From the NCBI GenBank assembly GCA_028870665.1, contig JAGWPB010000005.1, positions 1 through 64,000 of the forward strand: a DNA stretch of 64,000 nt, read 5' to 3'. The translations under genes and the position numbers were made by a program. The stretch is from Lysobacteraceae bacterium. Its GTDB lineage: Bacteria; Pseudomonadota; Gammaproteobacteria; Xanthomonadales; Rhodanobacteraceae. Positions 1 through 64,000 of this stretch are shown one piece after another (the stretch's first letter is position 1; every line of letters begins with the position of its first letter). The notes under the pieces were generated by a model, which searched no databases, was not told where the DNA came from, and saw nothing but the letters and a program-made list of their open reading frames with translations.

Positions 1-1166
1 CGCTGGCGCGCGGCCAGGCGTGCGCGCGCGGCGGCAAGATCGGCCGAGTCCGGCGCCAGCTGCGCGGCCTGGTCGAGCAGCTGGCGGGCACGCGCGAACT
101 GCGCGGCATCGGTGTCGGCATGCGCCTGCACGATCAGGGCCTCGGCGACCTGACCCATCCCGTTGCGCGCCTCGGCATTGCCTGGATCCAGCGCCAGCGC
201 GGCCTGGAACTGGGTCAGGGCATTGTCACCGGCGGGCATCGTGACGTGGCCGCCGCGCAGGTCGGCGCGGCCCTGCGCCAGATGCTGGCGCAGCGCGGCG
301 TCGGCGTCGCGCTGCATCGCGGCGAGGCGCGCGCGCAGATCGGGCAGATCGGCGTCGGCCGGACGCAGCGCCGCCAGGCGATCGAGCAGGCTGGCGGCCT
401 GCGTGGTGTCGCCGGCATCGAGGGCCGCCCGCGCCTGCGTCGCCAGCGCGTCGCCGACCTGGTCGAGACCGTGACGGGCGACGGCGTTGCCGGGATCGGC
501 ATCGAGCACCTGCCGATACAAAGCGGCTGCGCCGTCGCTGCCATCGAGATGGCCGTCCGCCAGCGCCTGCTGCGCACGCCCGACCAGTGCCTCGATCTGC
601 ACGCCGGCATTGCGCGCGGCGCGCAGCGCGGTCGCCAGACGGTCAACGTCGGGACCGCCGCCGAGCAGCTCGCGCGCCTGTGCCAGCGCCGCCTCGGCCG
701 CGTCCAGCCGGTGCGCCGCCAGCGCCGCGCGGGCCCGCGCCAGTTCGGCCTGGCCGACGCGGTTGAGCCCGGCCAGGGCGCGTTCGTTGTCGGGCTCCAT
801 CGCGCGCGCGGCCTCGTAGTCCTCGCGCGCGCCCTGGGTGCCGTCACCGCCGAGCTGCCCGGCAGCGAGCGCACGATCGCCGCGCGTCAGCAGGATGTTG
901 AGCTCGGTACTGGGAAACAGCGCGCGCAGCGGCCCGGGATTGAAGACCACCCAGGAACCCGCGACCAGCACCAGCAGGATCAGCAGCAGCGGCCACCAGG
1001 CCCGCCGGCGCGCCGCGCGGCGCGGCGACGCGGCGGCCGGCGCGCGCGGGCGCGGTTCGATGCGGATGTGCGGCAGATCGTCGGCCGGACGCAGGCGATC
1101 GATGTCGCCCAGAGTCGGCTCGGTGCGCGGTGGCGGACGGCGTTCGCGGTCGTGCGGCGTGTTCAT
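1..1166 (-). CDS. Membrane-anchored TPR-like repeat protein (3' end outside window)
   Basis: The frame is open from an ATG at 1166 to the left window edge, giving at least 388 residues. Residues 1-57 are a Pro/Arg-rich cytoplasmic segment, followed by one hydrophobic helix (about 58-75). The rest is Ala/Leu-rich helical repeats in which phrases such as EAALAQARELL and LDQAAQLAPDSADL look like tetratricopeptide units, so a type II membrane protein with a periplasmic repeat domain is likely. TPR domains usually hold protein partners; no catalytic domain is visible in the part present. A -10-like TAGAGT lies upstream at 1203-1198. The function is unknown, and the missing C-terminus may carry another domain. 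Confidence 0.75.
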   Translation of the reverse strand, partial: MNTPHDRERRPPPRTEPTLGDIDRLRPADDLPHIRIEPRPRAPAAASPRRAARRRAWWPLLLILLVLVAGSWVVFNPGPLRALFPSTELNILLTRGDRALAAGQLGGDGTQGAREDYEAARAMEPDNERALAGLNRVGQAELARARAALAAHRLDAAEAALAQARELLGGGPDVDRLATALRAARNAGVQIEALVGRAQQALADGHLDGSDGAAALYRQVLDADPGNAVARHGLDQVGDALATQARAALDAGDTTQAASLLDRLAALRPADADLPDLRARLAAMQRDADAALRQHLAQGRADLRGGHVTMPAGDNALTQFQAALALDPGNAEARNGMGQVAEALIVQAHADTDAAQFARARQLLDQAAQLAPDSADLAAARARLAARQ

Positions 1167-1321
1167 GCGCTGGCAGGTCTTCGCGCGTTCATCACTCACT
1201 CTAGCATCCGCCGTCACGGCGGGCCGGGCGCGCGCGGGTCCGGGTTCAGCCGCCGGCCAGACGCCGCGCGCACGCGCTCCGGGCTGCGCGGGGTGGCGGC
1301 CGGCCGGCGCCGGCGAGCACC

Positions 1322-3430
1322 TCAGTCGCCGCGCAGACGGCGGGCGTCGAACACGTTGGCCAGCGCGCCCAGCCGGGCGAGCAGGGTCGCCAGCTGCTCG
1401 AAATCGCGCACCCGCAGGGTGTAGCGCATGTCCACCTCGCCGCCTTCCGCGGCGCGCGTGGACGAGGTGACGATGTGGGCGCCGGCATGGGTGATCAGGC
1501 CGGTCACGTCCTTGATCAGGTCCTTGCGATCGTAGCCGCGCACGCCGATGTCGGCCTCGTAGGCCTGCGCCGGCGCGCGCCCCCACTGCACCGGGATCAC
1601 CCGTTCGGGGCTGCGCGCCGCCAGTCGCGCCAGACTGCGGCAGTCCACGCGATGCACCGAGACGCCGCGCCCGCGGGTGACGAAGCCGGCGACGGCATCG
1701 CCGGGCAGCGGCTGGCAGCAGCGCGCCAGCACCATCAGCAGGTTGCCGACGCCGTCGATGGTCAGCGCGCCCGGGTCGCCGCGCGGCGGCCGCACCGGCG
1801 CGGCGACCGGACGCACGCTGGCGGCGACCGGTTCGTGCAGTGCGCGCGCCAGCTGGCCGCTGCCGATCTCGCCCAGCGCCAGCGCCTCGTGGAGCTCATC
1901 GGCCGATTTCAGGCCCAGTTGCAGGGTGAGCCGCTCGACATCGACCGCGGGCAGCGCCAGCCGGCGCAGCTCGCGCTCGAGCAGGGCGCGGCCGGCGGCG
2001 AGATTGGCGTCGTGCTCGACGCGGCGGAACCAGGCGCGCACCTTCTCGCGCGCGCGCGCCGTGGCGAGAAAGGCGTGATGCGGCGACAGCCAGTCGCGGC
2101 TCGGCTCGGCGACCTTGCCGGTGAGGATCTCGACGCGGTCGCCGCTGGCCGGCTGGAAGGTCAGCGGCACGATGCGGCCGTTGCGCTTGGCGCCGCGGCA
2201 GCGGTGCCCGACCTCGGTGTGGATGTGGTAGGCGAAATCGAGCACCGTCGCGCCGCGCGGCAGGTCGATCACCTCGCCCTTCGGCGTCAGCACATAGACG
2301 CGATCCTCGAGCAGATCGGTGCGGAACCCCGCCAGCAGCGCGGCATCATCCTCGCCCTCGCCGCGCGCCTCGAGCAGCCGGCGCATCCATGCCACCTTGC
2401 TCTCGAACGCGGCATCGGCGCCGCCGCCTTCCTTGTAGCGCCAGTGCGCGGCCACGCCGAGTTCGGCGGCACGGTGCATCTCGCGGGTGCGGATCTGCAC
2501 CTCGAACGCCTTGCCCTCGGGGCCGGTCACCGCGGTATGCAGCGAACGGTAGTCGTTGCCCTTGGGTCGCGCGATGTAGTCGTCGAACTCGCCCGGCACG
2601 TGCGGCCACAGCTGATGCACCACGCCCAGCGCGGCGTAGCAGGCCGGCACGTCGTCCACCAGCACGCGCAGCGCGCGGATGTCGTACAGATCGGAGAACC
2701 CGACGCCCTTGCGCTGCATCTTTTTCCAGATCGAATAGATGTGCTTGGGCCGCCCGGTCAGCTCGGCGCGGATGCCGGACTCGACCAGCGCCGCGGCGAG
2801 CAGGCGCGTGCACTGCGCGATGTAGTGCTCGCGGTCGTCGCGGCGCTCGTCGAGCAAGGCCGCGATGCGCCGGTACGTGTCGGGCTGCAGGAAGCGGAAG
2901 GCAAGGTCCTCCAGCTCCCACTTCAGCTGCCAGATGCCGAGCCGGTTGGCCAGCGGCGCATGAATGTCGGCGCTCAGCTCGGCGAGCGCGCGGCGCTCGG
3001 CGTCGGGACGGTCGCCGGCGGCGCGCATCCGCGCCAGCTGGCGCGCCAGCAGCACGAACACCACGCGCAGATCGCGGATGATCGCCAGCAGCAGCCGGCG
3101 CAGGCCCTCGGCGCTGCTGCGCGCGCCGCGCTGCGCATGCAGCGCCCATACCTGTTCGGCGGCGCGTTGACCCTCGACCAGCCGGCGCACGCCCTCGGGC
3201 CACTGCCCGGCAACGGCATCCCACGCCGCGGGGGCCATGCCGGCGCGCTCGTAGCACAGCGCCGCGGCGAGGGTGTCGCCGTCGCAGCCGAGCGACTGCA
3301 GGATGTCCAGCGTGGTCGCCGCCAGCGCGCCATCGCCGACGCCCGCCGCGGCCAGCTCCAGCGCCCGCGCCAGCACCGGCGCCGGATTGCCGGCGCGCCA
3401 GGTGTCGAGCGGGTCGCGTTCGGAGTGCAT
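1322..3430 (-). CDS. relA: GTP pyrophosphokinase RelA ((p)ppGpp synthetase I)
   Basis: The 702-residue product has the RelA/SpoT order: a degenerate HD hydrolase region (about 40-190) lacking the HDxxED metal motif, a synthetase domain (about 225-345; RPKHIYSIWKKM, YRSLHT, QIRT), a TGS domain from about residue 377 and a C-terminal ACT domain. The synthetase carries EFDD (about 280), the acidic EXDD signature of monofunctional RelA rather than the RXKD of bifunctional Rel/SpoT. It should therefore make (p)ppGpp on stalled ribosomes during amino-acid starvation and not hydrolyse it; a SpoT is expected elsewhere. A -10-like TAAGCT sits upstream on the minus strand, divergent from the small gene at 3511. 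Confidence 0.95.
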   Translation of the reverse strand: MHSERDPLDTWRAGNPAPVLARALELAAAGVGDGALAATTLDILQSLGCDGDTLAAALCYERAGMAPAAWDAVAGQWPEGVRRLVEGQRAAEQVWALHAQRGARSSAEGLRRLLLAIIRDLRVVFVLLARQLARMRAAGDRPDAERRALAELSADIHAPLANRLGIWQLKWELEDLAFRFLQPDTYRRIAALLDERRDDREHYIAQCTRLLAAALVESGIRAELTGRPKHIYSIWKKMQRKGVGFSDLYDIRALRVLVDDVPACYAALGVVHQLWPHVPGEFDDYIARPKGNDYRSLHTAVTGPEGKAFEVQIRTREMHRAAELGVAAHWRYKEGGGADAAFESKVAWMRRLLEARGEGEDDAALLAGFRTDLLEDRVYVLTPKGEVIDLPRGATVLDFAYHIHTEVGHRCRGAKRNGRIVPLTFQPASGDRVEILTGKVAEPSRDWLSPHHAFLATARAREKVRAWFRRVEHDANLAAGRALLERELRRLALPAVDVERLTLQLGLKSADELHEALALGEIGSGQLARALHEPVAASVRPVAAPVRPPRGDPGALTIDGVGNLLMVLARCCQPLPGDAVAGFVTRGRGVSVHRVDCRSLARLAARSPERVIPVQWGRAPAQAYEADIGVRGYDRKDLIKDVTGLITHAGAHIVTSSTRAAEGGEVDMRYTLRVRDFEQLATLLARLGALANVFDARRLRGD

Positions 3431-3498
3431 GCGGTCACGGTCGTCAGGGATGCCGGCAAGCTTAGCGCGGCCCCCTGTGAGCGCGCCGGGGCGCCTGC

Positions 3499-3510
3499 TA
3501 GCATGGCGCC
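3499..3510 (+). promoter_or_regulatory. -10-like TAGCAT six bases before the start at 3511
   Basis: TAGCAT at 3499-3504 is followed by six bases and then the ATG. A weak -35-like CTGTGA lies 18 bases upstream. With the usual -10 to start-site distance, transcription would begin at the start codon itself, giving a leaderless mRNA. The same spacing recurs at four other genes in this window. Confidence 0.4.
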
Positions 3511-3987
3511 ATGCGCATCCGAATCCTTGCCCTCGCCCTCCTGGTCGCCGCCGCCGGCGTGCACGCGCAAACGTTTTCCTCGCTCGAGGAACGCATGTCG
3601 CAGGCCGATTTCCAGCGCGCCGGCCTCGGGAAGCTCAGCCCCGCCGAGCTGAAGTATCTGGACCAGTGGCTGCAGGCGCACGGCGCCGCGGGCAACGCCG
3701 GCGCGCCGATCAGGGTCGGCCCGGCCAACATGTACGGCTACCGCACACCCGTCGCCCAGGCGCGCACCGTGGTGGAGTCGACACTGACCGGTCCGTTCGG
3801 CGGCTGGGACAGCCACAGCACCTTCAACCTCGCCAACGGCCAGGTCTGGAGGACCTCCGACGGCAGCAGCGGCAGCTGCGAGCAGATCACCGATCCCAAG
3901 GTGACGATCAAGCCGATGATGATGGACAGCTGGCTGATGTACGTGCAGGGCTGCGGCGACAGCCTGCGCGTGGAACGCGTGCGCTGA
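3511..3987 (+). CDS. Small secreted protein of unknown function
   Basis: The 158-residue product starts with a clear signal peptide (MRIRILALALLVAAAGVHA, cleavage expected before QTFSS). The mature part has a polar, probably helical stretch (about 20-55), then a beta-rich C-terminal section containing FGGWDSHSTFNLANGQVW and two cysteines that could form a disulfide. A phrase of the type F-x-x-W...F-x-L-x-NGQ-x-W is, from memory, common in small periplasmic proteins of Xanthomonadaceae, but no function is known to me. The gene stands alone between divergent relA and the opposing tldD. Its codon use matches its neighbours and its start has no obvious Shine-Dalgarno sequence. Confidence 0.8.
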   Translation: MRIRILALALLVAAAGVHAQTFSSLEERMSQADFQRAGLGKLSPAELKYLDQWLQAHGAAGNAGAPIRVGPANMYGYRTPVAQARTVVESTLTGPFGGWDSHSTFNLANGQVWRTSDGSSGSCEQITDPKVTIKPMMMDSWLMYVQGCGDSLRVERVR

Positions 3988-4072
3988 CACCATCAGCGAG
4001 CGCGGAACGCGGTCCTGGCCAGGTGATGGCGCGGACCGCGGCATGCTCCGCGGGACGCAAGCCCGCCGCCGC

Positions 4073-5512
4073 TCACGTCGCGGTGCCGCCGACCGTCATC
4101 GCGTCCACGCGCAGGGTCGGCTGGCCGACGCCGACCGGCACGCTCTGGCCGTCCTTGCCGCAGACGCCGACGCCCTCGTCGAGCTTGAGATCGCGGCCGA
4201 CCATGCTGACGCGGGTCAGCACCTCGGGGCCGGAGCCGATCAGGGTCGCGCCCTTGATCGGCCGCGTGACCTCGCCGTTCTCGATCAGGTAGGCCTCGCT
4301 GGCGGAGAACACGAACTTGCCGTTGGTGATGTCGACCTGGCCGCCGCCGAAGTTGACCGCGTACAGACCCTTCTTGACCGAACGGATGATCTCGGCCGGA
4401 TCGTGCGCGCCGGCACGCATGTAGGTGTTGGTCATGCGCGGCATCGGCAGGTGCGCGAACGACTCGCGGCGACCGTTGCCGGTGGCGGCCATGCCCATCA
4501 GGCGCGCGTTGTGCCTGTCCTGCATGTAGCCGGTCAGCACGCCATCCTCGATCAGCGTGGTGCACTCGGTCGGGGTGCCCTCGTCGTCGACGCTGAGCGA
4601 GCCGCGGCGGCCCGGCAGGGTGCCGTCGTCGACCACGGTGACGCCCGCGGCGGCGACGCGCTGGCCCAGCCGGCCGCTGAAGGCCGAGGTGCCCTTGCGG
4701 TTGAAATCCCCCTCGAGTCCGTGGCCGATCGCCTCGTGCAGCAGCACCCCCGGCCAGCCCGGCCCCAGCACCACGGTCATGCTGCCGGCGGGCGCGTCGA
4801 CCGCGTCGAGATTGACCAGCGCCTGGCGCACGGCCTCGTCGGCCCAGGCCTCGGCGCGGCCGTCGGCCAGCAGCTCGCGATAGTCGTGGCGACCGCCGCC
4901 GCCGGCATGGCCCTGCTCGCGACGGCCGTCGTGTTCGGCGATCACCTGCACGCTGAGCCGCACCAGCGGCCGCACGTCGGCGGCGAGGGTGCCGTCGGAT
5001 CCCGCCACCAGCACGGTATCGAGCGTGGCGGCGAGACTGACGATGACCTGGCGCACGCGCGGGTCGCGCGTCCGGCAGCGAGCGTCGAGCCGACGCAGCA
5101 GGGCGATCTTGTCGGCGTTGTCGAGGCTATCGACCGGATCGACCGCCGGATACAGCCGCGCCGAGGTGCCCACGGCCAGCGGCCGGCCGGCGCCGTGGCC
5201 GCCGCGGGCGACCGCGCGCGCGGCACGGGCGGCCTCCAGCAGCTGCGGCAGCACGATGTCGTCGGAGTAGGCGAAGCCGGTCTTCTCGCCGGCGATCGCG
5301 CGCACGCCGACCCCCTGCTCGATGGCGTGGTGGCCGTCCTTGACGAGGCCGTCCTCGAGCACCCACGACTCGCTGCGCGAATGTTGGAAGTACAGGTCGG
5401 CGGCGTCGATCGCCGGACCCATCAGCTCGGAGAACACGCGGTCGAGCTGCGCGGCGGACAGGTCGCCCGGCAGCAGCAGGCGCTGCTCGGCGAGGCTGAT
5501 CAGGGAGTCCAT
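4073..5512 (-). CDS. tldD: Metalloprotease TldD
   Basis: The 479-residue protein aligns over its length with TldD/PmbA family peptidases. The zinc motif [11 protein letters not shown] (HExxxH) falls near residue 260, and the C-terminal cysteine seen in TldD is present in CGKDGQSVP. TldD pairs with TldE (PmbA) to degrade unfolded or leader peptides in the cytoplasm; in E. coli the pair matures microcin B17 and degrades CcdA. It is the last gene of maf-rng-yhdP-tldD, 96 bp after yhdP, the same order as in E. coli. No pmbA is present in the window. Confidence 0.95.
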
Positions 5513-5608
5513 GCGGGGTATCCGGACGGCCGCACGGCGGCCGCGAGTGAGATGACAGCAAGCAACGTAGGGGCGCGCGCCGCACGATGCAAGCGCAACG
5601 GAAGCCGC

Positions 5609-8600
5609 TCAGCCGCCGCTCGTGCCGGGCCGGGGCGCGGACTTGCGCTCGTCGGCATCCGGCAGGCGCACGATCTTCGGGTGGTCCCAGCTGCCGGTGA
5701 TGCGGTAGGTGGTGCCGGCGGCGTGGCTGAGACCCTTGCCGAGCAGGCCCTGCATCGCCAGGCCGGCGGCGGCGCCGATCGGGCCGCCGGCGATCGCGCC
5801 GAGGATCGGCAGGGTCGAGCCGACCTTGGGATGCACGACCACGGTCTGGTCGTAGTCGTGCGCGCGCAGGCCGGTGCGGCCGCGCACGCTGATGTCGGCG
5901 GCGGGGCCCTTGATCTCGAGGTCCGGCGTGGTCGCATTGCCGTCGCCGAGGGCGAAGCTGCCGCGGATGGAATCGAAGGCGAGACCCTTGGCGAACACGT
6001 CGCCGAAGTCCAGGGTCAGCCGGCGCGGCAGCTCGGCGATCGAGAGCAGGCCGAACAGGCGGCCGACCCCGGGCTGCACCTCGAGCACGCGGCCGGAACT
6101 GACGTCGACCTTGAGGCTGCCGTCCAGCGCCGCGAACGCGAACGCCGAGGGCGCCCCGGGCCAGGAGGCATCGAGATGGGCGACGGTGCGCCCGCCGGCG
6201 ACCAGGCCGGGGTAGCCGAACGCGGCCAGCATGTGGCCCAGGTCCTCGGCGCTGAAGTCGATCACCATCGCGGTGCGGCTGGCCGCGGCGGCGCCGGTCC
6301 AGGTGCCGCGCGCGGTCATCTGCACATTGGGCGAATGGGTGTCGAGCTGCTCGATGCGCATGCCGCCCGCGCCGGGCACGCTCTCGAAGCGGGCGCTGCC
6401 GAACTGCGCCTGGCCAAGCCGGAAATCGCCGACCCGCAGGTGCAGTGGCGGCACGGACGCGGGTGCGACGTCGGCCATCGGCGCGGGAGCCGCGGCGGCG
6501 TTGCCGGCGGCCTTGGCCTCGTCGGGCCAGTACAGCCGTTCCAGATCGGCGGTGATGCCGGCGCGCTGCAGGTCGAGCGGAATATCCACCCGACCCTGCG
6601 CCGCCGGCCCGCTGACCTGCAGATGCAGGCCGACGGCATCGCTGCGGGCCTGCAGGGTCAGGTCCTTGAATCGGCGTCCGAACACCTCGGCGACATCGGT
6701 GCGGATGTTCGCCGTCAGCGGCAACCTCGGCGCGTCCGGCGCGCCGCCCATGCCGTGCAGGGCCCAGCCGCTGATGTCGAGGGTGGCGGCATGACCGGCC
6801 ACGCTGATGCCGGCCGCCGGGTAAGCCGGAAGCGCGGCGCCACCGAGCGCCAGCGCGGCCACCGCGGCGCCCTGCGCAGGGATGCGCACCTGCGCCGCCA
6901 GCAGGCTGCCCAGCTGCGCGCGCACGGTGTGACCGGCGAACGGCAGCGCGACCGCGAGATGCAGCGACAGCGGCTGCGCGGCCGGCTTGGCCAGCGGCGC
7001 CGGCAGGGTGATGGCGATGCCCTGCAGTTCGGAATCGACGCTGAGCGTGGTCGCCGTCGTGGCGGCACCGGGCGGCGTCGCCACGGTCAGGCCGAGGGTG
7101 ACCGGCGCGGCGCCGGTGCTCATGGTGGCGAAGGGCTTGAGCACGTCGTAGCCGCGGATCAGCGTCGGCACGTCATAGGTGCCGGTCAGTCGCGCCTTGA
7201 GCGCGGTCGCCGGATCGCCGGTGTCGCCGCCGATCGCCAGCGCCAGCGTTGCCGGCTGGCCGCGGAAGCGGCCGCTCAGGGCCGCGGCGTCGAGGCCGCG
7301 GCGATCGAAGGTCAGCGGCCCGGCGATGTCGCGGATCGCCAGTTGCCACCGGGGCTGCTCCAGCGACGCGGCGGCCAGTTCGGCCTGGCCTTCGATCACC
7401 GTGCTCTTCACATCGTGCACCGGCAGCACCAGGGTGAACTGCCAGCGGGCACGGCCGCCGATCTTCAGTCCGCGCAGCACGTCGGCATGCGGCCGCCCGA
7501 TCGGGCTCTGGCGGACGAAATCCATCAGCTGCGGATTGCGGCCCTCGCCCTGCGCGGCCAGGGTCAGCACCGCATTGTTCAGATCCGGGATGCGTGCCAC
7601 CGCGTGCCCCAGCGGATTGCCCAGCGTGCTGCCGGCATCGGCCTCGGCGGTGAGGCCGTCATCGACGAAGCGGGCCGTGCCGTCGAGGCCCTGCGCCGCG
7701 GGCCACTCGTCGCTGTAGGCCAGGGTGACGGCGTGGAAGCGCGCGCGCGCGGCGAAGCGGCCCTGGCCATCGCGGAACGGCCAGTCGGCGGTGTCGCCGC
7801 GGAAGACGATGCGGCCATCGTCGAGGCTGCCGCCGACCAGCGCGCGATCCAGCCACTTCACCGCGCCCGGCGGCATCACATTGATCGGCCAGAACAGCTT
7901 GGCCGCGGCCACATTGCCGCGCCGCACGGTCGCGGCGAGATCGAGCAGCGGCTTGGGCGAACCGGGGCGCAAGCCGATCTCGCCGCGTGCCGAGCCGGCG
8001 AAATCCGCGGCGTCGAAGCGCAGGCCGGCGATACCCAGATGCCAGCCGGCATCACCGCGCCACAACGCCAGCGTGGCATCCAGCGCGGCGATGGCCAGCG
8101 GCTGCCGGAACACATGCGGATAGCGCAGCGTCAGCGGCTGGGACGGCAGTTCCAGCGCGATCGCCTCGGCATCACCGCGCACCGTCGCGCTCAGCGCATC
8201 GATACCCGGCAGCCGCCCGACGGCGGCGAAACCGAGGCCATCGAGCCGGCCGTCGAAGTCAAAATCATGCACCCCGGCCCAATCCAGATCGAACCGGTCG
8301 ACGCGGCCGCGCGGCGCGGCGCGCGCCAGCCAGTCCGCCAGGCCCGGCCCGGCCTGCGGCGCCAGACCCGCCAGCGGCAACAGTGGCGCCAGCTCGAGGT
8401 TCCGCGCACGCAGCCGCGCGCGCAGCGCCCCGCCCGGCGCGCCTGCCCAGGCCACGCTGACGCTGCCGGGCGTGACACCGCGGGCGGCCGGATTGCGGTA
8501 ATCGAACTGCCAGCCGCCCGCGGTGCGCCGCAGGTCCGCCAGCCCGGCCAGACGCGGCAGCGCGGCGTGGCGGCCCTGCGGGCCGGACAGGTCCAGCTGC

Positions 8601-9448
8601 TGCAGATCGAGACGCGCGACGGCGCGCGTCAAGCGGCCGTCGTGCCAGTCCACCCAGGCCTCGATGCTGCCGGCGCCGCGCTGCAGCGCATAGCCGGCCG
8701 CGTCGGCGTCGCGCAGCAGCAGGCCCAGATCCAGCGCATTGCCGGCCAGGTAGATCCGTCCGCTGCGGCCGTTGCCGGCAAGCACGCCACTGATGCGCAG
8801 GTCCTGCGCCATGCCGGCGCGGCGCAGCAGCGCCCCGAAGCGCAGCCGGCCATCATGGCTCGACAGCAGGGCCGCATCCGCCAGCAGGTGGTACTGCCGT
8901 GCCGGCACCGCGGTCGCCAGGGTGAGGCGCAGCCGGCTGAGCGCCAGGTCCACCGGCAGCGAGGACAGGTCCCCCTCGCCGACGGCGCCCCCGGAGCTGA
9001 AGCCGAGCAGGCTCCAGCGGCCGTCTGCGGCGCGCTGCAGGCGCAGGTCGAGACCATCGACACTGAGCACGATCCAGTGCCGGTCCGGCAGCAGCAGGCG
9101 TCCGAAGTCGAAGCGCAGGCGCGCCTGCGGCAGCACGAACGCGGCGCCGTGCGCGGTCGCGCCCAGGCGCAGGTCGGTCAGGGTCAGTTCCGGCCCCGAC
9201 GGCCGCGCCACGCCGCTCATGCGCGCGAAGCTGACCGGTCGGCCGAGGCGCGCGCTGAGCAGCGCAGCCACGCGCTCCGGATAGCGCGCGGCCAGCGGCA
9301 GCAGGATCTGCCCCACCGCCATGCCCAGCGCCAGCAGGATCAGCAGCGTCGCGGCCAGCGCGCCGACGGCGAAGCGCAGCCGCCGCCACGGCGAGCGCCG
9401 CGACGGTCTTGGATGCGATGGCTGCGGGCGGTCCTCAGTCGCGGTCAT
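5609..9448 (-). CDS. yhdP: YhdP family AsmA-like envelope protein
   Basis: The 1279-residue product has one N-terminal transmembrane helix (about 27-48) after a basic segment, then a very long beta-rich periplasmic region ending in the AsmA-like C-terminal domain (LPILGAIAGGPIGAAAGLAM, YRITGSWDHPKI). YhdP belongs with TamB and YdbH to the bridge-like lipid transfer proteins that carry phospholipid from the inner to the outer membrane. That assignment is family knowledge; the sequence itself shows only the architecture and length typical of YhdP. The start lies 3 bp after the rng stop codon, so the two genes are probably co-translated. Its position between rng and tldD matches E. coli. Confidence 0.9.
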   Translation of the reverse strand: MTATEDRPQPSHPRPSRRSPWRRLRFAVGALAATLLILLALGMAVGQILLPLAARYPERVAALLSARLGRPVSFARMSGVARPSGPELTLTDLRLGATAHGAAFVLPQARLRFDFGRLLLPDRHWIVLSVDGLDLRLQRAADGRWSLLGFSSGGAVGEGDLSSLPVDLALSRLRLTLATAVPARQYHLLADAALLSSHDGRLRFGALLRRAGMAQDLRISGVLAGNGRSGRIYLAGNALDLGLLLRDADAAGYALQRGAGSIEAWVDWHDGRLTRAVARLDLQQLDLSGPQGRHAALPRLAGLADLRRTAGGWQFDYRNPAARGVTPGSVSVAWAGAPGGALRARLRARNLELAPLLPLAGLAPQAGPGLADWLARAAPRGRVDRFDLDWAGVHDFDFDGRLDGLGFAAVGRLPGIDALSATVRGDAEAIALELPSQPLTLRYPHVFRQPLAIAALDATLALWRGDAGWHLGIAGLRFDAADFAGSARGEIGLRPGSPKPLLDLAATVRRGNVAAAKLFWPINVMPPGAVKWLDRALVGGSLDDGRIVFRGDTADWPFRDGQGRFAARARFHAVTLAYSDEWPAAQGLDGTARFVDDGLTAEADAGSTLGNPLGHAVARIPDLNNAVLTLAAQGEGRNPQLMDFVRQSPIGRPHADVLRGLKIGGRARWQFTLVLPVHDVKSTVIEGQAELAAASLEQPRWQLAIRDIAGPLTFDRRGLDAAALSGRFRGQPATLALAIGGDTGDPATALKARLTGTYDVPTLIRGYDVLKPFATMSTGAAPVTLGLTVATPPGAATTATTLSVDSELQGIAITLPAPLAKPAAQPLSLHLAVALPFAGHTVRAQLGSLLAAQVRIPAQGAAVAALALGGAALPAYPAAGISVAGHAATLDISGWALHGMGGAPDAPRLPLTANIRTDVAEVFGRRFKDLTLQARSDAVGLHLQVSGPAAQGRVDIPLDLQRAGITADLERLYWPDEAKAAGNAAAAPAPMADVAPASVPPLHLRVGDFRLGQAQFGSARFESVPGAGGMRIEQLDTHSPNVQMTARGTWTGAAAASRTAMVIDFSAEDLGHMLAAFGYPGLVAGGRTVAHLDASWPGAPSAFAFAALDGSLKVDVSSGRVLEVQPGVGRLFGLLSIAELPRRLTLDFGDVFAKGLAFDSIRGSFALGDGNATTPDLEIKGPAADISVRGRTGLRAHDYDQTVVVHPKVGSTLPILGAIAGGPIGAAAGLAMQGLLGKGLSHAAGTTYRITGSWDHPKIVRLPDADERKSAPRPGTSGG

Positions 9449-9451
9449 GGC

Positions 9452-10948
9452 TCACAGCAGCACCACGTCGAACTGTTCCTGCGAATAGTGCTCCTCGGGC
9501 TGGAAGCGGATGGTCTTGCCGACGAACTCCTCCAGCTCGGCGACCGCGCCCGATTCTTCCTCGAGGATGCGCTGCACGACCTTGGGCGCCGCCAGCACCA
9601 GCAGCTTTTCGGTGTCGAACTGGCGCACCGCGCGGGTGATCTCGCGAAAGATCTCGTAGGTCACCGTCTCGGCGGTCTTCAGGGTGCCGCGCCCGCCGCA
9701 GGCCGGACACGGCTCGCACAGCTGGCGCTCCAGGCTTTCGGTGGTGCGCTTGCGGGTCATCTCGACCAGGCCCAGCGGCGACATCGCGTAGACCGTGGTC
9801 CTGGCATGGTCGTGGGCCAGGGCCTTTTCCAGCGTGCGCAGCACCTGGCGCTGGTGCTCGGGATCGAGCATGTCGATGAAGTCGATGATGATGATGCCGC
9901 CGAGATTGCGCAGGCGCAGCTGGCGCGCCGCCGACTGCGCCGCCTCGAGGTTGGTGCGGAACACCGTCTCCTCGAGATTGCGCGTACCCAGGTAGCCGCC
10001 GGTGTTGACGTCGATCGTGGTCATCGCCTCGGTCTGGTCGATCACCAGATAGCCGCCCGATTTCAATGGCACCTGCTTGGTCAGCGCGCGCTGGATCTCG
10101 TCCTCGGCGCCGTAGAGGTCGAAGATCGGCCGCTCACCCGGGTAGTGCTCGATGCGTTCGGCCAGCTCCGGCATGAACTTGAGCACGAAGCGCTGCACCT
10201 TCTCGAAGGTCTCGCGCGAATCCACGCGCACCTTCTCGATGCCGTCGTGCAGCAGGTCGCGCAGCGCGCGCTGCGGCAACGCCAGCTCCTCGTAGACGCG
10301 CTCGCCGACCGCGGCGCGCGTCATGTTTTCCTGCACCACCCGCCAGACCTTGCCGAGATAGGTGACGTCGAAAGCCAGCGCCGGCTCGGCCTGGCCCTCG
10401 GCGTTGGTCCGCACGATGTAGCCCGTAGCCACCTCGCCGGCCAGGCGCGCAATGGTGTCCTTGAGCCGCTGCCGCTCAGCCTCGTCCTCGATGCGCGCCG
10501 AAACCCCCAGGGCGCGCGCATGCGGCAGCAGCACCAGGTAGCGCGAGGGGATCGACAGGTAGGTGGACAGCCGCGCGCCCTTGCTGCCGATCGGGTCCTT
10601 GACCACCTGGACCACGATTTCCTGGCCCTCGCGCACCAGCTCGCCGATAGTCGGAGTCGGCGGCATCGGGCCGTGGCCGTTCTCGCCGCCCTCCGCCACC
10701 GCCAGCGCCGGGCGCACGATGTCGGATGCGTGCAGGAACGCCGCGCGCTCCAGACCGATCTCGACGAACGCCGCCTGCATGCCCGGCATCACCCGGCTGA
10801 CGCGACCCTTGTAGATGTTGCCGACGTAGCCGCGCTTGAGCGCGCGCTCGACATGCACCTCCTGCAGCATGCCGTTCTCGACCACCGCCACGCGGGTCTC
10901 GCGCGGGGTGACGTTGATCAGGATTTCCTCGCTCACCACGTTCTCCAT
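9452..10948 (-). CDS. rng: Ribonuclease G
   Basis: The 498-residue endoribonuclease of the RNase E/G family has an N-terminal S1 RNA-binding region (GNIYKGRVSRVMPGMQAAFV), the catalytic core with DVNTGGYLGTRN and IIIIDFIDMLDPEHQ supplying the metal-binding aspartates, and the zinc-link motif CPACGGRGT. It lacks the long C-terminal degradosome scaffold of RNase E, and its length is typical of RNase G (E. coli, 489). The expected role is 5'-end maturation of 16S rRNA and mRNA turnover. It sits between maf and yhdP on the same strand, 48 bp after maf. Confidence 0.96.
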   Translation of the reverse strand: MENVVSEEILINVTPRETRVAVVENGMLQEVHVERALKRGYVGNIYKGRVSRVMPGMQAAFVEIGLERAAFLHASDIVRPALAVAEGGENGHGPMPPTPTIGELVREGQEIVVQVVKDPIGSKGARLSTYLSIPSRYLVLLPHARALGVSARIEDEAERQRLKDTIARLAGEVATGYIVRTNAEGQAEPALAFDVTYLGKVWRVVQENMTRAAVGERVYEELALPQRALRDLLHDGIEKVRVDSRETFEKVQRFVLKFMPELAERIEHYPGERPIFDLYGAEDEIQRALTKQVPLKSGGYLVIDQTEAMTTIDVNTGGYLGTRNLEETVFRTNLEAAQSAARQLRLRNLGGIIIIDFIDMLDPEHQRQVLRTLEKALAHDHARTTVYAMSPLGLVEMTRKRTTESLERQLCEPCPACGGRGTLKTAETVTYEIFREITRAVRQFDTEKLLVLAAPKVVQRILEEESGAVAELEEFVGKTIRFQPEEHYSQEQFDVVLL

Positions 10949-10996
10949 GTGCTGCGGCTTTATAGCCGGCCTGCGCCGCGGCCGCCATGCGCCGAT

Positions 10997-11575
10997 TCAC
11001 GCCGCGATCAGGCCGAACCGGCGCAGCAGAGTCCAGGTCTCGTGCAGCGGCAGGCCCATCACGCCGCTGCAGCTGCCCTCGAGGCGGGTGATGAAGGCTG
11101 CACCGCGGCCCTGGATCGCGTAGGCGCCGGCCTTGCCGCACGGCTCGCCGCCGCCGGCATAGGCGGCGATGTCGGCCTCCTCGAGCGAGGCAAAGTGCAC
11201 CGTGCTGACGCTGAGCGCGTGCGCCTCGCGGCCGGCACTGACCAGCCATACCGCCGACAGCACCTGATGCGTGCGTCCGGACAATCGCCGCAGCATCGCC
11301 GCGGCATCGGCCGCGTCGGCCGGTTTGCCGAACACCGCGTCGTCCAGCACCACCTCGGTATCGGCGCCCAGCACCACCGCGTCGGCGCGCCCGCCCATGC
11401 GCAGCAGCCCGGCACCGGCCTTCTCGCGGGCGACACGGCTGACGTAATCCGCGGCCGGCTCGCCGGTCATCTGCCGCTCGGTCACGGCGACCTCGAGCAC
11501 GCCGAAGTCGACCCCCAGCCGGGCCAGCAGCTCGCGACGGCGCGGCGATTGCGAGGCCAGTTGCAGACGCGGCAT
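10997..11575 (-). CDS. maf: Maf family nucleoside triphosphate pyrophosphatase (YhdE type)
   Basis: The ATG at 11575 is preferred over upstream alternatives because it begins the family's opening strand ([17 protein letters not shown]) and has a GGAG Shine-Dalgarno about nine bases upstream. The 192-residue protein contains SxSPRR for phosphate binding, VLGADTEVV and KPADAADA around the catalytic acidic residues, and KAGAYAIQG near the C-terminus. It looks most like YhdE, a dTTP/UTP pyrophosphatase that removes modified or excess pyrimidine triphosphates; the related YceF paralogue prefers m7GTP. It is the first gene of maf-rng-yhdP-tldD. Confidence 0.93.
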
Positions 11576-11930
11576 GGGCAACTCCGGCGGTTTTCCGAGG
11601 CTGCATCGTCGCATGCTCCGCGCGACGTTTTGTCGCTGCATCCGGACATCCGGGGGCGGCCCCTCCGCGCGGCACACGGCCGCGGCGCCATCCGCCGCGC
11701 GAAAGCCTCGGCACCGTGCGTGCCGCCCGCATCCCCTTTCAAGGTCGGAACAAGTTCAGATCTTCCTCACGCCATGGATGGCTTGCCGCGCATCGAACGC
11801 GCATGTGCCTGATGCGGCGCGGCCGAGTCCCGACCGGTGCCGGACCCGGCGCCCTCCGGCCAGACCAGGATGGACTGGCTCAGAGGAGCCTTAGAGGGTT
11901 TGCTCCATTGCGGCAGCGCAACATGAGAAC
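11576..11930. other. 355-bp divergent intergenic region without a recognised gene
   Basis: This separates leftward maf from the rightward acetyltransferase gene. Frames across it are short or lack protein-like composition. I see no known RNA family. A small possible hairpin (GGCTC-CTCT-GAGCC on the minus strand) lies near 11880. It should hold the promoters of both flanking genes, but no convincing -35/-10 pair stands out. Confidence 0.5.
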
Positions 11931-12554
11931 ATGAGCAAGATGCCCGCACGTGCAACGCCTCCCGCCGCGCCGCTCCCCGGCTCCACGCCGCGGCTGCCGC
12001 CGCCTGCGCGCGATCGCTACGGCAGTGCGCTCGACGCGCCGCCGCCGGGCGAGCTGATCAGGCTGGATGATGGTCGTCGCCTCAAGCTGCGCCCGGTGCG
12101 GGCGCTCGACCTCGCCGCCCTGCAACGGCTGTTCACCCGGCTGACGCCGGGCGAGATCCGCATGCGTTTCATGCACAGCGTCACCGAACTGCCGGAGGTG
12201 CTGGCGCGACGCATGACCGATCTCGATCACGCGCGCGAGATGGCGTGGGTGCTGATGGATTCCGCCGATGACGCACCGGCCGAGATGCGCGGCGTCGCGC
12301 GGCTGTACATCGACGCCGCCACCGCCGCCGCCGAATTCGCCTTGCTGGTGGAGCATCCCTACACCGGCCGGGGGCTGGGCGCGCTGCTGATGACGCGTCT
12401 GATCCGCGCCTGCCGTGAACGCGATCTGGGTGAACTCTGGGGCCATGTGCTGGCCGAGAATCACGCGATGCTCGATCTGTGCGCCGAACTCGGCTTCACG
12501 CGCACCCCGGTGGCGGGCGATCCCGGCGTGATGCACGTGCGCCTGATGCTCTAG
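11931..12554 (+). CDS. GNAT family N-acetyltransferase
   Basis: The 207-residue protein has a Pro-rich N-terminal tail (about 1-40) and one GNAT fold (about 45-205). The acetyl-CoA pyrophosphate loop is YTGRGLGALLM (Q/RxxGxG/A), and the late strand-helix reads GHVLAENHAMLDLCAELGF, as is usual for GNAT enzymes. The phrase LTPGEIRMRF resembles the C-terminal acetyltransferase domain of the lysine acetylase Pat (YfiQ), but the large N-terminal acyl-CoA synthetase-like part of Pat is absent. The substrate is unknown; protein lysine or a small amine is possible. It stands alone upstream of pyrF in the same direction. Confidence 0.85.
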   Translation: MSKMPARATPPAAPLPGSTPRLPPPARDRYGSALDAPPPGELIRLDDGRRLKLRPVRALDLAALQRLFTRLTPGEIRMRFMHSVTELPEVLARRMTDLDHAREMAWVLMDSADDAPAEMRGVARLYIDAATAAAEFALLVEHPYTGRGLGALLMTRLIRACRERDLGELWGHVLAENHAMLDLCAELGFTRTPVAGDPGVMHVRLML

Positions 12555-12603
12555 CCCCCGGCAGGATCGCCTGCGGCCGCACCCGCCGCGCGCGCCGCAC
12601 CGC

Positions 12604-12609
12604 TATCAT
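12604..12609 (+). promoter_or_regulatory. Probable -10 element for pyrF
   Basis: TATCAT lies 53 bases before the pyrF start, in the short gap after the acetyltransferase gene. No good -35 match is visible 16-18 bases upstream, so this is a single-element call. Confidence 0.35.
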
Positions 12610-12662
12610 GCCGCCGCTGGCGGCACCGTGACGGCCGGCCATGCACCCGAGGGAGCCACCGC

Positions 12663-13484
12663 ATGACCTTCATGGCCCAACTCGCCGCGGCCTGGCAACG
12701 CAACGACTCGCTGGTCTGCGTGGGTCTGGATCCGGAGCCCGAGCGGCTGCCGGCCGCACTGCGCGGCGACACCGACGCGATCTTCAGCTTCTGCGCGGCG
12801 ATCGTCGATGCGACCGCGGACCTGGTCTGCTGCTTCAAGCCGCAGATCGCGCATTTCGCCGCGGTCGGCGCCGAGGCCGCACTGACACGCCTGATCGCGC
12901 ACATCCACGACCGCCATCCGGGCGTTCCGGTGATTCTCGACGCCAAGCGCGGCGACATCGGCAGCACGGCGGCGCGCTACGCGCAGGAGGCATTCGATCG
13001 CCATGCCGCCGACGCGGTGACGGTCAATCCCTACCTCGGACGCGACTCGGTGCAGCCGTTCCTCGACCGCGCCGACAAGGGCGTGGTGCTGCTGTGCCGC
13101 ACCTCCAATCCGGGCGCCCGCGACCTGCAGGATCTGCGGCTCGCCGACGGCGGCGGGGAGCGTCTCTACCAGCACGTGGCGGCCACGGTGGCGCGCGAGT
13201 GGAACGCGAACGGCAACTGCCTGCTGGTGGTCGGCGCCACCTGCCCGCAGGAGCTGGCCGACGTGCGCCGGCGGGTCGGCGACATGCCGCTGCTGGTGCC
13301 GGGCGTCGGCGCCCAGGGCGGCGACGTCGCGGCGGTCGTCGGCAACGGCAAGACCGCCAGCGGCGGCGGGCTGCTGATCAGCTCTTCGCGCGCCATCCTC
13401 TACGCCAGCGGCGGCAGCGACTTCGCGGCCGCCGCGCGGACCGCCACGCGCGCGCTGCGCGATGCGATCAACCGCTGCCGCTGA
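12663..13484 (+). CDS. pyrF: Orotidine 5'-phosphate decarboxylase
   Basis: The 273-residue product is a type 2 (long-form) OMP decarboxylase, making UMP in the last step of de novo pyrimidine synthesis. It opens with [15 protein letters not shown], carries the catalytic [11 protein letters not shown] motif with its Asp-Lys-Asp triad, and ends with a phosphate-binding stretch [14 protein letters not shown]. The ATG at 12663 follows GAGGGAGCC, a good Shine-Dalgarno sequence. The 3' end overlaps the convergent glycosyltransferase gene by 17 bp. Pyrimidine genes pyrH and pyrB lie elsewhere in the window and are not in the same operon. Confidence 0.96.
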
Positions 13485-14397
13485 GTGCCGGCGGCGGCCG
13501 GTGCCGCGCACGCCATCCCGACCAGGCCAGCCGCGGCGCGGTCAGCGCAAAGTGCGCCCACAGGCCGACCCAGACCAGCGGCACCAGCAGCGGATGGCGC
13601 GCGGCGGGATCGAAGCGGCGGAACCAGCGCCACATGCCGCGGTGCTTGTGCCAGCTGACGAACAGCGGGCGGCGCCGGCTGGAACCGCCCTTGGCGTGCA
13701 GCACGCGCACGCCGCCGGCCAGCAGCACGGCATGGCCGGCATCGCGGACACGCCGGCACAGGTCGAGGTCTTCGCAGTGCAGGAAGTAGCCCTCGTCGAA
13801 GCCGCCGACGGCCTCGAAGACCGCTTTCGGCAGCAGCATCAGCGCCCCGGATACCGCCTCGACCGGCACGCATGTCGCAGGCATCGGGCCCGCGACATGC
13901 ACGCCGCCCGGCGCGGTGGCGTCGGCACGACCCAGCGCCCGCGCGCGCAACGTCAGCAACGCCCGCGCCAGCAGCGGATCGCGGCGCAAGGCATTGCGGT
14001 CGGGCCGGCCGTCGGCAGCGCAGACGACCGCACCCACCAGTCCGGCGCGCGGTTGCACGGCAAGTTCGGCGCGCAGCCGCGCCACGGTGTCGGGCGCGAG
14101 TCGGCAATCGGGATTGAGCACCAGCAGCGCGTCGCCCTGCGCCAGCGCGGCGCCGCGATTGACCGCCGCGCCGAAGCCGAGATTGACGCCGTTGCGCAAC
14201 AGGCGCACCCGCGCATCGCCCGCACAGGCGCAGGTCAGCGCCTCGGGAACACCGTCGCGCGACGCGTTGTCGACCACGATCAGCTCGACCGCGACCGTGC
14301 TGGCCAGCGCCGCCTCGACGCAGGCCAGCGCATCGCCGCCGCTGTCGGCAACGACGACGACGATGCTGGTCAATTCAGCGACGGATGCGGATGGCAC
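13468..14397 (-). CDS. Family 2 glycosyltransferase
   Basis: A GTG at 14397 is taken as the start because a -10-like GATAAT ends six bases upstream and the GT-A fold begins at once ([12 protein letters not shown]). The 309-residue protein has [13 protein letters not shown] for nucleotide-sugar binding, [16 protein letters not shown], the metal-site region LLVLNPDC, then [35 protein letters not shown], broken here by family, and a basic Trp-rich C-terminus likely to lie on the membrane. This pattern is typical of rhamnosyltransferase-like GT2 enzymes of surface polysaccharide synthesis. Donor and acceptor are unknown, and no other sugar genes are adjacent. Confidence 0.85.
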
Positions 14398-14409
14398 GCC
14401 GGCATTATC
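14398..14409 (-). promoter_or_regulatory. -10-like GATAAT six bases before the GTG start at 14397
   Basis: On the minus strand GATAAT (14409-14404) is followed by GCCGGC and then the GTG. A weak CTGAGC lies 18 bases upstream, overlapping the end of dsbG. The spacing predicts a leaderless transcript and supports the GTG start. Confidence 0.4.
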
Positions 14410-14429
14410 GCCGACGTGCGCGCCGCCGC

Positions 14430-15323
14430 TCAGCCGTTGCAGCCCGCGGCCGGACCGGTCGCCAGATCGCCGATGAAGGCGCTGAAATCCTGCGGCACGC
14501 CCTCGACCTGCCGGACCTGGCCGGACGCCTTGCTGCAATAGAGCAGCATCGGCGTACCGTGTCCGCCGGCATCGGAGAGCAGCCGGTTGTTGGCGGCAAC
14601 CGCCGCGAACATCGCCGCATTCGGCTTCGCGGCCGGGGCGATGCCGCCCTCTTCCTGGGCCTTGTTGAACTTGCGCTCGTCGGTGGTCAGTGCCTGCAGC
14701 GGGTCGGCCATGCCCAGTATCGCGGCGGACTTGGCGAGACTGTCTTCCTTGACCACGCCGACCATCACGAAGCGCACGCGCACGTCGCCCTTGGCCATCA
14801 CCGGCTCGAGGTCCTTGAACAGCATGTGACAGAAGATGCAGTTGGGGTCCATGAACACCGTCAGCACCGGGCCGCGGCCCTTGCTCAGGATCGCCCTGGC
14901 CGCCGGCAGGACCGTCGCCGCGAGCGTGTCCGCAGGCGCCTTGTACATCCCGGCCTGCACCGCCGCTCCGGCATTCAGATCGGTGCCGTCGGCGCTGACC
15001 AGATTGCCGACCAGCAGCGCCGATCCGTCCGCATTGGCCCAGACGATGGAGCGCTGGGTCGCCTCACCCGTGCCGACCTGCACCAGCACGCCGGTCAGGC
15101 CACCGGGGCCGGCGAACACCTTCAGTGCCTTGGCGCGACCCTTGCTCGCGCCCGTGACCAGCGTCTGGACCTTGGCCAGCGGCAGCACGCCGGGCACGGT
15201 GACGACGGGTGCGCCCGCGGCCCGGGCGGCGGCCGGCAGCGCGCCCGCCGCCGCGGACAGCGCCGCCGCGAGGCACAGCATGCGCAGCGGGGCCTGCAAC
15301 AAGAAACCGTAACGATGGGACAT
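14430..15323 (-). CDS. dsbG: DsbG-like periplasmic thiol:disulfide interchange protein
   Basis: The ATG at 15323 has AGGA seven bases upstream and begins a signal peptide (about 1-37, ending PAAARAAG). The 297-residue protein has the two-domain form of DsbC/DsbG: an N-terminal dimerisation part, then a thioredoxin fold with the active site N-C-I-F-C-H (Cys162, Cys165) and a cis-proline loop at HGTPMLLY. The sequence after the active site matches DsbG better than DsbC (VGVVKEDSLAKSAAIL). DsbG protects or isomerises periplasmic thiols and needs DsbD for reduction. The CIFC dipeptide differs from the CPYC of E. coli DsbG, so redox behaviour may differ. Confidence 0.88.
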   Translation of the reverse strand: MSHRYGFLLQAPLRMLCLAAALSAAAGALPAAARAAGAPVVTVPGVLPLAKVQTLVTGASKGRAKALKVFAGPGGLTGVLVQVGTGEATQRSIVWANADGSALLVGNLVSADGTDLNAGAAVQAGMYKAPADTLAATVLPAARAILSKGRGPVLTVFMDPNCIFCHMLFKDLEPVMAKGDVRVRFVMVGVVKEDSLAKSAAILGMADPLQALTTDERKFNKAQEEGGIAPAAKPNAAMFAAVAANNRLLSDAGGHGTPMLLYCSKASGQVRQVEGVPQDFSAFIGDLATGPAAGCNG

Positions 15324-15412
15324 GGCAGATCCTGTAGTCGATGACCGGCACTCGCATGCGGCCGATGGGCACGATGGAATCCCCGCATAGGGGGCAGCAG
15401 TACGCCAGGCAA

Positions 15413-15433
15413 GCCGAACCCGCCGGGTTCGGC
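15413..15433 (-). terminator. Strong hairpin between mutT and dsbG
   Basis: A perfect 9-bp inverted repeat (GCCGAACCC / GGGTTCGGC) with a 3-base loop lies in the 222-bp gap downstream of the lgt-thyA-folA-mutT chain and upstream of dsbG. Only two T residues follow on the minus strand, so it is not a canonical intrinsic terminator. It might also be part of the dsbG leader. Confidence 0.4.
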
Positions 15434-15441
15434 GACGATTC

Positions 15442-15447
15442 ACTATA
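15442..15447 (-). promoter_or_regulatory. -10-like TATAGT upstream of dsbG
   Basis: TATAGT on the minus strand lies about 118 bases before the dsbG start in a locally AT-richer patch. No clear -35 partner is visible. It would place the 15413-15433 hairpin in the dsbG leader. Confidence 0.35.
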
Positions 15448-15545
15448 CGTGTCCCGGTACGCGCATCGCCAGCGTCAGATGGCGGCCCACGCGCACGGCC
15501 AGCGTGTGCCGCGGCAGCGGCGGCCCGGTGACGCACCGCCCGGCC

Positions 15546-16502
15546 TCATGTCGGCACGAAACCGCGGATGCCGGCCACGCCGTGGGCGCCGGCGGCGCGG
15601 GCACGCGGCAGATCGTCGGCATCGACGCCGCCCAGCGCATAGACCGGCAGCGCCGCGGCGGCCACCAGCGCGGCGAAGCGCGGCCAGCCCAGCGGCGTCG
15701 CCTGCGGGTGGGTCGGGGTGGCTGCCACCGGTGCCAGCAGGGCAAAGTCGCAACCGAGCGCCGCTGCGCGTTCGAGTTCGCCGGCGTCATGGCACGAAGC
15801 TCCCACCCAGCGGCCGGCAGGCAGCGGACGCTCGCGCAGGATCGCCAGTTGCGCCGCGCGCAGCTGCACACCGAGGCCCAGCGCCTGCGCGCCCTCGATG
15901 TCGCCGTTGAGCAGCAGCGACGCGCCGGCCGCCTGCGCCTCGCCGCGCAGCATGGCGGCGGCTTCACGCAGCAGGTCGGCGGCCCATTGCGGCTGACGCA
16001 GCTGCAGCAGACGCACGCCACGCCGGATGCCGCCCCGTGCCCATGCAAGCAGCATCGCCGCGTCGTCCAGCGGCGGGCTGATCGCCAGCAGCGGCGGCAG
16101 GCGCAGCGCCGCCAATGCCGGACGATCGGCAGGCGGCATCGTCAGCGGATCGATCGTGGCGGGCTCGGCCCAGGCCAGCGCCTGGGCCTCATGCGGCCGT
16201 GGCGTGCCCTGCCATGCCGCGACGCGGCGCACCTCGAGCACGAGATCCCGATGCGGATAACGCCACGGCACGCGGATCAGCGGTGCGCTGGCGGCGATGG
16301 CGATGCCCAGCTCCTCGCGCAGCTCGCGCGCCAGCGCCGCGTGCGCGTCCTCGCCCGGCTCGAGCTTGCCGCCGGGAAACTCCCACAGTCCGGCGAAATC
16401 GCGCCCCGCCGGACGCTGCGCCAGCAGCACGCGGCCCGCGGCATCCGCCAGCACGCCGGCGACGACCTGGATGGCACCCGCTGCGCCGGCACGCGCGCTC
16501 AC
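15546..16502 (-). CDS. mutT: Nudix hydrolase (MutT) fused to a ThiE/TenI-like domain
   Basis: The GTG start at 16502 overlaps the folA stop codon in the form GTGA. Residues about 8-135 are a Nudix domain with a complete Nudix box beginning GGKLEPGED and ending REELGI, as in MutT, which removes 8-oxo-dGTP. Residues about 140-318 form a thiamine-phosphate-synthase-like barrel (LLQLRQPQ, GASCHD, PVYALGGVDADD). Such fusions occur in Pseudomonas and Xanthomonas. In the second domain several usual TMP synthase residues are altered: the LRxK lysine is not present and the TxTK loop reads TPTHP, so thiamine phosphate synthesis is doubtful. It is last in lgt-thyA-folA-mutT. Confidence 0.9.
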   Translation of the reverse strand: MSARAGAAGAIQVVAGVLADAAGRVLLAQRPAGRDFAGLWEFPGGKLEPGEDAHAALARELREELGIAIAASAPLIRVPWRYPHRDLVLEVRRVAAWQGTPRPHEAQALAWAEPATIDPLTMPPADRPALAALRLPPLLAISPPLDDAAMLLAWARGGIRRGVRLLQLRQPQWAADLLREAAAMLRGEAQAAGASLLLNGDIEGAQALGLGVQLRAAQLAILRERPLPAGRWVGASCHDAGELERAAALGCDFALLAPVAATPTHPQATPLGWPRFAALVAAAALPVYALGGVDADDLPRARAAGAHGVAGIRGFVPT

Positions 16503-16995
16503 ACCCGCTGCAGCTCGACGAAGTCGAAGGCCAGCGCATGGCGCGCATCGGCGGGATGGTGAACGCGCACGAGCTCGCGCCAGCCGTCCACGGGCAGCGC
16601 CGGAAAGAACGCATCGGCCCCGGCGACGACGGTATCGACCTCGGTCAGATGCAAGCGCGTCGCCCGCGGCAGCGCCAGCGCGTAGATCTCGCCGCCGCCG
16701 ATCACGCACAGCTCCTGCACGGCGCCGGCGACGGCCAGCGCCGCGTCCAGCGAGGCAACGGCCTGCATGCCGACAGACGGCGCGCGCCCGCTGCGCGTCA
16801 GCACCAGGTTCAGGCGTCCCGGCAAGGCCCGTCCCAGCGCTGTCGCCGTGCGCCGCCCCATCAGGATCGGCTTGCCCAGCGTCAGCGCCTTGAAGTGTTT
16901 CAGGTCGTCGGGGAGATGCCAGGGCAGCGCGCCGGCGCGGCCGATCGCACCGTGGCGGTCGCGCGCGGCGATCAGCGTCAGCGCGGTCGGCGTGC

Positions 16996-16999
<4 letters not shown>
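16499..16999 (-). CDS. folA: Dihydrofolate reductase
   Basis: The GTG at 16999 starts the conserved opening [13 protein letters not shown] and overlaps the thyA stop codon (GTGA). The 166-residue enzyme shows [13 protein letters not shown] with the substrate-binding Asp, [21 protein letters not shown] for NADPH binding and VIGGGEIYA. It regenerates tetrahydrofolate from the dihydrofolate produced by thymidylate synthase, which is encoded immediately upstream. Its own stop overlaps the mutT start, so the three genes are translationally chained. Confidence 0.96.
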
Positions 17000-17790
<791 letters not shown>

Positions 17791-17797
17791 GCCGCGA

Positions 17798-18769
17798 TTA
17801 TGCCGCGGCGGGCGCGGCCGGCAGCGGCTGGCGTCGCGACAGGGCCAGCAGGATCAGGCCGATGGCGATCAGCGGCAGCGACAGCACCTGGCCCATGGTC
17901 AGCCAGTGCGTGCCCAGCAGGTAGCCCAGCTGCGGATCGGGATCGCGGACGAACTCGGCGCTGAAGCGGAACGCGCCGTACAGCAGCGCGAACCAGCCCG
18001 ACACCGCGTAGCGCCGGCGCGGTCGGCGCGAATACAGCCACAGCATCGCGAACAGCACCACACCCTCGAGCAGACATTCCAGCAGCTGCGAGGGCTCGCG
18101 CGCGAAGCTGTCCAGCGCGCCGGTCGCCCACAGCGCCTTGAGCTGCGACGTGTCCATGCCGGCGAACTGCCGCGCCTCGATCAGCTGCGCGGCGTTCAGG
18201 CCGACGCAGTCCCAGACGTGGTTGACCTGCGTGGGGCCGAGCTGGGCGCACTGCGCGGCTTCCTGCAGCGCGCGCGGAAAGATCATGCCCCAGGGCTGGT
18301 CGGTCAGATGGCCCCACAGCTCGCCGTTGATGAAATTGCCGATGCGGCCCAGGCCCAGCCCGATGGGTACCAGCGGGGCGACGAAATCGACCGTGTCGAA
18401 CAGCTTGACGGCGTGATGCCGCGACCACCACCACGTCGCCAGCACGACGCCGACCAGACCGCCGTGGAAGCTCATGCCGCCGTCCCAGATCTGCAGGATC
18501 TGGATGGGGTTCTTCCAGATCCAGCCGAGGTCGACGTAGAACAGCATGTAGCCGATGCGACCGCCCAGGATCACGCCGAGCATGCCGTAGAACAGCAGGT
18601 CGCCGAAGGCCTCGCGGCTGGCCGGCAGGCGGCCCGCGGCGCGGCGGCGCTCGCCGAGATACCACGCGGCGAGAAAGCCGCCGAGGTACATCAGGCCGTA
18701 CCAGTGCACCGGCAGCGGGCCGATGTGGAAGGCGATGGGGTCGATGTCGACGAAGATCGGGCGCTGCAT
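17798..18769 (-). CDS. lgt: Prolipoprotein diacylglyceryl transferase
   Basis: The multi-spanning inner-membrane enzyme adds diacylglycerol to the lipobox cysteine of prolipoproteins. Signature segments are [31 protein letters not shown] with the essential histidine, and the Lgt signature [15 protein letters not shown] with the catalytic arginine. About seven hydrophobic segments are visible. I use the ATG at 18769 ([10 protein letters not shown]); a GTG at 18781 would add four residues. The 323-residue length includes a roughly 45-residue loop before the C-terminal helices (around [17 protein letters not shown]) that is longer than in E. coli. It is first in the thyA-folA-mutT chain. A TAGACT at 18829-18824 may be its -10. 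Confidence 0.95.
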
Positions 18770-18933
18770 GGACGTGCTCACGATGGACGGCGCTGAGACC
18801 GCCGGTGCGCGAAAAGGTGCCGCAGTCTAAGGCGTACCGGCACCGCACTTGAAAAGAAATCGTTGCCGGTGTCCGGCGCGGGCGGACACCATCCGCTGCG
18901 GATCGGGCCGCGAAGGCGCCGGTCCGCCGGGTC

Positions 18934-20142
18934 TCAGGCCGGCAGCACGCGGCACAGGTAGCCCTTCAGGTAATCGGTCTCGGGAATCGCCGGATGCAGC
19001 GGATGATCCGGTCCCTGCTGCAGCTTTTCCAGCACCTGCAGCTGACGATCGAGATGGCGCGCGCCGGCCTGCAGCGACGCCAGCAGATCGCTGCGGCTCA
19101 GGTGATACGAGCACGAACAGCTCACCAGCAGGCCGTCGCGGGCGAGCACCTGCATCGCCGCCTCGTTGATGCGGCGGTAGGCCAGACGGCCCTCGACCAG
19201 ATCCTTCTTGCGCTTGATGAAGGCCGGCGGATCGACCACCACCACGTCGAAATGCTCGCGCGCGGCGCGCAGGTCGCGCAGGGCATCGAAGGCGTCGGCG
19301 TGCAGGGCGCGCACGCGGTCGGCCAGGCCATTGCGCGCGGCATTGGCGCGCACCGCCTCGACCGCGGCGGCGGAAGCGTCCACGCACACCACCGCACCGG
19401 CGCCGGCGGCCGCGGCGCGCAGGCCCCAGGCGCCGAGGTAGCTGAAAAGGTCCAGCACGCGCTTGCCGGCGACATGGGCGATGAAACGGTCACGGTTGGC
19501 GCGTTGATCGTAGAACCAGCCGGTCTTCTGGCCGCCGATCGGATCGACGCCGAACTCGAGTCCGCCCTCGCGCACCAGGACGCCGCTGGCCGGCAGCGTG
19601 CCGAAGGCGATGTCGGCATAGCCCGGCAGGCCTTCCAGCGCGCGGATGCCGGCGTCGTTCTTCCAGATCATCGCGGCAGGCCTGAGCACCTTCTGCACCG
19701 CGGCCTCGACCTCGGGCTTGAGGCGCTCGATGCCGGCGCTGGTCGCCTGCGCCACGATCACGTCGCCGTAGCGGTCGAGCGTCAATCCCGGCACGCCGTC
19801 GGATTCGCCGAACAGCAGCCGGTAATACGGTTCCCGGTACAGGCGTTCGCGCAGCGCGAGGGCGACGTTCAGGCGATGCGTCAGCAGGGAGCGGTCCAGC
19901 GCGTGCTCGACGCCGCGGCTGACCAGGCGCGCGGCGATCAGCGAATGCGGGTTGACGTAACCGATGCCGATCGGCTTGCCGTGCGCATCGACGATGGCGC
20001 AGGCATCGCCGGGCGCGAAGGCGTCCAGCGGCGAACGCGCGACATCGATCTCGTTGGAAAACACCCACAAGTGGCCGGCGCGCAGACGCGCGTCCTCGCC
20101 GCGTTTGAGGAACAGGGCGGGACAGGCGGGCTCGGAGGTCAC
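18934..20142 (-). CDS. rlmI: 23S rRNA (cytosine-5-)-methyltransferase RlmI-like
   Basis: A GTG at 20142 gives 402 residues, the family's usual length. The N-terminal PUA domain (about 10-85; LKRGEDARLRAGHLWVFSNE) is followed by a linker domain and a Rossmann methyltransferase with motif I VLDLFSYLGAWGL, a DAFDAL acidic stretch, motif IV VVVDPPAFIKRKK and the C-terminal SCSCSYH. These match RlmI (YccW), which makes m5C1962 in 23S rRNA. The gene is divergent from the thioredoxin-fold gene at 20238 and is not in an obvious operon. Confidence 0.93.
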   Translation of the reverse strand: MTSEPACPALFLKRGEDARLRAGHLWVFSNEIDVARSPLDAFAPGDACAIVDAHGKPIGIGYVNPHSLIAARLVSRGVEHALDRSLLTHRLNVALALRERLYREPYYRLLFGESDGVPGLTLDRYGDVIVAQATSAGIERLKPEVEAAVQKVLRPAAMIWKNDAGIRALEGLPGYADIAFGTLPASGVLVREGGLEFGVDPIGGQKTGWFYDQRANRDRFIAHVAGKRVLDLFSYLGAWGLRAAAAGAGAVVCVDASAAAVEAVRANAARNGLADRVRALHADAFDALRDLRAAREHFDVVVVDPPAFIKRKKDLVEGRLAYRRINEAAMQVLARDGLLVSCSCSYHLSRSDLLASLQAGARHLDRQLQVLEKLQQGPDHPLHPAIPETDYLKGYLCRVLPA

Positions 20143-20237
20143 GGCGGGGGTCTTGCGGGCGGGGCCGGGAACGGTAACCGAGCCATCCCCCGGCCACAAG
20201 CGACCGGGCCCCGCGCTAGGCTGGGGCCACGCCCTGC

Positions 20238-22358
20238 ATGCGGATGACCATGACGAACCGTCTCGCCAGCGCCTTGAGCCCCTATCTGCGCCAGCACGCG
20301 GACAACCCGGTGGACTGGTGGCCGTGGTGCCCCGAGGCACTGGCCGCGGCACGCGCCGAGGGCAAGCCGATCCTGTTGTCGATCGGCTATGCCGCCTGCC
20401 ACTGGTGCCACGTGATGGCACACGAGAGCTTCGCGGATGCCGCCACGGCCGCGGTGATGAACGCCCTGTACGTCAGCATCAAGGTCGATCGCGAGCAGCG
20501 CCCCGACCTCGACAAGGTCTATCAGCTGGCCCACCAGGCGCTCAGTGGCCGCCCCGGCGGCTGGCCGCTGACGCTGGTGCTCGATCCCGAGGATCTGACG
20601 CCGTTCTTCGCCGGCACCTATTTCCCGCCGGTGCCGCGTCACGGCCTGCCCGCATTCCGCGACCTGCTGGAACGCGTGCGGGCATTCTTCGACCGCGAGC
20701 GCGGCGCGGTGCGCGATCAGAATGCGCGTCTGCGCGCCTGGCTGGACGGCTTCGACGCCGCCGCGCCGGCCGCGCGGCGCGCCGACGCGACGCCGGTCGC
20801 GAGGGCACTGCAGGACATCGCCGCGCGCTTCGACGTCGAGCATGGCGGCAGCCGCGGCGCGCCCAAGTTTCCGCACGCCGGCGAGATCGAGCTGCTGCTG
20901 GACGAGGCCGCGCATCCGCAGGGCGCGGGCGTCAGCGGCGCGCCGGCACCCGCCGACTGCGCGGCGATGGCGCGGCGGACGCTGGAGCAGATGGCGGCGG
21001 GCGGCCTGCACGACCACCTCGCGGGCGGCTTCTTTCGCTACTGCGTGGACGCCGACTGGGGCATCCCGCATTTCGAGAAGATGCTCTACGACCAGGCACA
21101 GCTGCTGCCGCTGTATGCGCGCGCGGCGCGCCAGTTCGAGCAGCCGGGCTACGCCGAGGTCGCGCGCGCGATTGCCGCGTGGCTCGACGCCGGGCTCGGC
21201 CTGGCCGACGGCGGCTACGCCAGCGCGCTGGATGCCGACAGCGAAGGCGAGGAAGGCCGCTGCTACCTGTGGACACGCGAGCAACTCGCGGCGGTGCTGG
21301 ACCCCGACGCCGCGGCGGCGGCCATGCTGCGCTTTGGCCTGGACCACCCGCCCAACTTCGAGGGTCGGGCCTGGCACCTGCGCGCCGTGCGGCCTCTGGC
21401 CGTTGTGGCGGCGACACTGCAGCTCGACGTCGATGAAGCGCAGCGCCGGCTCGAACGCGCGCGCCGCGCCCTGCTGGCCGTGCGCGATCGCCGCGCAGCA
21501 CCGGCACGCGACGACAAGCGCCTCACCGCCTGGAATGCACTCGCCACCGCCGGTCTGGCCCGCGCCGGCCGTCTGCTCGACGATGCCGCGCTGATCGCGC
21601 AGGCCGACGCCACGCTGGCGACCCTGCGGCGCCTGGCCTGGCGCGACGGTCGCCTGCGCGCGCTGGCCGATGCGCGCGCCGACGGCGAGGGCTATCTCGA
21701 CGACTACGCCTTTCTCCTCGACGCCGTGCTCGAGCTGCTGCGGTGCCGCTGGCGCGACGCCGACCTCGAGTTCGCGCTCGCGCTGGCCGCGGCGCTGCGG
21801 ACGCGTTTCGAGGATGCGTCGCGCGGCGGCTTCTTCTTCACCGCGCATGACGCCGAACCGCTGATCCAGCGCCCGAAGCCCTGGCTGGACGAAAGCCTGC
21901 CGGCCGGCAACGCGGTCGCGATCCGCGCCCTGCTGCGACTGGGCCATCTGACCGGCGATATCGATTGCCTGACGGCCGCGGAGCGCGCGCTGGATGCGGC
22001 GCACGGCGTGTTCGATCGTCACCCGCAGGCGGCACCCGGCCTGCTGCGCGCGCTGCGCGACGCGATCGCGCCGCCGCTGCAGGCGGTAGTGCGCACCGAC
22101 GCGGGCTCCGCGGCGGCATGGCTGGCTGCGGCGCGCGCGGCGCCCGCCGAGGTCGATGCCTTCGTGATCCCTGAGGATGCCGCGGCGCTGCCGGGACTGC
22201 TGGCGCAGCGCGCGGCGCGCGCGGGCGGCGTGGCCTGGGTCTGCGCCGGGTTGAGCTGCCGCGAGCCGCTGACGACGCCGCAGGCGTTCGCCGCGGCACT
22301 GCGCGAAGCCGGCGCCCGCGGCAGGCCCGGGCGCGGGCATCCGCCCGCGCGGCCCTAG
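20238..22358 (+). CDS. Thioredoxin-domain protein of the YyaL/SPATA20 (DUF255) family
   Basis: The 706-residue protein has an N-terminal thioredoxin fold (about 1-165) with the family motif [11 protein letters not shown] (Cys54, Cys57) and a C-terminal (alpha/alpha)6 barrel with [20 protein letters not shown] and [14 protein letters not shown], recalling N-acylglucosamine epimerases or cellobiose epimerases. The biochemical role of this widespread family is unsettled. No signal peptide is present, so it is cytoplasmic. In-frame ATGs at 20238, 20244 and 20250 are all possible. A -10-like TAGGCT lies at 20217-20222. The 3' end overlaps the convergent purT by 4 bp. Confidence 0.92.
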
Positions 22359-23536
22359 AGTTCGATGCTCAGCGCCGCCGCCGCGCGCCGTGCCTTGGCA
22401 CGCGCGGCCTCGATGGTCGCGTCGCGCGCCAGGGTCACCGCCATGCGCCGACGGCCGTGCACCTCGGGCTTGCCGAACAGGCGCAGCGCGGTGTCGGGCT
22501 CGGTCAGGGCCTCGGCGACGCCGTGATAGCGCGGCGCCCTGCCCTCGCCCTCGGCCAGCACCGCGCAGGAGGCGGACGGTCCGAACTGGCGGATCAGCGG
22601 GATCGGCAGGCCGAGAATGGCGCGCGCGTGCAGCGCGAATTCGGACAGATCCTGCGCGATCAGCGTGACCAGGCCGGTGTCATGGGGTCGCGGACTGACC
22701 TCGGAGAAGATCACGCGCTCGCCGTGGACGAAGAACTCGACGCCGAACACGCCGCGACCGCCCAGCGCCGTCGTGATCGCGGCGGCCTGGCGCTCGGCCT
22801 CGGCCAGCGCCACGTCGGGCATCGGCTGCGGCTGCCAGGACTCGCGATAGTCGCCGTCCTCCTGGCGATGGCCGATCGGCGCGCAGAAGCTGACGCCGTC
22901 GCGATGGCGCACGGTGAGCAGGGTGATCTCGTAGTCGAAGGCGACGAAGCCCTCGACGATCACCCGGCCCTGCCCGGCGCGTCCGCCCGACTGCGCGTAG
23001 TCCCAGGCCGGGCCCGCATCGGTCGCGCTGCGCACCACGCTCTGCCCCTTGCCGGACGAACTCATCACCGGCTTGACCACGCAGGGCAGACCGAGCTCGT
23101 GCAGCGCGGTCTCGTACTCGGCACGCGTGCCGCAGAAGCGGTAGGGCGAGGTCGGCAGGCGCAGGTCCTCGGCGGCCAGTCGCCGGATGCCCTCGCGATC
23201 CATGGTCAGCCGCGTGGCGCGCGCGGTCGGGATCACGGTCACCCCCTCGGCCTCGAGTTCGAGCAGGGTCGCGGTATGGATGGCCTCGATCTCCGGCACG
23301 ACCAGATCGGGCCGCTCGCGCTCGATCACGCGGCGGATCGCGGCGCCGTCGAGCATGTCGATGACATGGCTGCGATGCGCCACCTGCATCGCCGGCGCAT
23401 GCGCGTAGCGATCGACCGCGATCACCTCGCAGGCCAGCCGCTGCAGCTCGATCGCCACCTCCTTGCCGAGCTCCCCGGAGCCCAGCAGCAGGACGCGGAT
23501 CGCGGTGTCGGTCAGCGGGGTGCCGAAAGGCTTCAT
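22355..23536 (-). CDS. purT: Formate-dependent phosphoribosylglycinamide formyltransferase
   Basis: The ATG at 23536 has GGAG about ten bases upstream and a -10-like TAGAAT at 23567-23562. The 393-residue ATP-grasp enzyme has an N-terminal preATP-grasp fold ([20 protein letters not shown]), the ATP lid region [14 protein letters not shown] and the late motif [13 protein letters not shown] characteristic of PurT and PurK. It formylates GAR using formate and ATP, an alternative to folate-dependent PurN. PurT is distinguished from PurK by [10 protein letters not shown] and by length. It is monocistronic, divergent from pyrH and convergent with the DUF255 gene. Confidence 0.95.
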
Positions 23537-23619
23537 GCGCGGACTCCGGGAAGGATTCGGAATTCTAGCCGGCGCACGGCGACGGCCGTGCGTCAACGCC
23601 ACGACGGCGGCGGCTCGAT

Positions 23620-23625
23620 TACACT
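23620..23625 (+). promoter_or_regulatory. -10-like TACACT upstream of pyrH
   Basis: TACACT lies 32 bases before the pyrH start in the 121-bp divergent gap with purT. The -35 is unclear. As rpsB-tsf is not upstream here, the pyrH-to-lpxA cluster needs a promoter in this gap. Confidence 0.4.
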
Positions 23626-23657
23626 AACGCCGTTTTGCCCGCCGCCGCGAGGACCGC

Positions 23658-24383
23658 ATGACCGCCGAGCTGAAGTACAAGCGCATCCTGCTCAAGCTGT
23701 CCGGCGAGGCGCTGATGGGCGAGGTCGATTACGGCATCGACCCGCGGATGATCATCCGCCTGGCCCAGGAAATCCTCGAGGTGCAGCGCGCCGGCATCCA
23801 GATCGGCGTGGTGATCGGCGGCGGCAACATCTTCCGCGGTGCGGGCCTGGCCGCCGCCGGCATGGACCGCGTCACCGGCGACCACATGGGCATGCTGGCC
23901 ACGGTGATGAATGCGCTGGCGCTGCAGGATGCGCTGGAAAAGCTGGGCGCCTACGCGCGCACCATGAGCGCGATCAAGATCAACGAGGTCTGCGAGGATT
24001 TCATCCGCAGGCGCGCGATCCGCCATCTCGAGAAGGGCCGCATCGTGCTGTTCGCGGCCGGCACCGGCAACCCGTTCTTCACCACCGACTCGGCCGCCGC
24101 GCTGCGCGCGATCGAGGTCGGCGCACAGCTGCTGCTGAAGGCGACCAAGGTGGATGGCGTCTATTCGGCCGATCCCAAGAAAGTGGCCGGCGCCGAGCGC
24201 TTCGAGCGCCTGTCCTACGACCAGGTGATCGAGCGCAAGCTGGCGGTGATGGACACTGCTGCGATCGCCCTGTGCCGCGACCATCGCCTGCCCCTGCGCA
24301 TCTACGACATGGGCGTGCCCGGCAACCTGATGCGGATCATGCGCGGCGAGCCGCTGGGAACCCTGGTCGACAGCGGCCGCTGA
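23658..24383 (+). CDS. pyrH: UMP kinase
   Basis: The 241-residue amino-acid-kinase-fold enzyme phosphorylates UMP to UDP. It shows [11 protein letters not shown] at the N-terminus, [10 protein letters not shown] for phosphate binding, the UMP-binding [13 protein letters not shown] and a C-terminal KAEPLGT-like end ([12 protein letters not shown]). A GAGG-type Shine-Dalgarno precedes the ATG. It is the first gene of a long rightward cluster; in most gammaproteobacteria rpsB and tsf come immediately before it, but here purT is in that place on the opposite strand. Confidence 0.97.
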
Positions 24384-24429
24384 AGCCCTGGCCGTGCCGC
24401 GCGGTGACGGCGCGGCGGCGACGCTGGGC

Positions 24430-24435
24430 TATACT
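24430..24435 (+). promoter_or_regulatory. -10-like TATACT between pyrH and frr
   Basis: TATACT in the 81-bp pyrH-frr gap is a near-consensus -10, 29 bases before the frr ATG. A GTGACG about 20 bases upstream is a weak -35. It may give frr extra transcription beyond the pyrH promoter. Confidence 0.45.
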
Positions 24436-24464
24436 CGCGACCTTTCGCAAGGCCGGTGACGACC

Positions 24465-25022
24465 ATGCTCAACGAGATCAGGACCGACGCCCAGACGCGC
24501 ATGGGCAAGTGCGTCGAAGCGCTGCGCCACGAGCTGCAGCGGCTGCGCACGGGCCGCGCCAGCACGGCGCTGGTCGAGACCATCCGGGTCAGCTATTACG
24601 GCACCGACATGCCGCTGAGCCAGGTTGCCACGGTGGCCGTGGCCGACGCCCGTTCCCTGACCATCACGCCGTGGGAAAAGCAGATGGTCGGCCCGGTCGA
24701 GAAGGCCATCCTCGGTTCCGATCTCGGCATCACCCCGACCACCGCCGGCACCGTCATCCGCATCAACCTGCCGCCGCTGACCGAGGAGCGCCGCAAGGAC
24801 CTGGCCAAGCACGTCGCCCACGAGGGCGAGACGGCCAAGGTCGCGATCCGCAACGTGCGCCGTGACGCCTTGCAGCGCGTCAAGGATCTGCACAAGCACA
24901 AGCAGATCACCGAGGATGAGGAGCGTCGCGCCGAGGACGAGGTGCAGAAGCTCACCGACCGCTTCATCAAGGAAGTGGACACGGTGGTGAAGGCCAAGGA
25001 AGACGAACTGATGGCGCTGTGA
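24465..25022 (+). CDS. frr: Ribosome recycling factor
   Basis: The ATG at 24465 (MLNEIRTDAQTRM) is preferred to the upstream in-frame GTG at 24456 because RRF conventionally begins here. The 185-residue protein shows LRTGRASTALVE, YYGTDMPLSQVATV, the ITPWEKQM segment and the helical C-terminus IRNVRRDALQRVKDL. It dissociates post-termination ribosomes with EF-G. A 159-bp gap separates it from uppS. Confidence 0.97.
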   Translation: MLNEIRTDAQTRMGKCVEALRHELQRLRTGRASTALVETIRVSYYGTDMPLSQVATVAVADARSLTITPWEKQMVGPVEKAILGSDLGITPTTAGTVIRINLPPLTEERRKDLAKHVAHEGETAKVAIRNVRRDALQRVKDLHKHKQITEDEERRAEDEVQKLTDRFIKEVDTVVKAKEDELMAL

Positions 25023-25181
25023 GGTGCCCGGTCGGATGATCGCCCGGGTAGCCGAAACGCTGCCGGCTGCCGGCCTGCCGTCAGCGACGGACGCCAGCGT
25101 CGGCGACCGCCCTCCCCGCGCCTCCGGCATGAGGCCGATGGGCGTGGGAAACCGCCTGGCCGCCACCGCTTCTGGATCGCC

Positions 25182-25919
25182 ATGATCGCGTCCGCGCCCT
25201 CCATCCCGAAGCACCTCGCGATCGTGATGGACGGCAACGGCCGCTGGGCCGAACGCCGCCACCGCCCGCGCAGTTTCGGCCACCGCGCGGGACAGAAGGC
25301 GGTGCGCGCGACGGTCGAATACTGCCTGCGCCGCGGCATCGGCGCGCTGACCCTGTTCGCGTTCTCCAGTGAAAACTGGAATCGCCCGCAAGACGAGGTC
25401 GGGGCACTGATGGAGCTGTTCCTGAAGGCGCTCGACCGCGAGGTGGACGAGCTGCACGGCAACGGCGTGCGCGTGCGCTTCATCGGCGACCTCGCCGCCT
25501 TCGCGCCCGAACTGCACGCGCGCATGCGCGCCGCGATGGCACGCACCGCGGACAACACCGCGCTGGCGCTCAATATCGCCGTCAACTACGGCGGCCGTTG
25601 GGACATCGCGCAAGCCGCACGCCGCGCCGCCGCCGACGCGGTGCGCGGCATGCTCGATCCGGCGCATCTCGACGAAGCCGGCCTGGCAGCTTATTTCTGC
25701 CTCGCCGAACTGCCGCCGCCGGACCTGCTGATGCGTACCGGCGGCGAACGCCGCATCAGCAATTTCCTGCTCTGGCAGATCGCCTACGCCGAGCTGTATT
25801 TCACCGACACCCTGTGGCCGGACGTCGATGCCGCCGAACTCGACCGGGCGCTGGCCGACTTCGCCGCGCGCGAACGCCGCTTCGGCAGCGTCGGCAGCGC
25901 GCGGATGGCGCACGCATGA
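25182..25919 (+). CDS. uppS: Undecaprenyl diphosphate synthase (cis-prenyltransferase)
   Basis: The 245-residue enzyme makes the C55 lipid carrier for peptidoglycan and O-antigen. It opens with [15 protein letters not shown], where Asp17 is the catalytic metal ligand, and has [23 protein letters not shown] and the signature [19 protein letters not shown]. The stop codon overlaps the cdsA start as ATGA, so translation is coupled. The 159-bp gap upstream could hold a promoter, but none is convincing. Confidence 0.97.
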
Positions 25920-26746
25920 GCCGGCGGGCGATCACGCAGCGCACTCTGACCGCCCTGCTGCTGGCGCCGCTGGCGATCGTGCTGATCCTGCTGGCGCCGA
26001 CGGCGCTGTTCGCACTGGTGATCGCGGTGATGGCCCTGCAGGCGCTGTGGGAATGGACGCGTCTGGCGGGCTTCCGGCAACGCCCGGCGCGGGCGCTGAT
26101 GCTGCTCGCCGCGGCCGGCCTGCTGGCCCTGCTCTGGAGCGCCGACAGTCCGCCGCTGCTCGGCGTCGTGCTCGCCGCCGGCGTGGCCTGGTGGCTGCTC
26201 GCCCTGCTTTGGCTGCGTCACCTGAGCTATGCCGCCGCGCCGACCCGTGCCCACGCCTGGCTGAAACTGGGCGTGGCGCTGCTGGCCATCGTGCCGGCCT
26301 GGCTGGGCCTGGTGGCACTGCATCGCAGCACGCCCTACGGCCATGCCTGGACCCTGCTGGGCCTGATGCTGGTCTGGTCGGCCGATACCGGTGCCTACCT
26401 CGCCGGCACCCGCCTGGGTCGTCACAAGCTGGCACCGACGATCAGCCCCGGCAAGACCTGGGAGGGCGTCGCCGGCGGCGCGCTGCTGGCGCTGGCGGTG
26501 GCCGCGGCGGGCGGGGCCCTGCTCGGCATCCGCGGCATCGCCTTCGTGCCGCTGCTGCTGCTGGCGCTGCTGACCGTGGCCGCAGCCATCGTCGGCGACC
26601 TGTTCGAGAGCCTGCTCAAGCGCCACGCGCTGGTGAAGGACTCGGGCACGTTCTTTCCCGGCCACGGCGGCATCCTCGACCGCCTCGACAGCGTGTTCGC
26701 GGCGCTGCCCTTGTTCGTGCTCGGCAAGCATCTGCTGGGTCTATGA
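25916..26746 (+). CDS. cdsA: Phosphatidate cytidylyltransferase
   Basis: The 276-residue polytopic protein has about eight hydrophobic segments and the CDP-diglyceride synthase signature near the C-terminus ([19 protein letters not shown]). [11 protein letters not shown] and [12 protein letters not shown] are also typical. It makes CDP-diacylglycerol for phospholipid synthesis in the inner membrane. It overlaps uppS and dxr by ATGA junctions at both ends, making uppS-cdsA-dxr a tightly coupled unit. Confidence 0.96.
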
Positions 26747-27927
26747 GAACGATCGCCGTGCTCGGCGCCACCGGTTCGATCGGCGCCAGCGCACTGGACG
26801 TGATCGCACGCCATCCAGAACGTTTCCGCGTCGGGGTGCTCTCGGCGCACCGCAACGTCGAGGCGCTGGCGCTGCTCTGCGAGCGCTTCCGCCCGCCATG
26901 GGCGGTGATCGCCGACCCGGCACTGGAAGGCGCGCTGGCGCGCCGGCTGGCGGCGGCAGGCCTGTCCACCGGCACCGCCGCCGGTCCCGAGGCTCTGGAG
27001 CAGGCCGCTGCCGGCGTGTTGTGCGACACGGTCATTGCCGCCATCGTCGGCGCCGCCGGCCTGGGCTCGACCCTGGCCGCGGCGCGTGCCGGCAAGCGCC
27101 TGCTGCTGGCCAACAAGGAATCCGCCGTGTGCGCCGGGCCGCTGCTGCGCGCGGCGCTGGCTGCGGGCGGCGGCGACCTGCTGCCGGTGGACTCCGAGCA
27201 CAATGCCCTGTTCCAGTGCCTGCCCGGAGGCCGTCCGGCCGATCTCGCCGCGGCCGGCGTGCGCCGCCTGATCCTGACCGCGTCGGGCGGCCCGTTCCGC
27301 GGTCGCCGCCGCGCCGAACTGGCCGCGGTGACGCCGGATCAGGCCTGCGCGCATCCCAACTGGGTGATGGGCCGCAAGATCTCGGTGGACTCGGCCACGC
27401 TGATGAACAAGGGCCTCGAGGTGATCGAGGCGCATGTGCTGTTCGGCGCCCCGGCCGCGTGCATCGAGGTCCTGGTGCATCCGCAGAGCCTGGTGCATTC
27501 GCTGGTCGAATACGCCGACGGCTCGGTGCTGGCCGAACTGGGCCACCCCGACATGCGTACCGCGCTGGCCTGCGCGCTGGCGTGGCCGCAACGCATCGAG
27601 GCCGGCGTGCCGGCGCTGGATCTGGTCAGCCGCCACGCACTGACTTTCGAGCAACCCGACTGCGCGACGTTCCGCTGCCTGCCGCTGGCCTATGCCGCGC
27701 TGGCCGCCGGCGGCGATGCCCCGGCCGTGCTCAACGCCGCCAACGAGGTGGCGGTGGCTGGCTTTCTCGCCGGCAGCCTGCCGTTCCTGATGATTGCCGA
27801 CGTCGTCGAGGCGGTGCTCGACGCGCTGCCGTCACAACCCGTAACCGACCTTGAAACCCTGGTTCACCGCGACTTAACGGCACGTGAGACGGCGCACCGT
27901 ATCATCGGCGCCCGTCTGCGCTGCTGA
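26743..27927 (+). CDS. dxr: 1-deoxy-D-xylulose 5-phosphate reductoisomerase
   Basis: The 394-residue enzyme converts DXP to MEP in the non-mevalonate isoprenoid pathway, which feeds UppS two genes upstream. It has the NADPH-binding [24 protein letters not shown], the metal/substrate motif [20 protein letters not shown], and [17 protein letters not shown] for phosphate binding. The start overlaps the cdsA stop (ATGA). It is the target of fosmidomycin. Confidence 0.97.
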
Positions 27928-27988
27928 AGCGGCGGCGTGCCAGACTGCGGCGGCAGGCGAACGCGGACCAGCGGAGCGGCGTGATCGG

Positions 27989-29344
27989 ATGAGCGAAATT
28001 CTGGGTTCTGTGTGGTGGATGGTCGTCACCCTCGGCCTGCTGGTGACCTTCCATGAATTCGGTCACTACTGGGTCGCGCGCCGCTGCGGCGTCAAGGTGC
28101 TGCGGTTTTCGATCGGCTTCGGCAAGCCGCTGTGGAAGCGCGTCGGCCGCGACGGCACCGAATACGTGATCGCGACGATCCCGCTGGGCGGCTACGTCAA
28201 GATGCTCGACGCCCGCGAAGGCGAGGTGGCCGCCGCCGACCGCGGTCGCGAGTTCACCGCCAAGCCGGCCTGGCAGCGCATCGCCATCGTTGCCGCCGGC
28301 CCGGCCTTCAACCTGCTGTTCGCGGTCGCCGCGTTCTGGGCGATGCTGGTGGTGGGCAAGCCCGACTACCTGCCGATCGTCGGTGAGGCCGACCAGCTGG
28401 CGGCGACGGCGGGGATCGTTGCCGGCGACCGCATCGAACGCGTGGACGGCCGCGCCGTCGGCACCTGGAGCGACGTCGGCCTCGCCCTGGCGGATGCCGT
28501 GACCGCCCGCCGCGCGGTGACGCTGCAGGTGCGCGCGCCGGACGGCGCCGAACAGACGCTGACCCTGCCGCTGCAGCAATTGCCGGCCGGGCTCGGCTCC
28601 GATGCCAGCATGCAGCGCATCGGCCTGGTCCCCAGGCAGCTGATGATCCCGGCCGTGGTCGCCAGCGTCGAGGCCGGCAGCGCTGCCGCGCGCGCGGGTT
28701 TCCGCCCCGGCGATCGGGTGCTGGCGATCGCCGGCCAGCCGGTGCACGACTGGGCCGGTCTGGTGCAGGCGCTGCAGGCCCAGGCCGGTCCGCGCCGGCC
28801 GCTGACGATCGCGATCGAGCGCCATGGCCGGCGCCTGGACCTGGTGGCCACGCCGGTCTACGCCCGGCGCAGCGACGGCAGCTCGGGCTACCTGCTCGGC
28901 ATCGAGCGCGCCGCGATCACCGCCCGATACGACACGCTGCAGCGCAAGGGCCCGCTGGCCGCGATCCCGGCCGCCTTCGCGCAAACCTGGGACCTTGCCG
29001 GACAGACCCTCGGCATGCTCGGCCGCATGGTCACCGGGCAGGCCTCGCTGAAGAACATTTCCGGGCCGATCTCGATCGCCCGATACGCCAACGCCTCGGC
29101 CGATCTCGGGGCGGCGTGGTTCCTGTACTTCCTCGGCATCGTCTCGCTGAGCCTGGCGATCATGAACCTGCTGCCGATCCCGATCTTGGACGGCGGGCAC
29201 CTCGTGTATTACCTTATCGAGTCCATCAAGGGCAGCCCGGTGAGCGAACGGGTCATGGCCGCCGGTCAGTATTTCGGCATGGCCCTGCTGGTCGCGCTGA
29301 TGGGCCTTGCGTTCTACAACGACCTGTTGCGCCTGGCCTCCTGA
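27989..29344 (+). CDS. rseP: Site-2 intramembrane protease RseP
   Basis: The ATG at 27989 starts 451 residues. The zinc motif HEFGH has His22, Glu23 and His26, the same numbering as E. coli RseP. Two PDZ domains follow (about 105-195 and 205-290), then the third metal ligand region MNLLPIPILDGGHL near the C-terminus, between transmembrane helices. RseP cleaves anti-sigma factor RseA after DegS and removes signal peptide remnants, linking outer-membrane stress to sigma-E. It lies directly before bamA, whose folding state it helps monitor. Confidence 0.97.
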   Translation: MSEILGSVWWMVVTLGLLVTFHEFGHYWVARRCGVKVLRFSIGFGKPLWKRVGRDGTEYVIATIPLGGYVKMLDAREGEVAAADRGREFTAKPAWQRIAIVAAGPAFNLLFAVAAFWAMLVVGKPDYLPIVGEADQLAATAGIVAGDRIERVDGRAVGTWSDVGLALADAVTARRAVTLQVRAPDGAEQTLTLPLQQLPAGLGSDASMQRIGLVPRQLMIPAVVASVEAGSAAARAGFRPGDRVLAIAGQPVHDWAGLVQALQAQAGPRRPLTIAIERHGRRLDLVATPVYARRSDGSSGYLLGIERAAITARYDTLQRKGPLAAIPAAFAQTWDLAGQTLGMLGRMVTGQASLKNISGPISIARYANASADLGAAWFLYFLGIVSLSLAIMNLLPIPILDGGHLVYYLIESIKGSPVSERVMAAGQYFGMALLVALMGLAFYNDLLRLAS

Positions 29345-29413
29345 GCCGCAGTCCGCTGCCGGCCAGGGAGCCGACGCCTGCAGTGCTCTGCGGTTCACCC
29401 ACTGGAAACCCCG

Positions 29414-31726
29414 ATGAAGCGTATTGCCGCCCTGATCCTGCTTGCCTGCCTGACCGCCAAGGCAAACGCCTTCGAACCGTTCGTGGTCTCGGGCATCCGC
29501 GTGGACGGGCTGACCCGCATCGCGCCGGGGACCGTGTTCAGCTACCTGCCGGTGGAACAGGGTGACACCCTGACCGACGCGCGCGCGCAGGAGGCGATCC
29601 GCGCCCTGTTCCGCACCGGGTTCTTCAGCGACGTTTCGCTGGACCGCCAGGGCAGCATCCTCGTGGTCACGGTGGTCGAGCGGCCGTCGATCGCCAAGAT
29701 CGACATCCGCGGCAACAAGGACATCAAGACCGAGGAACTGATGAAGGGCCTCAAGCAGATCGGGCTGGCCGAGGGCGACACCTTCGACCGCCTCGCGCTG
29801 GAGCGCGTGCAGCAGGAACTGACCCGGCAGTACTACAACCGCGGCAAGTACAACGTCACCATCGACCCGCACGTCACCCACCTGGATCGCAACCGGGTTG
29901 CCATCGACATCGAGATCCGCGAGGGCAAGGCGGCGCGCATCAAGGAAATCAACATCGTCGGCAATACCGCCTACAGCGACAAGCAGATCCGCGGCGATTT
30001 CGAGTCCAGCACCAGCAACTGGACATCGTGGTACTCGCACGACGACCAGTATTCGCGCGAGAAATTCACCGGCGACCTGGAAAAGCTGCAGAACTTCTAC
30101 CTCGATCGCGGTTACGCCAACTTCGCGATCAACTCGACCGAGGTGGCGATCAGCCCCGACAAGCGCGACATGTACATCGACGCCGACGTGCACGAGGGCC
30201 ATCTGTACAAGATCGCCGACGTCAAGCTGCTGGGGCGTCTGGTGCTGCCCGAGGCGGCCCTGCGCCGGCTGGTCCTGGTCAAGCCCGGCGACACCTTCTC
30301 GCGCAGGCGCATCGAGGCCAGCACCAACGCGATCACGCTGGTGCTGTCGAACATCGGCTATGCCTTCGCCAAGGTCACGCCGGTGCCCAAGATCGACAAG
30401 GAAAACCGCACCGTCGATCTGACCCTGTTCATCGAACCCGGCCAGCGCGTCTACGTGCGCCGCATCGTGTTCAAGGGCAACAGCACCACCGAGGACGAGG
30501 TGATGCGCCGCGAGATGCGCCAGTTCGAGGGCGGCTGGTACTCGCAGGCGGCGATCGACCGCTCCAAGGTGCGTCTGGAGCGCCTCGGCTTCTTCAAGTC
30601 GGTCGAGATCAAGAACGAGCGCGTGCCGGGTTCGTCCGACGAGGTCGACCTGCTGGTCAAGGTCGCCGAGGAGCCCTCCGGCGCGCTGCAGTTCGGCGTC
30701 GGCTATTCGCAGGTGTCGGGCGTGATCGGCAGCTTCTCGGTCTCCGAGCGCAATTTCCTCGGCACCGGCAAGCAGGTGTCGGCGCAGGTGCAGCAGAGCT
30801 CGTTCCTCAAGCAGTACAGCCTGAGCTACCTCGATCCCTACTTCACCGACAACGGCGTCAGCCTCGGCTACAACGCCAGCTACACCGAATTGAATCAGGG
30901 CCAGGCGAACATCGCCAGCTACCTGTACAACACCAAGTCGTTCTCGTCCTACTTCGGCATTCCGATTTCCGAGACCGACACCATCAACGTCGGGCTCGGG
31001 CTGAGCAGCAACACCATCAACACCTATCCGGGGCTGACCCCGCAGCCGCTGATCGATTACCAGAACCTGCTCGGCCACCGCACCATCCACTCGTGGACGG
31101 CGACCATCTCGTACGCCCACGACACGCGCAACCAGTACTTCACCCCGACCCGCGGCGGCCTGCAGTCGATCTCCGCCGAGATCGCCCTGCCGGGCTCCAC
31201 CGTGCAGTACTACAAGCTGTTCGCGATCAGCAGCAACTACTTCCCGCTGCCGAAGTCGTTCGTGCTGGGCCTGACCGGCAACGTCGGCTACGGCAAGACC
31301 TACGGGCGCGACAGCGGCCTGGCGTTCCCGTTCTGGCAGAACTACTACGGCGGCGGCGTCACCGACGTGCGCGGCTTCATGGACAACACCCTCGGCCCGC
31401 GCCTGACCGTTCCCGGCTATCTCAACGCGCAGCCGATCGGCGGCGCGTTCAAGGTGCTGGGTCGTGCCGAACTGTTCCTGCCGCTGCCGTTCCTCAAGGA
31501 CAGCAACACCGCGCGCGTGTCGCTCTTCTACGACACCGGCAACGTGTTCAGCACCTACAACCAGTTCGCCTGGGGCCAGCTGCGCTCGTCGGTCGGCATC
31601 GGCCTGCAGTGGCGCGCGCCGATCGGCCCGATCAACATCAGCTACGCGATGCCGATCAAATACAACCGGGTCACCGACGCGCCGTTCATCGAACGCTTCC
31701 AGTTCACCTTCGGCTCGACGTTCTGA
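29414..31726 (+). CDS. bamA: Outer membrane protein assembly factor BamA
   Basis: The 770-residue protein has a signal peptide (cleavage expected after AKANA), five POTRA domains (about residues 22-415; for example RGNKDIKTEELMKGLKQIG and FKGNSTTEDEVMRREM), and a 16-strand Omp85 barrel. The conserved loop-6 motif VRGF is in GVTDVRGFMDN, and the last strand ends RFQFTFGSTF with terminal Phe. It inserts beta-barrel proteins into the outer membrane. In enterics skp follows; here lpxD follows directly after 52 bp. Confidence 0.97.
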   Translation: MKRIAALILLACLTAKANAFEPFVVSGIRVDGLTRIAPGTVFSYLPVEQGDTLTDARAQEAIRALFRTGFFSDVSLDRQGSILVVTVVERPSIAKIDIRGNKDIKTEELMKGLKQIGLAEGDTFDRLALERVQQELTRQYYNRGKYNVTIDPHVTHLDRNRVAIDIEIREGKAARIKEINIVGNTAYSDKQIRGDFESSTSNWTSWYSHDDQYSREKFTGDLEKLQNFYLDRGYANFAINSTEVAISPDKRDMYIDADVHEGHLYKIADVKLLGRLVLPEAALRRLVLVKPGDTFSRRRIEASTNAITLVLSNIGYAFAKVTPVPKIDKENRTVDLTLFIEPGQRVYVRRIVFKGNSTTEDEVMRREMRQFEGGWYSQAAIDRSKVRLERLGFFKSVEIKNERVPGSSDEVDLLVKVAEEPSGALQFGVGYSQVSGVIGSFSVSERNFLGTGKQVSAQVQQSSFLKQYSLSYLDPYFTDNGVSLGYNASYTELNQGQANIASYLYNTKSFSSYFGIPISETDTINVGLGLSSNTINTYPGLTPQPLIDYQNLLGHRTIHSWTATISYAHDTRNQYFTPTRGGLQSISAEIALPGSTVQYYKLFAISSNYFPLPKSFVLGLTGNVGYGKTYGRDSGLAFPFWQNYYGGGVTDVRGFMDNTLGPRLTVPGYLNAQPIGGAFKVLGRAELFLPLPFLKDSNTARVSLFYDTGNVFSTYNQFAWGQLRSSVGIGLQWRAPIGPINISYAMPIKYNRVTDAPFIERFQFTFGSTF

Positions 31727-31727
31727 G

Positions 31728-31758
31728 GCGCGGGTACCGGCCTTGGCCGGCACCGCGC
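31728..31758 (+). other. Imperfect inverted repeat after bamA
   Basis: A hairpin-forming sequence (GGTACCGGCC-TT-GGCCGGCACC with flanking GCGC arms, one mismatch and one bulge) directly follows the bamA stop. No T-run follows, so it is not a typical intrinsic terminator. It overlaps the possible lpxD -35 (TTGGCC) and may affect bamA mRNA stability or read-through. Confidence 0.4.
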
Positions 31759-31778
31759 GCTCCGGGTAGAGTCCGCGC
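31743..31778 (+). promoter_or_regulatory. Candidate lpxD promoter with start at the ATG
   Basis: TTGGCC at 31743-31748 and TAGAGT at 31767-31772 are 18 bases apart, and the -10 ends six bases before the lpxD ATG. This predicts a leaderless lpxD transcript internal to the operon. Confidence 0.45.
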
Positions 31779-32810
31779 ATGACCGCAACCGTGCTGCATC
31801 GCCTCGACGAGCTGGCGTCGCGCTATGGCCTCGAGCGACGCGGCGACGCAGCGACGGCGATCGCCGGCGTCGCCACCTTGGCGGACGCCGGCCCGCGACA
31901 ACTGGCGTTCCTGGCCAATCGGCGCTACGCGGCGCAGCTGGCGACGACGCACGCCGGCGCCGTGGTCTTGCGCGCCGAGGATGCCGGCGCCTGCCCGGTA
32001 CCGGCACTGATCGCGGCTGATCCGTATCTGGCCTTCGCCCGCATCGCGACGCTGTTCGAGCAGCGCGCGCATCCGCAGCCCGGCATCCATCCCAGCGCGA
32101 TCATCGCGACCGGCGCGCAGGTCGGCGCCGGGGCCAGCATCGGCCCGTTGTGCGTGATCGCGGCGGGTGCACGGGTCGAGGACGGCGCCGAGCTCGGCCC
32201 GCACTGCGTGGTCGGCCGCGACTGCACGGTGGGCGCACAATCGCGACTGGTGGCACGCGTGACCCTGGTCGAACGCGTGACTCTCGGCCGCCGCGTTCTG
32301 GTGCACCCCGGCGCGGTGCTGGGCGCCGACGGCTTCGGCCTGGCCTTCGACCGCGATCACTGGATCAAGGTGCCGCAGCTCGGCGGCGTGCGCATCGGCG
32401 ACGACTGCGAGATCGGCGCCAACACCACCATCGACCGCGGCGCGCTCGGCGACACCGTGCTCGAGGACGATGTGCGCCTCGACAACCAGATCCAGATCGC
32501 GCACAACGTGTGCATCGGCGCGCACACCGCGATGGCGGGCTGTTCGGCGGTGGCCGGCAGCGCGCGCATCGGCCGTTATTGCCTGATCGGCGGCAGCGCC
32601 GGCATCCTCGGCCACCTCGAGATCGCGGATCGGGTTACGATCACGGCCATGAGCCTGGTGACGCATTCGATTCGCGAGCCCGGCGAATACTCTTCGGGAA
32701 CCGCGCTGCAGGACAATCGCCAATGGCGTCGCAACGCCGCGCGCCTGAAGCATCTGGACGACTACGTGCGCCGCCTGGCGGCGCTGGAAAAGGAACCCCG
32801 CGATGACTGA
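31779..32810 (+). CDS. lpxD: UDP-3-O-acylglucosamine N-acyltransferase
   Basis: The 343-residue protein has an N-terminal uridine-binding domain (about 1-100) and a left-handed beta-helix of hexapeptide repeats ([30 protein letters not shown]). The catalytic histidine falls in [14 protein letters not shown] helical C-terminal extension ([17 protein letters not shown]) fits the LpxD trimer. It adds the second R-3-hydroxyacyl chain in lipid A synthesis. The ATG has no good Shine-Dalgarno but a -10-like hexamer six bases upstream. Its end overlaps fabZ by 8 bp. Confidence 0.96.
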
Positions 32811-33273
32811 GACCGTACTCAGCCTGCCCGTGGACGTGAACGCGATCCAGGGACTGCTGCCGCACCGCTACCCGTTCCTGCTGGTCGATCGCGTGATCGA
32901 GCTGGAACCGGGCCGCTCGATCACCGCGATCAAGAACGTCACCGTCAACGAGCCGTACTTCCAGGGACACTTTCCCGGTCATCCGGTGATGCCCGGAGTA
33001 CTGATCATCGAGGCGCTGGCGCAGGCCTCGGGCCTGCTGGTGCAGCTGTCGGGCGACACTCCGGAGCCGACCCGGGGCAGCCGCATGCTGTTCTACCTGG
33101 TCAAGGTCGACAAGGCACGTTTCAACCGCATCGTCGTGCCCGGCGACCAGCTGCAGCTCAAGGTGACGCTCAAGCGCATGCTGCGCGGCATGGGGCTGTT
33201 CGAGGCCGAGGCACGGGTCGAGGGCAGCGTCGCCGCCAGCTGCGAGATCATGTGCGCCGGGCGCGCCGAATGA
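32803..33273 (+). CDS. fabZ: 3-hydroxyacyl-ACP dehydratase FabZ
   Basis: The 156-residue hot-dog-fold protein has [14 protein letters not shown] at the N-terminus and the active-site helix [20 protein letters not shown] with catalytic His and Glu. It dehydrates 3-hydroxyacyl-ACP for fatty acid elongation, competing with LpxA and LpxD for the same pool. The overlap with lpxD (8 bp) indicates coupled translation. Its length is close to the usual 145-155 residues. Confidence 0.97.
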
Positions 33274-33391
33274 TCGGATCGGACGTCCGAGCGGTCCGCA
33301 AAGAACGCCACGGGCACGATAGGGCCCTTGAAACGGGTGTTGCTTGCGAGCTTCGCGTCCATCGCGGCCATGGGCCTTCCGGGACATCCCG

Positions 33392-34165
33392 ATGAGCGTG
33401 CACGCCAGCGCCGTGATCGATCCCGCCGCGCGACTGGCGGCGGGGGTCGAGGTCGGTCCCTACAGCGTGATCGGCCCCGGGGTCGAGATCGGCAGCGGCA
33501 CCCGCATCGGCGCGCACGTGGTGATCGATGGTCCGACCCGCATCGGCCGCGACAACCGCATCTGGCCGTTCAGCGCCATCGGCGGCGATCCGCAGGACAA
33601 GAAGTTTCACGGCGAATCCAGCGAACTGGTGATCGGCGATCGCAACACCATCCGCGAATACGTCAGCATCAATCGCGGCACCGGCGATGGCGCGCATGTC
33701 ACCCGCGTCGGCAATGACAACTGGATCATGGCTTACGTGCACATCGCGCATGATTGCGTGGTCGGCGACCACACCGTGCTCGCCAACAACGCCACCCTGG
33801 CCGGTCACGTCGAGGTCGGCGATCACGTCATCCTCGGCGGCTTCGCCGGTGCGCATCAGTTCTGCAAGATCGGCGCGCACGCCTTCGCCGCGATGTATTC
33901 CGCCATCAACCGCGACGTGCCGCCCTTTTGCTATGTCGCCGGGCAGTTTGCCGAACCGCGCGGCGTCAACAGCGAAGGACTGAAGCGGCGCGGCTTCAGC
34001 GCCGAGCGCGTGGCCGCGATCAAGCGCGCCTATCGCACGCTGTACATGGCCGGGCTGCCGCTGATCGAGGCGCGTGCGCGACTTGCCGAGCAGGCGCTCG
34101 AAAGTGGGGACGTCGCGGCCATGCTGGCCTTCATCGAACGCTCGGAGCGCTCGCTGGTGCGCTGA
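33392..34165 (+). CDS. lpxA: UDP-N-acetylglucosamine acyltransferase
   Basis: The ATG at 33392 ([13 protein letters not shown]) gives 257 residues, near the E. coli length of 262. Hexapeptide repeats build a left-handed helix; the catalytic base is His120 in [13 protein letters not shown], and the C-terminal helical domain begins at [19 protein letters not shown]. It catalyses the first step of lipid A synthesis. A 118-bp gap separates it from fabZ. lpxB, normally next, is absent: the next gene is the opposing chpC. Confidence 0.97.
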
Positions 34166-34202
34166 ACGCGCGGCTGCGCAAGCCGGCCCCCCGATGCGCC
34201 GC

Positions 34203-34670
34203 TCAGGCCGCCGCCAGCACCTCGGCCACCAGACCCTCGAGCACCGGCATGTCCGGAATCACGGCGAGGTCATCGCGCAGCAGCACCTCCTCGCGCACGC
34301 CCGGAGGCAGCGCATGGCCGTCACCGGTGGGCATCAGCAGATCCGGCGTCAACGTCGTCAGGCGCGGGAACCCCTGGGTCAGCAGCGCCAGGAAGGGCAG
34401 CTTGGGATGCCCGCCCAGCGCCTTCAGGACCGCCACGCGCGCATGCAGCGCGCCCTCGCCGCTGCCATAGCCGGCGAGCGTCGAGAAGGAGACCAGCGGT
34501 ACCCGCCAGCCACGCCAGCGGATGCGCCCGAGCAGCCATGCCGGCGCACCGGCGACCGGCTCGGGATTCGCGAACGTGATCACCTCGGCCACGGTGGCGT
34601 TGGGCAGCAGTACGCGGGTGCCGCTGACCGGAATCATCACGCCGCGGATTTCGCGCGGTAGTTCGTTCAT
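34203..34670 (-). CDS. chpC: CheW-like protein ChpC
   Basis: The 155-residue protein is a compact CheW-type fold (MIPVSGTRVLLPNATVAEVI, WLLGRIRWRGWRVPLVSF). It is the last gene of pilG-H-I-J-K-chpA-B-C, and its ATG overlaps the chpB stop as ATGA. In Pseudomonas aeruginosa ChpC is an accessory adaptor that links extra inputs to the ChpA kinase and is not essential for twitching. Position and fold together support the name; sequence similarity alone would give only CheW-like. Confidence 0.88.
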   Translation of the reverse strand: MNELPREIRGVMIPVSGTRVLLPNATVAEVITFANPEPVAGAPAWLLGRIRWRGWRVPLVSFSTLAGYGSGEGALHARVAVLKALGGHPKLPFLALLTQGFPRLTTLTPDLLMPTGDGHALPPGVREEVLLRDDLAVIPDMPVLEGLVAEVLAAA

Positions 34671-36493
34671 GCCTGTCCCCTGCCCAGTTCGGAAGCGAGT
34701 CGCGCGGCAAGCTCGCGCGGCGTGGCGAAATAGCCGATCAGGCCGGCATTGCCGGCGGCGTCCACCATCGAGCTGACCACGCAACTCGACGGCTCCTGGC
34801 CCCAGACGCGACCGCCACGCGCGGCGACGACATGCGCGCCCGCCACCGCATCGCTCGCCATCCCGGAGAGGATCAGCGCCAGCACATCGGGACCGAACGT
34901 CTCGGCGACCGCGGTGAAGGTGTCGTCGATCGACGGGTCGTAGGGGCTGCCCGCTGGCAGCGGCTCGAGCTGTACGCGCCCGTTGCGCTCGACGCGCAGG
35001 CACTTGCCGCTCGGCACCACCAGGACCTCGCCGTGGCGCAGCGATTCGCCGGCGGCCGCCAGCCGCACCGGCAGCGTACCGGCCCTGCCCAGCTGCTGGG
35101 CCAACGAACCGTTGAAGGCGGCATCCAGATGCTGCGCCACCACCAGTGCCGCCGGCAGATCGGCAGGAAGCGCGGCGAGAAACTCATGCAGCGCCTCGGG
35201 GCCGCCGATCGAGGCGCCGATGACCACGATGCGACGCAGCGCCGATCGTTGCTCCATCAGATTCATTTCGCGCGACGCCGCTTCAACGTGCGGCGCCAGC
35301 GCCTCCTCGAACGGGATCAGCTCGAGCCCCCCCAGGTCTATCTCGAAAGGCAACGCGCCGTCCGCGTCCGCGGAGGTCGGTGCCAGATAATCCGCGGTGG
35401 ACACGGTTTCGATGCCGAATTCGGCGGCGGCGGGTGCCTTGGCATGCGCCGGCGGCAAGGGTTCGAACCCGTCCGGGAGATCGAACTCGAGCAGCCCCCA
35501 GTCGGGGGCGTCGGGAAGCGCCGCGGGCGCGGGCGTTTCTGCCGCCACCGGCACGTTCGCGGCCGGCATCGCGTCCAGCGGCGCCAGACTGAGGTCGGTT
35601 CCGGAAACCGGGGCAGGCGGCGCGGGGGGGCCGGAAGGTGCGCCCGAAGGGTCCTGCTCGACGCTGACGCGCGCCAGCCAGGCGTCGATGTCCTCGACCA
35701 GGATCGGCTCGACTGCGACCGACGTCGGGGCGGGCGTCTGCGGGCCGGCATCCGCTGCATCCAGCAGCGGCGATCCAGCCAGCAGCGCAGCGATTTCGTC
35801 ATCCAGCGCGGTCGAGTCGACGCGGGGCGTGGCGGGAGCGGCCGTCGCGACAGCCGGCTCGACCGTCGCGGGAAGCAGCTCGAACAACGCCGCGAGCTCG
35901 GCATCGCTGATGGATCCGGATGCGGGTGCCACGGGCGCTGCGTCGTGCGGAGCCGATCTCGCGGACGCGGGCTGCGCCGCTGCAGCCGGCTCTTGCGGCG
36001 CCTCGATGTCCTCGGGCTCCCGCGTCAAGGCAGCCGGCGGCGCTGACGACGCCGGAGCGGCAGGCACCGGGACCGCAACCGCGGCCGGCTCGGCGCCCAT
36101 CACCGGCGCAGCGACCACGCGCGCGTCCGCGGGCCGCGGCGGATCGACGTCGGCACTACCGAGGATCTTGGCCGCCAGATGACGCGCCCAGCGCGCCTGG
36201 TCCCAGCCCGACAGCCGGCGCGAGGCCTCGGCGTCGTTGAACACCAGGCGCTGCCGCGCCAGGTCGAGCGCATCGTAAAAGCCCTCGATCGCATCCTCGG
36301 TTGCCGGTTCCAGGCTGATCACGACCACCTCGGCGCCACAGCCGGCCACCGCGGCCGGCGTCGTGTGCGTGGCCGAGTCCTCGAGCACGATCTGCGCGCC
36401 GCGATCCTGCAGCGCCTGTCGCAGACGCGCGCCGAGCGCCGCATCCTCGAACAGCAGCGCAACGGCGGGAGCGGCGGCGACGGTCTCAGACAC
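34667..36493 (-). CDS. chpB: Chemosensory methylesterase ChpB (CheB-like)
   Basis: The GTG at 36493 overlaps chpA by 8 bp and gives 608 residues. The C-terminal third is a CheB methylesterase with its triad at Ser428 (VVIGASIGGPEAL), His455 (AQHLDAAFN) and Asp548 (SGMASDAVAG). Residues 1-120 have only a weak receiver-like pattern (VALLFEDAALGARLRQALQ) without a clear acidic pocket. Between lies a roughly 290-residue Ala/Pro/Asp/Glu-rich, probably disordered linker. It should demethylate PilJ, opposing PilK. Activation by a canonical CheB receiver seems unlikely. Confidence 0.9.
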   Translation of the reverse strand: MSETVAAAPAVALLFEDAALGARLRQALQDRGAQIVLEDSATHTTPAAVAGCGAEVVVISLEPATEDAIEGFYDALDLARQRLVFNDAEASRRLSGWDQARWARHLAAKILGSADVDPPRPADARVVAAPVMGAEPAAVAVPVPAAPASSAPPAALTREPEDIEAPQEPAAAAQPASARSAPHDAAPVAPASGSISDAELAALFELLPATVEPAVATAAPATPRVDSTALDDEIAALLAGSPLLDAADAGPQTPAPTSVAVEPILVEDIDAWLARVSVEQDPSGAPSGPPAPPAPVSGTDLSLAPLDAMPAANVPVAAETPAPAALPDAPDWGLLEFDLPDGFEPLPPAHAKAPAAAEFGIETVSTADYLAPTSADADGALPFEIDLGGLELIPFEEALAPHVEAASREMNLMEQRSALRRIVVIGASIGGPEALHEFLAALPADLPAALVVAQHLDAAFNGSLAQQLGRAGTLPVRLAAAGESLRHGEVLVVPSGKCLRVERNGRVQLEPLPAGSPYDPSIDDTFTAVAETFGPDVLALILSGMASDAVAGAHVVAARGGRVWGQEPSSCVVSSMVDAAGNAGLIGYFATPRELAARLASELGRGQA

Positions 36494-39400
36494 GGCGCGG
36501 CTCCAGCAGTTCCTGCACGTTGCGCAGCAGCTCGGCTTCCTGATACGGCTTGCCGAGATAACGCTCGACGCCGATTTCCAGCGCACGCTGACGGTGCTTC
36601 TCGCCGGTGCGCGAGGTGATCATCACGATCGGCACCCGCTTCAGGCGCGGGTCGTTCTTCATGTAGGTGGCGACCTCGTAGCCGTCCATGCGCGGCATCT
36701 CGATGTCGAGCAGCATCAGGTCCGGCACCCGCTCCTGCAGCTTCTCGACCGCATCGAGACCGTCCTTGGCGGTGATCACGTCGAGGTCGTTGCGTTCGAG
36801 CACGCGGGTGGTGACCTTGCGCATGGTGATCGAGTCGTCCACCACCATCACCAGCGGCCGCGCGCGCGGCTCGGCGCTCGGCTCCGGCAGTTGCAGTTCG
36901 AGCAGCTCCTCGACCGTCTCCACCTCGACGCGCTGACCCAGCGCCGCGCTGCGACGCACCAGCGGCGCGAGATCGAGGATCATCACCACCGAGCCATCGC
37001 CCATGATGGTGGCGCCGAAGATGCCCGGCACCGAGCTGATCTGGGGACCGACCGACTTGACCACGATTTCACGCGAGCCGACCACGGCGTCGATGCGCAC
37101 CGCGGCGCGCTGGTCGCCGCTGCGCAGCATCAGCAGCGGCAACTGCGGCTCGTCGCCGACGCGTCCGGCGCCGACCCCCAGCAGGCTGCCGAGATCGTGG
37201 ATCGCGTAGGTTTCGCCGGCATAGGTGAAGCTGGGCGCATCGAGCAGCATGCGCGTCGCCAGGTCCTCGCGGGCGATGCGCGCCACACCCTGCACCGAGG
37301 TCATCGGCAACGCGTAGACGCTCTCGCCGAGCTTGACCAGGATCGCCTGCGTCACCGCCAGCGTGAACGGCAGCCGGATCGAGAAGGTGGTGCCGCGCCC
37401 GCGCTGCGAATCGATCACCAGCGTGCCGCCGAGCTGCTTGATCTCGCTGGCGACGACGTCCATGCCGACGCCGCGGCCGGCCAGCTGGGTCACCGTCTCG
37501 GCGGTGGAGAAACCGGTTTCGAGCACGAAGGCGTAGAGGTCGCGATCCGACAGCTGCGCGTCTTCGCGCAGCAGGCCTCGTTCGATTGCCTTGGCGCGGA
37601 TGGCGTCGCGGTCGAAACCGTGGCCGTCGTCGCTGACGCGGATCACCACCTCGGTCGCCTCGCGGCCGACCTGGATGGTGACCTGCCCTTCTTCCGGCTT
37701 GCCGGCACGCAGTCGCTCGGCCGGGGTTTCGATGCCGTGTGCCAGGGCGTTGCGCAGCATGTGCTCGAACGGCGCCTTCATGCGCTCGAGCAGGTTGCGG
37801 TCCATTTCGCCATGGGCGCCCTCGACGCGCAGCTGCGCGCGCTTGCCCAGTTCCTGCGCCGCCTGGCGCAGAGTGCGGCGCAGGCTCGGCACCAGCGCGT
37901 CGAACGGCACCATGCGCGTGCGCATGAGGCCTTCCTGCAGATCCGAGCTGACCCGCGACTGCTGCAGCAGCAATGTCTCGGACTGGCGCGTGATGTCGTC
38001 GAGCAGGCCCTGGATGGACACCAGGTCGGACACCGACTCGGCCAGCGCGCGTGACAGCTGCTGCAGCTGCGAGAAGCGGTCGAGTTCGAGCGGATCGAAC
38101 GTCGCGCTGCCGGTTTCCTGATTCTCGCGCTGGTAGCGGGCGATGATCTGCGCTTCGGTCTCGATCTCGAGCTTGCGCAGCTGCTCGCGCAGGCGGCTGA
38201 CAGTCTGCTCGAACTCGACCAGGTTGAAGCGGAAGGTGGCAACCTGCTGTTCCAGACGCGAACGGTAGATCGACACCTCGCCGGCGTAGTTGACCAGCGA
38301 GTCGAGCAGATCGGAACGTACGCGGATCATCTCCTGCGGCGCACGGATCTCCTCGGGTTCGAGCGGCGGCAGCGGGCGCAGCGGCACCCGCTCGGCGGCC
38401 GGTGCCTCGGGTTCGGCCGCGGCGGCCCGTGCGGCGATCCCGGCGCTCGCGGGCGCGGCCGGCCCAGCCGCGACACCGCGGCCGGCGGCCAGCGTCTCGA
38501 AACGCTCGATCGCCCGCTCCGGCATCGCGATGGCACGATGCTGGGCGATGCGCTGCACCATCTCGTGCAGGCGGTCGAAGCCGCGCTCGAGCGACTCGAT
38601 CACCAGCGGCTCGGGCATGCGCCGGCCTTCGCCGACCGCCTCCAGCAGCGTCTCCATCGCGTGCGCCAGATCGCCGATCGGCGCCAGACCGGCCATGCGC
38701 GCACCACCCTTGAGCGTGTGCAGGTCGCGCTGCAGGCCCGCCACGAACTCGCGCTGATGCGGCGCCATCCGCAGACCGGCGATCTGGCCGTCCGCGTGGT
38801 CGAGGATGTCCGTGCCTTCCTGCACGAAGATCTCCAGCAGATCGGCATCGAGGTCGGGCAGGTCGAGCGCGCCCTCCGGCTGCGCGTCCTCGGGGAATGC
38901 CGGCAGCGGCGTCGAGACGGTGAGCGACACCGGTGCGATGTCGGCGGCAGCCCGCTCCGGATCCCCGGCCGCATCCTCGAACGCGCCCGGTTCCGCTGCG
39001 ATGGATTCCTCGGCAGCCGTCTCCGGAACCGGCAGCGCGGCTTCCTGTTCAGCGTCGGCAGCGGCGGACTCAGCCGCGGCATCCGCCATCGACGCGACAC
39101 GGGCCGCGTCCTCTTCCGGCGGCAAAGGCGATGCCGCGTCGGCGACCGGTGCCTGTTCGGGCGAAGCCGCGGCACCCCGCGACTCGGACTCGAAGGAAGC
39201 CAGCAGCAGTGCGGTGAGATCATCGTCAACGCCCGCTGCGGCAGCGGGCACGGTCGGCGCCACGGCGCTGGTGGCGGTGAACTCGGCCAGCCATGCCTCG
39301 ACGCGCGCGTCCTCCGCGGCTGCCGCCGCGGCATCCAGCGGCACCTGCGACGACTGCAGCTCGTCCTCATCCGCGGCCACCGGCAACGGCGGTTCCGGCG

Positions 39401-42400
39401 CGCTGCCGGATGCATCCTCGGACGGCAATTCGTAGACCGGATGGGCCAGCTGCGGCTCCGGCAGCGCATCGCGCAGGGCAGCAACGCGCGCGGCCAGCGG
39501 TTCGGAGTCCGGCAGTACCGGAGTCGCCGCATCGTATTGCGCCATCACCTGCTCGATCAGGGTGGCTGCGTCCGCAAGTGCCTGCACGCCATCCGCGGCA
39601 GGAGCCTGCTCGAGCGCGCGCAGACGCTTGAGATAGCTCTCGAACGGTGCCAGCACATGGCCGATCACCGGGATGTCGACCATCGCGATGGCGCCGTTGA
39701 GCGTGTGCACGGCGCGCAGCAGCGGTTCGCTGACCGGCTGCGGCTGCGTCCGGCAGGTAGCCAGGTAGTCGCGGACCGTGGACAGGTGCTGCACGACTTC
39801 GCTTCGCAAGATCTCCAGCAGCACCGCGTCTACCGGCGGCAGCTGGGGCAGCTCGATCACGGCATGATCGAATGGCACGACGGCGATGTCATCGGTCCCA
39901 ACCCCGGCCAGCGTCGCGCCCGGCACCGCGGCGGCAAGCGCGGCGGCATCGGGAGCACGCGGCACCCGGCGCCTGATGACCCGGCGGACGGTTTCGAAAC
40001 GCGTCGGCTGCAGGAACTGTTCGACGCTGGCAGGCTCGCCGGCCGCGAGGCGGTCCGCCGCCTGCATGATCGCGGCCAGCGGGGCTTGCTGGTCGGACGC
40101 GCCGCGCAGCGCCGCGAGCAGCGCCGGCAGGGCGGCGACGGCATGCTGCACCAGCGCCTGCACCTTGAGGTCGGGCGCAATGCTGTGATCGAGCACGCGG
40201 TTGAGCATGTTCTCGATCTTCCAGGCGAACTCGCCCAGGGTCAGCGCACCCACCAGTCGTCCGGATCCCTTGAGCGTGTGGAAGGCACGCCGGATCGGCT
40301 TCAGCGCATCGAGATGATCGACCTGCGCCAGCCACGCCGGCACGCTGGCACCGAGGCCGCTGATCTCTTCCTGGACCTCGTCGACGAACACCTCGCGGAT
40401 CTCGGCGTCGATCTCGTCGGCAGCCGCCTGGAAGCCGGCCGGAGCGGTCAGTTCGCCGACCTGCACCTGCTCTTCGACTTCCTCCTCGATTTCGATCCAG
40501 TCGCCGTCATCGCCAGCCGGCGGTGCCGTGGCCTCGGTTTCGGCCAGCCGCAGTCCGGCTACGTCCGCTGCGTGCGTGGCCGGCATGCCGGACTCGCCGA
40601 CCACCAGATCGCCCAGGTCGCTGCCCGCGGCAATGCTCACCGATTCGGTCAACTCGACCGCGTCCGCGGCCGGTACGACCGGCGCCGGCATGCTCGCTGC
40701 GTCCGCGGGCAAGCGGACGCCCGCGGTCGGGGACACCGCAACGGGGGCGGCCGATGCATCGCGCTGACGCAGGGGTGGCACCGGCCAGTGGCCCAGCGCA
40801 GCCAGGCTGCGCTCGGTGACATCGAGAATGCGCTCGCGGTTGGGGCGCTGCTCGCGCGCGGCCTCCAGGTAGTACTCCACCGACGTCAGGGCATCGGCCA
40901 GCAGATCCATCTGTTCGGCGGTGGGAATGCGGTGATCGGCGACCAGTTCGTTGTGCACGAAGCGCGCGATGCCGGCCAGCAGCTCGGCCGGCCGCTGCAG
41001 ATCGAGCATGCGCAGGGCGCCGCCGATCTCCTCCAGCAAGGCGGGAATCTGCTCCACGCGGGCGTGATCCCAGGGCGATTCGATGAAGGCGACGATGTCA
41101 TCCTTCACCTTGCCCAGGTTGATCACGGCCTCGTGCGTCAGCGCCTCGAGAATGCGCCGGGCCTCGGCCTTGGGCAGGGCAGCCGGCACCTCGTCGGTAT
41201 CCTCGGCACCGAGGCGGTCGATGTGATCGTCGAGCGAGGCCTCGACATACAGCAGCGCACCGGCCACATCGAGCAGGGTGCTCTCGTCGGCGGCACGCGC
41301 GTGACCGGCGATCTCGTTGACGATCTGGCGCTGCTCGTTGACCACCCGTCGCGGCACGCCCAGCCCGAGCATGCCCAGGGTATCGGCGACGCGCCCGAGC
41401 ACGTCGGCCTGGCCGCCGAGCTGTGCGGGATCGCCGCCGGCGTTGCGCAGAAACAGGTCCAGCGCGTCCTTGACCCGCAGCAGGTCCTCCTTGATCGCCT
41501 TGGCGACGGTATCGAGCAGGGCGCGGTTTTGACCCGCCATCGCCCCGCGCGCGTGTTCCAGCTCGCGCTGGCTTGGCAACAGGCGATCCAGGCGGTAGGT
41601 GTGGCGGATCAAGTCCAGACGCACCGAACCGGGCTTGGCCTGTGCGACGTAGTAAAGCAGGCTGCGCGCCAGTTCCTCGGCTTCGCCGCGCGCCAACGCC
41701 ACCTCGCCCTGCTCGATCAGCGTGCGCATGCAGCGGTCGACACGCCCGATCAGCTGCTTGACGGCGACGCTGTGCTCCTCGAGCAGCCCCTGCTCGAGGC
41801 CCTCGACCACGCCCGCGGTGATCCACCAGAGGCGTCGCCCGGGCACGCTGTAACACTCGGCGCCGACGGCATCCAGGACCTGCCGCATCGTCGCCAGATG
41901 GGCCGGCGCGCTGCCCTGGTTGCGGAACCACGCCAGCAACGGCGCCTGGAAGCGTGATCGCAGCGCGGTCAGCGCGCGCTGCTGGGCGGCCGGCGCCTGC
42001 GCGGCGGCGGCGCCGGGCGCATCGGCCGGTAACGGCGTGTTGAGCTCCGGAGTGAACAGCATCGCTTCCGAAACCAGCTTCTCGCCGCGACAGGCGCGCA
42101 GGTCGTTGATCAGCGGCAGCAGCACGATCGGTATGTCGCGATGACCGCTCTGCAGACGCTCCAGGTAGTCCGGCATCTGCACCATGCCGCGCATCAGCGC
42201 GGCGTAGGCCTCGTCCGGCTGACGCACGCGGCCATCGAGCAGCGCCTGCGCCAGCTGTTCCATGTCCTCGATCACCATGGCCGCGCCGTACAGCTCGACC
42301 ATGCGCAGGGTCCCCTGCACCTGGTGCAGATAGGTCGCGCAGAAACGCATCTGGCTGGCGTCGGCGGGGTCCTCGACATAGACCTCGAGCGCCTGCCGCG

Positions 42401-42476
42401 CCTGCTTCAGGGTTTCGTCGAGCTCACCCTTGACCCAGGTCAGCGTGGTGAAGTCGATGTCTTCGTCGAGTCGCAT
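36486..42476 (-). CDS. chpA: Hybrid chemosensory histidine kinase ChpA (Hpt/CheA/CheW/REC)
   Basis: The 1996-residue protein is the CheA of the type IV pilus Chp system. Phosphotransfer-type histidines are visible at 51 (HQVQGTLRM, weak), 733 (FHTLKGSGRLVG), 924 (VHTLNGAIAMV) and 1253 (LHTLKGGARMAG). A dimerisation helix region (about 1400-1540), the ATPase with HMLRNALAHG near 1573 and DDGHGFD near 1617, a CheW domain (about 1715-1830) and a receiver with Asp1924 (LLDIEMPRMDGYE) follow. Acidic Ala-rich linkers join the domains. P. aeruginosa ChpA is longer (about 2470 residues). It should phosphorylate PilG and PilH. Coupled to chpB by overlap. Confidence 0.95.
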   Translation of the reverse strand: MRLDEDIDFTTLTWVKGELDETLKQARQALEVYVEDPADASQMRFCATYLHQVQGTLRMVELYGAAMVIEDMEQLAQALLDGRVRQPDEAYAALMRGMVQMPDYLERLQSGHRDIPIVLLPLINDLRACRGEKLVSEAMLFTPELNTPLPADAPGAAAAQAPAAQQRALTALRSRFQAPLLAWFRNQGSAPAHLATMRQVLDAVGAECYSVPGRRLWWITAGVVEGLEQGLLEEHSVAVKQLIGRVDRCMRTLIEQGEVALARGEAEELARSLLYYVAQAKPGSVRLDLIRHTYRLDRLLPSQRELEHARGAMAGQNRALLDTVAKAIKEDLLRVKDALDLFLRNAGGDPAQLGGQADVLGRVADTLGMLGLGVPRRVVNEQRQIVNEIAGHARAADESTLLDVAGALLYVEASLDDHIDRLGAEDTDEVPAALPKAEARRILEALTHEAVINLGKVKDDIVAFIESPWDHARVEQIPALLEEIGGALRMLDLQRPAELLAGIARFVHNELVADHRIPTAEQMDLLADALTSVEYYLEAAREQRPNRERILDVTERSLAALGHWPVPPLRQRDASAAPVAVSPTAGVRLPADAASMPAPVVPAADAVELTESVSIAAGSDLGDLVVGESGMPATHAADVAGLRLAETEATAPPAGDDGDWIEIEEEVEEQVQVGELTAPAGFQAAADEIDAEIREVFVDEVQEEISGLGASVPAWLAQVDHLDALKPIRRAFHTLKGSGRLVGALTLGEFAWKIENMLNRVLDHSIAPDLKVQALVQHAVAALPALLAALRGASDQQAPLAAIMQAADRLAAGEPASVEQFLQPTRFETVRRVIRRRVPRAPDAAALAAAVPGATLAGVGTDDIAVVPFDHAVIELPQLPPVDAVLLEILRSEVVQHLSTVRDYLATCRTQPQPVSEPLLRAVHTLNGAIAMVDIPVIGHVLAPFESYLKRLRALEQAPAADGVQALADAATLIEQVMAQYDAATPVLPDSEPLAARVAALRDALPEPQLAHPVYELPSEDASGSAPEPPLPVAADEDELQSSQVPLDAAAAAAEDARVEAWLAEFTATSAVAPTVPAAAAGVDDDLTALLLASFESESRGAAASPEQAPVADAASPLPPEEDAARVASMADAAAESAAADAEQEAALPVPETAAEESIAAEPGAFEDAAGDPERAAADIAPVSLTVSTPLPAFPEDAQPEGALDLPDLDADLLEIFVQEGTDILDHADGQIAGLRMAPHQREFVAGLQRDLHTLKGGARMAGLAPIGDLAHAMETLLEAVGEGRRMPEPLVIESLERGFDRLHEMVQRIAQHRAIAMPERAIERFETLAAGRGVAAGPAAPASAGIAARAAAAEPEAPAAERVPLRPLPPLEPEEIRAPQEMIRVRSDLLDSLVNYAGEVSIYRSRLEQQVATFRFNLVEFEQTVSRLREQLRKLEIETEAQIIARYQRENQETGSATFDPLELDRFSQLQQLSRALAESVSDLVSIQGLLDDITRQSETLLLQQSRVSSDLQEGLMRTRMVPFDALVPSLRRTLRQAAQELGKRAQLRVEGAHGEMDRNLLERMKAPFEHMLRNALAHGIETPAERLRAGKPEEGQVTIQVGREATEVVIRVSDDGHGFDRDAIRAKAIERGLLREDAQLSDRDLYAFVLETGFSTAETVTQLAGRGVGMDVVASEIKQLGGTLVIDSQRGRGTTFSIRLPFTLAVTQAILVKLGESVYALPMTSVQGVARIAREDLATRMLLDAPSFTYAGETYAIHDLGSLLGVGAGRVGDEPQLPLLMLRSGDQRAAVRIDAVVGSREIVVKSVGPQISSVPGIFGATIMGDGSVVMILDLAPLVRRSAALGQRVEVETVEELLELQLPEPSAEPRARPLVMVVDDSITMRKVTTRVLERNDLDVITAKDGLDAVEKLQERVPDLMLLDIEMPRMDGYEVATYMKNDPRLKRVPIVMITSRTGEKHRQRALEIGVERYLGKPYQEAELLRNVQELLEPRRV

Positions 42477-42484
42477 GGCGGATC

Positions 42485-43351
42485 TCAGCGGTTGCGCAGG
42501 TAGGCCAGCGTGCCGGGGGCGGCGACGCGGGTCAGCGCGGGGTGACTGAAGCTGGTGACTTCGCCGGCACCGAGCACCAGCAGGCCGCCCGGCTCCAGCA
42601 GCCCGGCCAGTCCGTCCAGCAGCTCGCGGCGGCGCTCGCGCGCGAAGTAGATCAGCACGTTCTGGCAGTAGATCAGGTCAAGGCGCTTGAGGGGCGCGGC
42701 GGCGGCATGCAGCAGATTGACGCGGGCAAAACCGACGCGCCGGCGCAGGCGCTCGATCGGCGCGAAGGCATCGCCGTTCATCATCTCGGCATAGACGCTG
42801 CGGTATTCCAGCGGGATCTCGGCCAGTCGCGCAGCCGGGTACTGTGCACTGCGCGCCGCTGCCAACGCGGCATGGCTGACATCACTGGCGGTGATCCCGT
42901 AGGTCGGTCCGTGGCCGAGCGTGGCCAGCGCATGATCGATGACCATGGCCAGCGACCATGCCTCCTCGCCGCTGGCGCAGCCGACGCTCCACGCGTGCAG
43001 GCGTTCCTGGCCGGCGGCGATGCGCTCCGGCAGCCAGCGCCGGGCGATCAGGTCGAGCGAGGGCGGGTGGCGGAAAAATCGCGTTTCGTGCACGGTCAGG
43101 CGATCGACCAGGGTGGCCCACTCGACCGCGCCCGCGGCACCGGCGCTGACCAGGCGAAAGTAGGCCTCGTAATCGGCGAAACCGGTCTCGCGCATGCGCG
43201 AGCGGACCGCACCGGCCAGGAACGCCATGCGTGCCGGCGCGACCACCACGCCGGTACGCTGCTCCAGCAGCTGCGCCCAGCGCGCGAACAGCTCCGCATC
43301 CATGCCGGGCAGGGCCATGCCGGGAGTCGTGGAGCCGATCGCCACCGCCAT
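42485..43351 (-). CDS. pilK: Chemoreceptor methyltransferase PilK (CheR-like)
   Basis: The 288-residue protein has the two CheR parts: an N-terminal helical domain (about 18-85; RMAFLAGAVRSRMRETGF) and a SAM-dependent methyltransferase domain with WSVGCASGEEAWSLAM as motif I, LTVHETRFFR, and LIYCQNVLIYF. It would methylate glutamates on PilJ. It lies 31 bp after pilJ and 8 bp before chpA. A Met at residue 17 is an alternative start. Confidence 0.92.
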   Translation of the reverse strand: MAVAIGSTTPGMALPGMDAELFARWAQLLEQRTGVVVAPARMAFLAGAVRSRMRETGFADYEAYFRLVSAGAAGAVEWATLVDRLTVHETRFFRHPPSLDLIARRWLPERIAAGQERLHAWSVGCASGEEAWSLAMVIDHALATLGHGPTYGITASDVSHAALAAARSAQYPAARLAEIPLEYRSVYAEMMNGDAFAPIERLRRRVGFARVNLLHAAAAPLKRLDLIYCQNVLIYFARERRRELLDGLAGLLEPGGLLVLGAGEVTSFSHPALTRVAAPGTLAYLRNR

Positions 43352-43382
43352 GCGCTTCGCCGCCTCCGCTCAATGACGCCCG

Positions 43383-45413
43383 TCAGCCGGGCAGCTTGAA
43401 GTCCGCAACCGAACGGCGCAGATCGTTGGCCATCTGCGCCAGGTTGCCGATCGATTCGGCGGTCTGGCTGGCGCCGGTGGAGGTCTGCGTCGTGATCTCC
43501 TGAATCACGTTCATCGTCGCCGAGATGTTGGTCGCCGCCGCCGACTGCTGGCGCGCCGCCTCGGAGATGTTCTGGATCAGATCGGCAAGATCGCTGGACA
43601 CCTTTTCGATGTCGCCGAGCGCGGTACCGGCATCCTCGGCCAGGCGCGCGCCCGAAACCACCTCGGCGGTGGTCTGCTCCATCGAGCTGACCGCCTCGTT
43701 GGTATCGGACTGAATCGTCTGGACCAGGGTCTCGATGCGCTTGGTGGCGTTGGACGAGCGCTCGGCCAGCCGCTGCACTTCGTCGGCGACGACCGCGAAA
43801 CCGCGACCGGCCTCGCCGGCAGAGGCCGCCTGGATGGCCGCGTTCAGGGCCAGGATGTTGGTCTGCTCGGCGATGTCGTTGATCAGCTCGACGATCGAGC
43901 CGATTTCCTGCGAAGACTCGCCCAGGCGCTTGATGCGCTTGGAGGTCTCCTGGATCTGGTCGCGGATCGAGTCCATGCCGGCGATGGTCTGGCGCACGAT
44001 GCCGGCGCCCTTGCCGGCGATCGCCACCGAGCGCTGCGCCACGTCGGCCGATTCCGCCGAGTTCTTCGACACCTCGTCGATCGACACCGCGATCTCGTTG
44101 ATCGCGGCGGAGGCCGAGGTGATCTGCTGCGCCTGATGCTCGGCGGCTTCGGCCAGGTGCATGGCCGTGGCCTGCGTCTCCTGCGCGGCGGCCGACACCT
44201 GCACCGCCGTCTCGTTGATGGTCGAGACGAGGCTGCGCAGCGCCTCGACCGCGAAGTTGACCGAGTCGGCGATCGCGCCGGTGATGTCCTCGGTGACGGT
44301 CGCCTTGACGGTCAAGTCGCCTTCGGCCAGCGAGCCCATCTCGTCGAGCAGGCGCAGAATCGCCTCCTGATTGCGCTGGTTGAGATCGGCGGTGACCTCG
44401 TAACGGCGGCGCTGGTCGCGCACCAGGGTGACGACCAGCAGCAGCGCGAACAGCACCGCGGCGCCGGCACCGAGCAAGCCGAACCAGACGTTCGGGAACA
44501 GGCGCAGGGTCGGCAGCTTGCCGAGGCGATCGGAAACGTCGTTGGCGCGCAGCAGCACGCTCTGCGAATCGACCGAAGCCTGATTGGCGGCGTCCTTGAC
44601 CTCGACCAGCGTCGGCGCGGCGGCCAGCAGCTTGTTGACCGGATCGGAGAGGCTGACCCAGTTCTTGCGGATGTCGCTGAGGATGCGCGTGCCGGCGACG
44701 TCGTTCAGGGCACGCACGCCCACTTCGGAGTTGCCGTCGATCAGGCCGGAGAGTACTGCGCCGTAGAGCTGCGCGTCGCGGGCAAGGCCGTCGGCCGCGG
44801 TCTGAGCCGAGTCGCCTCCCTGCAGGATTTCCTGGGTGCGACGAATCATGCGGTCGGCCAGGAGCATCTGCCGCGCGGCGGTGAAGGTCTGCGATGCGCT
44901 GCCGTTCTTCTGCTGCAGGATGTTGACCACCTCGTCCATGCGCGAGTTGAGCACCGGCATCTGGCTGTCGAAGGTGCCGGCCTGCTGGGCCGAGTTGAGC
45001 ACCAGCGTCTGGTTGCGCAGGATTTTGCTGAGGTCGCCATCCAGCTGGGCCCAGGACTTGTTCAGTCCGGCCATCGCGCCGGCCACGCCGGCGCCGGCGT
45101 TGGCATAACCGGGCATGCCGGTTTCGCGATCGCCGCTGTTGAGCTTCTTGATCAGCGCGTCGATGGTGTTGCGGGTGGCATCGAGTTCCTTGAAGGAGTC
45201 GATGTTGCCGCTCGCCGACTCGATCGCGAACTTGGCCGTCTGCTGCGAGAGCACCTGGATCTGCGTGGTGATCTGCGCCGCCTGGCGGTCTTCGCCGTTC
45301 TTCTGGTTGAGCAGGAAGAAATCGAACGCTGCAAAACCGATCGCCAGCACCAGCAGGACGATCAGCCCCGTGTAGCCGCGTTCCCTACCGATGCCACCAC
45401 TGGTCGCACTCAT
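43383..45413 (-). CDS. pilJ: Type IV pilus methyl-accepting chemotaxis protein PilJ
   Basis: The 676-residue receptor has a first transmembrane helix (about 15-37), a periplasmic PilJ-type helical domain (about 38-300), a second helix (about 306-330; [18 protein letters not shown]), a HAMP-like region and a cytoplasmic signalling coiled coil with the hairpin tip [20 protein letters not shown]. There is no C-terminal tethering pentapeptide. In P. aeruginosa PilJ senses surface contact via pilins and signals through PilI to ChpA. It is the only receptor in the cluster. Confidence 0.95.
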
Positions 45414-45449
45414 GCTTCACCTCACCCTCGAATCGGACCGCGGCATGGA

Positions 45450-45995
45450 TCACACCGCCGCTTGCTGGAAATCCGGCGCTCGCGCCAGACGCGTCATGCT
45501 GAACACACCGAGGCGCTGTTCCGCCACCGTCACGTTTTCCTCGACAAAGCGCTGCAGGCGCTCGTCGGCTTCGCCCTCCGCTCCGGCGCGCTGGTCGAGG
45601 GTCAGGTTGCGCTGGCCAAGCACCTCGTCGACCAGCAGGCCGACACTGCCGCCCTGCTGGCGCACCAGCAGCACGCGGCTCTGATCGGTCAGAAGTACGC
45701 GTTCGCCGAACAGGAACCCGCCGAGATCCACCACCGGGATCAGGTTGCCGCGCACATTGGCGACTCCCAGCAGCCAGCCGCGAGTGCCGGGCACCGGCGT
45801 CAGCGCCGGCGGCGTCAGCAGTTCGTTGACTTCGCTGATGCTGCTGACCAGCAGACGCGCGCCGATGCGAAATCCGATGCCGCGCCAGAGACCTTCGGCC
45901 TCGATCTGCTCGGGCATGCCGGCGACATGGGCCAGACTGAGCCGCTCGTACTCGGCGAGCAGCTCGAAGGGCGGCATGATGGCGATCGCGCTCAT
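45450..45995 (-). CDS. pilI: CheW-like coupling protein PilI
   Basis: The ATG at 45995 has GAGG six bases upstream, better than a GTG at 46013 that would overlap pilH. The 181-residue protein has a CheW fold (GFRIGARLLVSSISEVNEL, GWLLGVANVRGNLIPVVDLG) that couples PilJ to ChpA. It sits between pilH and pilJ with gaps of 7 and 36 bp. Confidence 0.93.
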   Translation of the reverse strand: MSAIAIMPPFELLAEYERLSLAHVAGMPEQIEAEGLWRGIGFRIGARLLVSSISEVNELLTPPALTPVPGTRGWLLGVANVRGNLIPVVDLGGFLFGERVLLTDQSRVLLVRQQGGSVGLLVDEVLGQRNLTLDQRAGAEGEADERLQRFVEENVTVAEQRLGVFSMTRLARAPDFQQAAV

Positions 45996-46002
45996 CGCGT
46001 CC

Positions 46003-46374
46003 TCACCCGCCACCCGGCAGGAGTTTCTGGATCCGCGCCAGCAGCTCCTTCTCGGCCACCGGCTTGGTGATGAAGTCCTTGGCGCCCTGGCGCAGACCCC
46101 AGACGCGATCGGTTTCCATCGACTTGGTGGTGATGATCAGGATCGGCACGTGCTGCGTCTCGGCGTCACGGCTGAGCGTGCGCGTGGCCTGGAAGCCGTT
46201 CATCCCGGGCATGATGACGTCCATGATCACCAGGTCCGGGCGCGCGCGCTTGACCATGGCGATGCCGTCGTCGGCGTTGCCGGCGCTGGAAACGCGGTGC
46301 CCCGCCTTCTCGAGCAGCGTGGTGAACACGCGCACGTCGGTGGGGGAGTCGTCGATGATGAGGATGTGCGCCAT
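46003..46374 (-). CDS. pilH: Single-domain response regulator PilH
   Basis: This 123-residue stand-alone receiver has the phosphoacceptor Asp52 (LVIMDVIMPGMNGFQ), the acidic pair in LIIDDSPTD, the switch Thr in ILIITTKS and the Lys in FITKPVAEKE. PilH is the CheY-like regulator linked to pilus retraction through PilT and PilU, and may drain phosphate from PilG. It follows pilG by 16 bp. Confidence 0.94.
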   Translation of the reverse strand: MAHILIIDDSPTDVRVFTTLLEKAGHRVSSAGNADDGIAMVKRARPDLVIMDVIMPGMNGFQATRTLSRDAETQHVPILIITTKSMETDRVWGLRQGAKDFITKPVAEKELLARIQKLLPGGG

Positions 46375-46390
46375 GGGTCCGGGATTCGCG

Positions 46391-46798
46391 TCAGCTCGAA
46401 TGGAGATCGACGTGGCGCCGAATGGCGCCGAGCAGTTCTTCGCGGGTGAAGGGCTTGGTCAGATACTGGTCGGACCCGCAGATGCGGCCGCGGGCCTTGT
46501 CGAACAGGCCGTCCTTGGAACTGAGCATGATCACCGGGGTCGCGCGGAACGCCTGGTTGTTCTTGATCAGCGCGCAGGTCTGGTAGCCGTCGAGGCGCGG
46601 CATCATGATGTCGACGAAGATGATGTGCGGCTGCAGATCGGAAATCTTGGCCAGCGCCTCGAAGCCGTCCACCGCGGTGACGACGTCGCAGCCTTCCTTC
46701 TTGAGCAGCGTTTCGGCGGTGCGGCGGATGGTCTTGGAATCGTCGATCACCATCACGCGCAATCCGCCGAGGCCGCCCTGTTTCGTATGCTCTTCCAC
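46391..46798 (-). CDS. pilG: Single-domain response regulator PilG
   Basis: A GTG at 46798 gives 135 residues, the length of P. aeruginosa PilG, and the core is very like it (VMVIDDSKTIRRTAETLLKK, FVDIMMPRLDGYQTCALIKN). Asp63 is the phosphoacceptor and LTKPFTREELL holds the conserved Lys. PilG promotes pilus extension through PilB and feeds the cAMP/Vfr axis in Pseudomonas. It is the first gene of the Chp operon. Longer upstream frames run through the promoter and are less likely. Confidence 0.93.
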   Translation of the reverse strand: MEEHTKQGGLGGLRVMVIDDSKTIRRTAETLLKKEGCDVVTAVDGFEALAKISDLQPHIIFVDIMMPRLDGYQTCALIKNNQAFRATPVIMLSSKDGLFDKARGRICGSDQYLTKPFTREELLGAIRRHVDLHSS

Positions 46799-46831
46799 GT
46801 ATCCACCCTTGCTGCGCCCAGGTCGCGCGGC

Positions 46832-46860
46832 TGTATATGAAGCAAATCGCATGCCTTGAA
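46832..46860 (-). promoter_or_regulatory. Promoter of the pilG-chpC operon
   Basis: On the minus strand TTCAAG (46860-46855) and TATACA (46837-46832) are separated by exactly 17 bases, 34 bases before the pilG GTG. The patch is AT-rich for this genome. It lies in the 235-bp divergent gap with gshB. Confidence 0.6.
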
Positions 46861-47033
46861 CCGGCCACAGCGGTCGGCACCAGATCGTGGCCGCGCCGAC
46901 GGCGCTCCGCTGTCGCCCCATGCGCGATCATCATCGCTCCAAAGGCTGTTTAACGCGCGTTTATCAACTCTGTCAAGTTCGTCCTGCAAGTCCTTGTCAT
47001 CCAACACTTCAGCAAATCCATGCGGAGCAGACC

Positions 47034-47981
47034 ATGGCCCTGACCGTCGCCGTCCTGATGGATCCCATCGAGCACATCAAGATCGGCAAGGACACCACCT
47101 TCGCGCTGCTGCTGGAGGCGCAGCGCCGTGGTCACCCGCTGCGCTACCTGCAACAGGGCGACCTTGCGCTGCGCGACGGCGCACCCTGGGCACGGCTGGC
47201 GCCGCTGACCGTCAGCGACGACGCCGCGCGCTGGTTCCGGCGCGGTGACGCGCAGTGGCAGCCTCTGACCACGGTGGACATCCTGCTGGCGCGCAAGGAT
47301 CCGCCACTGGACGCGCAATTTCTCTATGACACGCTGGTGCTGGAAGCGGCGCAGCGTCTCGGCGTGCGGGTGATCAACGATCCGCGCGCGCTGCGCGACT
47401 GCAACGAGAAGCTCTATGCGCTGCAATTTCCGCAGTGCTGCGCGCCGAGTCTGGTGGCACGCGATCGCGGTGCGCTGCGGCAATTCGTGCAGCTGCACGG
47501 CGAGGTGGTGCTCAAGCCGTTGGACGGCATGGGCGGTCGCGGCATTTTCCGCAGCCATGACCACGACCCCAACCTCAACGTGATCCTCGAGACCCTGGTC
47601 GGCGATGACCGGCACTTCGCGCTGGCGCAGCGCTTCATCCCCGAGATCCGCGCCGGTGACAAGCGCATCCTGATGGTCGCCGGCACCGCGGTGCCCTTTG
47701 CCCTGGCGCGCGTGCCGCAGGGCGACGAGTTCCGCGGCAATCTCGCCGCCGGCGGACGCGGCATCGTCGTGCCGCTGAGCGAACGCGACCACTGGATCGC
47801 CGCCCAGGTGGCGCCGGATCTCGTGCGGCGCGGACTGCTGTTCGTCGGCCTCGATGTCATCGGCGACTATCTCACCGAGATCAACGTCACATCACCGACC
47901 TGCGCACGCGAGATCGATGCCGCCCGCGGTCTTAATATCGCCGGCATGCTGTTCGATGCCATCGAGAACCCGCCCGCGTGA
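47034..47981 (+). CDS. gshB: Glutathione synthetase
   Basis: The 315-residue ATP-grasp enzyme joins gamma-glutamylcysteine and glycine. It begins with LTVAVLMDPIEHIKIGKDTT, the typical opening of gammaproteobacterial GshB, and has the ATP-binding VVLKPLDGMGGRGIFR and the metal/glycine region LTEINVTSPTCAREID. GGAG lies eight bases before the ATG. It is divergent from pilG, as in Pseudomonas, and its stop overlaps the tonB-like start (GTGA). Confidence 0.96.
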   Translation: MALTVAVLMDPIEHIKIGKDTTFALLLEAQRRGHPLRYLQQGDLALRDGAPWARLAPLTVSDDAARWFRRGDAQWQPLTTVDILLARKDPPLDAQFLYDTLVLEAAQRLGVRVINDPRALRDCNEKLYALQFPQCCAPSLVARDRGALRQFVQLHGEVVLKPLDGMGGRGIFRSHDHDPNLNVILETLVGDDRHFALAQRFIPEIRAGDKRILMVAGTAVPFALARVPQGDEFRGNLAAGGRGIVVPLSERDHWIAAQVAPDLVRRGLLFVGLDVIGDYLTEINVTSPTCAREIDAARGLNIAGMLFDAIENPPA

Positions 47982-48853
47982 ATGCGCCGGTCCGCCCTGC
48001 CGCCGCCGGCGACCGCCTCGGCGTGACGCTGCTGTTTTCGCTGCTGCTGCATGCGGTGGTGATCCTCGGCATCACCTTCCGCATCGAGAAGCCGCGGCCG
48101 AGCCTGCCGGCGCTCGACGTCACCCTGCTCAATACCGCCAACGGCGAGACCCCGCGCCGGGCCGACTTCCTGGCCCAGGCCAACAACGCCGGTGGTGGCG
48201 ACCATGCGCGCGCGCGGCTGCCTGGCCGTCCGACCAGCGGTCCGCTACCCGAGGCCGAAGGCGCCGCACCGCAGCCGCTCGATCCGGCGGCACCGCAACC
48301 GCAGGCAGCCAGCGGCCCCGAGGTGCTCACCCAGCAGCGCGCCGCGGTGCGGATGATCAGCACGCCGCAGCACACGCAGGCGCCGGTGCAGGCGCTGCCG
48401 CCGGCCGTGATCCCGGTCGAGCAGCGCCTGGAAATGGCGCGCCTGGCCGCCGAAGTGCGCGCCGAGAGCGAGGCGTACGCCAGGCGCCCGCGACGCAAGT
48501 TCATCTCCGCCAACACCCGCGAATATGCCTACGCGGCCTACATGCGCGCATGGGTGGCGCGCATCGAGCGCGTCGGCAACCTGAATTATCCTGATGAAGC
48601 GCGTCGCCGCGAACTGCATGGCCAACTCGTGCTCACGGTCGGCCTGCACCATGACGGGAGCATCGCCAGCATCGACGTGATCAAGGGCTCGGGGCACCAG
48701 GTACTCGATGATGCCGCCATCCGCATCGTGCGCCTGGCGGCGCCGTTTCCGCCGCTGCCCGCGGTCAGGAACCGCGTCGACGAGCTCTACATCACCCGCA
48801 CCTGGCAGTTCCTCCCCGGCAACGTGTTGCGCGATGCCAGCGATGGCGGCTGA
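47978..48853 (+). CDS. TonB family energy transducer (TonB3-like)
   Basis: The 291-residue protein starts with GTG overlapping the gshB stop. It has one N-terminal transmembrane helix (about 13-34; LLFSLLLHAVVILGITF) with the conserved membrane His, a Pro/Ala/Gln-rich periplasmic spacer, a helical stretch (about 145-190) and a C-terminal TonB domain (about 200-285; NYPDEARRRELHGQLVLTV, APFPPLP). No exbB/exbD or receptor gene is nearby. The place between gshB and algH beside the Chp operon matches P. aeruginosa tonB3, which is reported to be needed for twitching motility, so a pilus-related role is more likely than iron uptake. Confidence 0.85.
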   Translation: MNAPVRPAAAGDRLGVTLLFSLLLHAVVILGITFRIEKPRPSLPALDVTLLNTANGETPRRADFLAQANNAGGGDHARARLPGRPTSGPLPEAEGAAPQPLDPAAPQPQAASGPEVLTQQRAAVRMISTPQHTQAPVQALPPAVIPVEQRLEMARLAAEVRAESEAYARRPRRKFISANTREYAYAAYMRAWVARIERVGNLNYPDEARRRELHGQLVLTVGLHHDGSIASIDVIKGSGHQVLDDAAIRIVRLAAPFPPLPAVRNRVDELYITRTWQFLPGNVLRDASDGG

Positions 48854-48874
48854 CGGCATGCAGCCCGCTGCCCG

Positions 48875-48886
48875 TAGAATGACCTC
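48875..48886 (+). promoter_or_regulatory. -10-like TAGAAT six bases before algH
   Basis: TAGAAT (48875-48880) ends six bases before the algH ATG; CTGACG at 48850-48855 is a possible -35 with a long 19-base spacer. This would give a leaderless algH transcript within the gshB-to-pyrB run. Confidence 0.4.
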
Positions 48887-49450
48887 ATGAGCGCGATCTC
48901 ATTCCTCACCGGCCATCTGCTGATCGCGATGCCGGGCCTGCGCGATCCCAACTTCGAGCATGGGGTAGCCTTTGTCTGCCAGCATGGCGAGGACGGCGCG
49001 ATGGGCCTGCTGATCAACCGCCTGTCCGATTACCGGCTGGGCGCGCTGCTGCAGCAGATGCAGCTGCCCTGCGAGGACATCGGCACCGCCGAGCAGCCGG
49101 TGCTCAGCGGTGGCCCGGTGCAACCCGAACGCGGTTTCGTGCTGCACCCTGCCGAGGGCCACTGGACATCCAGCTACCGCATCAACGACCGCCTGGCTCT
49201 GACCACGTCGCGCGACATCCTCGAGGCGATGGCGACCGGCCGCGGCCCCAGTCGCGCGCTGGTGGCACTGGGCTACGCCGGCTGGGAAGCCGGCCAGCTC
49301 GAGCAGGAACTGCGCGACAACGCCTGGCTGACGGTCGAGGCCGACGAGCCGCTGCTGTTCGACATCGCGCTCGAGCAGCGCTGGTCGGCCGCCGCCGCGC
49401 GTGTCGGTGTCGATGCGGCGCGCCTGGCCCATTACGCCGGCCACGCATGA
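48887..49450 (+). CDS. algH: YqgE/AlgH family protein
   Basis: The 187-residue protein belongs to DUF179, with FLTGHLLIAMPGLRDPNF at the start, GAMGLLINRL and LSGGPVQPERGFVLH. AlgH was described as an alginate regulator in Pseudomonas; the molecular function is not established. It is almost always next to ruvX (yqgF), as here, with an ATGA overlap, which suggests a link to nucleic-acid or translation functions. It is cytoplasmic with no signal peptide. Confidence 0.93.
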   Translation: MSAISFLTGHLLIAMPGLRDPNFEHGVAFVCQHGEDGAMGLLINRLSDYRLGALLQQMQLPCEDIGTAEQPVLSGGPVQPERGFVLHPAEGHWTSSYRINDRLALTTSRDILEAMATGRGPSRALVALGYAGWEAGQLEQELRDNAWLTVEADEPLLFDIALEQRWSAAAARVGVDAARLAHYAGHA

Positions 49451-49881
49451 GCGCGGCGCCGGCCTGCGTGCTCGGCTTCGACTTCGGCACCCGCTGCATC
49501 GGCGTCGCCGTCGGCGAGCGCATTACCGCCAGCGCGCGCGCATTGAAGACGATCGCGGCGCGCAACGGTGAACCGGAATGGCCCCACCTCGACGCCCTGA
49601 TCGGCGCCTGGCAGCCGGCTGCTCTGGTGGTCGGCCTGCCGCTGACACTCGACGGCGACGAGCAGGCCGTGTCGCGCGGAGCGCGGCGCTTTGCGGCGCG
49701 TCTCGGCGCGCGTTACGGTCTGCCGGTGCACCTGGCCGACGAGCGCCACACCTCGCAGGAAGCAGCGCGCCGCTTCGCCGGAGCTCGCGCGGCTGGACTG
49801 TCACGGCGACGCGATGCGCAGGGCCTCGATGCCGTGGCCGCCGCCGTCATCCTCGAAACCTGGCTGAGCGAATCCGCATGA
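49447..49881 (+). CDS. ruvX: Holliday junction resolvase-like nuclease RuvX (YqgF)
   Basis: The 144-residue RNase H-fold protein has LGFDFGTRCIGVAVG with the first catalytic Asp, VVGLPLTLDGDEQ, and LADERHTSQEA plus DAVAAAVILETWL for the remaining acidic residues. In E. coli YqgF processes the 5' end of pre-16S rRNA; a Holliday-junction role is also claimed. It overlaps both algH and pyrB by ATGA junctions. Confidence 0.94.
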   Translation: MSAAPACVLGFDFGTRCIGVAVGERITASARALKTIAARNGEPEWPHLDALIGAWQPAALVVGLPLTLDGDEQAVSRGARRFAARLGARYGLPVHLADERHTSQEAARRFAGARAAGLSRRRDAQGLDAVAAAVILETWLSESA

Positions 49882-50804
49882 GCGCCCGCTTGCGTCACCT
49901 GATCAGCCTCGAGCATCTCGACGCCGAAACCCTGACACGCCTGCTCGACCGCGCCGAGTCGCTGCGCGAGGCCTGCGCGCACGGCACTCGCAAACTCGAT
50001 CTGCTGACCGGTCGCACCGTGCTGAATCTGTTCTTCGAACCGTCCACGCGCACGCGCACCTCGTTCGAGCTGGCGGCGCGCCGGCTGGGCGCCGACGTGG
50101 TCAACTTCGATCTCGGCAATTCCTCGACCAGCAAGGGTGAAACCCTGCTCGATACGCTGCACACGCTGGAAGCGATGCATCTCGACGCGTTGGTGGTGCG
50201 GCATCGCGAATCCGGCACGCCGGAATACCTGGTCAGGCACGCCGCCAGCGGCGTCGCGGTGATCAATGCCGGCGACGGCAATCACGCGCACCCGACCCAG
50301 GGCCTGCTCGACGCCCTGACGGTGCGCCAGCATCGTCGCGACCTGCACACGCTGACCGTGACCATCTGCGGCGACGTGCTGCATTCGCGGGTGGCGCGTT
50401 CCGACGTGCACGCCTTCGGCGCGCTGGGCGTGCGCGAGATCCGCCTGTGCGGACCGGCGGCGCTGCTGCCGGCGCCGGCCGAGTTCCGCGGCTGCCGGGT
50501 CATGGAGGATTTCGACGCCGCGATCGCAGGCGCCGATGTGGCAATCATGCTGCGTCTGCAGAAGGAGCGCATGGCGGCGACCCAGCTGCCGGACGAAGCC
50601 GCTTACTTCACCCGCTACGGTCTCGATGCGGCGCGACTGAAACGCGCCGCGCCGGACTGCATGGTGATGCATCCGGGGCCGATCAACCGCGGCATCGAGA
50701 TCGCCTCCGACGTGGCCGACGGTGCGCACTCGCGCATCCTCGAGCAGGTCGCCAACGGCGTGTTCGTGCGCATGGCGGTATTGGCCGAGGTGCTCGGCCG
50801 CTGA
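49878..50804 (+). CDS. pyrB: Aspartate carbamoyltransferase catalytic subunit
   Basis: The 308-residue enzyme condenses carbamoyl phosphate and aspartate. It has the carbamoyl phosphate loop FFEPSTRTRTSFE, the 80s loop NSSTSKGETLLD, NAGDGNHAHPTQ and MHPGPINRGIE. The Pseudomonas gene order is pyrR-pyrB-pyrC'; here neither pyrR before it nor pyrC' after it is present, and no pyrI regulatory gene is adjacent. It is last in gshB-tonB-algH-ruvX-pyrB. Confidence 0.96.
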   Translation: MSARLRHLISLEHLDAETLTRLLDRAESLREACAHGTRKLDLLTGRTVLNLFFEPSTRTRTSFELAARRLGADVVNFDLGNSSTSKGETLLDTLHTLEAMHLDALVVRHRESGTPEYLVRHAASGVAVINAGDGNHAHPTQGLLDALTVRQHRRDLHTLTVTICGDVLHSRVARSDVHAFGALGVREIRLCGPAALLPAPAEFRGCRVMEDFDAAIAGADVAIMLRLQKERMAATQLPDEAAYFTRYGLDAARLKRAAPDCMVMHPGPINRGIEIASDVADGAHSRILEQVANGVFVRMAVLAEVLGR

Positions 50805-51098
50805 CGACGCCCCGGGCGGCGCGCAGCCGATCCCCGCGACGCGTCAAGCCCGATCAGCCGGCCGGCGTCGCGCCATTTGCCGGGCGTCGCGGCAGATCGC
50901 GCTGTGCAGACCCATGCGGGACGGGCCGGTGAGCACCGCAATGAAAGGTCCTGCGGCGGGGCAAGCACCGCGGCCAGCTCCGCGGACGGGGCCGGCGATC
51001 GTGCGACTCGTCGCAAGCCGGGTGGCGTCGACAACGACGAACGCCGCAAGCCGGACCTTCCCGAATCGGCGCGCCCGGGATGCCGCGCCCGTCAGGGA
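50805..51098. other. 294-bp convergent gap between pyrB and pilU
   Basis: The gap lies between convergent 3' ends. Frames through it are Arg-rich and carry no recognisable protein. It should contain terminators for both sides, but no hairpin with a T-run is visible. In Pseudomonas this place holds pyrC', so the stretch may be where that gene was lost. Confidence 0.45.
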
Positions 51099-52229
51099 TC
51101 AGCGCTGCTCGGCCAGCTGCACGTCGCCCAGGCCCTCGACCAGCGTGTGCGCGTCGCCGCCGCGCGACAGCTTGATGCGCAACCGCACCTCGTTGGCGCT
51201 GTCGGCGTGACGCAGTGCGTCCTCGTAGGAAATCTCGCCGGCCTGGTACAGCTCGAACAGGCTCTGATCGAAGGTGCGCATGCCGAGATTGGTGGATTCC
51301 TTCATCACGTCCTTGAGCTTGTGCACCTCGCCCTTGCGGATGTAGTCCTGCACCAGCGGCGTGCCCAGCATCACCTCCATCGCCACCCGCCGCGCCTTGC
51401 CGTCCGGGGTCGGGATCAGCTGCTGCGCGACGACGCCCTTGAGGTTGAGCGACAGGTCCATGTAGAGCTGCTCGCGGCGATCCTCGGCGAAGAAGTGGAT
51501 GATGCGGTCGAGCGCCTGGTTGGCGTTGTTGGCGTGCAGCGTGCACAGGCACAAGTGGCCGGTTTCGGCGAAATTGACCGCGTGCTCCATCGTCTCGCGC
51601 GTGCGCACCTCGCCGATCATGATCACGTCGGGCGCCTGGCGCAGGGTGTTCTTCAGGGCGTTTTCCCAGCTGTCGGTGTCGATGCCGAGTTCGCGCTGGG
51701 TGATGATGCAGCCCTCGTGCTTGTGCACGTATTCGATCGGGTCCTCGATGGTGATGATGTGCCCGGTCGAGTTCTGGTTGCGGTAACCGATCATCGCCGC
51801 CAGCGAGGTCGATTTGCCGGTGCCGGTGGCGCCGACGAAGATGATGATGCCGCGCTTGGTCATCGCCAGCTGCTTGATGATCGGCGGCAGGCTCAGCTCC
51901 TCGACCGTGGGGATGCGCGTCTCGATACGCCGCAGCACCATGCCGACGCAATTGCGCTGGTAGAAGCAGCTGACGCGGAAGCGGCCGACACCCGACACGC
52001 TGATCGCGAACTGGCACTCGTGGGTCTTCTCGAACTCCTCGCGCTGTGAGGGCGTCATCACGTTCAGCACCATGTCGCGCGACTGCTGCGCGGTCAGCGG
52101 GTTCTGGGTGATCGGCGCGATGCGGCCGTTGACCTTCATCGACGGCGGCATGCCGGCGGTGATGAACAGGTCGGACGCCTTCTTGTGCGCCATCAGCTTG
52201 AGGAACGAGGTGAAATCGATGGTGCTCAT
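51099..52229 (-). CDS. pilU: Type IV pilus retraction ATPase PilU
   Basis: The 376-residue secretion-type ATPase has an N-terminal PAS-like domain and a RecA-like core with Walker A GATGTGKST (133-141), the Asp box IITIEDPIEYVH, Walker B VIMIGEVRTRETM and the His box LCLCTLHANNANQ. Its length and a C-terminal tail beyond the PilT end (SANEVRLRIKLSRGGD) mark it as PilU rather than PilT. It assists PilT in forceful retraction. It follows pilT by 41 bp. Confidence 0.95.
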   Translation of the reverse strand: MSTIDFTSFLKLMAHKKASDLFITAGMPPSMKVNGRIAPITQNPLTAQQSRDMVLNVMTPSQREEFEKTHECQFAISVSGVGRFRVSCFYQRNCVGMVLRRIETRIPTVEELSLPPIIKQLAMTKRGIIIFVGATGTGKSTSLAAMIGYRNQNSTGHIITIEDPIEYVHKHEGCIITQRELGIDTDSWENALKNTLRQAPDVIMIGEVRTRETMEHAVNFAETGHLCLCTLHANNANQALDRIIHFFAEDRREQLYMDLSLNLKGVVAQQLIPTPDGKARRVAMEVMLGTPLVQDYIRKGEVHKLKDVMKESTNLGMRTFDQSLFELYQAGEISYEDALRHADSANEVRLRIKLSRGGDAHTLVEGLGDVQLAEQR

Positions 52230-52270
52230 CGCGATTCTCCGAAACCCGGATGTCCGTCAAGGCGGGCCGA

Positions 52271-53308
52271 TTACTTGAACACTTCCTTGTTCTTGGCGTA
52301 GGAGAGCGCCTGCTGGCGCGTCACCAAGCCGCGGCGCACCAGATCCTGCAGGCACTGGTCCATGGTCTGCATGCCGTACTGCTGGCCGGTCTGGATGGAC
52401 GAATACATCTGCGCGACCTTGTCCTCGCGGATCAGGTTCCTGATCGCGGGAATGCCGACCATGATCTCGTGCGCGGCGATGCGACCGCCGCCCACCTTCT
52501 TCAGCAGCGACTGCGCGATCACCGCGCGCAGCGACTCCGAGAGCATCGAGCGCACCATCGGCTTCTCGCCGGCGGGGAACACGTCGATGATGCGGTCGAT
52601 GGTCTTGGCCGCCGACGAGGTATGCAGCGTCGCGAACACCAGATGACCGGTCTCCGCGGCGGTCAGCGCCAGGCGGATGGTCTCGATGTCGCGCATTTCG
52701 CCGACCATGATGTAGTCGGGATCCTCGCGCAGCGCCGAGCGCAGCGCCTCGTTGAAGCCGTGCGTGTCACGGTGCACTTCGCGCTGGTTGATCAGGCATT
52801 TCTGCGAGGTGTGCACGAACTCGATCGGGTCCTCGATGGTGAGGATGTGGCCGTATTCGTTCTTGTTGACGTGGTCGACCATCGCCGCCAGCGTGGTCGA
52901 CTTGCCCGAACCGGTCGGCCCCGTGCACAGGATCAGGCCTTGCGGCTGCTCGATCAGCTCCTTGAAGATCTTCGGCGTGGCCAGGTCCTCCAGCGTCAGC
53001 ACCTCCGAGGGAATGGTGCGAAACACCGCCGCGGCGCCGCGGTTCTGGTTGAACGAGTTGACGCGAAAGCGCGCCAGGCCCGGGATCTCGAACGAGAAAT
53101 CGACCTCGAGGAACTCCTCGTAGTCGCGACGCTGCTTGTCCGACATGATGTCGTAGATCAGCGTATGCACCTGCTTGTGATCCAGTGCCGGGATGTTGAT
53201 GCGGCGCACATCGCCGTCAACACGGATCATCGGCGGCAGGCCGGCGGACAGATGCAGGTCGGAGGCTTTATTCTTGACCGAGAAGGCCAGCAGTTCGGCA
53301 ATATCCAT
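52271..53308 (-). CDS. pilT: Type IV pilus retraction ATPase PilT
   Basis: The ATG at 53308 (MDIAELLAFSVKNKASDLHL) is the conserved PilT start and has GGGGGA about eight bases upstream. The 345-residue hexameric ATPase has Walker A GPTGSGKST (130-138), the Asp box ILTIEDPIEFVH, Walker B YIMVGEMRDIETI, the His box LVFATLHTSSAAKT and the AIRNLIRE retraction motif. It depolymerises pili for twitching motility and DNA uptake, the output controlled by PilG/PilH of the Chp system 5 kb away. Confidence 0.97.
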   Translation of the reverse strand: MDIAELLAFSVKNKASDLHLSAGLPPMIRVDGDVRRINIPALDHKQVHTLIYDIMSDKQRRDYEEFLEVDFSFEIPGLARFRVNSFNQNRGAAAVFRTIPSEVLTLEDLATPKIFKELIEQPQGLILCTGPTGSGKSTTLAAMVDHVNKNEYGHILTIEDPIEFVHTSQKCLINQREVHRDTHGFNEALRSALREDPDYIMVGEMRDIETIRLALTAAETGHLVFATLHTSSAAKTIDRIIDVFPAGEKPMVRSMLSESLRAVIAQSLLKKVGGGRIAAHEIMVGIPAIRNLIREDKVAQMYSSIQTGQQYGMQTMDQCLQDLVRRGLVTRQQALSYAKNKEVFK

Positions 53309-53337
53309 GCGCGACATCCCCCGTGCGTTGACGCACA

Positions 53338-53376
53338 TTCCCAGCGGCGACGCGCTCGAGTATAGCGCGCGCTATC
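53338..53376 (+). promoter_or_regulatory. Overlapping divergent promoters of yggS and pilT with a palindrome
   Basis: Rightward, TTCCCA (53338-53343) and TATAGC (53361-53366) are 17 bases apart, 26 bases before yggS. Leftward, TATACT (53364-53359) overlaps it, about 50 bases before pilT. The hexamers sit in a perfect 14-base palindrome ATAGCGCGCGCTAT (53362-53375), which could be an operator. A second inverted repeat, GTGCGTTGACGCAC, lies at 53323-53336. Confidence 0.5.
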
Positions 53377-53392
53377 AGGCAAGCATGCGCCG

Positions 53393-54055
53393 ATGAACGC
53401 GCTCCCGGAAAGTCATGCTGCGGTGCGCCAATCGGTGCTTGCCGCGGCGCGCGATGTGCGTCTGCTCGCCGTCAGCAAGACCCGGCCCGCCACGGCACTG
53501 CGTGCGCTGGCGGCACAGGGCCAGCGCGCCTTCGGCGAGAACTACGTGCAGGAAGCGTTGGCCAAGCAGCGCGCACTGGTCGATCTCGATCTCGAATGGC
53601 ACCTGATCGGGCCGCTGCAATCGAACAAGTGCCGTGAGGTCGCGTTGCATTTCGACTGGCTGGAAAGCCTCGACCGCGAAAAGTTGATCGCGCCGCTGGA
53701 CCGCCACCGACCCGCCGACCGCGCCCCGCTGAACGTGCTGATCCAGGTCAACATCGACGACGAGGACAGCAAGTCCGGCTGCGCGCCGGAAGACGTTTCG
53801 GCACTGGCCGCCGCCGTCACCGCTGCTCCGCGACTGCAACTGCGCGGATTGATGGCGATCCCCGCGCCGCATGCGGATCCGTCGCAGCGCCGCGCAGCCT
53901 TCCGGCGCATGCGTGCCCTGTTCGATGCCCTGCGCGCCGAACATCCCGATATCGATACGCTGTCGATGGGCATGTCCGACGACTTCGAACTGGCGATCGC
54001 CGAGGGCGCCACCGAGGTGCGGATCGGCAGCGCGCTGTTCGGGCCGCGCGAGTGA
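53393..54055 (+). CDS. PLP homeostasis protein YggS
   Basis: The 220-residue protein is an alanine-racemase-like barrel of the YggS/PLPBP family. The PLP lysine is Lys29 in LLAVSKTRPA; AFGENYVQEA, WHLIGPLQSNK, VNIDDEDSKSG and the C-terminal MGMSDDFELAIAEG...VRIGSALFG are all typical. It buffers pyridoxal phosphate in the cytoplasm and affects amino-acid pools. Next to pilT and before proC-yggT, the order is as in Pseudomonas. A -17-spaced promoter precedes it. A heptamer array begins five bases after its stop. Confidence 0.95.
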   Translation: MNALPESHAAVRQSVLAAARDVRLLAVSKTRPATALRALAAQGQRAFGENYVQEALAKQRALVDLDLEWHLIGPLQSNKCREVALHFDWLESLDREKLIAPLDRHRPADRAPLNVLIQVNIDDEDSKSGCAPEDVSALAAAVTAAPRLQLRGLMAIPAPHADPSQRRAAFRRMRALFDALRAEHPDIDTLSMGMSDDFELAIAEGATEVRIGSALFGPRE

Positions 54056-54060
54056 ATCGC

Positions 54061-54123
54061 GGGACTCGGGACTCGGGACTCGGGACTCGGGACTCGGGAC
54101 TCGGGACTCGGGACTCGGGACTC
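54061..54123 (+). repeat. Heptamer tandem repeat (GGGACTC)9
   Basis: Nine perfect copies of GGGACTC lie immediately after yggS. A degenerate tenth copy leads into an inverted-repeat element. Seven is not a multiple of three, so each repeat array is read in all three frames and the encoded peptide is meaningless. Confidence 0.95.
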
Positions 54124-54134
54124 GGATTCAAGCT

Positions 54135-54236
54135 TGTCACCCTGAGCGTAGCGAAGGGTCTGTCTCGCCGGCAGGCGGGTGAGCGCTGCCGAAACGTGGC
54201 CGCGCGGAAAGATCCTTCACTGCGTTCAGGATGACA
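54135..54236. repeat. REP-like imperfect inverted repeat
   Basis: The 27-base arms at 54135-54161 and 54210-54236 (reverse complement) match at 22 of 27 positions; all five differences are transitions and three would form G-U pairs in one RNA strand. The arm sequence begins TGTCACCCTGAGCG and resembles a dispersed palindromic element I recall from many bacterial genomes. The 48-base centre is unrelated sequence. Confidence 0.75.
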
Positions 54237-54241
54237 GCCTG

Positions 54242-54409
54242 CTCTTTCCTCTTTCCTCTTTCCTCTTTCCTCTTTCCTCTTTCCTCTTTCCTCTTTCCTC
54301 TTTCCTCTTTCCTCTTTCCTCTTTCCTCTTTCCTCTTTCCGCTTTCCGCTTTCCGCTTTCCGCTTTCCGCTCCCCGCTCCCCGCTCCCCGCTCCCCGCTC
54401 CCCGCTCCC
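54242..54409 (+). repeat. Composite heptamer array: (CTCTTTC)14 (CGCTTTC)4 (CGCTCCC)6
   Basis: Twenty-four heptamers run in one unbroken register: fourteen CTCTTTC, then four CGCTTTC, then six CGCTCCC. Each block differs from the next by one or two bases. Degenerate units continue to about 54442. The strand is purely pyrimidine over the first block and could form triplex or other non-B structure. Any protein read through it would be repetitive and is not credible. Confidence 0.95.
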
Positions 54410-54463
54410 CGCTCTCCTCGCTCCCCCGCTTCCCGCTCCCCACTGCCGTCCCTGATAAGCCTC

Positions 54464-54469
54464 TAGAAT
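54464..54469 (+). promoter_or_regulatory. -10-like TAGAAT upstream of proC
   Basis: TAGAAT lies 37 bases before the proC ATG, just downstream of the heptamer array. The -35 position falls in the degenerate end of the array, so variation in repeat number would change the upstream context of this promoter. Confidence 0.4.
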
Positions 54470-54506
54470 CAGGAGTTCGGATATCTACGGATCACTGGCG
54501 CCCAGC

Positions 54507-55373
54507 ATGCACTCGCATCCACCCGCGTCCCGCGTCCCGAGCCCCGAGCCCCGATCGGGACCGATTGCCTTCCTCGGCGGCGGCAACATGGCGCGCGCGC
54601 TGATCAGCGGCCTGCTGCGCAGCGGTACGTCGCCCGCGTCGCTGCGGGTTTCCGAGCCGCGCCCCGAAGCACGCCGCGAACTGGCGCAGGGCTTCGGCAT
54701 CGCCACCCATGCGGACAATGCCGAGGCGGCGCGTGGCGCCGCACTGTGGGTGCTGGCGGTCAAGCCGCAGGTGCTGCACACGGTCTGCACGGCGCTGGCG
54801 CCGCTGGCGCAGACCGGACAGCCGCTGGTGCTGTCGATCGCCGCGGGCATCCGCAGCGACCAGATCGAGCGCTGGCTGGGTGGTGATCTCGCGCTGGTGC
54901 GCGCCATGCCCAACACACCCGCGCTGCTCGGCGCCGGAGCCACCGGGCTGCATGCCAACGCCAAGGTTGATGACGCCGGGCGCGCGCTGATCGAACGGGT
55001 GCTGGGCGCGGTCGGCGTCACCTGCTGGATCGACGACGAGGCGCAGATGGACGTCGTGACCGCGCTCTCGGGATCCGGACCGGCGTATTTTTTCCTGCTC
55101 GTCGAAGCGCTGGAACAGGCCGCCGTCGCCCACGGCCTGCCGCGCGAGGTGGCGCGACGGCTCGCGTCCCAGACCTGTTTCGGCGCCGGACGCATGCTGC
55201 TCGAGGACGGCGCCACGGCCGGCGAGCTTCGACAGCGCGTCACCTCACCGGGCGGCACCACCGCCGCGGCGCTGGAACGCTTCGCCGCGGGCGGCTTCGC
55301 GGCGCTGGTTGCCGAGAGCCTGGCCGCTGCCACTCGGCGTGGCGCCGAGCTTTCGGCGCTGGCGCAGGACTGA
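54507..55373 (+). CDS. proC: Pyrroline-5-carboxylate reductase
   Basis: The 288-residue enzyme makes proline from pyrroline-5-carboxylate with NAD(P)H. The Rossmann core starts at IAFLGGGNMARALISGL; VKPQV, AMPNTPA and the ALSGSGPAYFFLLVEAL signature with LASQTCFGAGRMLLE follow. About 18 residues precede the core, where E. coli ProC has about four; residues 6-17 are encoded by five heptamers of the CCCGAGC type. The upstream array ends only about 65 bases before the ATG. It is followed by yggT after 4 bp. Confidence 0.94.
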   Translation: MHSHPPASRVPSPEPRSGPIAFLGGGNMARALISGLLRSGTSPASLRVSEPRPEARRELAQGFGIATHADNAEAARGAALWVLAVKPQVLHTVCTALAPLAQTGQPLVLSIAAGIRSDQIERWLGGDLALVRAMPNTPALLGAGATGLHANAKVDDAGRALIERVLGAVGVTCWIDDEAQMDVVTALSGSGPAYFFLLVEALEQAAVAHGLPREVARRLASQTCFGAGRMLLEDGATAGELRQRVTSPGGTTAAALERFAAGGFAALVAESLAAATRRGAELSALAQD

Positions 55374-55377
55374 CGCC

Positions 55378-55950
55378 ATGGGCTATTTCGCCAACGCCGG
55401 CCAGATCCTGATCGTCTTCGCTTTCGGCGCCGTCATCGGCCTGTTCCTCCTGCGCCTGCTGGCCGAGGCGGCGCGGGTCGATTTCTACAATCCGATCTGC
55501 CAGTTCCTCTACCGCACCACGCACCCGCTGCTGGCGCCGCTGCGGCGGTTCGTTCCGAGCGTGCGCCGCATCAATCTGGCACCGCTGCTGCTGGCGTATC
55601 TGGCGGCGCTGCTGAAATGGGCGCTGCTGCTGGTGCTGGGCGGCCTCCGCCCGGCCCTGGCCGGCCTGCTGCTGCTCGGACTGACCGAACTGGCCGACTA
55701 CCTGCTCGTGCTGTACATGGCGATGATCTTCGCCTGGTCGCTGATGAGCTTCCTCGCCGTCGACAGCCCGCACCCGCTGGTGCCGTTCATGGGCAAGCTG
55801 GTCGGGCCGGTGCTGCGTCCGCTGCGGCGCGTACTGCCGACTCCCGGCGGCATCGATTTTTCGCCGGCACTGGCGATCCTGCTGATCCTGCTGGCGCGCG
55901 CGCTGGTGGTGCAGCCGATGTTCGATTTCGGTACCGCGCTCGCGCGCTGA
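55378..55950 (+). CDS. YggT family membrane protein
   Basis: The 190-residue protein contains two YggT units, each with a hydrophobic helix pair and a conserved amphipathic phrase (FLYRTTHPLLAPLRRFVP and FMGKLVGPVLRPLRRVLP). About four transmembrane segments are visible. The family has been linked to osmotic tolerance and to cell-division or thylakoid proteins elsewhere, but its function in proteobacteria is not settled. The order yggS-proC-yggT is widely conserved. Confidence 0.9.
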   Translation: MGYFANAGQILIVFAFGAVIGLFLLRLLAEAARVDFYNPICQFLYRTTHPLLAPLRRFVPSVRRINLAPLLLAYLAALLKWALLLVLGGLRPALAGLLLLGLTELADYLLVLYMAMIFAWSLMSFLAVDSPHPLVPFMGKLVGPVLRPLRRVLPTPGGIDFSPALAILLILLARALVVQPMFDFGTALAR

Positions 55951-55999
55951 GCGCGACGTGGGGAGTATCCTCGGCGACATGATGCTTGCGGAGACAGCC

Positions 56000-56455
56000 A
56001 TGTCGAGGATGCGGATTCGGGCGGCGCGTTTCATCGCCACCGCGCTGCTGGCGCTGCTCCTGCTGCCCGTCGCGGCGCACGCCGACAGCCAGCGCAACGG
56101 CGACTTCATCGTCTATTACAGCGCCATCAGCAGCACCCTGATCACGCCCGCGGTGGCGCAAGCCAATGACCTCAGGCGCGGCAGGCACATCGGCCTGATC
56201 AACATCGCGGTCAAACGCGGCCTCGATCCGGCCCGTGCCGCACCGGTGCCGGCGACGATCAGCGGCAGCGTGCGCAACCTCAGCGACCAGAGCACCACGC
56301 TGCACTTCCGCGCGGTCAGCGAACCCGGCGCCGTCTACTACCTGGCCGAGTTTCCGGTCAGCGGCATCGACACCCTGCGCTTCGATCTGCGCGTGCGGCC
56401 GGCCGGCGGCGGCGTGATCCCGGTGTCCTTCAGCCGCGATTTCAATACCGACTGA
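56000..56455 (+). CDS. DUF4426 family periplasmic protein
   Basis: The ATG at 56000 follows GGAGACAGCC, a good Shine-Dalgarno. The 151-residue product has a signal peptide ending near VAAHADS, and a beta-rich mature domain (NGDFIVYYSAISSTLITPAVA, NIAVKRG, YLAEFPVSGIDTLRFD) matching DUF4426. Function is unknown. In Pseudomonas this gene follows metX-metW after proC-yggT; metX and metW are missing here, yet the DUF4426 gene keeps its place. Confidence 0.85.
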   Translation: MSRMRIRAARFIATALLALLLLPVAAHADSQRNGDFIVYYSAISSTLITPAVAQANDLRRGRHIGLINIAVKRGLDPARAAPVPATISGSVRNLSDQSTTLHFRAVSEPGAVYYLAEFPVSGIDTLRFDLRVRPAGGGVIPVSFSRDFNTD

Positions 56456-56464
56456 GACGCGGCC

Positions 56465-57181
56465 ATGGCGGGCATGGACAGCCACCGCATCGTGCTGCTG
56501 CGGCATGCGCAGGCCAACTGGGGCGGCGCCGATTATGACCTGCTCTCGGAGCGCGGCCAGGCCCAGGCAGCCGCGCTGGGGGACTGGCTTGCCGCAGCGG
56601 CGCCGTGGAACTTCACCAGCGTCTGGCGTGGCCGTCAGCGTCGCCACGCCGATACCCTGGACGCGATCGCGCGCGCCTGCGCGCGCGCCGGATGCGCGCT
56701 GCCGGCGCCGACGGTCGCCGCCGACTGGGACGAGTTCGACCCCGCGGCGCTGCTGACGGGCTTTCGTACCCGGACGCCCGATCATCCGGCGCTGGCGGCG
56801 CTGAAGCATGCACCGGCGCCGGGTGAGGCGCGCGCACTGCTGGCCGCCGTGTTCGATGCCTGGCGACTCGGAGCGCTCGACGGCAGCGTGCCCGAGACCT
56901 GGTCGACCTTCGCCGCACGCATCACCACGGCGCGCCGGCGGGTCGTGCTCGAGAGTCCGCCCGGCGCGGTACTGGTGGTCAGCTCGGGCGGCGCGATCGC
57001 GCGCTGCGCGCAGGCCGCGCTCGATCTCTCCGATGCGCGCATGATCGAGCTCAATCTCGGCCTCGCCAACAGCGCGCTCAGCGAATTCACGGCGCGCGGG
57101 GAACACTGGAGCCTGCTCAGCTGGAACACGCTTCCCCACCTCGCCAGCGGTGCCGCGCGCGTGCTGGCGAGCCACTACTGA
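56465..57181 (+). CDS. Histidine phosphatase superfamily protein
   Basis: The 238-residue protein begins with the phosphoglycerate-mutase-like motif [13 protein letters not shown], where the RHA histidine is the phospho-acceptor, and later has [11 protein letters not shown] in place of the usual second-histidine motif, so the second catalytic His is replaced by Ser-Gly. That change may lower or alter activity. It lies 9 bp after the DUF4426 gene and 7 bp before the acyl-CoA dehydrogenase gene, so it may be part of the same transcript. The substrate is unknown. Confidence 0.82.
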
Positions 57182-57188
57182 GGTTCGC

Positions 57189-58421
57189 ATGACCGCCGTC
57201 GATCTGTTCCCGCCCAGTCCGCGTGCCGCCGAACTCGCACAGCGGCTGGACATCTTCATGCGCGAGCGCGTGCTGCCCGCCGAGAGCGGGTTCGCCGCCT
57301 GGGACGCCGATCCGGCGCGGCGCTGGCAGGTGCCGCCACGGCTCGAGGAGCTGAAGGACGCCGCGCGCACCGAAGGCCTGTGGAACCTGTTCCTGCCCGA
57401 CCCCGAGCGGGGTGCGGGGCTGAGCAATCTCGAGTACGCGCCGCTGGCGGCGATCATGGGCCGCTCGCTGTGCGCGCCCGAAGTCTTCAACTGCAGCGCT
57501 CCCGACACCGGCAACATGGAGGTGCTGTTGAACTACGGCAGCGCGGCGCAGCAGGCGCGCTGGCTGGAACCGCTGCTGGCCGGCCGCACCCGCTCCGGCT
57601 TCGCGATGACCGAGCCGGACGTCGCCAGCTCGGACGCCACCAACATCGCCGCGCGCATCGAGCGCGACGGCGACGATTACGTCGTGCATGCGCGCAAATG
57701 GTGGACCACCGGGGCCGGCGATCCGCGCTGCGCATTCTTCATCGTGATGGGCGTGACCGACGCGAGCGCGCCACTGCATCGCCGCCACAGCATGCTGATC
57801 GTGCCGCGCGACGCGCCCGGCGTGCGCCTGGTGCGGCCGCTGACGGTGTTCGGCTACGACGACGCGCCGCAAGGTCACGGCGAGGTGGCATTCGATGCCG
57901 TGCGCGTGCCTGCCGATCATCTGATCCTGGGCGAGGGCTGCGGCTTCGAGATCGCCCAGGGCCGTCTGGGGCCGGGCCGCATCCATCACTGCATGCGCCT
58001 GATCGGCCTGGCCGAGCGCGCGCTGCAGGCGATGATCGAGCGCGCGCGCGACCGCGTCGCCTTCGGCCGGCCGCTGGCGGCGCAGGGCCTGGTGCAGGCC
58101 GCGATCGCCGAGTCGCGCTGCGCAATCGAGCAGGCGCGACTGCTGACCCTGGCCGCTGCAGCCGCACTCGATCGTCATGGCGCCAGGGGCGCGCGCGAGG
58201 CGATCGGCATGATCAAGATCGTCGCGCCGCGCATGGCCTGCGGGGTAATCGACCGCGCCATCCAGATCCATGGCGGCGCGGGGCTCGGCGGCGACCATTT
58301 CCTCGCTCACGCCTATGCCGCGGCGCGCGCGCTGCGCATCGCCGACGGCCCCGACGAGGTGCACCTGGCCGCGCTGGCCAAGCTGCAGCTGCGCGATCCC
58401 GGCGCCCATCGTGGAGCATGA
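57189..58421 (+). CDS. Acyl-CoA dehydrogenase, ACAD10/11-like
   Basis: The 410-residue flavoprotein has the N-terminal helical domain, the flavin-binding [27 protein letters not shown], and a C-terminal domain with [10 protein letters not shown]. The phrase [12 protein letters not shown] is characteristic of the dehydrogenase part of ACAD10/ACAD11. The next gene, overlapping by 11 bp, encodes the kinase domain that is fused in front of this dehydrogenase in animal ACAD10/11. The pair therefore probably acts on 4-hydroxyacyl-CoAs; that is inference from the family. Confidence 0.88.
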
Positions 58422-59451
58422 GACCGTGCCGGGTGCTCTCGATCTGCCCCTCGACGCACTCGGTGCCTGGCTGGCGACGCGGCTGCCGGATTTGGTCGGC
58501 CCGCTGCGCGCCACCCGGTTCAAGGGCGGCCAGTCCAACCCCACTTTCCTGATCGAGAGCGCCTCGGCGCGCTGCGTGCTGCGGCGCAAGCCGCCCGGTG
58601 CGCTGCTGGCCTCGGCGCACGCGATCGATCGCGAATTCCGCGTGCTGAGCGCGCTGCACGGCGGCACGATCCCGGTGCCGCGGCCGCTGCTGTATTGCGC
58701 CGACGCCGGCATCATCGGCAGCGCCTTTTATCTGATGGAAGCCGTCGACGGCCGCGTCGCGATCGACCCCGCGCTGCCCGGCTGGAACACGCGCGACCGC
58801 AGCGCGGGCTACGCCGCGATCCTCGCCGCGCTGACGGCGCTGGCCGGACTCGATGTCGATGCCGCGGGGCTGGCGGACTACGGCAAGCCCGGCAACTACT
58901 TCGCGCGTCAGGTGGCGCGCTGGAGCGGGCAATACCGCGCCAGCGAAACCGCGCGGATCGAACCGATGGACGCGCTGATCGCCGCCCTGCCCGGCGCGGT
59001 GCCCGCCGACGACGGCCGCATCGCCCTGGTGCACGGCGATTTCCGCGTCGACAACCTGGTCTGGGACACCGCGGCCCCGATGCTGCACGCGGTGCTCGAC
59101 TGGGAGCTGTCGACGCTGGGCCATCCGTACGCCGATATCAGCTACTTCTGCATGGCGTTGCGCCTGCCGCGCAACCCGGTGCTGCCGGGGCTGGCCGGCA
59201 TCGATCGTGCCACGCTGGGAATTCCCTCCGAAGCCGAGTTGCTCGACGGGTACAGGGCACGCACCGGGCTCGACCCGCGCCCGCACTGGCCGTTCCTGTT
59301 GGCCTTCCAGTTCTTCCGCCTGGCCGCGATCGCACAGGGCGTCGCCCGGCGCGCGGCGCAGGGCAATGCCTCCAGCGTGCAGGCGACGCAAGCCGGCGCG
59401 ATGACGCGCACGATCGCGGAACTCGGTGTGCAGGCGCTGTCCTCGGACTAG
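58411..59451 (+). CDS. Phosphotransferase (APH family), ACAD11 kinase-like
   Basis: A GTG at 58411 (or 58426) starts about 346 residues. The kinase fold shows [13 protein letters not shown] (glycine-rich loop), LRRKPPG with the ATP-binding Lys, the catalytic loop [13 protein letters not shown] (HGDxxxxN) and the DWE metal motif in [12 protein letters not shown]. This subgroup matches the N-terminal kinase domain of ACAD10/11 and bacterial enzymes that phosphorylate 4-hydroxyacyl-CoA. Antibiotic phosphorylation is not indicated. It overlaps the dehydrogenase gene. Confidence 0.88.
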
Positions 59452-59497
59452 TGTCGCGGCGCGACGCCCGTACGAACCGTTGCCGGCGCGAGATCGA

Positions 59498-60295
59498 TCA
59501 GTCGTGACGCCGCGCCCAGGCCGCGATGCGCGCGTGGATCGCGTCGACGCCGTCGAACAGCGCCGCCGGACCGGGCTGCAGGATGATCGGCGACTTGATC
59601 TCGTGCAGCTCGCCGTCACGTACGGCCGGGATCGCCGCCCAGCCCGGGCGTGCCGCCACCTGCTCGGGGCGAAAACGCTTGCCGCACCACGAACCGAGGA
59701 TCACCTGCGGCGCGCGCCGGACCACCTCGCCGGGGTCGACGAGAATGCGCGAGCGCGCCAGCGACTGCGCCGCCAACTCGGGGAACACATCGTCGCCGCC
59801 GGCGACGCGGATCAGCTCGGCCACCCAGCGGATACCGCTGATGGGCGGATCGTCCCACTCCTCGAAATACACGCGCGGCCGGCGCGGCAGGCCCGCCGCC
59901 CTGGCGGCCACGGCGGCCAGATGCGCCTCGGCCTCGCGTGCGTACCCATCGGCTCGATCCGCCGCGCCGACCAGGGCACCCAGCCGGCGGATGTAATCGA
60001 GGATGCCCGCCACGCTGCGGTGATTGCTGATCCACACCTCGACGCCGGCCTTGATCAGCGCCTGCGCGATGTCGGCCTGGATGTCGGAAAAGCCGATCGC
60101 GAGGTCGGGCTCGAGCGCGAGGATGGCATCGATCTTCGCGCTGGTGAAAGCACTGACCTTGGGTTTTTCGCGCCGCGCCCGCGGCGGTCGCACGGTGAAC
60201 CCGGAGATGCCGACGATGCGGTCCTGCTCGCCCAGCGCGTAGAGGACCTCGGTAGGCTCCTCGGTCAGGCAGACGATGCGCTGCGGGCCATGCAT
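59498..60295 (-). CDS. BtuF-like cobalamin-binding protein without signal peptide
   Basis: The ATG at 60295 begins RIVCLTEEPTEVLYALGEQD, the usual start of this subfamily. The 265-residue product is one periplasmic-binding-protein fold of the BtuF/FhuD type (INRIVSL-like opening, ILALEPDLAIGFSDIQADI, GSWCGKRF). No signal peptide or lipobox precedes it in any upstream in-frame extension, so it appears cytoplasmic. No btuC, btuD or TonB-dependent receptor gene is near. The ligand may be cobalamin or another corrinoid, or iron-chelate; the name is by family only. Confidence 0.8.
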   Translation of the reverse strand: MHGPQRIVCLTEEPTEVLYALGEQDRIVGISGFTVRPPRARREKPKVSAFTSAKIDAILALEPDLAIGFSDIQADIAQALIKAGVEVWISNHRSVAGILDYIRRLGALVGAADRADGYAREAEAHLAAVAARAAGLPRRPRVYFEEWDDPPISGIRWVAELIRVAGGDDVFPELAAQSLARSRILVDPGEVVRRAPQVILGSWCGKRFRPEQVAARPGWAAIPAVRDGELHEIKSPIILQPGPAALFDGVDAIHARIAAWARRHD

Positions 60296-60609
60296 GGTTC
60301 GGAACTCGGTCAGGCCGGGAAGTGAAGCGGGCTGCCTTGCACGGCAGCACGCGCGGACGAGCGCCTGGCCAGGGCAGGCCGGACAGACGCCACGCACCGG
60401 GGATGAGCAGTTCGCAAAGGATTCGGGAAAAGTCTGGGAATCTGACAACAAAACGCAAGCTCTATCGTTTGCCTTGCAGGTGGCGCAGCCGAACCGGAGC
60501 GCACGCAGCGCGACGCGCAGCAGCCAAGGGCCCCGCGCCGGGCTCGGGAAGACGGCCCGTTTCCCCGCACGCAGTTGCCGATTTGCGCATCACGGTCCCC
60601 ACTCCCGCC
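60296..60609 (-). other. 314-bp leader and promoter region of the BtuF-like gene
   Basis: This stretch lies between the pdxH stop and the BtuF-like start. It contains an unusually AT-rich patch at about 60420-60475, a hairpin GCTGCC-TTGCAC-GGCAGC (60331-60348) and the palindrome CCTGGCCAGG near 60363-60374. I looked for a cobalamin riboswitch and did not find the B12 box. No coding frame is convincing. Confidence 0.45.
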
Positions 60610-61209
60610 TTACGGGTACAACAGCCGCTGCGTCCAGGCGCCGTCTCGCCATTCCCAGCGCACGCGCCGGTGCAGGCGGTGCTGCGCTCCATGCCAGAAT
60701 TCGACCGCGTCGGCCTCGACCCGATAGCCGCCCCAGTGCGGCGGTCGCGGCACGTCGCGGCCGGCGAATTCGCGCTCGTAGCGGGCGACGCGTGCGTCGA
60801 AAGCTTCGCGATCGGGCAGCACCTGCGACTGCAACGAGGCCCAGGCGCCGATCTGGCTGCCGCGCGGGCGGGTGGCGAAATAGGCGTCGGACTCCGCCGC
60901 GCTCAACCGGGCGACCTCGCCCTCGACGCGCACCTGGACGCCGCCCGCCGCGGGATCGCCGGCCGTCTTCCAGTGGAAGCACAGCGCCACCTGCGGATAG
61001 GCGTCGATCTCGGCGCCCTTGGCGCTGTCGTAATTGGTGTAGAAGCAGAAGCCGCGCGCGTCGACATCCTTCAGCAGCACGATCCGCGCCGCGATGCGGC
61101 CGGCGCCGTCCCGGGTCGCGAGGGTCATCGCGGTCGGCTCGGGATCTCCGGCGGCACGGGCCTGATCAAGCAGAGCGCGGAAGGTCTCGAGGATTTCGGG
61201 ATTCAGCAT
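60610..61209 (-). CDS. pdxH: Pyridoxine/pyridoxamine 5'-phosphate oxidase
   Basis: The ATG at 61209 gives 199 residues. The FMN split-barrel fold shows PTAMTLATRDGAGRIAARIVLLK, FYTNYDSAKG, FHWKTA and the C-terminal signature WGGYRVEADAVEFWHG with LHRRVRW, which bind PLP and FMN. It oxidises PNP and PMP to pyridoxal phosphate, whose level YggS (53 kb) helps control. It is not in an evident operon with the flanking genes. Confidence 0.95.
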   Translation of the reverse strand: MLNPEILETFRALLDQARAAGDPEPTAMTLATRDGAGRIAARIVLLKDVDARGFCFYTNYDSAKGAEIDAYPQVALCFHWKTAGDPAAGGVQVRVEGEVARLSAAESDAYFATRPRGSQIGAWASLQSQVLPDREAFDARVARYEREFAGRDVPRPPHWGGYRVEADAVEFWHGAQHRLHRRVRWEWRDGAWTQRLLYP

Positions 61210-61326
61210 GGCGGGAGCAGATCGCAAGGAGTGATCGGACCGGGCGGGAGGCGGCGCCGGAAATGCGGGCGGCGGACGGCAAGGCGACAACGGTGCGCGC
61301 AGCGCTGGTGCACAGCGGATCCAGCT

Positions 61327-62025
61327 TCAGGCCTGCTCGAGACGGTAGCCGTGCTGGTAGACCGCGGTCAGCTTCCAGCCGTGTTCGCCGGTGAGCTCGA
61401 GCTTCTTGCGCAGGCGGCTGACGTGAGTGTCGACCGTGCGCGTGGTGATCGTCGGGCTGAGATTCCAGACGTTCTCCAGCAGCGCGTCACGGCTGACGAT
61501 GCGGCCGTGGCGGCGGAACAGGTAGCTGGCCAGCTCGAACTCGCGCTGGGTCAGTTCGATGTCGCGGTCGAGGATGCGCACGCGGCGGCGGGTCAGGTCC
61601 ACCGCGTAAGGCGGAATCTCCATCTGCGCCGCGGCGTCGGCTTCGCCGGCGCGCCGGCGCAGCACGGCAGCGACGCGCGCCAGCAATTCACCCTGCTTGG
61701 GCGGCTTGACCACATAGTCGTCGGCGCCGGCCTCGAGCCCGCGCACGATGTCGGATTCGGAGGCGCGCGCGGTCAGGAACACCACCGGCAGGTCGGCGTT
61801 TCCGGCGGTGCGGATCCATTCCAGCACCTCCAGGCCGCTGGCATCCGGCAGCATCCAGTCGAGCAGCAGAAGGTCCACGCCCTCGCTGCCGAGGCCGCGG
61901 CGGAACTCGGCGGCGCTGGCGAAGATCCGCGTGTCGTAACCGGCGCCTTCCAGCCACAGCTGGATCAGGGCCGCCTGCTCGACGTCGTCCTCGAGCGATC
62001 CGATCACCAGTCCCCGCTTGCTCAT
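61327..62025 (-). CDS. OmpR/PhoB-family response regulator (orphan)
   Basis: The 232-residue protein has an N-terminal receiver (about 5-120) with the phosphoacceptor Asp in LLLLDWMLPDASG, LTARAS and VVKPPKQGEL, and a C-terminal winged helix (about 130-230) with LTQREFELASYLF and TRTVDTHVSRLRKKL. The receiver starts SLEDDVEQA, keeping the acidic pair. No sensor kinase is adjacent. Its targets are unknown; dodecin upstream on the same strand is 42 bp away and could be co-transcribed. Confidence 0.9.
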   Translation of the reverse strand: MSKRGLVIGSLEDDVEQAALIQLWLEGAGYDTRIFASAAEFRRGLGSEGVDLLLLDWMLPDASGLEVLEWIRTAGNADLPVVFLTARASESDIVRGLEAGADDYVVKPPKQGELLARVAAVLRRRAGEADAAAQMEIPPYAVDLTRRRVRILDRDIELTQREFELASYLFRRHGRIVSRDALLENVWNLSPTITTRTVDTHVSRLRKKLELTGEHGWKLTAVYQHGYRLEQA

Positions 62026-62067
62026 CCGGAGCGCCCCCTCGTCATGCCCATGGTTGCGTCCTCGCGA

Positions 62068-62271
62068 TCAGTCGACCACGAAGCTGATGCGCATGCTGAC
62101 GCGCCATCCGCGAATGCTGCCGTCATTGTCGGTGTCGACCTTGATGTCGCTGACCCACGCGCCCTGGATGTTGTTCACCGACTGCGACACCTTGGCCAGG
62201 CCCTGCTGCACGGCATCCTCGATGCCCAGCGGGGAGGACGCGCTGATCTCGATCACTTTCGCAACCGACAT
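62068..62271 (-). CDS. Dodecin family flavin-binding protein
   Basis: This 67-residue protein has the dodecin pattern KVIEISASSPLGIEDAVQQG with later VSDIKVDTD and WRVSMRISF. Dodecins form hollow dodecamers that store riboflavin, FAD or CoA. GAGGAGGG about five bases before the ATG is the strongest Shine-Dalgarno in the window, and a palindrome CGGGGATCCCCG lies just upstream. TACACT at 62337-62332 may be the -10. High expression or stress control is plausible. Confidence 0.92.
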   Translation of the reverse strand: MSVAKVIEISASSPLGIEDAVQQGLAKVSQSVNNIQGAWVSDIKVDTDNDGSIRGWRVSMRISFVVD

Positions 62272-62365
62272 GCCACACCCTCCTCACCGGGGATCCCCGC
62301 GCCACGCCGGCATCGGATAGCGCGCGCCCGCAGTGTAACAAAGATTTGCAGGGCTTCCGGCGCGT

Positions 62366-63199
62366 TCAGGACGTGCCGATCAGCGCCGCGTAACCGCGGC
62401 GCGCATCGGTCCAGACCGGCACGAAACCGCTGGCGCGCAGTCGCGCATTCGACAGCCGCTTGTTGCCGATGCCGGCCGGTGCCGGCCCCGCGCCCGGCGC
62501 CGGGGCACCGAGCATTTCGGCCAGGGCGGCATACAGCTCGGACTGCGGCAGCGGCAAGTCGTCGCAGCCCAGATACAGCTGCGCCGGCGCCGGCAGCGAG
62601 AGCAGGTGATCGAGGGCGGCGGCGGCATCATCGACCTGCATGCGATTGACGTAGAACGGCGGGTCGCGCGGCGCCATGGCACGGCCGGCACGCAGCTCGT
62701 CGAGCACCCGTGCGCGCCCCGGGCCATACAGGCCGGCCAGGCGCAGGACCGGCTGGCCCGGCAATCGCGACCGCCACAGCGCCTCGGCCTCGAGCAGGAT
62801 GGCGCCGTTGAATCCCGGCGGCGCCGGCGGCGTGTCCTCGTCCACCCAGGCGCCGGCGTGCTCGCCGTACACCGCACTGGACGTGACCAGCACGGCGCGC
62901 TCGAGCGTGGCGTGATCGAGACGTTCGAGCAGCGCGCCGAGACCCTCCCCGTAGACGCGCCGGTACGCCTGCGGGGTGCGTGCGTCCGGAGCCGGCAGAT
63001 AGACCAGGCGGGTGATCCCCTGCGGCAACACGGCCAGGCTGGCCGGATCGCCGAGATCCGCGACCAGCGGCACGACGCCGGCCGGCAACGCGCCGACGCT
63101 GCGGCGCAGCCCGAGCACGCGCTCACCGCGCAGCACCAGCCGGCGCGCCAGCCGCGTGCCGACGTCGCCGCAGCCGGCGATGAGCGTCAGGCCGGTCAT
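62366..63199 (-). CDS. NAD(P)-dependent SDR family oxidoreductase, YeeZ-like
   Basis: The 277-residue protein is an extended-type short-chain dehydrogenase. The N-terminal loop LTLIAGCGDVGTRLARRL is a Rossmann GxGxxG, LVYLPAP follows, and VTSSAVYGEHAG stands where the YxxxK motif is expected: the Tyr is present but the +4 Lys is not. The C-terminal section (PAGIGNKRLSNARLRASGF) is as in E. coli YeeZ. The substrate is unknown. GAGG precedes the ATG. It is divergent from aroK with a 42-bp gap. Confidence 0.85.
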   Translation of the reverse strand: MTGLTLIAGCGDVGTRLARRLVLRGERVLGLRRSVGALPAGVVPLVADLGDPASLAVLPQGITRLVYLPAPDARTPQAYRRVYGEGLGALLERLDHATLERAVLVTSSAVYGEHAGAWVDEDTPPAPPGFNGAILLEAEALWRSRLPGQPVLRLAGLYGPGRARVLDELRAGRAMAPRDPPFYVNRMQVDDAAAALDHLLSLPAPAQLYLGCDDLPLPQSELYAALAEMLGAPAPGAGPAPAGIGNKRLSNARLRASGFVPVWTDARRGYAALIGTS

Positions 63200-63229
63200 C
63201 GCATCCTCGCGCAGGACCGGCGGATCGGC

Positions 63230-63241
63230 TTTAATCGCGGC
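63230..63241 (+). promoter_or_regulatory. -10-like TTTAAT six bases before aroK
   Basis: TTTAAT (63230-63235) ends six bases before the aroK ATG inside a 42-bp divergent gap. There is no Shine-Dalgarno for aroK. The -35 is poor. The spacing fits a leaderless transcript. Confidence 0.4.
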
Positions 63242-63787
63242 ATGAATCCCTCGCGCAACCTGTTCCTGATCGGTCCGATGGGAGCGGGCAAGACCTCGAT
63301 CGGACGCCGCCTGGCCAACCGCCTCGAACTGCCGTTCGTGGATCTTGACCAGGCGATCGAGACCTATTGCGGCGCGCCGATCGCGACCATCTTCGACCTC
63401 GAGGGTGAAGCCGGCTTTCGCCGTCGCGAGACCGAAGCGCTGGGCGAGTGTAGCGAGCGGGCCGGCGTGGTGCTGGCCACCGGCGGCGGCGCGGTGCTGG
63501 CTGAAGCCAACCGGCGGCTGCTGTCGACGCGCGGCTATGTCTTGTTTCTGGATGCCGATGTGGAGCGCCAGCTCGAACGTCTGGCGCGCGACCGCGCCCG
63601 ACCCCTGCTGCGTGCACCGGACCGCCGCGCCCGCCTGGAGGCCCTGGCCGCCGAGCGCGGTCCGCTGTATCGCGCCAGCGCCGACCTGATCGTCGACAGC
63701 CGCCGCGAAGGGGTCGGCGCCGCCACCGCGCGCATCGCCGATCAGCTCGCGCAGCACTGGCGCCGCGACGTGGCCAGCGCGGCATGA
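63242..63787 (+). CDS. aroK: Shikimate kinase
   Basis: The 181-residue P-loop enzyme has Walker A GPMGAGKTSIG, the shikimate-binding DLDQAIE with the DxD pair, GFRRRETEAL and VVLATGGGAVL. It phosphorylates shikimate in chorismate synthesis. The stop overlaps the aroB start as ATGA, the conserved aroK-aroB pair. No pilQ or other pilus gene is upstream, where many gammaproteobacteria place pilMNOPQ; an SDR gene is there instead. Confidence 0.96.
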   Translation: MNPSRNLFLIGPMGAGKTSIGRRLANRLELPFVDLDQAIETYCGAPIATIFDLEGEAGFRRRETEALGECSERAGVVLATGGGAVLAEANRRLLSTRGYVLFLDADVERQLERLARDRARPLLRAPDRRARLEALAAERGPLYRASADLIVDSRREGVGAATARIADQLAQHWRRDVASAA

Positions 63788-64000
63788 GCGGCAGGCACAC
63801 CCTCGACGTCGCGCTGGGCGACCGCGCCTATCCGATCCATGTCGGCCCGGGCCTGCTGGCCGCATCCGCGCTCTGGCGGCCGGCCCTGCGCGGCCGCCAT
63901 GTGCTGATCGTCAGCAACGACACCGTCGCGCCGCTGTACCTCGAACGCGTCGTCGCCGGACTCGAAGGGCTCCGTCATGCTGCGCTGGTGCTGCCCGACG
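63784..64000 (+). CDS. aroB: 3-dehydroquinate synthase (3' end outside window)
   Basis: Only the first 72 residues are present. They begin LDVALGDRAYPIHVGPGLL and continue to VLIVSNDTVAPLYLERV, the standard opening of the AroB NAD-binding domain. The ATG overlaps the aroK stop (ATGA). AroB forms dehydroquinate from DAHP, two reactions upstream of the AroK substrate's formation. Confidence 0.93.
   Translation, partial: MSGRHTLDVALGDRAYPIHVGPGLLAASALWRPALRGRHVLIVSNDTVAPLYLERVVAGLEGLRHAALVLPD

Follow-up and report, generated by a model that had tools for sequence, protein, structure and literature searches.

Heptanucleotide minisatellites around a dispersed palindromic element in the yggS-proC spacer of a Lysobacteraceae bacterium

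The stretch of DNA under study, in the following called the window, comprises 64,000 nucleotides from a draft genome of a Lysobacteraceae bacterium (GCA_028870665.1, contig JAGWPB010000005.1, positions 1 to 64,000 of the forward strand). It contains two neighbouring genes which we take to be yggS and proC, following the names given in the original prediction. The spacer between them extends over 451 bp from the yggS stop codon, which ends at 54055, to the proC ATG at 54507 and holds two sets of seven-base tandem repeats on either side of an inverted repeat (Table 1), the period-7 run on the left starting at the fifth base past the yggS stop. Among the matches listed, the ProC relatives of the host belong to Rhodanobacter, Xanthomonas and Lysobacter kin, the nearest being a MAG (ZJ1.bin62, 86%).

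Table 1. Positions of genes, repeats and sequence motifs in the yggS-proC region of the window.
Feature	Position	Strand	Remark
yggS, upstream gene	53393-54055	+	
Left heptamer array (GGGACTC)9	54061-54123 (period-7 run 54060-54125)	+	G-rich on +
G-quadruplex motif	54061-54119	+	
Left end of element, GGATTCAA	54124-54131	+	
Core of dispersed palindromic element, ~108 bp	54132-54239	+	two inverted arms
Arm motif CCTGAGCGTAGCGAAGGG	54141-54158		
Right end of element, TGCTCTTTC	54240-54248	+	last seven bases = right array unit 1
CTCTTTC x14	54242-54339	+	pure pyrimidine
Polypyrimidine tract, 99 bp	54242-54340		pure C and T
CGCTTTC x4	54340-54367	+	
CGCTCCC x6	54368-54409	+	
G-quadruplex motif in CGCTCCC block	54372-54410	-	
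Degenerate heptamer tail of right array	54410-54441	+	TRF
Candidate proC promoter CACTGC-N17-TAGAAT	54441-54469	+	sister spacer comparison
proC, downstream gene	54507-55373	+	
Third heptamer run (CCCGCGT, CCCGAGC)	54522-54554	+	inside proC coding start
G-quadruplex motif at proC start	54522-54552	-	

The heptamer arrays given in the original prediction, nine units of GGGACTC on the left and blocks of 14, four and six units of CTCTTTC, CGCTTTC and CGCTCCC on the right, were confirmed base for base. The inverted repeat between them was found to be real, though imperfect, with a core that folds end to end as DNA (z = -4.2). Overlooked in the original prediction were the facts that this inverted repeat is a dispersed element and that a third heptamer run occupies the 5' end of proC. 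TRF scores of the spacer arrays ranged from 116 to 226, the next best score within the 64-kb window being 78, and 294,233 bases sampled from the bacterium's own genome contained five period-7 runs of at least three units, the longest with 4.1 units. Were the 14, four and six right-hand units of three kinds arranged in random order, the chance of obtaining exactly three blocks would be 1.5e-8.

Their unit sequence places the arrays in the GGGNATC class, which has been described before (Rehm et al., 2015; PMC4692102). The left array fits the pattern GGGANTN with at least two tandem units; the strict Xanthomonas definition asks for at least one GGGAATC unit, and here nine of nine units are GGGACTC, GGGAATC x14 being found in a sister species (L117). 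Seven-base tandem repeats are also represented by the STRR heptamers of heterocystous cyanobacteria, which differ in unit and host. Excerpts of the paper by Rehm et al. (PMC4692102) describe GGGNATC and GGGGA(C/T)T heptameric G-quadruplex repeats from Xanthomonas and Nostoc, mention heptanucleotides of Calothrix, and report convergent array pairs on opposite strands in Xanthomonas, numbering 70 and 75 in two genomes. The present arrays resemble these in forming convergent pairs, and the sister array of GGGAATC units falls within the same likeness, but they differ in consisting of GGGACTC, with CTCTTTC, CGCTTTC and CGCTCCC opposite, and in enclosing a dispersed palindrome. A palindromic element between arrays is not mentioned in those excerpts, which state that the repeats are generally not associated with mobile elements and leave the role of heptamer arrays to be found (PMC4692102). 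The unit class is likewise shared with heptamer VNTRs used in Xanthomonas MLVA (GGGAATC, GGGATTC, CGATTCC), as exemplified by GGGAATC and GGGATTC loci in X. vasicola (PMC6459536) and by X. euvesicatoria, where allele ranges of 6-18 and 5-12 repeats, among others, are given and where locus Xe_09, composed of GGGATTT, GGGATTC and GGGAATC units, has seven alleles of 6-18 repeats (PMC8002079). These loci differ from ours in species and position, and the excerpts of both papers make no mention of a palindrome. The heptamer class is hence already known; for heptamer arrays that have a palindromic element as their seed, and for a composite of this kind, no description was found in searches of open-access papers.

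Copies of the palindromic element were found with a covariance model of 43 pairs, built from six copies. The bacterium's own genome (G000) yielded six matches above 99 bits, one at 53 and one at 33 bits, and within the genus the element was matched in four of 13 genomes, namely G000, G003, G005 and G008. Owing to its imperfections, the palindrome escaped an inverted-repeat search of the window with 9-base exact seeds, which came back empty, and Rfam gave no match at curated scores, the three weak ones all lying below the gathering scores. Both arms hold a CCTGARCGNAGYGAAGG-like motif, each potentially a small hairpin by itself, and a single arm alone folds with z = -1.25 only. Pair 6-12 of such a single-arm hairpin is G-C in all 17 left arms, and in the 17 right arms it is G-C in 12, A-T in four and broken in one, a pattern which suits one hairpin per arm but may instead be one inherited change. 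At the level of the order, the combination of heptamer and arm was matched in 5 of 398 genomes of the order and the exact arm in 3 of 398, in searches that took in, of the genus, only G000, G006 and G010 and thus say little about it. Of the four combined matches outside G000, three appear from their sequence to be fortuitous, and the fourth (G389) has GTCATCCTGAG without a heptamer repeat. These searches suggest that, under such strict patterns, the composite is uncommon in the order.

The heptamers in the flanks of the element were counted in copies of at least 85 bits, 17 in number, of which the 16-copy counts, the unit counts at orthologous sites and the flank-identity comparison omit one (L120). 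The flank-identity set and an alternative set for the right end consist of these 16 copies plus L126 (67 bits, cut by its contig start), the alternative set giving the same right-end numbers as the 17 copies; L126 enters neither flank count, and weaker matches (about 32-53 bits) stand outside all flank counts. Within 60 bp to the left of the element, a period-7 run of at least 14 bp was found in 12 of 16 or in 10 of 17 copies, the second count being made from an edge moved outward by two bases, at which two runs of exactly 14 bp fall short of the threshold. On the right such a run lies within 200 bp in 14 of 16 or 15 of 17 copies, but within 60 bp in only 8 of 17. Random stretches of the genome sample contained one in 0.8% (60 bp) and 2.6% (200 bp) of cases, a control that was drawn from all positions, coding ones included, and that therefore somewhat overstates the enrichment in the flanks. 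Control periods of 4-6 gave two-unit runs in 1-3 of 16 left and 2-7 of 16 right flanks, which is the expectation for runs so short, and periods of 8-11 gave none in the flanks of the 16 copies. The right-hand run of 14 bp is absent in L113 and L124, the latter being cut by its contig end, and for the weaker copy L108 (53 bits) heptamers, two units of them, were seen on the left side only. In most copies the units are G-rich on the left, on the strand running into the palindrome, and C-rich on the right, so that the whole is mirrored. In sister species (L115, L116, L118, L124), tandem repeats of about 28 bp of the CGACCGAAGGGAGTCCCTTTTCGGG kind separate the palindrome from the right-hand heptamers.

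The ends of the element are themselves conserved. Each of the 17 copies of at least 85 bits has GGATTC or GGAATC before its core, and on the right 14 of the 17 have a GGATGAC-type end that runs into TGCT. The exact TGCTCTTTC end is present in 6 of 17, the window among them, and its CTCTTTC is at the same time unit 1 of the window's 14-unit block. A search of the genome for further arrays, as advised in the original prediction, gave 49 overlapping matches to three GGGANTC units in G000 and three CTCTTTC units in the window alone. The same holds across the 13 genomes of the genus, where CTCTTTC in at least three units is confined to the window and GGGANTC three-unit arrays occur in nine. We read from this sequence comparison that the CTCTTTC array was apparently seeded by the element's right end.

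To retrace the history of the locus, 11 of the 13 yggS-proC spacers of the genus were read, one genome being without a ProC match and one locus (L100) without yggS. The palindrome was present in one of the 11, that of the window's species. Heptamers without a palindrome were found as (GACTCGG)8 after the yggS stop in G010, as about 2.7 units in G004 and G005 and, by eye, as fewer than two units in G008, the closest sister; the spacers of G001, G002, G007, G009 and G011 contained no such heptamer run. At the position of the window's CGCTCCC block, (GCTCCCG)2 is found in G004, G005 and G006. Since G005 and G008 hold the palindrome at other, shared sites, a single acquisition at yggS-proC is more parsimonious than several losses; a clean empty site was not found, and in the diverged spacer of G008 a loss may have occurred. 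Among 80 loci listed, not all of which have yggS next to proC, spacer runs of at least two units were seen at L010 and L011, both of the genus, and weakly at L032 with 2.3 units of another heptamer, the run at L033 consisting of N.

Flanks of the element copies are 86-96% identical between species, and the sites of the element are hence regarded as orthologous. At one site matched on both flanks, the left array has one unit in G000, nine in G003, 12 in G008 and two in G005, counts which include outer degenerate units with at least four of seven matches. At a second site, tied by the right flank alone since the G000 and G003 loci begin at contig starts, the left array consists of GGGACTC (at least four units) in G000, of GGGAATC x14 in G003 and of GGAACTC x4 in G008, so that the unit differs across the whole array between three species. 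A third site has three, five and three left units (L105, L116, L121). These orthologous differences in unit number and unit type speak for the earlier proposal of slippage with local spread of point changes. The comparison, made between species with one draft genome per species, supports slippage or unequal exchange with block-wise homogenisation as the processes that would have shaped the arrays. A long array of GGGACTC and GGGATTC blocks at G003:C29:183-322 has a block structure like that of the window.

In our judgement the spacer is quite probably a composite, in which slipping heptamer minisatellites were joined by a dispersed palindrome that entered the spacer and whose right end was amplified. 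Minisatellites of the GGGNATC class would grow, shrink and homogenise via replication slippage or unequal exchange, and short arrays, of the kind seen in sister species without the element, would already have been at the spot. In the lineage of the window a non-autonomous palindromic element of about 108 bp, REPIN- or small-MITE-like, would then have entered the yggS-proC spacer, presumably by transposition, and would have brought its own terminal heptamers. Its TGCTCTTTC right end may subsequently have been amplified into the 14 CTCTTTC units, a block which would grade via CGCTTTC into the CGCTCCC units beside the proC promoter, all this presumably being nearly neutral for proC. Heptamer arrays are common in xanthomonads and some cyanobacteria; with one of them apparently derived from a terminus of a dispersed element, and with the turnover of units seen in orthologous copies, the way in which arrays of this sort arise and homogenise can be put to the test. 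A wider and rather doubtful extension holds that the arrays are the element's own ends, a mobile palindrome with terminal heptamers starting new minisatellites where it lands and hairpin-stalled forks expanding the neighbouring units; if true, it would provide a source and a spreading route for some seven-base arrays of these bacteria. The palindrome could conversely insert into existing arrays, or spread by recombination between arrays, and contribute no seed at all, an account that we consider unlikely but deserving of attention. The arrays without a palindrome in the yggS-proC spacers of G004, G005 and G010 agree with it, as does the occurrence of GGGANTC arrays in nine of 13 genomes versus the palindrome in four, but it leaves aside that the unit to the right of the palindrome matches TGCTCTTTC, an end which lacks a CTCTTTC array in five of the other 16 strong copies, and that such arrays are missing elsewhere in the 13 genomes. 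It is very improbable that the arrays were collapsed, expanded or chimerically joined in a short-read draft. The assembly does consist of 112 contigs, and the ends of four of them (C14, C23, C26, C92) fall in GGGACTC arrays, which thus seem to break the assembly, hence the assembler may have capped counts near 100 bp and long arrays may be undercounted; yet the order of yggS and proC is the same in sister assemblies, some of which have arrays at the same place, GGGACTC arrays of 3-4 units are also carried by G001, a genome of five contigs, and the longest pure run in the spacer is 99 bp.

Two further readings ascribe a function to the repeats, one through DNA structure and one through the expression of proC. 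H-DNA needs mirror symmetry. The original prediction had considered a triplex-like structure of the polypyrimidine tract, which is the only tract of at least 15 pyrimidines between 53991 and 54590 and consists of C and T throughout, but the tract is a poor mirror repeat, its best arms matching at 80% over 10 bases and 75% over 20, and among the 13 genomes the array is confined to the window's species. An intramolecular triplex as the functional feature is accordingly regarded as highly implausible; triplex potential is weak, and the predicted G-quadruplex motifs fit better. As an alternative to a G-quadruplex, the (GGGACTC)9 strand is predicted to fold into an ordinary hairpin (-7.6 kcal/mol, z = -5.2), and no fold was predicted for the CTCTTTC strand. 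A promoter just downstream of the arrays had also been proposed, and a candidate was indeed found, both boxes of which are similar in five of eight sister spacers; in the other three (L097, L098 and L009, that of the closest sister) TAGAAT alone is kept. The right array terminates at the candidate -35 box. This position, and the three G-quadruplex motifs which the spacer and the proC start hold out of five in 64 kb, would suit a regulatory switch, in which the length of the array upstream of the -35 box, or a G-quadruplex on either strand, tunes proC-yggT. We nevertheless think such a switch improbable, for the stretch upstream of the candidate promoter varies widely among sister species, and in excerpts of the study by Rehm et al. 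(PMC4692102) repeat-associated genes are spread across functional classes and a role in gene regulation is not identified.

The third heptamer run lies downstream of the proC ATG, and both the window and seven sister loci (L009, L010, L011, L012, L093, L095, L096) have a frame that stays open from an ATG across the residues encoded by heptamers up to the conserved GGGNM, further upstream in-frame starts existing in some loci. It is thus read from the sequence that these heptamers are probably translated. As seven is not a multiple of three, one unit lost or gained at the start of proC would shift the frame. The frame is nonetheless preserved in the window and the seven sister loci, where the heptamers encode an N-terminus of ProC with peptides such as SRVPSPESR.

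As regards known families of palindromic elements, the element resembles REPINs and REP doublets, as far as described in excerpts of PMC3116915, in its two inverted arms that form a long hairpin, in its dispersal and in being non-autonomous. It differs from them in its few copies (six strong ones in its own genome) and in ending in heptamer arrays. Single arms were not clearly enriched, three being found in the genome sample versus 1.4 in shuffles. A cognate RAYT was sought and not found, and a classification as REPIN was rejected: the sole Y1_Tnp match of G000 (C33) is without the arm motif, at up to two mismatches, on its contig of 5,168 bp, and G005 and G008, whose assemblies are 72% and 87% complete, hold the palindrome without a Y1_Tnp match. 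Of the features of a MITE, inverted arms are present; the ends merge into heptamers, and a target duplication is indistinguishable from array units.

Two minor observations concern short sequence motifs. A text search of the literature for spellings of the CCTGARCGNAGYGAAGG-like motif or its peptide had its sole match in a paper on cycad mitochondria, where, in the excerpt concerned, the 36-bp Bpu-like consensus of Cycas mitochondrial genomes likewise contains the window's arm motif CCTGAGCGTAGCGAAGGG (PMC8297867), a match that is probably due to chance or to a shared hairpin design. The RAYT-like Y1_Tnp gene of the bacterium itself (L101, G000:C33:335-661) is followed downstream by two copies of a short repeat, GTGAACCTGACCCCGTTCCT.
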